IMG/VR virus record: IMGVR_UViG_3300005529_001111
Coordinates: 1 to 22,954 of that record
Source: a virus
DNA: 22,954 bases
Reading direction: 5' to 3' (one strand)
The notes beneath the pieces are model-generated. The model saw only the letters and a list, made by a program, of their open reading frames with translations, ran no database searches and was not told where the DNA came from. Position numbers and translations under genes: made by a program. Numbering within the stretch: the first letter of the stretch is position 1; each line of letters starts with the position of its first letter. Of the stretch, positions 1-22,954 are shown piece after piece.

Positions 1-879
1 ATGGCCAAGTTGAAGCGCTCGGAAATGCGGTTCATCGATGAAGTTTTCGATATGGGCAGCGGCTACGTCCTCGACTTCTCGAATCGGACGTTCGCTGAGT
101 TCTTCGAGGATGAATTCGGCATCGACATCTTCCAGCAGAAATACCAGGGCCGCGGCACGTCTAAAGCCAACCACCTGCGCGGCTTCATCGAGACGGAAGA
201 CGGGTACACGGTGGGCAAGGTACTGCGGCGGCTCTGGGCTTACCGCAGCGAAACGATCGTCGTCGCCGACCCGCAACGCGCCTTCCCAGCTAGCGTCCAA
301 GTAAGGTTCTTCGATCTGGTAAGCAGTATCGAGGCGGGCTTCGCACCGCCGGTCTTGGCTGCCTTGTCGGACACGGCCGGCGTCCTGAATCTCGACACGG
401 TCTCGCGCGATCTCGACCGTGCGCTCGGCAACGCGCGGGAAGACCCCGAAGATGCTGTGACCGCCGCCTGCTCAACGGTCGAAAGCGTGTGCCGGTCCAT
501 CCTGATCGAGCTGGGGCAACCTTTGCCGAATAAGAAGGACATCAAGGACCTCTTTAATGCGGTTAAAAAGCCGCTCGGCCTATCGCCCGACCGCACCGAC
601 CTCGATACGCTGATCGCCGAAGACGTCCGCCGCATTCTCGGCGGGCTTGGCACCGTGGTCGAGGGTATCGGCGCGTTGCGGACCCACGGCGGCGACGCGC
701 ATGGGCGCGAGCGCGGATACGCCCGGATCGATCACCGCATCGCGAACCTTGCCATTCACGCCGCCAGCTCCGTGGCGCTGTTCCTGATCGAGACGTGGCA
801 ACGCAAATTTCCAAGCCGGGAATTGCCGCTGCATCCGCGCTTGGCCCGGCCGAAGCCGGTCCAAGCCGCGGGGCGGTGA
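1..879 (+). CDS. Abortive-infection (Abi-C type) protein
   Basis: This 292-residue protein resembles the abortive infection proteins that carry a C-terminal Abi-C domain. The Abi-C-like part runs from about residue 145 to 262 and includes a helical stretch with DPEDAVTAACSTVES, an LPNKKDIKDLF segment and a GIGALRTHGGDAHGR segment; this R-x-x-x-G-x-x-H-G pattern is typical of the family. An N-terminal domain of roughly 100 residues precedes it. The family is linked to phage exclusion through host dormancy or death; the biochemical activity of this member cannot be read from the sequence. The ATG is the first base of the window, so a longer N-terminus cannot be excluded, but the MAKLKRSEMRFIDEVF opening looks like a natural family start. 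It converges on a tRNA-like gene only a few bases away. No signal peptide or membrane segment is visible, so it is probably cytoplasmic. Confidence 0.8.
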   Translation: MAKLKRSEMRFIDEVFDMGSGYVLDFSNRTFAEFFEDEFGIDIFQQKYQGRGTSKANHLRGFIETEDGYTVGKVLRRLWAYRSETIVVADPQRAFPASVQVRFFDLVSSIEAGFAPPVLAALSDTAGVLNLDTVSRDLDRALGNAREDPEDAVTAACSTVESVCRSILIELGQPLPNKKDIKDLFNAVKKPLGLSPDRTDLDTLIAEDVRRILGGLGTVVEGIGALRTHGGDAHGRERGYARIDHRIANLAIHAASSVALFLIETWQRKFPSRELPLHPRLARPKPVQAAGR

Positions 880-884
880 AAAGG

Positions 885-993
885 ACGCGGCGGCAGGACT
901 TGAACCTGCGGCCTCCCTGCCCATACTGTGCGATTGCGACATCTACACCGTATGCAGACAGCTGGGCGCTCTGTCCGGCTGAGCTACGCCGCG
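885..993 (-). tRNA. tRNA-like gene with enlarged anticodon arm
   Basis: Read on the minus strand from 993, a tRNA core is clear. There is a perfect 7-bp acceptor stem (CGCGGCG at 993-987 with CGCCGCG at 892-886), T8, a 4-bp D stem (GCTC/GAGC) with an AGCCGGACA loop, and a perfect 5-bp T stem (GCAGG/CCTGC) around the canonical loop TTCAAGT. A discriminator T and CC follow, with T in place of the final A. The anticodon region is abnormal: between the D arm and the AGGCC variable loop lie about 52 bases instead of the usual 17. One reading is a stem CCCAG/CAGGG with one A-A mismatch around a 42-base loop. Another places an Arg-like ACG anticodon loop (TCTGC-ATACGGT-GTAGA) inside it. No isotype can be assigned. 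It could be a degenerate tRNA, a tRNA with an insertion, or a tRNA-derived RNA. Confidence 0.65.
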
Positions 994-1000
994 AAACCTC

Positions 1001-1513
1001 CTATCCGGCAGGGGCCTGTGCCGCCCTGCGCAGGCGTGCGCCGGGCCGGGCGACCTCGCGGCGGCTCTCTTTTGCCGCGTCCTCCGCTTTCCTGAACTCA
1101 GGTTCAAGCGCCTTGAGCTTCAAGACGAGGCCGGACAAGTCGTATTCGTTGCTGAGCTGGCCGCGGTATTTGTTGTGCCGCTTTACCCGGTGCACAAGGC
1201 CTGCTGTCTCAAGCTCGGCGATGATGGTCTGCACCCGGCGCGGTTTGAGGTTCATCCTCTCGCCGAGCGATTTCTTCGAAGGCCAGGGCTTGCGGTCCAC
1301 GTCCCACCAGTAATCGGCAAGGTGCATCAGCACCGCGAGCTGCGAGGCATTAAGCCCAAGCCGGCGCTGCCCGCGCAGCAGCAGCGAGGGCACGATGCAG
1401 AAGCCGAGTTCGAGGACCTTCTTTCCCCATTTACGCTCCGAGGCGAGGCGGGCTTTCGTGGAATCGATGGGGATGACTTTCGCAGTCTCTTTCGCTTCAG
1501 TAGGATTGCTCAT
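1001..1513 (-). CDS. Helix-turn-helix replication/regulatory-type protein
   Basis: The 170-residue product has a winged-helix-like core at about residues 50-115. It contains LGLNASQLAVLMHLADYWWD, then a PWPSKKSLGERMNLKPRRV recognition-helix region and a LETAGLVHRVKR wing. This pattern is seen in plasmid or phage replication-initiator-like and transcription regulators that begin with a Rep-type winged helix. The N-terminus is polar and the C-terminus is basic and rich in Arg and Ala. The start is supported by CGGAG shortly upstream of ATG at 1513. The stop lies just before the tRNA-like gene on the same strand. It sits downstream of the leftward recombinase cassette but is separated from it by about 275 bp, so it probably has its own promoter. 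The precise target is unknown. Confidence 0.65.
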   Translation of the reverse strand: MSNPTEAKETAKVIPIDSTKARLASERKWGKKVLELGFCIVPSLLLRGQRRLGLNASQLAVLMHLADYWWDVDRKPWPSKKSLGERMNLKPRRVQTIIAELETAGLVHRVKRHNKYRGQLSNEYDLSGLVLKLKALEPEFRKAEDAAKESRREVARPGARLRRAAQAPAG

Positions 1514-1620
1514 AAACCATCTCCGTGCTGCCGCTTCAGATACGCGCGGCCATCACGGGCTTCAAGATGATTGCCCCGGCAGAATCCGACCGGGAGCCCC
1601 GGCAGCGCAATGCCAGGCGG

Positions 1621-1640
1621 GGAGGGCGAATAGGCCCTCC
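1621..1640. other. GC-rich hairpin in the 1514-1789 gap
   Basis: GGAGGGC and GCCCTCC form a perfect 7-bp stem around a 6-base loop. The gap between the recombinase cassette and the HTH gene also holds two copies of GCCCCGGCAG (1573-1582 and 1596-1605), a near repeat of GAATGAGTATCCG (1641-1653, and 1682-1695 as GAACGAGTATCCCG), and an imperfect stem at 1700-1721. No T tract follows, so a classical terminator is not supported. I see no convincing gene in the gap. Confidence 0.35.
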
Positions 1641-1789
1641 GAATGAGTATCCGGCTATCCAACACGCCCTACGGTGCATACGAACGAGTATCCCGGAGCC
1701 CCTGGCAGGATCGTGCCGGGGGTGACATTCGGGGTCTTTATGCGGGCGGCCGGGTGGAAACAGCATTCACATCGCGATCGATGCGGGGC

Positions 1790-2176
1790 TCACTCCTCGA
1801 ACACTATTTTTTCTTGCTTGTCCCAAGGAAGCTCGACAGCGGTGGTGAGATCCTTGATAGAAAGAGCAGATCGGCGGCGAAGGATGAGGAGCTTCTCCAG
1901 AACCGTTGGTGAGAGATACGCCAGCCGCAGCGTGCGGCTGATGAACCTGTCGGAGACTCTTTCGGCGACAGCGATATCCTGGATGGTCGTGACCTCGCCC
2001 CGCTCCAGCTGGCGTCGCCAATTCCAGGCGCGAGCAATAGCGCGCAGCAAGTGCGGTTCCTGGGCGTGAGGCTCAACGGCGTCGATGTTTTCCGGCGGCA
2101 CGATCCATGGCCGGCCATTGCGGTGCTTCACCTTAAGCGGGATCACTACGCGGATGGTGGATGGCGCGGTGGTCAT
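1790..2176 (-). CDS. Small protein of the recombinase cassette
   Basis: A 128-residue hypothetical protein with a basic first half (KVKHRNGRPWIVPP) and a predicted helix-turn-helix around residues 55-90. The segment TTIQDIAVAERVSDRFISRTLRLAYLSP has the ParB/sigma-type pattern of a helix, turn and recognition helix. Its ATG at 2176 overlaps the stop of the recombinase gene as ATGA, which argues for translational coupling and a common role. It may be a DNA-binding accessory factor such as a directionality factor or cassette regulator, but this is inference from size, fold and position. I know it only as a conserved companion of this type of recombinase in alphaproteobacteria. Confidence 0.7.
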   Translation of the reverse strand: MTTAPSTIRVVIPLKVKHRNGRPWIVPPENIDAVEPHAQEPHLLRAIARAWNWRRQLERGEVTTIQDIAVAERVSDRFISRTLRLAYLSPTVLEKLLILRRRSALSIKDLTTAVELPWDKQEKIVFEE

Positions 2177-3507
2177 GCGATGGCCTCCTCACGCGTTGGG
2201 TTCAGCATCTCGCGCATCACGGTGCCGAGACCTTCCGTACGCAGATCGACGGCGAGCCCATCGGTGGTCACGGTCACCCTTTCCACCAGCAGCCGCACGA
2301 TGCGCGCCTGCTCGGCCGGGAACAGCGCCGACCAGACATCGCCGAACTGGTTAATGGCGGTAACCACGTCTCGTTCGTTGACGGAGGGCGCTTCCCGCCG
2401 CGCGGCAGCGACGGCCTGCGCCACGATTTCGGGCGCGCGCACCAGCTGCTGGATCTCCCGCACCACAGCGGTTTCCACTGCGTCGGCGGGCAGGCGCAGC
2501 GGTACAGCGGTGCATGCCGTCGCGCGCCCCCGGAGCGCATCGGTCGAGACGTAGTACCGATAGAGCCGGCTACCCTTTCTGGTGTGGGTAGGCGTCATCG
2601 CCCGTCCGGCTTCAGTGAAGATGAGGCCCTTGAGCAGCGCCGGCGTTTCCCGCCGCGTCGCAGCCGCCCGTGCGCGTCCGTTGGAGGCAAGGATGGCGTG
2701 GACCTTATCAAAGGTGTGTCTGTCGACGATCGCCGCGTGCTCGCCGGGATAAGCCGTCCCCTTGTGGACCGCTTCGCCGAGGTAGATGCGATTGTTGAGG
2801 AGCTTGTAGACGATGCCTTTGTCGAAGAGCTTCCCACGCTTGTTGGTGAGGCCTTCTGCGTTGAGCTCGCGCACGAGATTGGTCATCGATCCCAGTTGAA
2901 CAAAACGCTGGAAAATGCGCCGAACGAGCCCGGCCTCGACAGTATTGACGACCAGCTTGCGCTCGACCACGTCGTAGCCGAGGGGCGCCCAGCCGCCCAT
3001 CCACATGCCTCGCTTACGCGATGCCGCGAACTTGTCTCGGATACGCTCGCCGATCACCTCGCGCTCGAACTGCGCGAAGGAGAGCAGGATGTTAAGCGTC
3101 AGCCGACCCATCGACGTCGTGGTGTTGAAGGACTGGGTCACCGAAACGAAGGTCACGCCCTTGCGATCGAACACCTCGACCAGCTTGGCAAAATCCATGA
3201 GCGAGCGGCTGAGGCGATCGATTTTGTAGACCACCACAACGTCGATAAGCCCCGCCTCGATGTCGGCGAGTAACTGCTTCAGCGCCGGGCGCTCCAGCGT
3301 GCCGCCGGAAAAGCCGCCGTCGTCATATCTGTCGCGAAGCAGCACCCAACCCTCCGCCTTCTGGCTGGCGGCGAAGGCTTCGCAGGCTTCGCGCTGGGCG
3401 TCGAGGGAGTTGAACTCCTGGTCCAGTCCTTCCTCGGACGATTTTCGGGTGTAGACCGCGCAGCGCAGCCGTCGCGGCGCAGCGGCGGAGGTCTGTGACC
3501 GCTTCAT
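2173..3507 (-). CDS. Large serine recombinase
   Basis: The 444-residue protein has a resolvase/invertase catalytic domain at about residues 14-165: CAVYTRKSS with the likely nucleophile Ser23, the NSLDAQREACEAF helix, YKIDRLSRS, and a FAQFEREVIGERIRDK long-helix region. A Recombinase domain follows (about 190-290; EGLTNKRGKLFDKGIVYKLL, IYLGEAVHKG). Such enzymes integrate or excise mobile DNA through a 5'-phosphoserine intermediate. The zinc-ribbon cysteines usual in large serine integrases are absent; only three cysteines are present and none are paired. ATG at 3507 is preferred over an upstream in-frame extension that would run back into the DUF2924 gene, because it gives an ATGA overlap with the DUF2924 stop. 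It is the central gene of a four-gene leftward cassette. It may integrate the phage-like region on its right or only its own cassette. Confidence 0.92.
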   Translation of the reverse strand: MKRSQTSAAAPRRLRCAVYTRKSSEEGLDQEFNSLDAQREACEAFAASQKAEGWVLLRDRYDDGGFSGGTLERPALKQLLADIEAGLIDVVVVYKIDRLSRSLMDFAKLVEVFDRKGVTFVSVTQSFNTTTSMGRLTLNILLSFAQFEREVIGERIRDKFAASRKRGMWMGGWAPLGYDVVERKLVVNTVEAGLVRRIFQRFVQLGSMTNLVRELNAEGLTNKRGKLFDKGIVYKLLNNRIYLGEAVHKGTAYPGEHAAIVDRHTFDKVHAILASNGRARAAATRRETPALLKGLIFTEAGRAMTPTHTRKGSRLYRYYVSTDALRGRATACTAVPLRLPADAVETAVVREIQQLVRAPEIVAQAVAAARREAPSVNERDVVTAINQFGDVWSALFPAEQARIVRLLVERVTVTTDGLAVDLRTEGLGTVMREMLNPTREEAIA

Positions 3508-4013
3508 CGGACGCCCCCTGCGGCACGGAGACCAAAGAAGCGCCAGCCGTTCCAGCGGGTACCGGCGATGGCGCGGGCGATGGCCGAGAGCGACTTGTAT
3601 TTGCGGCCCTCGAACTCGAAGCCGTCGCGCAGCACCGTGACGGTGTGCTCGACCCCGTTCCACTGCCGGACCAGCCGCGTACCGGCGACCGGCCGGCGCG
3701 GATCCACGATGCGCGTCTTGCGGTCCGGATTTCCGCGGAGCTCGTCAGCGAGAGCGTCAAGGAGCCGGACGGTCTCGCGCGAGGGGCCGCCGTAGGCCAG
3801 TTCCTGAATGCGGTAAGCGAGCCGGAGCTCGAGGAAGGACCGGCTGTTGTTGGGAGCATCCGCCCCGAAGAGGGCCCGCCACTCTGCTTTCAACCCCGCG
3901 ACGCTCATGCGCTTCAGCGCCATCAGCCGCGTCAGGACCGTCGTATCGCGGCTCTCGTCCTCGCCAGGTCGCGCCGGCTCCGATGCGTTCGCTCTGGCCG
4001 ACATTTGCGGCAT
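3504..4013 (-). CDS. DUF2924 family protein
   Basis: The 169-residue product matches the DUF2924 pattern. It has an N-terminal helical part with LKRMSVAGLKAEWRALFGAD and ELRLAYRIQELAYGG, then a compact beta-rich C-terminal part with GTRLVRQWNGVEHTVTVL, GFEFEGRKYKSLSAIARAIAGTRWNGWRFFGL. The last segment resembles the small DNA-associated domain known from recombinase neighbours. DUF2924 genes are regularly found directly upstream of serine recombinases in alphaproteobacteria; no biochemical role is established. ATG at 4013 is chosen because GGGGGAG lies just upstream; a longer reading to 4082 has no such site and would overlap the preceding gene. Its stop overlaps the recombinase start (ATGA). 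Confidence 0.85.
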   Translation of the reverse strand: MPQMSARANASEPARPGEDESRDTTVLTRLMALKRMSVAGLKAEWRALFGADAPNNSRSFLELRLAYRIQELAYGGPSRETVRLLDALADELRGNPDRKTRIVDPRRPVAGTRLVRQWNGVEHTVTVLRDGFEFEGRKYKSLSAIARAIAGTRWNGWRFFGLRAAGGVR

Positions 4014-4015
4014 GG

Positions 4016-4216
4016 TCACTCCCCCTTCACCTGCCGAAGCCGGTCGGCATGACCGCGGTGGTCGGGCGAGAAGTCGAGGCAACTTTCTCCGTGATCGGCA
4101 GATTTCGGGCTTGACTGTCGGGCGTGGAGCCGAACCAGCCCGCGGGCGACGATCATGGCAATCTCAGCCAGCCGCTCTTCGGCGGTCATCCGGGTCGGGT
4201 CGAGGCCAGAGCTCAT
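4016..4216 (-). CDS. Small helical protein, first gene of recombinase cassette
   Basis: A 66-residue ORF containing MTAEERLAEIAMIVARGLVRLHARQ, a helical segment that I recognise as typical of tiny proteins upstream of DUF2924-recombinase pairs. The C-terminal half is polar (CLDFSPDHRGHADRLRQ). The stop lies two bases before the DUF2924 ATG, and its last codons supply that gene's ribosome-binding site, so the two are probably coupled. The start is uncertain: ATG at 4216 or the internal ATG at 4189, neither with a strong Shine-Dalgarno sequence. Function unknown. Confidence 0.6.
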   Translation of the reverse strand: MSSGLDPTRMTAEERLAEIAMIVARGLVRLHARQSSPKSADHGESCLDFSPDHRGHADRLRQVKGE

Positions 4217-4318
4217 CGAGGGATCGGGGTCAATTGACGGGGAACTCTCTCTCTGTAGCGGCTGAGGCGAGCGGTATTCCCAAGAGGTCGGAGAGCCTGC
4301 TAACCGCAGCCGTCGATC

Positions 4319-4338
4319 TGTTGCGCACATCCGCAACA
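4319..4338. promoter_or_regulatory. Candidate repressor operator (inverted repeat)
   Basis: TGTTGCG and CGCAACA form perfect 7-bp arms separated by CACATC. The symmetry, length and position in the divergent region fit a dimeric XRE-type repressor site, possibly for the XRE protein encoded at 5265-5573. Binding is inferred. Confidence 0.45.
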
Positions 4339-4366
4339 AAAGACTCGACTCTCCCTCTGAGTTGTG

Positions 4367-4381
4367 GAACAAAAAGAGAAC
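4367..4381. promoter_or_regulatory. Candidate LexA (SOS) box, alphaproteobacterial type
   Basis: GAAC, seven bases, GAAC matches the direct-repeat LexA operator known from alphaproteobacteria (GAACN7GAAC or its complement GTTCN7GTTC). It ends 17 bases before the ATG at 4399 and so would cover the promoter or transcript start of the ImmA/IrrE gene. One hit to an 8-base pattern can occur by chance; the position makes it credible. Confidence 0.5.
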
Positions 4382-4398
4382 ATCAGACGGGAGCGCGC

Positions 4399-5202
4399 AT
4401 GTCGCCGATCAAGGTCACCTATCCCTGCAGTCCGGTCACGGGTGAGCCAAATCGGCTGACCGCTCGACAGGTCTGGGACGTGGCCCGCAATGTCCGCGCG
4501 CAGTTCACTGACCCACAGGAGCGGCGGCTCGACACTGTTCGCCTTGTCGAGACGGCGTCGTCCCTGCTGGTCAACGGTCTCGCATTCGAGGCGTACTGGG
4601 ACCTCGACCATGAGGTTTGCGACGAGGCCGACCGGCCGGTCATGGGCGCCACCGAGTTCGACCCGGGGCAGCCCGATAGCGTCATGGTGTCCGTGAACGG
4701 TGTCCTTATCGGGGTTCGCGACGACCTCCTTCGGTCGACCGCCGCCCACGAGCTCGGGCACGTCGTGTTCGATGCCCCAGGCCTGATCCGTCGCGCGACC
4801 GACCTCAAGGTCGCCGGCTTCGACCAGCGCCCATCCGCGGACTGGGTCCGGATCATGTCGGACCGGCGTGGACCTCACCCGCCCAATTCGAGTGCCACCG
4901 TCGTCCAGGACTGGCGAGAGTTCCGCGCCAACGAGTTCATGGGTGCGCTGCTTGTCCCGCCGGGCTTGCTCCGCGTCGAGTTGCAGCGTTTCGCCAAGCG
5001 CCGCCGCCTTCCCCTCTCCGACGTCCCTTCTCGGGTCATCAGGGGAGCGCCGGCCTACGACGGATGGTCACTCGATCCGGAGGGCGCCATCGAGATGCTG
5101 TTCACCCTGGCGGAGCGGTTCCGGGTCTCGGAGGCCTTTGTCCGCGTCCGGCTCGACCGCTACGACCTCGTCCGCTCAGGGAGGCAGTGGCACCTTGGCT
5201 GA
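4399..5202 (+). CDS. ImmA/IrrE family metallo-endopeptidase
   Basis: The 267-residue protein carries the zinc-peptidase signature HELGH at residues 117-121 (AAHELGHVVFD) and a downstream NEFMGALLVP helix whose Glu179 is the likely third zinc ligand. This is the arrangement of the ImmA/IrrE family. Relatives cleave an XRE-type repressor after DNA damage and so induce mobile elements (ImmA of ICEBs1) or stress regulons (IrrE/PprI). A further domain of about 70 residues at the C-terminus is helical. ATG at 4399 is supported by GGGAG seven bases upstream; the open frame extends back to 3847 but overlaps the recombinase cassette and lacks a start site signal. An XRE gene follows 62 bp downstream, the expected partner, although in many elements the repressor gene comes first. 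A LexA-type box precedes it. Confidence 0.88.
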   Translation: MSPIKVTYPCSPVTGEPNRLTARQVWDVARNVRAQFTDPQERRLDTVRLVETASSLLVNGLAFEAYWDLDHEVCDEADRPVMGATEFDPGQPDSVMVSVNGVLIGVRDDLLRSTAAHELGHVVFDAPGLIRRATDLKVAGFDQRPSADWVRIMSDRRGPHPPNSSATVVQDWREFRANEFMGALLVPPGLLRVELQRFAKRRRLPLSDVPSRVIRGAPAYDGWSLDPEGAIEMLFTLAERFRVSEAFVRVRLDRYDLVRSGRQWHLG

Positions 5203-5212
5203 TTCCGACTTT

Positions 5213-5250
5213 ATTTGTGCCGATGCATCGCGCGTCGACGAAACACAAAT
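5213..5250. promoter_or_regulatory. Inverted repeats before the XRE gene
   Basis: ATTTGTG (5213-5219) and CACAAAT (5244-5250) are perfect 7-bp arms, and two smaller palindromes, GATGCATC (5222-5229) and CGTCGACG (5233-5240), lie between them. The element ends 14 bases before the XRE ATG. It may be an operator or an RNA hairpin controlling translation of the XRE protein. The segment TCGACGAAACAC (5235-5246) recurs inverted at 5650-5661. Confidence 0.4.
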
Positions 5251-5264
5251 CGTGGAACGATCCA

Positions 5265-5573
5265 ATGATCAAGCGAGCGACCCTTACGGGAACAGCGTTC
5301 GGACCCTGGATCCGAGCCGAACGCGAGAAGGCGGGGATCGGCCTCAACGACTTCGCGCACGAGATCAACATCTCGCCGGCCTACTGGTCGCGGATCGAAC
5401 GCGGGCACGAGAAGGCGCCGAAGGACGAGCTCATCATCGCGGCCTGCAAGCGGCTCGGCCTCGACACCGACCGGGCGTTCATCGAGGCGCGCCGTCTGCC
5501 ACCCGACATGCAAATCGACATCGCGACCGCGGTGACGGTCTACCGACGCTTCAAGGAGCGCGGTCGTAAGTGA
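5265..5573 (+). CDS. XRE-family helix-turn-helix protein
   Basis: The 102-residue protein has a Cro/C1-type helix-turn-helix at about residues 10-70: GPWIRAEREKAGIGLNDFAHE, INISPAYWSRIERGHEK and DELIIAACKRLGLD, with the usual SRIERG after the recognition helix. The C-terminal tail is short and basic, so a large dimerisation domain is absent. It is the likely repressor partner and possible substrate of the ImmA-like peptidase just upstream. ATG at 5265 places the first HTH helix at a normal distance; an earlier in-frame ATG at 5223 would add 14 residues of no family character and overlap the inverted repeats. The upstream GTGGAA is a weak ribosome site. Confidence 0.85.
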   Translation: MIKRATLTGTAFGPWIRAEREKAGIGLNDFAHEINISPAYWSRIERGHEKAPKDELIIAACKRLGLDTDRAFIEARRLPPDMQIDIATAVTVYRRFKERGRK

Positions 5574-5607
5574 CCTCCCGCAAACCTCCGCACCGGGACT
5601 GAACGCC

Positions 5608-5661
5608 GCGGATTATCCGCTCAACAATCGAGCTGTGCCAAGCAATTGCGTGTTTCGTCGA
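5608..5661. promoter_or_regulatory. Candidate operators before the sigma-like gene
   Basis: The 116-bp gap after the XRE gene holds a perfect inverted repeat, GCGGAT-T-ATCCGC (5608-5620), the palindrome GCAATTGC (5642-5649) and GTGTTTCGTCGA (5650-5661). The last is the exact reverse complement of a 12-base segment before the XRE gene. Shared sites on both sides of a repressor gene are typical of a switch, so control of the downstream operon by the XRE protein is a reasonable inference. Confidence 0.45.
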
Positions 5662-5689
5662 TGCAAAATGAATCAACAGGAAGACGCCC

Positions 5690-6316
5690 GTGACCGAAAC
5701 ATTTCGATCCGCCCAAAGTGATGCGGCCGAACCGCCGCCGGCCACCGACGCGCGGGCCTTGCGCACGCTGATGGCGGCGGCCGCCTATCACGCGCGCCGG
5801 GTCGCGCGCACGATGCGGCTCGGCCCGGACGACCGCGAGGACGCGGAACAGGAGATCCTGCTAGCTCTTCTGGAGCGCCGGCGGTTCTTCGACCCGGCGC
5901 GCGGCGCCTGGAGCGCGTTCGCCGACCGGGTTGCCCGGCAGGCCGCGCAGACGGTGGCGGACGGGATCGGCGCCGAGCGGATGGTGCGCGGTCCGTCACT
6001 CGACCAGCCTGTCGACGGCAGCGCCGACGACGGTCCGACACTTGGAGGTCTGCTTGCTGAGAGGATCTCAGTCGACAGCTCTTCTGACGAGGGAGCGGCG
6101 CTCAGCGTGGCCCTGCGGCGCTTCCTCCGAAACCTGCCCGACGAGCTGCGGTTGGTCGCGGCCCTGGCGCTGGACGAGGACGGTGACCTTGCCGAAACGC
6201 AGCGGCGCTCGGGGCTGTCGACCAGCGAATTCTATCGCCGCCTCCGGGAGGTCCGGCTCCGGCTGGTGTGCACCGGCCTCGTCAGTTGGCGCCCGGCCAA
6301 GGGCGCTCCCGTTTAG
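5690..6316 (+). CDS. Sigma-70-like (ECF-type) protein
   Basis: The 208-residue product has a sigma region-2-like segment at about residues 30-88 (YHARRVARTMRLGPDDREDAEQ then FFDPARGAWSAFADRVARQA) and a region-4-like helix-turn-helix at about 140-200 (LRNLPDELRLVAALAL, LAETQRRSGLSTSEFYRRL). This is the layout of small sigma factors of the ECF kind. It starts with GTG at 5690 behind AGGAAG. It sits between the immunity pair and the replication operon, so it may direct transcription of the early or late genes. It could also be a non-sigma DNA-binding protein that keeps the same fold. Confidence 0.7.
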   Translation: MTETFRSAQSDAAEPPPATDARALRTLMAAAAYHARRVARTMRLGPDDREDAEQEILLALLERRRFFDPARGAWSAFADRVARQAAQTVADGIGAERMVRGPSLDQPVDGSADDGPTLGGLLAERISVDSSSDEGAALSVALRRFLRNLPDELRLVAALALDEDGDLAETQRRSGLSTSEFYRRLREVRLRLVCTGLVSWRPAKGAPV

Positions 6317-6464
6317 ACCTCTTGGGAAGATCACCCCATCCCGCCGCTACTAAGCACATCGAAAGCCGCCGACTGATCCGAACCGCCGGCGGCATTTCCG
6401 AGATGACCCTGAACCGAGCAGCCGAGGCGTGCCGCACCGGCTGTACCCGAGAGAGGTTTGCCCG
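6317..6464. promoter_or_regulatory. Gap before the replication operon, with GC hairpin
   Basis: The 148-bp gap holds GCCGCCG (about 6366) and CGGCGGC (about 6388), a 7-bp stem with a 15-base loop, near the middle. It may end the upstream transcript or lie in the leader of the operon. There is no clear T tract and no promoter I can name. Confidence 0.3.
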
Positions 6465-6848
6465 ATGCCGGTGCCGATCGTCGCTCCCACTCTCCCACGC
6501 TTCGCCGTCCCCATCGACGAGAACGGCTTCGTCGACTGGTTGGTCGATGCGGAGCCGGGCGACCGGATCGCCTACTACCGTGGCCACCTCGGCCACGACC
6601 GGGTCCCCAGCACCGCAGTTCTCAAGCGGGACGAGCGGGCGAACCTCAACGCCGTCGCCCATCGCGTGCTCGCCGCAGCTGAGCAAGGCTTGGTGCTCCC
6701 TGTGCAGAAGCGGATCGGGCCCGAGGACTGCCTCTACCTTGCGGTCAAGGCGATCGGCGGTCTCAAGCGCCGGCCGGCGCGGGCCGCGGCGCTTATGCCT
6801 GTCCCCGCCCTGCAGGCTGAAGCCGTTCCTGCCCTTGCCGCCGCCTGA
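6465..6848 (+). CDS. Hypothetical phage-type protein
   Basis: A 127-residue protein of unknown function. Residues 10-95 look like a compact alpha/beta domain (FAVPIDENGFVDWLVDAEPGDRIAYYRGHLGHDR, then RANLNAVAHRVLAAAEQGLVLPVQKRIGPEDCLYLAVK), and the last 25 residues are an Ala/Pro-rich tail. The EPGDRIAYYRGHLG segment is familiar from small proteins of alphaproteobacterial phage early regions. ATG at 6465 follows a good GAGAGG site; an earlier in-frame ATG at 6429 has none. It is the first gene of the rightward replication operon, nine bases before the next ATG. Confidence 0.65.
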   Translation: MPVPIVAPTLPRFAVPIDENGFVDWLVDAEPGDRIAYYRGHLGHDRVPSTAVLKRDERANLNAVAHRVLAAAEQGLVLPVQKRIGPEDCLYLAVKAIGGLKRRPARAAALMPVPALQAEAVPALAAA

Positions 6849-6856
6849 GGAGTCTC

Positions 6857-7354
6857 ATGCCAAAGCTCGCTATCCTGACCGAACATGTGCGCGACCTGCC
6901 GGCCGCCGCGATCGCCGCGCTCACTGCTCCTGAGCTCGCCTGTGTCCTCGATGACCTTGCCGAGCAGAAGGCCTCGCTCGGTCTGATCGAGGACAAGGTC
7001 CGCGACGCCCTTGACCTCAAATACGGTGCCCGCGCCCACCAACGCCGCGCCGAGGATGGCAAGGACACCGGCACGGTTCGCTTCGAGGACAACGGCTTCG
7101 TGGTCGTCGCCGAGCTGCCGAAGCGGGTGAAGTGGGACCAGGAGAAGCTGAAGCATGCCGTCGAGGTCATCCGCTCCGGCTGGGGCGACGACCCCGACGA
7201 CTATGTGAAGGTGAAGCTCGAGATCTCCGAAGCCGCTTTCAACAACTGGCCGCGGCCGGTGCGCGAACTTTTCCTCCCCGCCCGCACCGTCGAGACCGGC
7301 CGCCCGGTCTACCGCGTCGAGACGCCGAAGGCGAGCGAGAGGGAGGCTGCCTGA
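6857..7354 (+). CDS. Hypothetical early phage protein
   Basis: The 165-residue product has a helical N-terminal half (LTAPELACVLDDLAEQKASLGLIEDKVRDALDLKYG) and a C-terminal half with VRFEDNGFVVVAELPKRVKWDQEKL and YVKVKLEISEAAFNNWP. The latter pattern is typical of uncharacterised phage proteins encoded next to RecA-like ATPases. GAGGAG lies seven bases before the ATG. Its stop shares one base with the next start (TGATG), so the two are coupled. It may be a partner of the ATPase; no catalytic motif is visible. Confidence 0.7.
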   Translation: MPKLAILTEHVRDLPAAAIAALTAPELACVLDDLAEQKASLGLIEDKVRDALDLKYGARAHQRRAEDGKDTGTVRFEDNGFVVVAELPKRVKWDQEKLKHAVEVIRSGWGDDPDDYVKVKLEISEAAFNNWPRPVRELFLPARTVETGRPVYRVETPKASEREAA

Positions 7355-8205
7355 TGGCCCTAAGGATCATCACCGCCGACGAGCGGCTCTCCGCCGCCAA
7401 TTCCAAGACCACGATCGCGGTCTTCGGTCCCTCGGGCGCCGGCAAGACATCCCTTGCTCGCACCCTCCCGCCCGACGAGACCATCGTGATCGACCTTGAG
7501 GCCGGTATGAAGTCGCTGCAGGGCTGGGGCGGCATCTCGGTTCCGGTCCGCAGTTTCGCGGAAGCCGCCGACATTGCCTGCCTCGTCGGCGGGGTCAGCC
7601 CGACGGCCGACCCGCAAGGCTTCTTCTCGCCGGCGCACCACGAGCACGTCACCCGAGAATACCCTGAACTCGGCGCGGCGCTCGCCGTCAAGCGGTACGT
7701 CTTCGTCGACTCGATCACTGACCTGACGCGCCTTGCCATGGCTTGGGCGAAGCTCCGCCCTGAGGCTTTCTCCGACCGCACCGGCAAGCCCGACACCCGC
7801 GGCGCCTATGGCCTGCTCGCCCGCGAGACGATCGGTATGCTCAAGCACCTCCAGCACACGCCCGGCAAGACGGTGATCTTCGTCGGCATCCTCGAACGGG
7901 TGGTTGATGATCTCGGCCGCGAGAGTTTTCAGCCACAGATGGAAGGCGGGCGCGCCTCGCGCGAGCTCCCCGGCATCGTCGACGAGGTCCTCACCCTTTC
8001 GCTCTTCGACTCGGACCAGGGTTCCGCAGGCGCCTGGCGCCATAACCCGGTCTCGGGCGGGGAGCGACGCATCGTGTGTCGGTCGGGCAACCCCTGGGGC
8101 CTGCCGGCCAAGGACCGCTCCGGCAGCCTCGACCTGACCGAGCCCGCCGACCTCGGCGCCATCATCGCCAAGGTCAACCGGCCGCGTCTTTCCAATCAGG
8201 CCTGA
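7354..8205 (+). CDS. RecA-like AAA ATPase of phage recombination module
   Basis: The 283-residue protein has a clear Walker A motif, GPSGAGKTS, at residues 25-33, and a Walker B-like strand RYVFVDSITDL with Asp119. The layout resembles phage nucleotide-binding proteins of the AAA_24/RecA-like group, which work in replication or recombination with an ssDNA-binding partner and a Cas4-like nuclease; both partner types occur nearby. Later strands (TVIFVGILERVVDD and IVDEVLTLSLF) fit the RecA-like core. The ATG at 7354 overlaps the previous stop and follows GGGAGG; the open frame continues upstream to 7132 but only as a shadow of the preceding gene. Confidence 0.82.
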   Translation: MALRIITADERLSAANSKTTIAVFGPSGAGKTSLARTLPPDETIVIDLEAGMKSLQGWGGISVPVRSFAEAADIACLVGGVSPTADPQGFFSPAHHEHVTREYPELGAALAVKRYVFVDSITDLTRLAMAWAKLRPEAFSDRTGKPDTRGAYGLLARETIGMLKHLQHTPGKTVIFVGILERVVDDLGRESFQPQMEGGRASRELPGIVDEVLTLSLFDSDQGSAGAWRHNPVSGGERRIVCRSGNPWGLPAKDRSGSLDLTEPADLGAIIAKVNRPRLSNQA

Positions 8206-8221
8206 TCCCCGAGGACATCCC

Positions 8222-9046
8222 ATGTTCGACTTCAACGATGCCGAGCCGCTCCGTCCGTCCGAGGTCATCCCCGACGGCACCTTCGCCAAGGTGGCGATGA
8301 CCATCCGCCCGGGCGGACATGATGGCGAGAGCCCGATTGATCGCGGTCTCCTCCAGCTCTCGCGTTCGCCGGGCTCCGACGTCGTCCAGCTCGACTGCGA
8401 GTTCGCAATTCTGGAGGGGCCGTATGCCCGCAGAAAATTCTGGCGGCGCTTCGTGGTCTTCGGCGGCAAGGTCGACGAGAGCGGCGTCTCGATTGGCTGG
8501 AAGATCACCAAGTCGAGCCTCCGGGCGATCATCGACTCCGCCCACGGGCTCGACCCGAAAGACGAGGGCCCCGAGGCTCAGGCCAAGCGCAGGCTGAACG
8601 GCTTCTCCAGTCTGCAGAACGTCGTGTTCATCGCCAAGATCGCGACCGACGAGGAGGGCCGCAGCGAACTCGACGCCGCCATCACCAAGGACCGGCCGGA
8701 ATGGGCGAAGGTGATGGCGGGCGAGACCGTGCCCGCCAAGCCGGGCATGCGCCGCAAGTCCGGCGCCGCGAAGCATGCGAGCGCCGCCGAGGCTCCCGCC
8801 TGGCAACAGAGAGCCGCTGCCCAGCCGCAGTCCGGCCCGGCCTGGGGCCGCGGTGCCCCACACGCGGGCACACAGGCGAAGCCGGCGCCTGCCGCGCCTG
8901 CCACCCCGGCGCCGGCACCACTGCCGCGTGCGCCTGGGACGGGGGTAACAAACGGCCAAGCCGGCGCGACGCCGGCGCAACCTGCCTGGCGCCAGGGCGA
9001 AACGCCCCCGCAGCCCCGGCCGGGACCGGCCTGGCTCAACGAATGA
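8222..9046 (+). CDS. DUF669-like OB-type protein with PAW-repeat tail
   Basis: The 274-residue protein starts with a beta-rich domain of about 165 residues (IPDGTFAKVAMTIRPGG, VVQLDCEFAILEGPYARRKFWRRFVVFGGK, GWKITKSSLRAIIDSAHGLDP). It resembles DUF669-type phage proteins that stand beside RecA-like ATPases and are thought to bind single-stranded DNA. The remaining hundred residues are a disordered Pro/Ala/Gln-rich tail with four Pro-Ala-Trp units (Trp194, 208, 256 and 271), the last right before the terminus (PAWLNE). A disordered tail with a conserved tip recalls ssDNA-binding proteins that recruit partners, although this tip is not the acidic SSB type. GAGG precedes the ATG. The stop overlaps the next start (ATGA). 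Confidence 0.7.
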   Translation: MFDFNDAEPLRPSEVIPDGTFAKVAMTIRPGGHDGESPIDRGLLQLSRSPGSDVVQLDCEFAILEGPYARRKFWRRFVVFGGKVDESGVSIGWKITKSSLRAIIDSAHGLDPKDEGPEAQAKRRLNGFSSLQNVVFIAKIATDEEGRSELDAAITKDRPEWAKVMAGETVPAKPGMRRKSGAAKHASAAEAPAWQQRAAAQPQSGPAWGRGAPHAGTQAKPAPAAPATPAPAPLPRAPGTGVTNGQAGATPAQPAWRQGETPPQPRPGPAWLNE

Positions 9047-9312
9047 GGCGGCCGCGCCCACGGGAGGGCCGGAAGCGCAGTCCGGATGATGCATGGGCGG
9101 ACCGCGTGAGGGCCGAATGCGCTAAGGCCGTTGGCGCCTGGCTCGAAGGGTCGGTCCGCCTCGACCGGCCCATCCGGAGCTTGACCTTCATGGAGCTCGA
9201 GCACCTCGCCGAGGCGGCAACAACCCGCTGGATCGTGCTGGCCTCGGAGAAGCTGGCGCGGAGTCCCGACGAGCCCGGCTCGAAAGAGCTCGCGGCGCTC
9301 TTGCTCGGGTGA
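9043..9312 (+). CDS. Small hypothetical phage protein
   Basis: An 89-residue protein with a basic start (MRRPRPREGRKRSPDDAW) and a helical body (RVRAECAKAVGAWLEG, LTFMELEHLAEAATTRWIVLASEKLAR). No catalytic motif is visible. The start is fixed by the ATGA overlap with the upstream gene and the stop by a GTGA overlap with the next. Position between the OB-type protein and the zinc protein suggests a replication accessory. Confidence 0.65.
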   Translation: MRRPRPREGRKRSPDDAWADRVRAECAKAVGAWLEGSVRLDRPIRSLTFMELEHLAEAATTRWIVLASEKLARSPDEPGSKELAALLLG

Positions 9313-9653
9313 GGCCGTGCCGGATCTGCGGGCGAGCGAGCCGCGGCTTCCTCTTCACCTACCGGCTCCGGCCGGACCGGTACCCGACCTACGCTTTCTG
9401 CTCCGAGCGCTGCCAGCGCGCCGGGGCGGCCATCGCAACGAGGCTGAACGGCATGATCGACAAGACCGCAACCGAAGAGCAGGCAATCCGGGAGACCAGG
9501 CGGCCCTTCGCCGAAGTGATCCAGGAGTTAGGGCTGATGCCGGCGTTCGAGGGCAGAAGCGGCGCCGAGATCGACCGGATCATCGAGGTCTGCGTCGACG
9601 GTTTCCGCGACGCGATGGGCCGGCTCACGCTCAACGACGAGATCCCGTTCTGA
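9309..9653 (+). CDS. DUF6511-like zinc-finger protein
   Basis: The 114-residue protein opens with a four-cysteine zinc knuckle: Cys4 and Cys7 in CRICGRASRGF and Cys31 and Cys35 in FCSERCQ. This CxxCGR-x-RGF start is characteristic of the small DUF6511 phage family. The rest is helical (PFAEVIQELGLMPAFEG, IDRIIEVCVDGFRDAM) and ends with LNDEIPF. The start is GTG, in a GTGA overlap with the previous stop. Its role is unknown; a nucleic-acid-binding accessory of replication is likely from the context. Confidence 0.75.
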   Translation: MRPCRICGRASRGFLFTYRLRPDRYPTYAFCSERCQRAGAAIATRLNGMIDKTATEEQAIRETRRPFAEVIQELGLMPAFEGRSGAEIDRIIEVCVDGFRDAMGRLTLNDEIPF

Positions 9654-9663
9654 CGGTGAGTTC

Positions 9664-10479
9664 GTGGTTCTCGACCTCAACAGCGGCTCTCGCTTCGTCT
9701 ACGGCCGACCAACGGGCGAGCCGACGCTCGGTGAGCGGATCGGCGGGCTCGTCGACGCCGCACTCCTCGCCGAACGCGAGGCGATGCCGCCGCGCAACTA
9801 CCTCGGTGCCTCCCGTATCGGCGAGCCCTGTGCTCGGCGGCTCTGCTACGAGGTGATGCACCTGCCGCCCGACCCCGGGAAGGCGTTCACCGGGCGGCTC
9901 CTGCGCGTATTCGAGACCGGCCACCGCTTCGAGGGGATGACGATCAGGTGGCTCCGGCTCGCAGGCTTCGACCTCCGCACCTGTAAGCGCGACGGCTCGC
10001 AGTTCGGCTTCTCCGCGGCGGACGGGAGGTTCCAGGGCCACATCGACGGCGTCATCGTTGATGGTCCCGATGTTGGATTTCCGTACCCGGTCCTCTTCGA
10101 ACATAAGGCCGTCAACGATGCGACCTGGTCGGAGATCGTCAAGCGCGGACTGCGGTCCGCGGCTCCGGTCTACTGGTCGCAGGTCCAAGTCTATATGGCC
10201 TATCTCGAAATCGAGCGAACGCTCGTCGTCGCGCTCGACAAGGACACCGAGGCGCTCACCTTCGATCTGATCGCCTTCGATCCCACCGCCGCGCAGGATC
10301 TCTCTGACAAGGCTGTCGCCGTGCTTTCCGCCGTTGACGCTGGCGAGCTTCTGCCCCGCATCGCGGCGCGCGAGGATTTCTATCTCTGCCGGATGTGTCC
10401 GTTTGCAGGCCGCTGCTGGCACGCTGAGCAGCCTCCGAAGTCTGTGCCAAGCCTTCCATCTTGGCGGAGGGCGGCGTGA
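9664..10479 (+). CDS. Cas4/RecB-like PD-(D/E)XK exonuclease
   Basis: The 271-residue protein has the PD-(D/E)XK pattern: GHIDGVIV with Asp128, then FEHKAV with Glu146 and Lys148, and a downstream YWSQVQVYMAY helix (QxxxY-like). Cysteines at 56 and 61 (EPCARRLCYE) and three at the C-terminus (Cys242, 245, 251; CRMCPFAGRC) fit the iron-sulphur cluster seen in Cas4 and AddB-type nucleases. It probably acts as a DNA exonuclease providing single strands for the RecA-like ATPase and the OB-type protein encoded upstream. It starts with GTG at 9664 behind GGTGAG, and its stop overlaps the primase start. No other CRISPR component is present, so it is a phage recombination nuclease rather than a CRISPR protein. 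Confidence 0.85.
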   Translation: MVLDLNSGSRFVYGRPTGEPTLGERIGGLVDAALLAEREAMPPRNYLGASRIGEPCARRLCYEVMHLPPDPGKAFTGRLLRVFETGHRFEGMTIRWLRLAGFDLRTCKRDGSQFGFSAADGRFQGHIDGVIVDGPDVGFPYPVLFEHKAVNDATWSEIVKRGLRSAAPVYWSQVQVYMAYLEIERTLVVALDKDTEALTFDLIAFDPTAAQDLSDKAVAVLSAVDAGELLPRIAAREDFYLCRMCPFAGRCWHAEQPPKSVPSLPSWRRAA

Positions 10480-13400
10480 TCGACCTCAACGACGTCGCGC
10501 CAGCGCGCCCGGCCGAGCGCTTCGACCTCGACCGCCTGGTCGCGCAACTCCGCGCGACGGCGCGTTCCTGGGTGCCGGCGCACTTCCCGCGAGGTCGGCG
10601 CGAAGGGCACGAATGGCGGCTCGGCGGGATCGACGGTCGGCCGCCGCGGAAGCAGGGCTCATGCGTCGTCGCGCTCGACGGTCCGAACGCCGGCGATTGG
10701 ATCGACTTCGACGGCTCGGGTTCCGGCGGTCCGCTCTCGGCGCTCGAACAGGCCACCGAACTCGCCGGATACGACCTCTTCGCCTACGCGGCGGGGCTCG
10801 TCGGCGGCGCTAGCTCCCTCGTCACAAAGTCGACTCGAAGCCGCGCAGCCGCCCCCATGGCGGCTGCCGGTCCCGCTAGGGGCGCGCACGAGGCTGCGGT
10901 CGAGACCGAGGTCCGGCACATCCTTGCCCGCGCCGCGCCGCTCGCCGGGACGCTCGCCGAGCGGTGGCTCGCAGCTCGCGGCGTCACCACACCTGCAACT
11001 GACGATCTTCGGTTCGTTGCCGACCTCACCCACTTCGAGACCAAGACCGGCTGGCCCGGCATGGTTGGGACCGTGCGCGGTCACGACGGCGCCGTGCTCG
11101 GGCTCCACCGCACCTACCTCGCGCTGGACGGAACCGCTAAGGCGCCGGTCCGTAACGCACGCATGTCGCTCGGCGAGGTCCATGGCGGCGCGGTGCGCCT
11201 TGCGAAAGCGGTCGATGGGCTGATCGGCCTCGCCGAGGGGATCGAGACCACGCTCGCGGTGATGACCGCCTGCCCCGACCTGCCGATGTGGGCGGCGCTC
11301 TCTGCGGGCAGCCTCGCCGACCAGCGCCTTCCGGAGTACATCCGGCGTGTCGTCGTCTGCGCTGACCATGACGCTGCCGGCGCTGGGCTCGATGCCGCGC
11401 GCCGACTGGCGGTGCGATTGGTCGACGAAGGCCGATCGGTGTTCATCGCGCTCCCGCCGCGCGCCGGCGATGACTTCAATGACGTCCTTCTCCGCGATCG
11501 CGCCGAGGAGGTGAGGCGCGTCGTCGAGGCGGCAGAGCCCTACGAGCCCAGTCCGCCTGGCGGTCCGGCACCCTCCAGTCGTTCGTCCTCCCGCGCTGCC
11601 CGCGGCCTGCCGCTCTTCTTCCCCGATCGGCCGAGCAACCGGCCGCTGGTCCGCGCCGATGACGGCGACCTCGCACGTCTTGCCGGGACGGCCTGGGAGC
11701 AGCTGATCGAGGCGAACAGCCCACCCTGGCTGTTCCGCACGGCCGCCCGCCTCGTCTGGGTGGAGCGCGATGACGAGGGCGCGCCGCTCGTCCGTTTCCT
11801 CGATGAGGATCGCATGGCGCATGCGCTTGCTCGCATCGCTGATTGGCGGCGGGCTAGCGCCAAGGGCGACCTCGTGCCGGTCAGCCCGCCGGCGCGCGTC
11901 GTCAAGGACGTGCTTGTCACCGCCGACCCGCTCGTGCCGGTGCTCGCCGGCATCGTCGCGGCGCCGATCTTCGGCCGCGACGGCGCAGTCGAGACGACGC
12001 CGGGCTATCTCGCCGGCTCCGCCGTGCTCTTCGAGGCCGAGCCGGGGTTCGCCGTCGGCGAGATCCCGGCGAAGCCCAGCGGAGACGAGGTCGCCGCAGC
12101 CAAAGCGCTGCTCCTCGACGAGCTTCTCGGCGACTTCCCGTTCACCAGCGACGCCGAACGCGCGCACGCCGTGGCACTCCTGCTCCTGCCCTTCGCCCGG
12201 GCGATGATCAACGGGCCGACACCCCTTCACCTCATCGAGAAGCCGACGCCGGGGACTGGCGCCACTCTGATGGTCGACGCCGTCGCCACCATCGTGACCG
12301 GCCGCCCGGCGAACATCATGACCGAAGGACGCGACGAGGACGAGTGGCGGAAGCGTCTCACCGCCAAACTCCGCTCGATGCCCGTCCTCCTGGTCATCGA
12401 CAACGTCCGCGGCAAGCTCGACTCCTCGGCGCTGGCGGCAGCGCTCACGGCGCCGAGTTGGGAAGACCGCCTCCTCGGCCGCTCCGAGATGGTGCAATTC
12501 CCGATCCGCTGCTGTTGGATCGCGACCGGCAACAACCCCGAGCTCTCCAACGAGATCGCCCGTCGGATCGTCCGCATTCGGCTCGACGCCGGCGTCGACC
12601 AGCCTTGGCGACGCGAGACCTTCCGCCACCCGGAGCTTCTTGGCTGGCTCCACGAGAAGCGCGCGGCGCTCGTCCGCGCCTGCTTGCTCCTGGTGCAGAA
12701 CTGGATCGCAGCCGGGCGGCCGCGCTCGCCGAAGCGGGTCGGCAGTTTTGAAGCCTGGTCCTCGATCATGGGCGGAATCCTGTCGACGGCCGGCATCCCC
12801 GGTTTCCTCGGCAACATCGACGAACTCTACGAGCGGTCAGACAGCGAAAGCGAGAGCTGGCGCTCCTTCGTGACCCGCTGGTGGAGCGAGTTCCGCACCG
12901 CGCCGGTACGCGTCGCCGAGATCCTGCCGCTCGCGCTCAGCGCCGAGCCACCGCTCCCGGTCTTCGCGGCGACCGAGCACGGCCAGCGTATCAAGCTCGG
13001 CTCGCTCCTCTCGCGCGTCCGCGACCGCGTGTTCGCGGTCGACCACTACCAGCTTCGCGTCGGCCAGAACGGACTTCACGAGGGCGTCATGCGGTGGCGC
13101 CTGGCGATCGAGGCCGGCGACGAGCGCACGACGTCGAGCAAGCCCGGTGGGTCTGAGCCGGCTCGGTGGGTCTTCGATTCCGAGACCCACCGAAAAAATG
13201 TCGAGGGGAATCAAGGCCGCGGTGGGTCAGGTGGACGAAGTGGGTCTCTTCTTAATGCGCGAGAGGATTCCTCTCTCACATATAGAGTCTCTGGAACCAT
13301 CCCACCGAGACCCACCGACCCACCGGACCCGCAGTATTCCTGGGATTCCAGCTGGTGGGTCATCCATTACCCGTCCTGGCAGGACCCCACCGGACCCTAT

Positions 13401-13553
13401 CGCCGATGGCTCGCGGCCTGGTCGCGTGGACCGCCGGTCCGGGAAGCCAGGCCCTCACCACAAACCCATGAGCGGGACGGCGGCCCTCCAGTCGCCAAAC
13501 AGGTCGGACCGCCGCCCCGCGACCATCACGATACCCAAGAGGATTCGTCATGA
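10476..13553 (+). CDS. Primase-helicase (Toprim plus ATPase)
   Basis: The 1025-residue protein combines a Toprim primase half and a helicase-like half. Toprim motifs are GLAEGIETTLA (Glu near 255) and CADHDAAGAG (Asp297, Asp299), with an ERWLAARGV segment before them. The ATPase half has LLVIDNV (Walker B, Asp642) and a sensor-like WIATGNNPELSNEIARRIVRI. The Walker A position reads PGTGATL (593-597), without the usual lysine. Residues after about 885 are low-complexity and overlap a dense DNA repeat cluster. This enzyme should prime and unwind DNA at the element's own origin. GTG at 10476 is preferred over TTG at 10461 because GGAGG lies just upstream and it forms a GTGA overlap with the nuclease stop. 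Confidence 0.85.
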   Translation: MIDLNDVAPARPAERFDLDRLVAQLRATARSWVPAHFPRGRREGHEWRLGGIDGRPPRKQGSCVVALDGPNAGDWIDFDGSGSGGPLSALEQATELAGYDLFAYAAGLVGGASSLVTKSTRSRAAAPMAAAGPARGAHEAAVETEVRHILARAAPLAGTLAERWLAARGVTTPATDDLRFVADLTHFETKTGWPGMVGTVRGHDGAVLGLHRTYLALDGTAKAPVRNARMSLGEVHGGAVRLAKAVDGLIGLAEGIETTLAVMTACPDLPMWAALSAGSLADQRLPEYIRRVVVCADHDAAGAGLDAARRLAVRLVDEGRSVFIALPPRAGDDFNDVLLRDRAEEVRRVVEAAEPYEPSPPGGPAPSSRSSSRAARGLPLFFPDRPSNRPLVRADDGDLARLAGTAWEQLIEANSPPWLFRTAARLVWVERDDEGAPLVRFLDEDRMAHALARIADWRRASAKGDLVPVSPPARVVKDVLVTADPLVPVLAGIVAAPIFGRDGAVETTPGYLAGSAVLFEAEPGFAVGEIPAKPSGDEVAAAKALLLDELLGDFPFTSDAERAHAVALLLLPFARAMINGPTPLHLIEKPTPGTGATLMVDAVATIVTGRPANIMTEGRDEDEWRKRLTAKLRSMPVLLVIDNVRGKLDSSALAAALTAPSWEDRLLGRSEMVQFPIRCCWIATGNNPELSNEIARRIVRIRLDAGVDQPWRRETFRHPELLGWLHEKRAALVRACLLLVQNWIAAGRPRSPKRVGSFEAWSSIMGGILSTAGIPGFLGNIDELYERSDSESESWRSFVTRWWSEFRTAPVRVAEILPLALSAEPPLPVFAATEHGQRIKLGSLLSRVRDRVFAVDHYQLRVGQNGLHEGVMRWRLAIEAGDERTTSSKPGGSEPARWVFDSETHRKNVEGNQGRGGSGGRSGSLLNAREDSSLTYRVSGTIPPRPTDPPDPQYSWDSSWWVIHYPSWQDPTGPYRRWLAAWSRGPPVREARPSPQTHERDGGPPVAKQVGPPPRDHHDTQEDSS
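13147..13361. repeat. GTGGGTC iteron-like cluster (candidate origin)
   Basis: Exact GTGGGTC occurs at 13147, 13166, 13222, 13240 and 13355, and its complement GACCCAC at 13184, 13309 and 13317: eight copies in 215 bp, where chance predicts far less than one. The second and third copies form an 11-bp stem (13163-13173 with 13183-13193) next to AAAAAA. The middle (13261-13300) is comparatively A/T-rich with a TCACATATAGAG stretch. The cluster lies in the 3' end of the primase-helicase gene, a usual site for phage origins. Assignment as an origin is inference. Confidence 0.6.
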
Positions 13554-14092
13554 GCGCGTCCATGGTCGCGCATTCGGAGCCGAATGCGAATCTCCCCCTC
13601 CGACCCGCGATTGCGAGCCGGGCCTTTTCACCCGGAGCGCTGCTCGCCCTCGACCTCGGCTCCTCCACCGGATGGGCGCTGAAGCCCAAGGCCGGCCCGA
13701 TCGTCTCCGGCACCCTGACCCTCAAGCCCGGGCGCTTCGAGGGCGGCGGGATGGTCTTCCTCCGCTTCGGCCGCTGGCTCTCCGAAGTCCGGGCGAGCGC
13801 ATCGATCGAGGGCATCTGGTTCGAGGAGGTGCGCGCCCATGCCGGGACACTTGCCGCACAAGTCTATGGCGGTTTTCTCGCCGCCCTCACCAGCTGGTCC
13901 GAGGAGCGCGGTATCCCCTACGAGGGCGTGCCCGTCGGCACGATCAAGCGCTTCGCGACCGGCAAAGGCAACGCCTCCAAGGACGAAGTGATCGCCGCTG
14001 TCCGGCGCCTCGGCTTCTCGCCGGCCGACCACAACGAGGCAGATGCCCTCGCTCTCCTCACCTGGGTGATCGCCAAGCGAGGGCAGGCATGA
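13550..14092 (+). CDS. RuvC-like Holliday junction resolvase
   Basis: The 180-residue protein has an RNase H-type fold with the RuvC pattern of acidic residues: Asp35 in LLALDLGSSTGWAL, Glu92/Glu93 in WFEEVRAH, and Asp160, Glu163 and Asp165 in SPADHNEADALALL. It also shows VPVGTIKRFATGKGNASKDEVI, found in RuvC and related crossover endonucleases just before the last acidic motif. It should resolve branched DNA made during phage replication and recombination, before packaging. The first 28 residues are a non-conserved extension. ATG at 13550 overlaps the primase stop and its own stop overlaps the next start, so it is coupled on both sides. Confidence 0.85.
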   Translation: MSASMVAHSEPNANLPLRPAIASRAFSPGALLALDLGSSTGWALKPKAGPIVSGTLTLKPGRFEGGGMVFLRFGRWLSEVRASASIEGIWFEEVRAHAGTLAAQVYGGFLAALTSWSEERGIPYEGVPVGTIKRFATGKGNASKDEVIAAVRRLGFSPADHNEADALALLTWVIAKRGQA

Positions 14093-14304
14093 ACGGGCCT
14101 TCCCTGCCGCGCTGCGCGTTTGCACGCCTCGTGCCTCTGCCGAGCACGTCAGAGGGCGATCTGTTCCTGATGCGACGACGCGCCTGGCGCGAACAGCGCA
14201 TCGCCATCCTCCCCCTCGACCACATCACCGACGACTGGCTCCGCCAGGCCGTCACCAACGAAGCTACCCGCCTCTACGGCGACACCAATGGAAAAACACG
14301 ATGA
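14089..14304 (+). CDS. Small hypothetical protein
   Basis: A 71-residue protein of unknown function. Its middle section (LPSTSEGDLFLMRRRAWREQRIAILPLDHITDDWLRQAV) looks like a small alpha/beta domain. Similar small proteins are known beside RuvC-like genes in phage early regions. ATGA overlaps at both ends (14089-14092 and 14301-14304) fix the boundaries and tie it to its neighbours. Confidence 0.65.
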   Translation: MNGPSLPRCAFARLVPLPSTSEGDLFLMRRRAWREQRIAILPLDHITDDWLRQAVTNEATRLYGDTNGKTR

Positions 14305-14858
14305 GCAGGAAGAGCACACGACGGGGGAAGCGGCCGGTCACGCTGGCCGGTGGCTTTGCTTCAGACAACGTCGTCACCCGCAAGGTGACCGAGCAGGATC
14401 CGGACGGTGTCACCGTCACCCATCACCGCACCGTTGACACGATCCGCCTCATGCTCGAGGCCGGCACCATCACCGAGGCGATGCATGATGCGGCACGCGA
14501 CTTCCAGGCGGCGTTCACTATCGCCAACCTTGATCGCATGCCAGGCATCGACTGGGAGATGATGATCCGGCCGCTGCCTGGATCGAACCGACAAGCCGAT
14601 CTGTCGGACACACAGGTCGGTGCCCGCGAACGCGTGTCTGGTGCACTCGAAGCCCTCGGCGGCTATGGCTCTCCGGCAGGCTCCTGCGTCTGGTTCGTCG
14701 TCGGGCTGCAGACCTCCATCCGCGAGTGGGCGATCCGGCAGGGCTGGGGCGGGCGTCCGGTCAGGCAGGAGAGTGCGCAAGGGATTCTCGTCGCTGCGCT
14801 CGGCGTGCTCGCGAAGCACTACGGGTATCGTGATCGAGGCCAGAGGCGATGTGCATGA
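14301..14858 (+). CDS. DUF6456-like protein
   Basis: The 185-residue protein carries the DUF6456-type C-terminal pattern: MHDAARDFQAAFTIANLD, then ARERVSGALEALGG, SCVWFVVGLQTSIREWAIRQGWGG and AQGILVAALGVLAKHYG. These are largely helical and resemble the DNA-binding part of cell-cycle and phage regulators in alphaproteobacteria. The N-terminus is very basic (MSRKSTRRGKRP). As the last gene of the operon, it may be a late or feedback regulator; no experiment on this family is known to me. The start is fixed by the ATGA overlap with the previous gene. Confidence 0.75.
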   Translation: MSRKSTRRGKRPVTLAGGFASDNVVTRKVTEQDPDGVTVTHHRTVDTIRLMLEAGTITEAMHDAARDFQAAFTIANLDRMPGIDWEMMIRPLPGSNRQADLSDTQVGARERVSGALEALGGYGSPAGSCVWFVVGLQTSIREWAIRQGWGGRPVRQESAQGILVAALGVLAKHYGYRDRGQRRCA

Positions 14859-14966
14859 GGAGGCTCGTGTCGAAGGAATCGAGATGCGTCGACATATCCA
14901 TGCCGACCTGTCGATGCTGTCGACCCGTGCCCTCGGCCGGGGTCACGGAGGGCTGGTAGGCGTATC

Positions 14967-14976
14967 GCAGTACTGC
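14967..14976. promoter_or_regulatory. Palindrome before the toxin gene
   Basis: GCAGTACTGC is a perfect 10-bp palindrome 15 bases before the HigB-type ATG. Toxin-antitoxin operons of this class are usually repressed by the antitoxin binding such a palindrome. A CTATAG sequence right after it could be a -10 box. Confidence 0.4.
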
Positions 14977-14991
14977 TATAGGAATGGGTGG

Positions 14992-15372
14992 ATGAAACCG
15001 CCGTCGAAGCCGCTCGTCTGGATCGCCTCGTCGCGTGACGATCTTCGGGAGTTCCCGGCGGACGTCCGGCGAGTGATGGGCCAGGCGCTCGACGATGCGC
15101 AGCGAGGTGGTGAGCATCCTCGGGCCAAGGCCCTTCAGGGATTTGGCGGGCGCGGCGTCTTGGAGATCGTGGACGACCATGACGGCGACACGTACCGCGC
15201 CGTCTACACCATCAAGTTCGCGGGCACTGTCTACGTGCTGCACGCGTTCCAGAAGAAGTCGAAGAAGGGCCGGAAGACGCCAGCGTCGGATATCAACCTC
15301 GTGAAGCAGCGTCTCAGGACTGCGGAAGCCCACTACCGCCAAACCATGGCAAGGAGAAGGGATCATGACTGA
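14992..15372 (+). CDS. RelE/HigB-type toxin (phage gp49-like)
   Basis: The 126-residue protein fits the RelE/HigB-like family of ribosome-dependent mRNA interferases, more exactly the phage gp49-like branch: PLVWIASSRDDLREFPADVRRVMGQALDDAQRGGEHPRAKALQGFGG followed by VLEIVDDHDGDTYRAVYTIKFAGTVYVLHAFQKKSKKGRKTP. The strand pattern with YRAVY, YVLHAFQKKS and the basic end is diagnostic. ATG at 14992 follows a GGAATGGGTGG site and gives the normal family length. It overlaps the antitoxin start by eight bases. In a prophage such a pair can stabilise the element or act in defence. Confidence 0.85.
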   Translation: MKPPSKPLVWIASSRDDLREFPADVRRVMGQALDDAQRGGEHPRAKALQGFGGRGVLEIVDDHDGDTYRAVYTIKFAGTVYVLHAFQKKSKKGRKTPASDINLVKQRLRTAEAHYRQTMARRRDHD

Positions 15373-15694
15373 CGGGATCATTCCGAGCAGCGGCAATGTG
15401 TTCGCCGACCTCGGCTTTGAGAACGCGGAGGAGGAACTCCTCAAGGCGCAGTTGGTCCGCACGATTCGTGCGCTGATCAAACGGCGACGCCTCACGCAGG
15501 CGAAGGCCGGCGCAGCGCTCGGGCTGGCCCAATCCGACGTGTCCGCGCTCATCAACGGCAAAGTGGCGCGCTTCTCCCTGGAACGGCTGCTGCGTTGCGT
15601 GCGCCGCCTTGACCGCGAGGTAGCGATCGTCGTGCGGCCGACACGCCGCAGCCGTCGCGAACGTGCGCGGACGGTCAGGAAGGCAGCCGCCTGA
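15365..15694 (+). CDS. HigA-type XRE antitoxin
   Basis: The 109-residue protein has an XRE helix-turn-helix at about residues 28-80: LVRTIRALIKRRRLTQAKAGAALGLAQSDVSALINGKVARFSLERLLRCVRRLD. This is the usual antitoxin partner of gp49-like HigB toxins, encoded after the toxin. The tail is strongly basic. The start is ATG at 15365 behind AAGGAGAAGG, overlapping the toxin stop, so toxin and antitoxin are translated together. It probably also represses its own promoter through the palindrome upstream of the toxin. Confidence 0.87.
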   Translation: MTDGIIPSSGNVFADLGFENAEEELLKAQLVRTIRALIKRRRLTQAKAGAALGLAQSDVSALINGKVARFSLERLLRCVRRLDREVAIVVRPTRRSRRERARTVRKAAA

Positions 15695-16113
15695 AGCGCC
15701 AGGATTGGCTCCAATCGTCGCTAATTCATAAACGAACACAGCGCCTTATCGACTTTCTTCGCCCGCATCCCCGTTTCGAATTGACGGCCGTCCGATGCAA
15801 AGCTTAGGGTCGCGCCATGGACCGGAGATGGGCGGCGGATAGATCTAAGCGGCGTTGATAGCCGGCTTCGCGGGTCCTTCCCGGCGAGAAACCTATGCGG
15901 GGGGCTTCGGCGCGATATTTCGCTAGCGCCAGTCGTCGCAGCTTGGTTCACACGACCTCGGTTCACATTCCTCGCGAACCTCCCAACAATCTCGCTCCTG
16001 CAAAGGTTTGACTGGCATAGCGCGGTGTGAACTGCGCGGCGCATGCCGCCGCGGTTCACAGTTCACATCTCAGCGGTTCACCCCGCCAACGCGAAGGTTC
16101 TCGGAGGCCGCCG
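15695..16113. other. Non-coding stretch before small terminase
   Basis: About 420 bp without a convincing gene. The first part (15695-15940) shows only a weak 5-bp stem after the antitoxin stop (15702-15715, no T tract). The second part (15945-16081) is filled by GTTCAC motifs. A minus-strand open frame here is a doubtful reading through those motifs. Promoter boxes were not identifiable. Confidence 0.6.
15945..16081. repeat. GTTCAC motif cluster (candidate cos/pac or operator)
   Basis: GTTCAC occurs at 15946, 15961, 16054, 16061 and 16076 and inverted (GTGAAC) at 16027; four of the five direct copies are preceded by a further G, and most continue with A. The inverted copy and the one at 16054 flank a near-perfect palindromic centre (GCGCGGC-GCAT-GCCGC). 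The cluster ends 33 bp before the small terminase ATG. Small terminases bind repeated sites near their own genes (lambda cosB R sites), so a packaging-site role is plausible. A transcription operator is the alternative. Confidence 0.55.
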
Positions 16114-16674
16114 ATGGCCCGGCTCTCGGCGCGCCAATATGCGCAACGGATCGGAGTCTCGGGCTCCTATGTGAGCCGCCTCATCCGCGCCGGCAAGCTC
16201 CCTGCAGGCGCCGACGGCCGCATCGACCCGGTCGAGGCTGACAAGGTCCTCGCCGCGCTGCGCGAGCCGGCGCGGAAGGCGAACCGAACGCTGCCGGCAC
16301 CGGCACCGGCGCATGCAGATCCGCAGCATCGGCCAACGACACCGACGGCGCGCGTCGGCCTGGCCTTTTCGGATGTGCCCGGCGGCGCCGCTACGGACCT
16401 CCCGACCCTCCTTCTCAAGGCGCGGACCAAGACCGAGGTCGAGAAGGGCAAGCTTCTTGAGCTCAAGGCCAAGGTCGAGGCCGGCAAGTTTGTCGACTCC
16501 GATGAGGTCAAGGTCGCCGCCTTCAACAAGGCCCGCATCGTACGCGACGCGCTCCTCAACCTTCCGGCCCGGCTCGCGCCAGTCCTCGCAGCGGAGGCGG
16601 ACGAGCGCGCCTGCTTCGTGCTCCTCGACAAGGAAATCCGGCAGGCACTCGACGAGCTCGCCGGCCCGGCCTGA
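16114..16674 (+). CDS. Nu1-like terminase small subunit
   Basis: The 186-residue protein begins with a winged helix-turn-helix of the Nu1/MerR type: ARLSARQYAQRIGVSGSYVSRLIRAGKLPAGADGRIDPVEADKVLAAL (residues 2-49). A Pro/Ala-rich linker follows, then a helical part with LLLKARTKTEVEKGKLLELKAKVEAGKFVDSDEVK, as seen in phage terminase small subunits with this DNA-binding start. It should recognise packaging sites and recruit the large subunit. ATG at 16114 has GGAGG upstream. The next gene on this strand belongs to lysis, and no large terminase gene is present in the window, which is unusual. Confidence 0.78.
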   Translation: MARLSARQYAQRIGVSGSYVSRLIRAGKLPAGADGRIDPVEADKVLAALREPARKANRTLPAPAPAHADPQHRPTTPTARVGLAFSDVPGGAATDLPTLLLKARTKTEVEKGKLLELKAKVEAGKFVDSDEVKVAAFNKARIVRDALLNLPARLAPVLAAEADERACFVLLDKEIRQALDELAGPA

Positions 16675-16696
16675 TCTGTGGTGGGGAATGCGCTCT

Positions 16697-16897
16697 TCAC
16701 TGGTTCGTCGAACCAGCGCGCTCGATCTCAAGGCGATTCAGCAAGTCAACGAGATCGTCGGCGTCGTCCACCACAAGACCATGCTGCGGCACGCCGTTCA
16801 CCTCGGCGGTCTTGCCGGTCGACCGATCGAAGACCGTCCAGCCGTGCTCGTCCTGACGCATCTCGTAGCGCGATTCCATGCAGCGATCTAGCGCCAT
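16697..16897 (-). CDS. Small conserved hypothetical protein
   Basis: A 66-residue leftward protein between two rightward phage genes. It contains YEMRQDEHGWTVFDRSTGKTAEVNGVPQHGLVVDDADDLVDLLNRLE, a compact beta-beta-alpha-like arrangement that I recognise from small, uncharacterised alphaproteobacterial proteins. The start may be 16897 (AAGG upstream) or the internal ATG at 16879 (no clear site); I chose the former. Its reverse orientation inside a rightward late region is that of a cargo or moron gene. Confidence 0.6.
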   Translation of the reverse strand: MALDRCMESRYEMRQDEHGWTVFDRSTGKTAEVNGVPQHGLVVDDADDLVDLLNRLEIERAGSTNQ

Positions 16898-17023
16898 CAG
16901 AGAGCCTTGCACAACACGAGGGCCTGACAGGCGGCCAGCGCGAACCTGCCGACAAGGACCTTGTCGCGCGGCCGAGCGAATCGCGTCAGCCGCTGCTCCC
17001 GCCTGATTGTTCGGAGGTTGTCC

Positions 17024-17953
17024 ATGAACGAAAGCGACAAGGGTGTCGCCTTCATCCGCCTGCATGAAGGGCTGGTGACCAGGGCCTATCGCGACCCGAA
17101 GGGCGTGGTCACGATCGGCGAAGGCTTCACGATGCGCTCGCGCGTCTTCGCCGCGCACTGGCGCCAGACCCGCGGGCACGACCTCCGCCTCGGCGACACG
17201 ATCAGCAAGGAGGAGTGCGACACGCTCGTGCGCAAGCTGCTCGATGCAGAATACACGCCGAGCATTGCGACGAAGGCCAAGCCGACTGCTCAGCACCAGT
17301 TCGATGCCTGCGGCTCGGTCTCCTACAACTGCGGGCCGGGATCCCTCGATGCCGCCTGGGCAAAGAAGCTCGCCAAGGGCGACGGGAAGGGGGCGGCGGC
17401 GCTCCTGCGCAAGTACAAGCTCACCGGCGGCATCCTGAAGCGGCGCAGGGCCGATGAAGCCAGGCTCCTGGAGACGGGCGACTACGGCCCGATCGACCTC
17501 AGCGCGCACGGCACGGCGTCAGCGCAGTCGGTGTCGCAGACCGCGGACGAGGTGAAAGCCTACCAGCAACAGCTGGCGACGCTCGGCTTCTACAAGGGCG
17601 CGCTCGACGGAATCGCCGGACAGAAGACCAAGGTGGCTGTCCTCTCCTATCAGGCGAGCCACCCGGACCTCGTCGCCGACGGGATCGTGGGACCGGCAAC
17701 GCGCGCAAGCCTCGCCCGCGACGCGGCGGCAAAGACCGCCACGCCGAAGAGCATTGCCGCCGGCATCGGGACGGCAGTCGTTGCGGTCGCGACAACCAGC
17801 GAGACCGGCGCTTCACATCCATGGCTGTCGGCGCTGGCGATCGGCGTCGCGGTTGCGGTCCTGATCGGCGGCTATCTCGCGATTCGCTACCGGGCCGAAC
17901 TCGCGCGACGCGCCAAGCCAGCCGCTCCTCCAACCGAAGGACGTTCGGCATGA
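17024..17953 (+). CDS. GH24 endolysin with PG-binding domain and membrane anchor
   Basis: The 309-residue protein starts with a T4-lysozyme-type (GH24) domain: Glu15, Asp24 and Thr30 in HEGLVTRAYRDPKGVVTIGEG have the same spacing as the T4 catalytic triad. It cleaves the peptidoglycan sugar backbone for host lysis. Around residues 174-235 lies a peptidoglycan-binding domain (VKAYQQQLATLGFYKGALDGIAGQKTKVAV, GIVGPATRASL). Near residues 265-290 is a hydrophobic segment (WLSALAIGVAVAVLIGGYLAI), followed by a basic end. There is no N-terminal signal. ATG at 17024 has TCGGAGG upstream. Two holin-like genes follow at once. Confidence 0.88.
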   Translation: MNESDKGVAFIRLHEGLVTRAYRDPKGVVTIGEGFTMRSRVFAAHWRQTRGHDLRLGDTISKEECDTLVRKLLDAEYTPSIATKAKPTAQHQFDACGSVSYNCGPGSLDAAWAKKLAKGDGKGAAALLRKYKLTGGILKRRRADEARLLETGDYGPIDLSAHGTASAQSVSQTADEVKAYQQQLATLGFYKGALDGIAGQKTKVAVLSYQASHPDLVADGIVGPATRASLARDAAAKTATPKSIAAGIGTAVVAVATTSETGASHPWLSALAIGVAVAVLIGGYLAIRYRAELARRAKPAAPPTEGRSA

Positions 17954-18225
17954 CCGTTCTCATCTTCCTCGCCATCCTGCTCGCGATCGCGGGCGCAGCC
18001 TACAAGCTCGCACCGCAGGGCTGGCGGACTTACGCCTTTCACATCGCGACGCTGGTCATCGCCGGCGTCCCGGAGGCCCTCGACTACTTCCACACGCTCA
18101 CCGCCGATGTCTGGCAGCAGGTCGGCCTCGACGCGCGGCAGGCGATGCTCGTTGTTCTCGGGGTCAACGTGGCCGGTCTCTTCTTCCGGAAGGTCACGAC
18201 AACTCCGGCGGGCTCGCGGGACTAA
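17950..18225 (+). CDS. Small membrane protein, holin-like
   Basis: The 91-residue protein has an N-terminal hydrophobic helix (TVLIFLAILLAIAGAAY), a second more amphipathic helix around residues 32-48 and a third hydrophobic helix around 65-83 (AMLVVLGVNVAGLFF), followed by a short polar tail. Position in the lysis cassette and an ATGA overlap with the endolysin stop suggest a holin or pinholin. No family can be named with certainty. Confidence 0.65.
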   Translation: MTVLIFLAILLAIAGAAYKLAPQGWRTYAFHIATLVIAGVPEALDYFHTLTADVWQQVGLDARQAMLVVLGVNVAGLFFRKVTTTPAGSRD

Positions 18226-18231
18226 AGACCA

Positions 18232-18663
18232 ATGCTCGCCGTCATCCTCGCTTTCCTGCTCAAGCTGGTGCCGGGCCTCACGGCCTCGGTCGGGGAGAAA
18301 GTCGTCGACGCCTACAAGGCGAAGCTCGACGCAGCGACCAGTGACCGGAAGATCGCCGCGGACCTCGCCGCGAAGGAGATCGAGGCGACGATCGCCGCGC
18401 GGCAGAACGCCAAGGAGATACGGCTTGCCTCTGCCGGCTTCTGGGAGATGCGGCTGATCACGGCGCTGATCGCCGGATGCTTCACCCTGCATCTAGTCCT
18501 CGTGACGCTCGACACCTGCTTCGCCTTCAGCTGGGGCATCGCCAAGTTCCCGCCGCCGTTCGACCAGTGGGAGGGAGCGATCCTCTTGTCGTTCTTCGGC
18601 GTCAGCGTCGCCGAGAGGGGGATGGTGGCGATCGCCGCCGCGGTTTCAAAGCGGCGGTCGTGA
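18232..18663 (+). CDS. Holin-type membrane protein
   Basis: The 143-residue protein has a hydrophobic start (LAVILAFLLKLVPGL), a long charged helix rich in Ala, Lys and Glu (about 20-65), and two further hydrophobic helices (about 78-98, LITALIAGCFTLHLVLVTL; about 115-135, AILLSFFGVSVAERGMVAIAAAV). The FWEMRLITALIAG motif is common in small phage holins of the 3TM kind. With the preceding gene and the endolysin it makes up the lysis cassette. Start ATG at 18232, six bases after the previous stop. It converges on a leftward gene. Confidence 0.72.
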   Translation: MLAVILAFLLKLVPGLTASVGEKVVDAYKAKLDAATSDRKIAADLAAKEIEATIAARQNAKEIRLASAGFWEMRLITALIAGCFTLHLVLVTLDTCFAFSWGIAKFPPPFDQWEGAILLSFFGVSVAERGMVAIAAAVSKRRS

Positions 18664-18669
18664 GCGCCC

Positions 18670-18906
18670 TCAGTCAGGCTCCAGATATCGGGTCGCGGTA
18701 TCGGCCCTCGGCTTGATTCCGAACCGCCTCTCAATCTCGGCGCGCAGGCGGTAGGCCAGCGCGCGCTCCTCGTCGAGCAGATCCATGTCGCGGCTGCGGC
18801 TATAGGCGACGTCCCATGCCTGATCGCCGTAGTGCGCGATCCAGGCATTGGCTGCCTCCTGGATCAGCTGCCGCAGTTCCCGTCTTTGCCGCAACCGTCC
18901 AAACAT
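18670..18906 (-). CDS. Small hypothetical protein
   Basis: A 78-residue leftward protein: MFGRLRQRRELRQLIQEAANAWIAHYGDQAWDVAYSRSRDMDLLDEERALAYR and a charged end. The RDMDLLDEERALAYR piece is familiar from small phage-neighbour proteins. It is helical with no catalytic motif. ATG at 18906 is chosen over an earlier in-frame ATG at 18954 because the extra residues have no family character. It sits between the lysis cassette and the ParB-methyltransferase gene, in reverse orientation. Confidence 0.55.
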   Translation of the reverse strand: MFGRLRQRRELRQLIQEAANAWIAHYGDQAWDVAYSRSRDMDLLDEERALAYRLRAEIERRFGIKPRADTATRYLEPD

Positions 18907-18965
18907 GGCGCGCGTCTCTGCCAGTCCACCTCCGACAGTACGCCGCCAAAACATCAGGACTGCAA

Positions 18966-20225
18966 GTGAGCCGGCTAGCGAACAGATTGACGGTCGTCTC
19001 CCGGCCGCTCCGCGAGCTCGTCCCTTATGCGCGCAACGCCCGGACGCATTCGGACGAGCAGGTCGCGCAGATCGCCGCCTCGATCGCCGAGTTCGGCTTC
19101 GTCAACCCTGTCCTTATCGACGAGAGCGGCCAGATCATCGCCGGGCACGGCCGAGTCCTTGCAGCGGAGAAAATCGGTTTATCAGAGGTGCCCGCGATCA
19201 TCCTGGCTCACCTGACGGACGCGCAGAAGGTCGCCTTCCGCATCGCAGACAACCGGATCGCCGAGAACGCGGGGTGGGACGAGGAATTGCTTGCGGTCGA
19301 GCTCGCGAGCCTCCGCGACCTCGACTTCGACCTCGACCTCACGGGCTTCGACGCTAACGAGATCGAGCGCATCCTGGCGGGTGACGCCGACACCGAGACG
19401 GCAGGCCTGACCGACGACGACACGGTTCCCGAAGCAGAGCCTGAGGCAGTCACGAGGCCAGGCGACGTCTGGGTCCTCGGCGACCACCGGCTTCTCTGCG
19501 GCGACGCAACAGTCCTTGCCGATGTGGAAAGGTGTCTTGGCGGGTCGCTCGCCGACATGACTTTCACCGATCCGCCCTATCGCGTCGCTTACGAGGGGAA
19601 AGGCTCGACGGCGGGCAACCGCAAGAAGATCAGCAACGACGACTTGTCGTCGGCCGACTTCGCCCGCTTCCTGACCGTTGCTTGCACAAACATCGTCGCG
19701 GTGACCAAGGGCGCCGTCTACATCGCCATGTCGTCGTCGGAGCTGCATACGCTCCGAGCCGCTTTCGAAGCCGCCGGCGGTCACTGGTCAACGTTCATCA
19801 TCTGGGCGAAGAACGTCTTTACCCTCGGCCGCTCCGACTACCAGCGCCAGTACGAGCCGGTCCTCTACGGCTGGAAGAAGGGCCACGACCGCTTCTGGTG
19901 CGGCGCGCGCGACCAGGGCGACGTCTGGTCGATGAAGAAGCCGCGATCGAACGACCTGCACCCGACCATGAAGCCGGTCGAGCTCGTTGAGCGGGCGATC
20001 CGCAACTCCTCGAAGTCGCGCGATATCGTTTTCGATCCGTTCGGCGGCTCGGGCACCGCGGCCATCGCCGCCGAGAAGCTCGGCCGCCAGGCCCGGATGA
20101 TCGAAATCGACCCGGTCTTCTGCGACGTGATCGTTAAGCGCTGGCAGGATTTCACCGGCAAGGCCGCCACGCTCGAAGACGACGGTCGCAGCTTCGATGA
20201 ATCCGTCACAGCCCGCGCAAGTTGA
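18966..20225 (+). CDS. ParB-domain DNA methyltransferase
   Basis: The 419-residue protein joins an N-terminal ParB/Srx-like domain (about 5-110; LRELVPYARNARTHS, FGFVNPVLIDESGQIIAGHGRVLAAEKIG) to a class beta DNA methyltransferase. The methyltransferase has motif IV DPPY (202-205) before motif I DPFGGSGT (357-364), with the S-adenosylmethionine site at FGGSGT. Expected product: N6-methyladenine (DPPY type). GTG at 18966 with AGGA upstream gives the normal beginning; the open frame extends to 18816 but overlaps the leftward gene. Such phage methyltransferases protect DNA from restriction or mark packaging sites. No restriction enzyme gene is near it, so it is an orphan. Confidence 0.88.
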   Translation: MSRLANRLTVVSRPLRELVPYARNARTHSDEQVAQIAASIAEFGFVNPVLIDESGQIIAGHGRVLAAEKIGLSEVPAIILAHLTDAQKVAFRIADNRIAENAGWDEELLAVELASLRDLDFDLDLTGFDANEIERILAGDADTETAGLTDDDTVPEAEPEAVTRPGDVWVLGDHRLLCGDATVLADVERCLGGSLADMTFTDPPYRVAYEGKGSTAGNRKKISNDDLSSADFARFLTVACTNIVAVTKGAVYIAMSSSELHTLRAAFEAAGGHWSTFIIWAKNVFTLGRSDYQRQYEPVLYGWKKGHDRFWCGARDQGDVWSMKKPRSNDLHPTMKPVELVERAIRNSSKSRDIVFDPFGGSGTAAIAAEKLGRQARMIEIDPVFCDVIVKRWQDFTGKAATLEDDGRSFDESVTARAS

Positions 20226-20243
20226 TCGCAAATCACTCCTCAA

Positions 20244-21545
20244 ATGTCTTCGATCCGGATCCTCGTCGGCGATGCCCGGGAGCGCCTGCGGGATCTCCCG
20301 GACCGCTCCGTCCATTGCGTAGTGACGAGCCCGCCGTACTGGGGTCTGCGCGACTATGGTGTCGACGGACAGCTCGGTCTCGAACCGACCCCCGCCGCCT
20401 ATGTCGCTACCCTCATAGCCGTCTTTCGCGAAATCCGGCGTGTTCTGCGCGACGACGGGACGGTCTGGCTGGTGCTCGGCGACTGTTTCGCGACCGGTGC
20501 CGGGAAGGTCGGCGCTCACCCGGGCGGCGGAGCGCAGGGCGCACGCTGGACCGGCCACCGGGGCAGTCGCGGCGGCTCGCGGCTCCACGTCGTCGCGGCT
20601 GTTGGTCCGACGACGCAGCCGAACCGGCTGCCGCAGATGGGGCTTAAGCCGAAAGACCTGGTGGGCATGCCGTGGACCGTGGCGTTCGCGCTGCGCTCCG
20701 ACGGCTGGTGGCTTCGCTCGGACGTCGTCTGGGCGAAGAAGAACCCAATGCCGGAGAGCGTCCGCGACCGGCCGACCCGAGCGCACGAGTTCATCTTCCT
20801 ACTCGCCAAGTCGGAGCGGTATTTCTTCGACCAGGAAGGCGTCCGCGAGCCGTTCGCGGCGGCGACACTCCGCCGGATCGCCCAGGCGACTTTCGACCTG
20901 CAGACCGGCGGCGCCAAGGACGGCCTCAACCCCAACCGCAGCGCCCGGCGGGCGCTCGTCAACCTCAAAGGCCGCGCGCTGCCCGAGCAGATCGAGGATC
21001 GGCCGCACAAGGCGAAAGGCCGCAACATCCGATCCGTCTGGACGGTCGCGACGAAGCCGTTCAGCGGCGCCCACTTCGCGACCTTCCCGCCGGCGCTCGT
21101 CGAGCCCTGCATCAAGGCGGGCACGAGCGCGCGCGGGGCGTGTCCGCACTGCGGCGCCCCTTGGATGCGGGTCATCGATCGCAAGCGGAAGCGGAGTTTC
21201 CAGAAGGTCGGACAGAAGCACGACGGCACCTACTACCGCCCGAACCCGGGCGGCGGGGTCGCCGACGACGCGCGTGAGCCTCGGGAGCTGGGGTGGGCGC
21301 CCGCGTGCAGCTGTCCGCCGGCAGAACCGGTGTCGTGCACAGTGCTCGACCCATTCGGCGGCGCCGGGACGACCGCCGCCGTTGCCGCCCGGCTCGGTCG
21401 CGACGCCATCCTGGTCGAGCTCAACCCGGCCTATGCGGCGCTGTCGCTGGAACGGATCGCAGGGGAGGCTCCCGACACCGCGGTCTCGATCGAGCCCTCT
21501 CCTCAGGTTGATGGACGACGTGGTGCTAAGAGGGCATCGGCGTGA
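20244..21545 (+). CDS. SPPYW-type DNA methyltransferase with zinc ribbon
   Basis: The 433-residue protein is a class beta DNA methyltransferase with motif IV SPPYW (29-33) and motif I DPFGGAGT (369-376). SPPYW is usual for N4-methylcytosine enzymes. A second helical region has LPQMGLKPKDLVGMPW. Between the two motifs is a zinc-ribbon insertion with Cys300/Cys303 (CPHCGAP) and Cys355/Cys357 (ACSC), which may belong to the target recognition domain. It follows the ParB-domain methyltransferase by 18 bp, so the phage makes two modifications. ATG at 20244; the ribosome site is weak. It overlaps the next start as GTGA. Confidence 0.88.
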   Translation: MSSIRILVGDARERLRDLPDRSVHCVVTSPPYWGLRDYGVDGQLGLEPTPAAYVATLIAVFREIRRVLRDDGTVWLVLGDCFATGAGKVGAHPGGGAQGARWTGHRGSRGGSRLHVVAAVGPTTQPNRLPQMGLKPKDLVGMPWTVAFALRSDGWWLRSDVVWAKKNPMPESVRDRPTRAHEFIFLLAKSERYFFDQEGVREPFAAATLRRIAQATFDLQTGGAKDGLNPNRSARRALVNLKGRALPEQIEDRPHKAKGRNIRSVWTVATKPFSGAHFATFPPALVEPCIKAGTSARGACPHCGAPWMRVIDRKRKRSFQKVGQKHDGTYYRPNPGGGVADDAREPRELGWAPACSCPPAEPVSCTVLDPFGGAGTTAAVAARLGRDAILVELNPAYAALSLERIAGEAPDTAVSIEPSPQVDGRRGAKRASA

Positions 21546-21832
21546 GCCTGCGCCCCAGCCAGAGCCGCACCTTGTCGCTCGCTGAAGCGATCGCAAACGT
21601 GATGATCGGCTATGCCGTCGCGGTCGCGACGCAGTTCATCGTGTTCCCATTGTTCGGGATCAGGACCTCGATTGGTCAGGACCTGCAGGTCGGCGGCGTC
21701 TTCACAGCGGTATCGGTCGTGCGGAGTTACGGTCTGCGGCGCCTGTTCGAGACGTTCCGCGTGCTCAAGGCCAAACGCGAAGCCGCCGCCCCTTTCGGAG
21801 CGGCGGCCGATCGCAGGTCCGAGGTGGACTGA
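21542..21832 (+). CDS. DUF7220-like two-helix membrane protein
   Basis: The 96-residue protein has a hydrophobic segment IGYAVAVATQFIVFPLFGI (about 22-40) and a second around LQVGGVFTAVSVVRSYGLRRLFE (about 48-70). This pattern, with SLAEAIANVMIGYAVAVATQ at the start and YxLRRLFE near the end, is that of the DUF7220 family common in alphaproteobacterial phages. Its role is unknown; an inner-membrane protein is expected. It starts with GTG in a GTGA overlap with the methyltransferase stop and converges on a leftward gene. Confidence 0.8.
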   Translation: MSLRPSQSRTLSLAEAIANVMIGYAVAVATQFIVFPLFGIRTSIGQDLQVGGVFTAVSVVRSYGLRRLFETFRVLKAKREAAAPFGAAADRRSEVD

Positions 21833-21837
21833 GGCGG

Positions 21838-22059
21838 TCAGTTCGGCCGGCGGCCCTGGCAGGCGTTGAGGACGCGCAGCACGACGCCAACGCCGCTCTC
21901 GCCGGCGAAGCGATGGGAGTCGAGCCGCTCGTAGGTGTCGTCCTCTAGCGCCACCAGCCACGTGCCGTCCGGCTGCCGCTCGCCGGTCGAGCGGAATTCG
22001 AATTCCGCGGCAGCCGCGAGGGCCTGGTACGTGCTGTCCGTCAGGCGGATCGTCTTCAT
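21838..22059 (-). CDS. Small hypothetical protein
   Basis: The 73-residue leftward protein MKTIRLTDSTYQALAAAAEFEFRS and following TGERQPDGTWLVALEDDTYERLD has the look of a small ribbon-helix-helix-like or antitoxin-like fold (short strand, helix, then a loop and strand), but no function can be named. It follows the DUF3489 gene on the same strand with 14 bases between, so the two are probably cotranscribed. ATG at 22059. Confidence 0.65.
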   Translation of the reverse strand: MKTIRLTDSTYQALAAAAEFEFRSTGERQPDGTWLVALEDDTYERLDSHRFAGESGVGVVLRVLNACQGRRPN

Positions 22060-22073
22060 GGCGTCGCCCCGGC

Positions 22074-22691
22074 TTAGCCGGCGATCCGGTAGACGGTGCC
22101 GCGGCCTTCGAGCTTCTCGGCGTTGACCGCAAGGCCGTACTTCTTCTTGAGCGCGCCGGCGACCGCGCCGCGCACCGAGTGCTCCATCCAGTCGAGGGCC
22201 TTTGCAGCTTCCTTGATCGAAACCCCGTCGGGGCGGCGGAGCAGTTCGACCAGCCGGTCGAGCTTGGTGCCGGACCGAGGTTGCGTGAGCGCGTGTTCCG
22301 CGGCGCTGCTGGTCTGCTCCTCCCGGCGCGTGCGGCGCGCGGAGCGCGGCGCCTTCCGTTTCTCTTCTGAGGCGGGAGGTGCCGCTTCCTCTTTGGCCTG
22401 ACCTGCCTCGGTCATCGATTCGGCGTCCGTGCCGAGCGCCTTCTCGGCGAGTTTGGTGAGCCGCAGGCCGCGCGGGCCCTCGGCCTCGTTGTCGGCATAG
22501 ACCTTCTTCGGGTTCTCGCGCGCCGCCTTCCGCGAGAGCCGCACTTCCTCGGCGAGCTCCCTGGCGAGGAGCGCCCCGCAGACCTTGCCGGCCGCACCGC
22601 CCTTGAGCTTGGCGGGGAGCGGCAGGATCGAGCCGTCCTCGCGCGCAAGTGCGGCGGAGAGGACGACGAGCTGGGTGTCGGTGAGTTTCAT
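22074..22691 (-). CDS. DUF3489 domain protein
   Basis: The 205-residue protein starts with a helical region (MKLTDTQLVVLSAALAREDGSILPLP), has a Lys/Arg/Glu-rich middle (about 90-135) and ends with the DUF3489 pattern: GTKLDRLVELLRRPDGVSIKEAAKALDWMEHSVRGAVAGALKKKYGLAVNAEKLEGRGTVYRIAG. The C-terminal domain is a small winged-helix-like DNA-binding module. It is very common in accessory regions of alphaproteobacteria, often near phage genes, with no known function. ATG at 22691 has a strong GGAGG. Strong hairpins lie in the leader. Confidence 0.85.
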   Translation of the reverse strand: MKLTDTQLVVLSAALAREDGSILPLPAKLKGGAAGKVCGALLARELAEEVRLSRKAARENPKKVYADNEAEGPRGLRLTKLAEKALGTDAESMTEAGQAKEEAAPPASEEKRKAPRSARRTRREEQTSSAAEHALTQPRSGTKLDRLVELLRRPDGVSIKEAAKALDWMEHSVRGAVAGALKKKYGLAVNAEKLEGRGTVYRIAG

Positions 22692-22715
22692 GGGGGTTGC
22701 CTCCGTGGCTTTGGA

Positions 22716-22780
22716 GGACCGGCCGATCCGGTCCGTTCCACGGCGGCAAGGTCCGGAACCGCGCGGGCGCGGCCCGGACC
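22716..22780. other. Pair of strong GC hairpins
   Basis: GGACCGG-CCGAT-CCGGTCC (22716-22734) forms a perfect 7-bp hairpin. GGTCCGG, CCGCGC-GG-GCGCGG, CCGGACC (22750-22780) forms a second of 13 bp with one small internal loop. Both lie between the partial leftward gene and DUF3489. They may end the upstream transcript or regulate the DUF3489 leader. No T tract is seen on either strand. Confidence 0.5.
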
Positions 22781-22804
22781 GAACTACTTGCAGGAAGCGC
22801 CTCT

Positions 22805-22954
22805 CTACCGCGCTTGACGGTGCACCGCGCGAGCAGCGCCCTGGAGGGCGAGCGCATCGGCAAGCACCTGGTCGAGGTCGGCGATGGTGCCGATCGCGGC
22901 GTTCCGGTTGCCGCCTTCGATGTAGGTTATGGCCTCGCGTGTCTCGGCGAGCGC
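22805..22954 (-). CDS. C-terminal part of a small protein (cut by window edge)
   Basis: On the minus strand an open frame comes in from the right edge and stops with TAG at 22805-22807. The 49 visible residues read ALAETREAITYIEGG, then NRNAAIGTIADLDQVLADAL and ALQGAARAVHRQAR. It is helical and resembles small uncharacterised alphaproteobacterial proteins. The beginning lies outside the window. Confidence 0.55.
   Translation of the reverse strand, partial: ALAETREAITYIEGGNRNAAIGTIADLDQVLADALALQGAARAVHRQAR

Follow-up and report, generated by a model that had tools for sequence, protein, structure and literature searches.

An iteron array, proposed as a replication origin, inside a viral primase-helicase gene and its covariation with the C-terminal domain of the encoded protein

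Introduction

What is the role of a short DNA word that is repeated on both strands inside the coding sequence of a viral primase-helicase? The question is raised by the copies of GTGGGTC/GACCCAC at the 3' end of such a gene in the window, by which the whole analysed stretch of virus DNA (22,954 bp) is meant. An earlier note had read these repeats either as the replication origin of the element or as the array of priming sites of its own primase-helicase.

The array and its gene in the window

Over both strands, the window contains 10 copies of GTGGGTC; eight of them lie in the array (Table 1), and single copies are found at 681 and 4510. The expectation from dinucleotide shuffles of the whole window is 2.76 +/- 1.75 copies, i.e., about 0.026 per 215 bp. 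The eight exact copies in 215 bp are real and far above chance. The recount confirmed what the earlier note had stated of the layout: five direct and three inverted heptamers in 215 bp, a chance expectation of about 0.03 copies, an 11-bp hairpin (arms 13163-13173 and 13183-13193) adjoined by AAAAAA, and an A/T-rich middle, where the GC content is 48% against about 70% in the flanks and 67% in the window. The note had also named a similar density of the motif elsewhere as a refutation; in the window and in the relatives searched, concentration is seen at the array only. The pattern GGTGGGTC fits seven of the eight window copies. A scan of viral contigs for GGTGGGTC pairs returned many stretches, and this pattern by itself was rejected as unspecific.

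Table 1. Features of the primase-helicase gene and of its repeat array in the window
Feature	Position	Strand	Remarks
Primase-helicase ORF, proposed initiator	10461..13553	+	DUF7146 + Toprim_3; phrog_10537, DNA primase PHROGs
C-terminal DNA-binding domain (predicted)	12906..13118	+	residues about 816-886; models and covariation
Recognition helix (model)	about 12975-13016	+	residues 839-852
Wing hairpin (model)	tip about 13080-13088	+	residues about 863-886; tip 874-876
Iteron array, proposed replication origin	13147..13361	.	common frame AGACCCACC = GGTGGGTCT
Iteron copy 1, GTGGGTC	13147..13153	+	
Iteron copy 2, GTGGGTC	13166..13172	+	
Iteron copy 3, inverted	13184..13190	-	
Iteron copy 4	13222..13228	+	
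Iteron copy 5	13240..13246	+	differing flank: AAGTGGGTC
Iteron copy 6, inverted	13309..13315	-	
Iteron copy 7, inverted	13317..13323	-	followed by a one-mismatch copy at 13326
Iteron copy 8	13355..13361	+	
Inverted pair, copies 2 and 3	13163..13193	.	11-bp stem, 9-nt loop
A/T-richer middle, candidate unwinding region	13247..13308	.	48% GC

The whole array is inside the ORF, at its 3' end. The encoded protein is built of a Toprim primase, a D5-like helicase, a C-terminal winged-helix-like domain and a drifting tail; the next gene, which is RuvC-like, starts at 13550. A Foldseek search with the modelled residues 403-892 returned NrS-1, SaPI5 Rep and the D5/E5 helicases (E about 1e-5 to 1e-7). 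The P-loop of the window helicase (residues 595-605) reads PTPGTGATL. Alanine in place of the Walker A lysine was also found in the relatives checked, including the archaeal virus vir525 (PAPGTGATK). This motif served as the search pattern in two scans for relatives, and loci retrieved with other patterns have it too. Since the usual P-loop lysine is missing, the classical ATPase activity of this helicase is uncertain.

Other genes of the record may be mentioned here. A Gp49-like protein (DUF891, HigB-type; 14620-15372) is followed by a small HTH protein (15365-15694), possibly as a toxin-antitoxin pair. At 18816-20225, a ParB-like N-terminal domain is fused to an N6/N4 DNA methyltransferase (phrog_498). 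The left end of the record, 1-879 and 2173-3663 (-), encodes a protein with an abortive-infection C-terminal domain and a large serine recombinase.

Arrays in related genes

Twenty relatives, about 50-56% identical, came from the first scan; after two further scans the set comprised 174 loci, mainly from alphaproteobacterial genomes and viral contigs, and a class-wide genome search added few members. The laboratory strains Erythrobacter cryptus DSM 12079 and Elioraea tepidiphila DSM 17972 are among the carriers of the family. An array was present at the matching place in 162 of the 164 relatives with enough sequence. In these relatives, one 8-mer occurs 5-15 times within the 500 bp past the helicase match, compared with 2-3 copies (maximum 5) in 500-bp control regions up- and downstream. 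The literal GTGGGTC was not found at the array position of any of the first 20 relatives, and the window word AGACCCACC occurs in none of the relatives. The absence of the literal heptamer was considered as a refutation of the origin and dropped once the relatives' own words had been found: every first-scan relative of this helicase type whose 3' end is available carries a repeated word of its own. The earlier note had left it to close relatives to show whether the repeats are kept as the protein tail drifts. The array is kept in place and the tail does drift, but the word itself is not kept; what the note missed is that the word varies among relatives, covarying with the protein's own C-terminal domain.

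At least 26 words share the frame A-N-N-Y-Y-C-M-C, which in full is A1 N2 N3 Y4 (T/C/A)5 C6 (A/C)7 C8 N9; exceptions are few and confined to bases 1 and 8. Base 6 is invariant and base 8 nearly so, the variable positions being 2, 3, 4, 5, 7 and 9. Some words were re-framed by hand ahead of the covariation step. The order of the copies is similar across the relatives' arrays, and 83 of 84 non-redundant arrays contain an inverted pair whose stem is at least 8 bp long (stems 8-14 bp). Most relatives' arrays also contain an alternating purine-pyrimidine tract with a median length of 26 nt, against 9 nt in controls; the window has no long tract of this kind, only CACATATA (8 nt). The tract, 20-46 nt long, separates the left half of the array from the right half (for example, in L006, L142 and L223). 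Its sequence drifts and its alternation is kept, which suggests a Z-DNA-prone or easily opened element.

No array was found in the Acidobacteria locus L219, which was searched at the same place, and in the distant Ruegeria phage RpAliso (L468) the helicase is present and an array near the gene was not found. A related helicase is encoded by Methanosarcinales virus vir525 (BK063673.1, L467; protein 34% identical). The array of this virus lies outside the gene, immediately 3' of it in A/T-rich DNA, and consists of nine copies of a separate word (consensus ATACCCGCA); of the 12 ACCCGCA in 60 kb, 9 are in this array. Base 7 of the archaeal word is G, which occurs in no bacterial member.

Residues that track the bases of the word

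Distances between words correlate with distances between proteins in residues 816-850 (rho 0.50) and 850-881 (rho 0.42), compared with rho of -0.01 to 0.18 in nine segments of the helicase; the Toprim domain was left out of the compared stretch. Covariation shows that the word follows the C-terminal domain and not the helicase. Base 2 is tracked most strongly by column 848 (and 845), base 3 by 844, base 4 by 840, base 5 by 876 and base 7 by 874/875.

Contingency tables were made from 88 non-redundant sequences. Thr844 is present in all 51 cases of G3. Arg or Lys840 accompanies T4 (57/57), and His, Gln and others at this position accompany C4 (30/31). Residue 876 is Ala with T5 in 64/68 and Thr, Ser or Val with C5 in 19/19, His874 is found in 50/50 with C7 and in only 1/38 with A7, and Lys or Arg848 is never paired with G2. 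The window is consistent with these pairs (Ser848-G2, Ile844-A3, His840-C4, Val876-C5 and Glu874-A7).

For the INDEPENDENCE and prediction part, the tree was built from the helicase alone. About 55 word changes were placed on this tree. Base and residue changed on the same branch in 18/21 cases for base 7, 14/14 for base 5, 14/14 for base 4, 18/20 for base 3 and 16/20 for base 2, when random placement gives 1-2.5. The random-branch null disregards branch lengths; the effect is large nonetheless. With all sequences of more than 75% identity removed, a single residue gave the correct prediction in 83/84 cases for base 4 (nearest helicase neighbour: 29), 85/86 for base 7 (50), 77/86 for base 5 (63), 70/88 for base 3 (18) and 56/73 for base 2 (19). 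For a later set of 20 distinct arrays, 96 of 100 bases were predicted correctly by the code and 84 by the nearest neighbour. This set includes two words new to the training (ACGTCCCCC and ACACTCCCC) and one locus that is only 58% identical, and many of the 20 arrays are close to the training set. The automatic frame of one held-out word (L316) was shifted; 96/100 is the value as computed, and it becomes 98/100 if corrected.

A natural half-swap is provided by L151 and L153, the recognition helices of which are practically identical and the wings different; if the poorly conserved last base is disregarded, bases 5 and 7 are the only ones at which their words differ. More half-swaps were seen in L384, L457, L330 and L385 against their nearest helicase relatives. 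By covariation only, and with no binding data, the C-terminal domain is concluded to set the specificity for the iterons.

The word could instead be a parS-like partition site or a methylase-related site read by another phage protein. The ParB-methyltransferase fusion described above (18816-20225) would be a candidate reader encoded in the window. Against this stands the matching of word changes by specific residues of the primase-helicase, and such a role has very little likelihood.

The AlphaFold models (me74afefc6502 and mddb881ba2e67) were built from the alignment, and the words were unknown to them. In these models, residues 840-848 share a helix (839-852), and the beta-hairpin that follows carries 874-876 at its tip. 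The predicted layout is that of a winged helix, with the helix for bases 2-4 and the wing for bases 5 and 7. With the C-terminal domain alone, Foldseek gave no match at E<=0.001 and VIA gave many winged-helix entries, all weak (Z about 5-6). Neither search singled out a known family, and the P4 origin-binding domain was not among the best rows. Binding of Z-DNA, an idea prompted by a Z-alpha match (VIA rank 3, tied) and by the alternating tract, was rejected: this match is no better than those of other winged helices.

DNA or peptide under selection

The repeats might be low-complexity coding repeats kept by selection on the tail peptide, and in favour of this, 79 of 84 relatives keep the reading frame open from one end of the array to the other. 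Several observations contradict it. The words occur in both strands and in various frames, stop codons lie inside the array in five relatives, and the vir525 array is outside the gene. In 33 close pairs compared by codon position, substitutions in the helicase were distributed as 252/100/1736 and those in the tail spacers as 181/187/204, i.e., equally over the three positions. Word bases diverged by 0.8% and spacers by 6.7%, the words changing about 8 times less often. Selection on a repetitive peptide is practically ruled out.

Evidence for a probable origin, and other possible functions of the array

Ten phage records share the word ACGTTCCCC, with 9-10 copies in each, and those copies whose positions were examined fall within the array. 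In four host genomes, the array was the sole cluster among the positions examined, and 16 pieces of 16-20 kb contained 0 or 1 word copies outside it. In all 16 relatives' records, the GC skew on the left side of the array was more negative than that on its right side. The minimum of the detrended skew was near the array in most of them, the mean distance being 0.14 of the half-window against 0.5 by chance. In most, the shift was also seen within genes of one strand, and in several the gene direction does not change. The 16 records include several that are related, and causes other than an origin can also shift the skew. In the window, no skew switch is seen at the array (left -250, right -160).

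The C-terminal domain could bind the array as an operator or as a copy-number or incompatibility control site, by which the replication genes would be autoregulated, rather than as an origin. Iterons often control copy number as well. In support of this, the second iteron region of P4, crr, is just 3' of the alpha gene, and covariation speaks to recognition and not to its outcome. The arguments against are that the searched records contain no second cluster to act as origin, that the GC skew of the relatives shifts at the array and that a replicative helicase and a primase are fused to the reading domain. A control site instead of an origin is considered unlikely.

In the other reading offered by the earlier note, the Toprim primase would start primers at the repeats. 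The protein is indeed a primase, and phage primases pick short start sites. To our knowledge, no primase chooses sites of 7-9 bp in both orientations by a helix and wing readout. Moreover, L015-L017, which have the primase half in common and another helicase, have no such array. The location of the covarying residues in the C-terminal domain speaks against the priming-site reading, with the reservation that the Toprim domain was outside the compared stretch; this reading is regarded as highly improbable.

The earlier reading of the array as a replication origin is supported. Very probably, it is the iteron origin of a phage or prophage situated in the gene of its own initiator, with both origin activity and binding being inferred. 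In the proposed mechanism, the initiator would be the Toprim-primase/D5-like-helicase fusion, with the origin embedded in the 3' end of its gene. The C-terminal winged-helix domain would bind the 9-bp word, the recognition helix reading bases 2-4 and the wing tip bases 5 and 7. Several bound protomers may then build one or more helicase rings on the array, and the A/T-rich or alternating middle would melt. The helicase would be loaded, the Toprim domain would prime, and the forks would run outward. With the binding site and its reader encoded in a single gene, joint change is possible, and many mutually foreign origin types can exist.

Significance

Knowledge of the coevolution of initiators with origins, and of the basis of replicon incompatibility, usually comes from a small number of examples. 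In the family described here, about 55 word switches were inferred, and they point to candidate base-by-base contacts with no data other than sequence. For uncultured phages, the origin becomes predictable from the protein, the word being given by five residues, and origin recognition, specificity switching and prophage compatibility become directly testable.

A bolder reading is favoured by a narrow margin. It assumes a widespread class of virus replicons with initiator and origin in one gene, the specificity of which switches in step via a near-deterministic code (residues 840, 844, 848, 874 and 876 for bases 4, 3, 2, 7 and 5), with dozens of mutually foreign origin types. What drives this diversification is a matter of speculation; prophage incompatibility or competitors that target the origin are possible causes. 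Some genomes have two members, with different words (L156/L174, L164/L178 and L206/L209) or with the same word (L140/L146 and L159/L181), which might be tied to the compatibility of coexisting prophages.

Comparison with known systems

The open-access literature searched contained no account of this family or its code; subscription papers were mostly outside the search. The papers found do not describe a many-word, residue-by-residue code. In the RepA of the Vibrio PLE, the DNA-binding domain and the origin covary and are swapped as modules, and the PLE origin is the target of the phage nuclease Odn (PMC8263062). The PLE differ in having two origin types, semi-palindromic iterons of about 30 bp, a RepA_N domain and no base-by-base code. 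For geminivirus Rep, the iteron words vary among relatives, and comparative analysis identified potential amino acid-base pairs (Arguello-Astorga and Ruiz-Medrano 2001, cited in PMC12548392). Those proteins, however, are rolling-circle initiators of plant viruses with another fold, and their iterons are upstream of rep.

In its mechanistic kind, the system is inferred to belong with the P4 alpha and SaPI Rep initiators, i.e., self-recognising helicases with an iteron origin (PMC4234260, PMC7581432). It shares with them a D5/SF3-like helicase, here fused to the primase, and short iterons at the 3' end of the gene. The annotated type 1 repeat of P4, TGTTCACC, fits the word frame at bases 2-9. 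P4 differs in having two separate regions, ori and crr, neither of which is inside the alpha coding sequence, whereas here there is one array in the gene. No second cis region like the P4 ori and crr was found in the window or in the relatives searched, many records of which may be incomplete. Comparison of family profiles with the single P4 alpha sequence by hhalign, which has low sensitivity, found no homology in the helicase and C-terminal part.

SaPI Rep and SCCmec Cch2 are self-loading helicases, the C-terminal domain of which recognises short iterons directly downstream of the gene (PMC7581432, citing Ubeda et al. 2007). The SaPI5 Rep structures 7ola and 7pds are fold matches of the helicase model at an identity of only about 9-12%. 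In the staphylococcal elements, the origin is downstream of the gene, and in the family described here it is within the coding sequence. Unlike those elements, this family belongs to viruses of mainly Alphaproteobacteria and has the inverted pair of 8-14 bp and the alternating purine-pyrimidine tract. The position of the iterons within the initiator coding sequence, which is met by the window array in the ORF 10461-13553, is that of the lambda type: the lambda O gene likewise holds its own iterons. Lambda O is no helicase-primase, however, and reads its iterons with the N-terminal domain.
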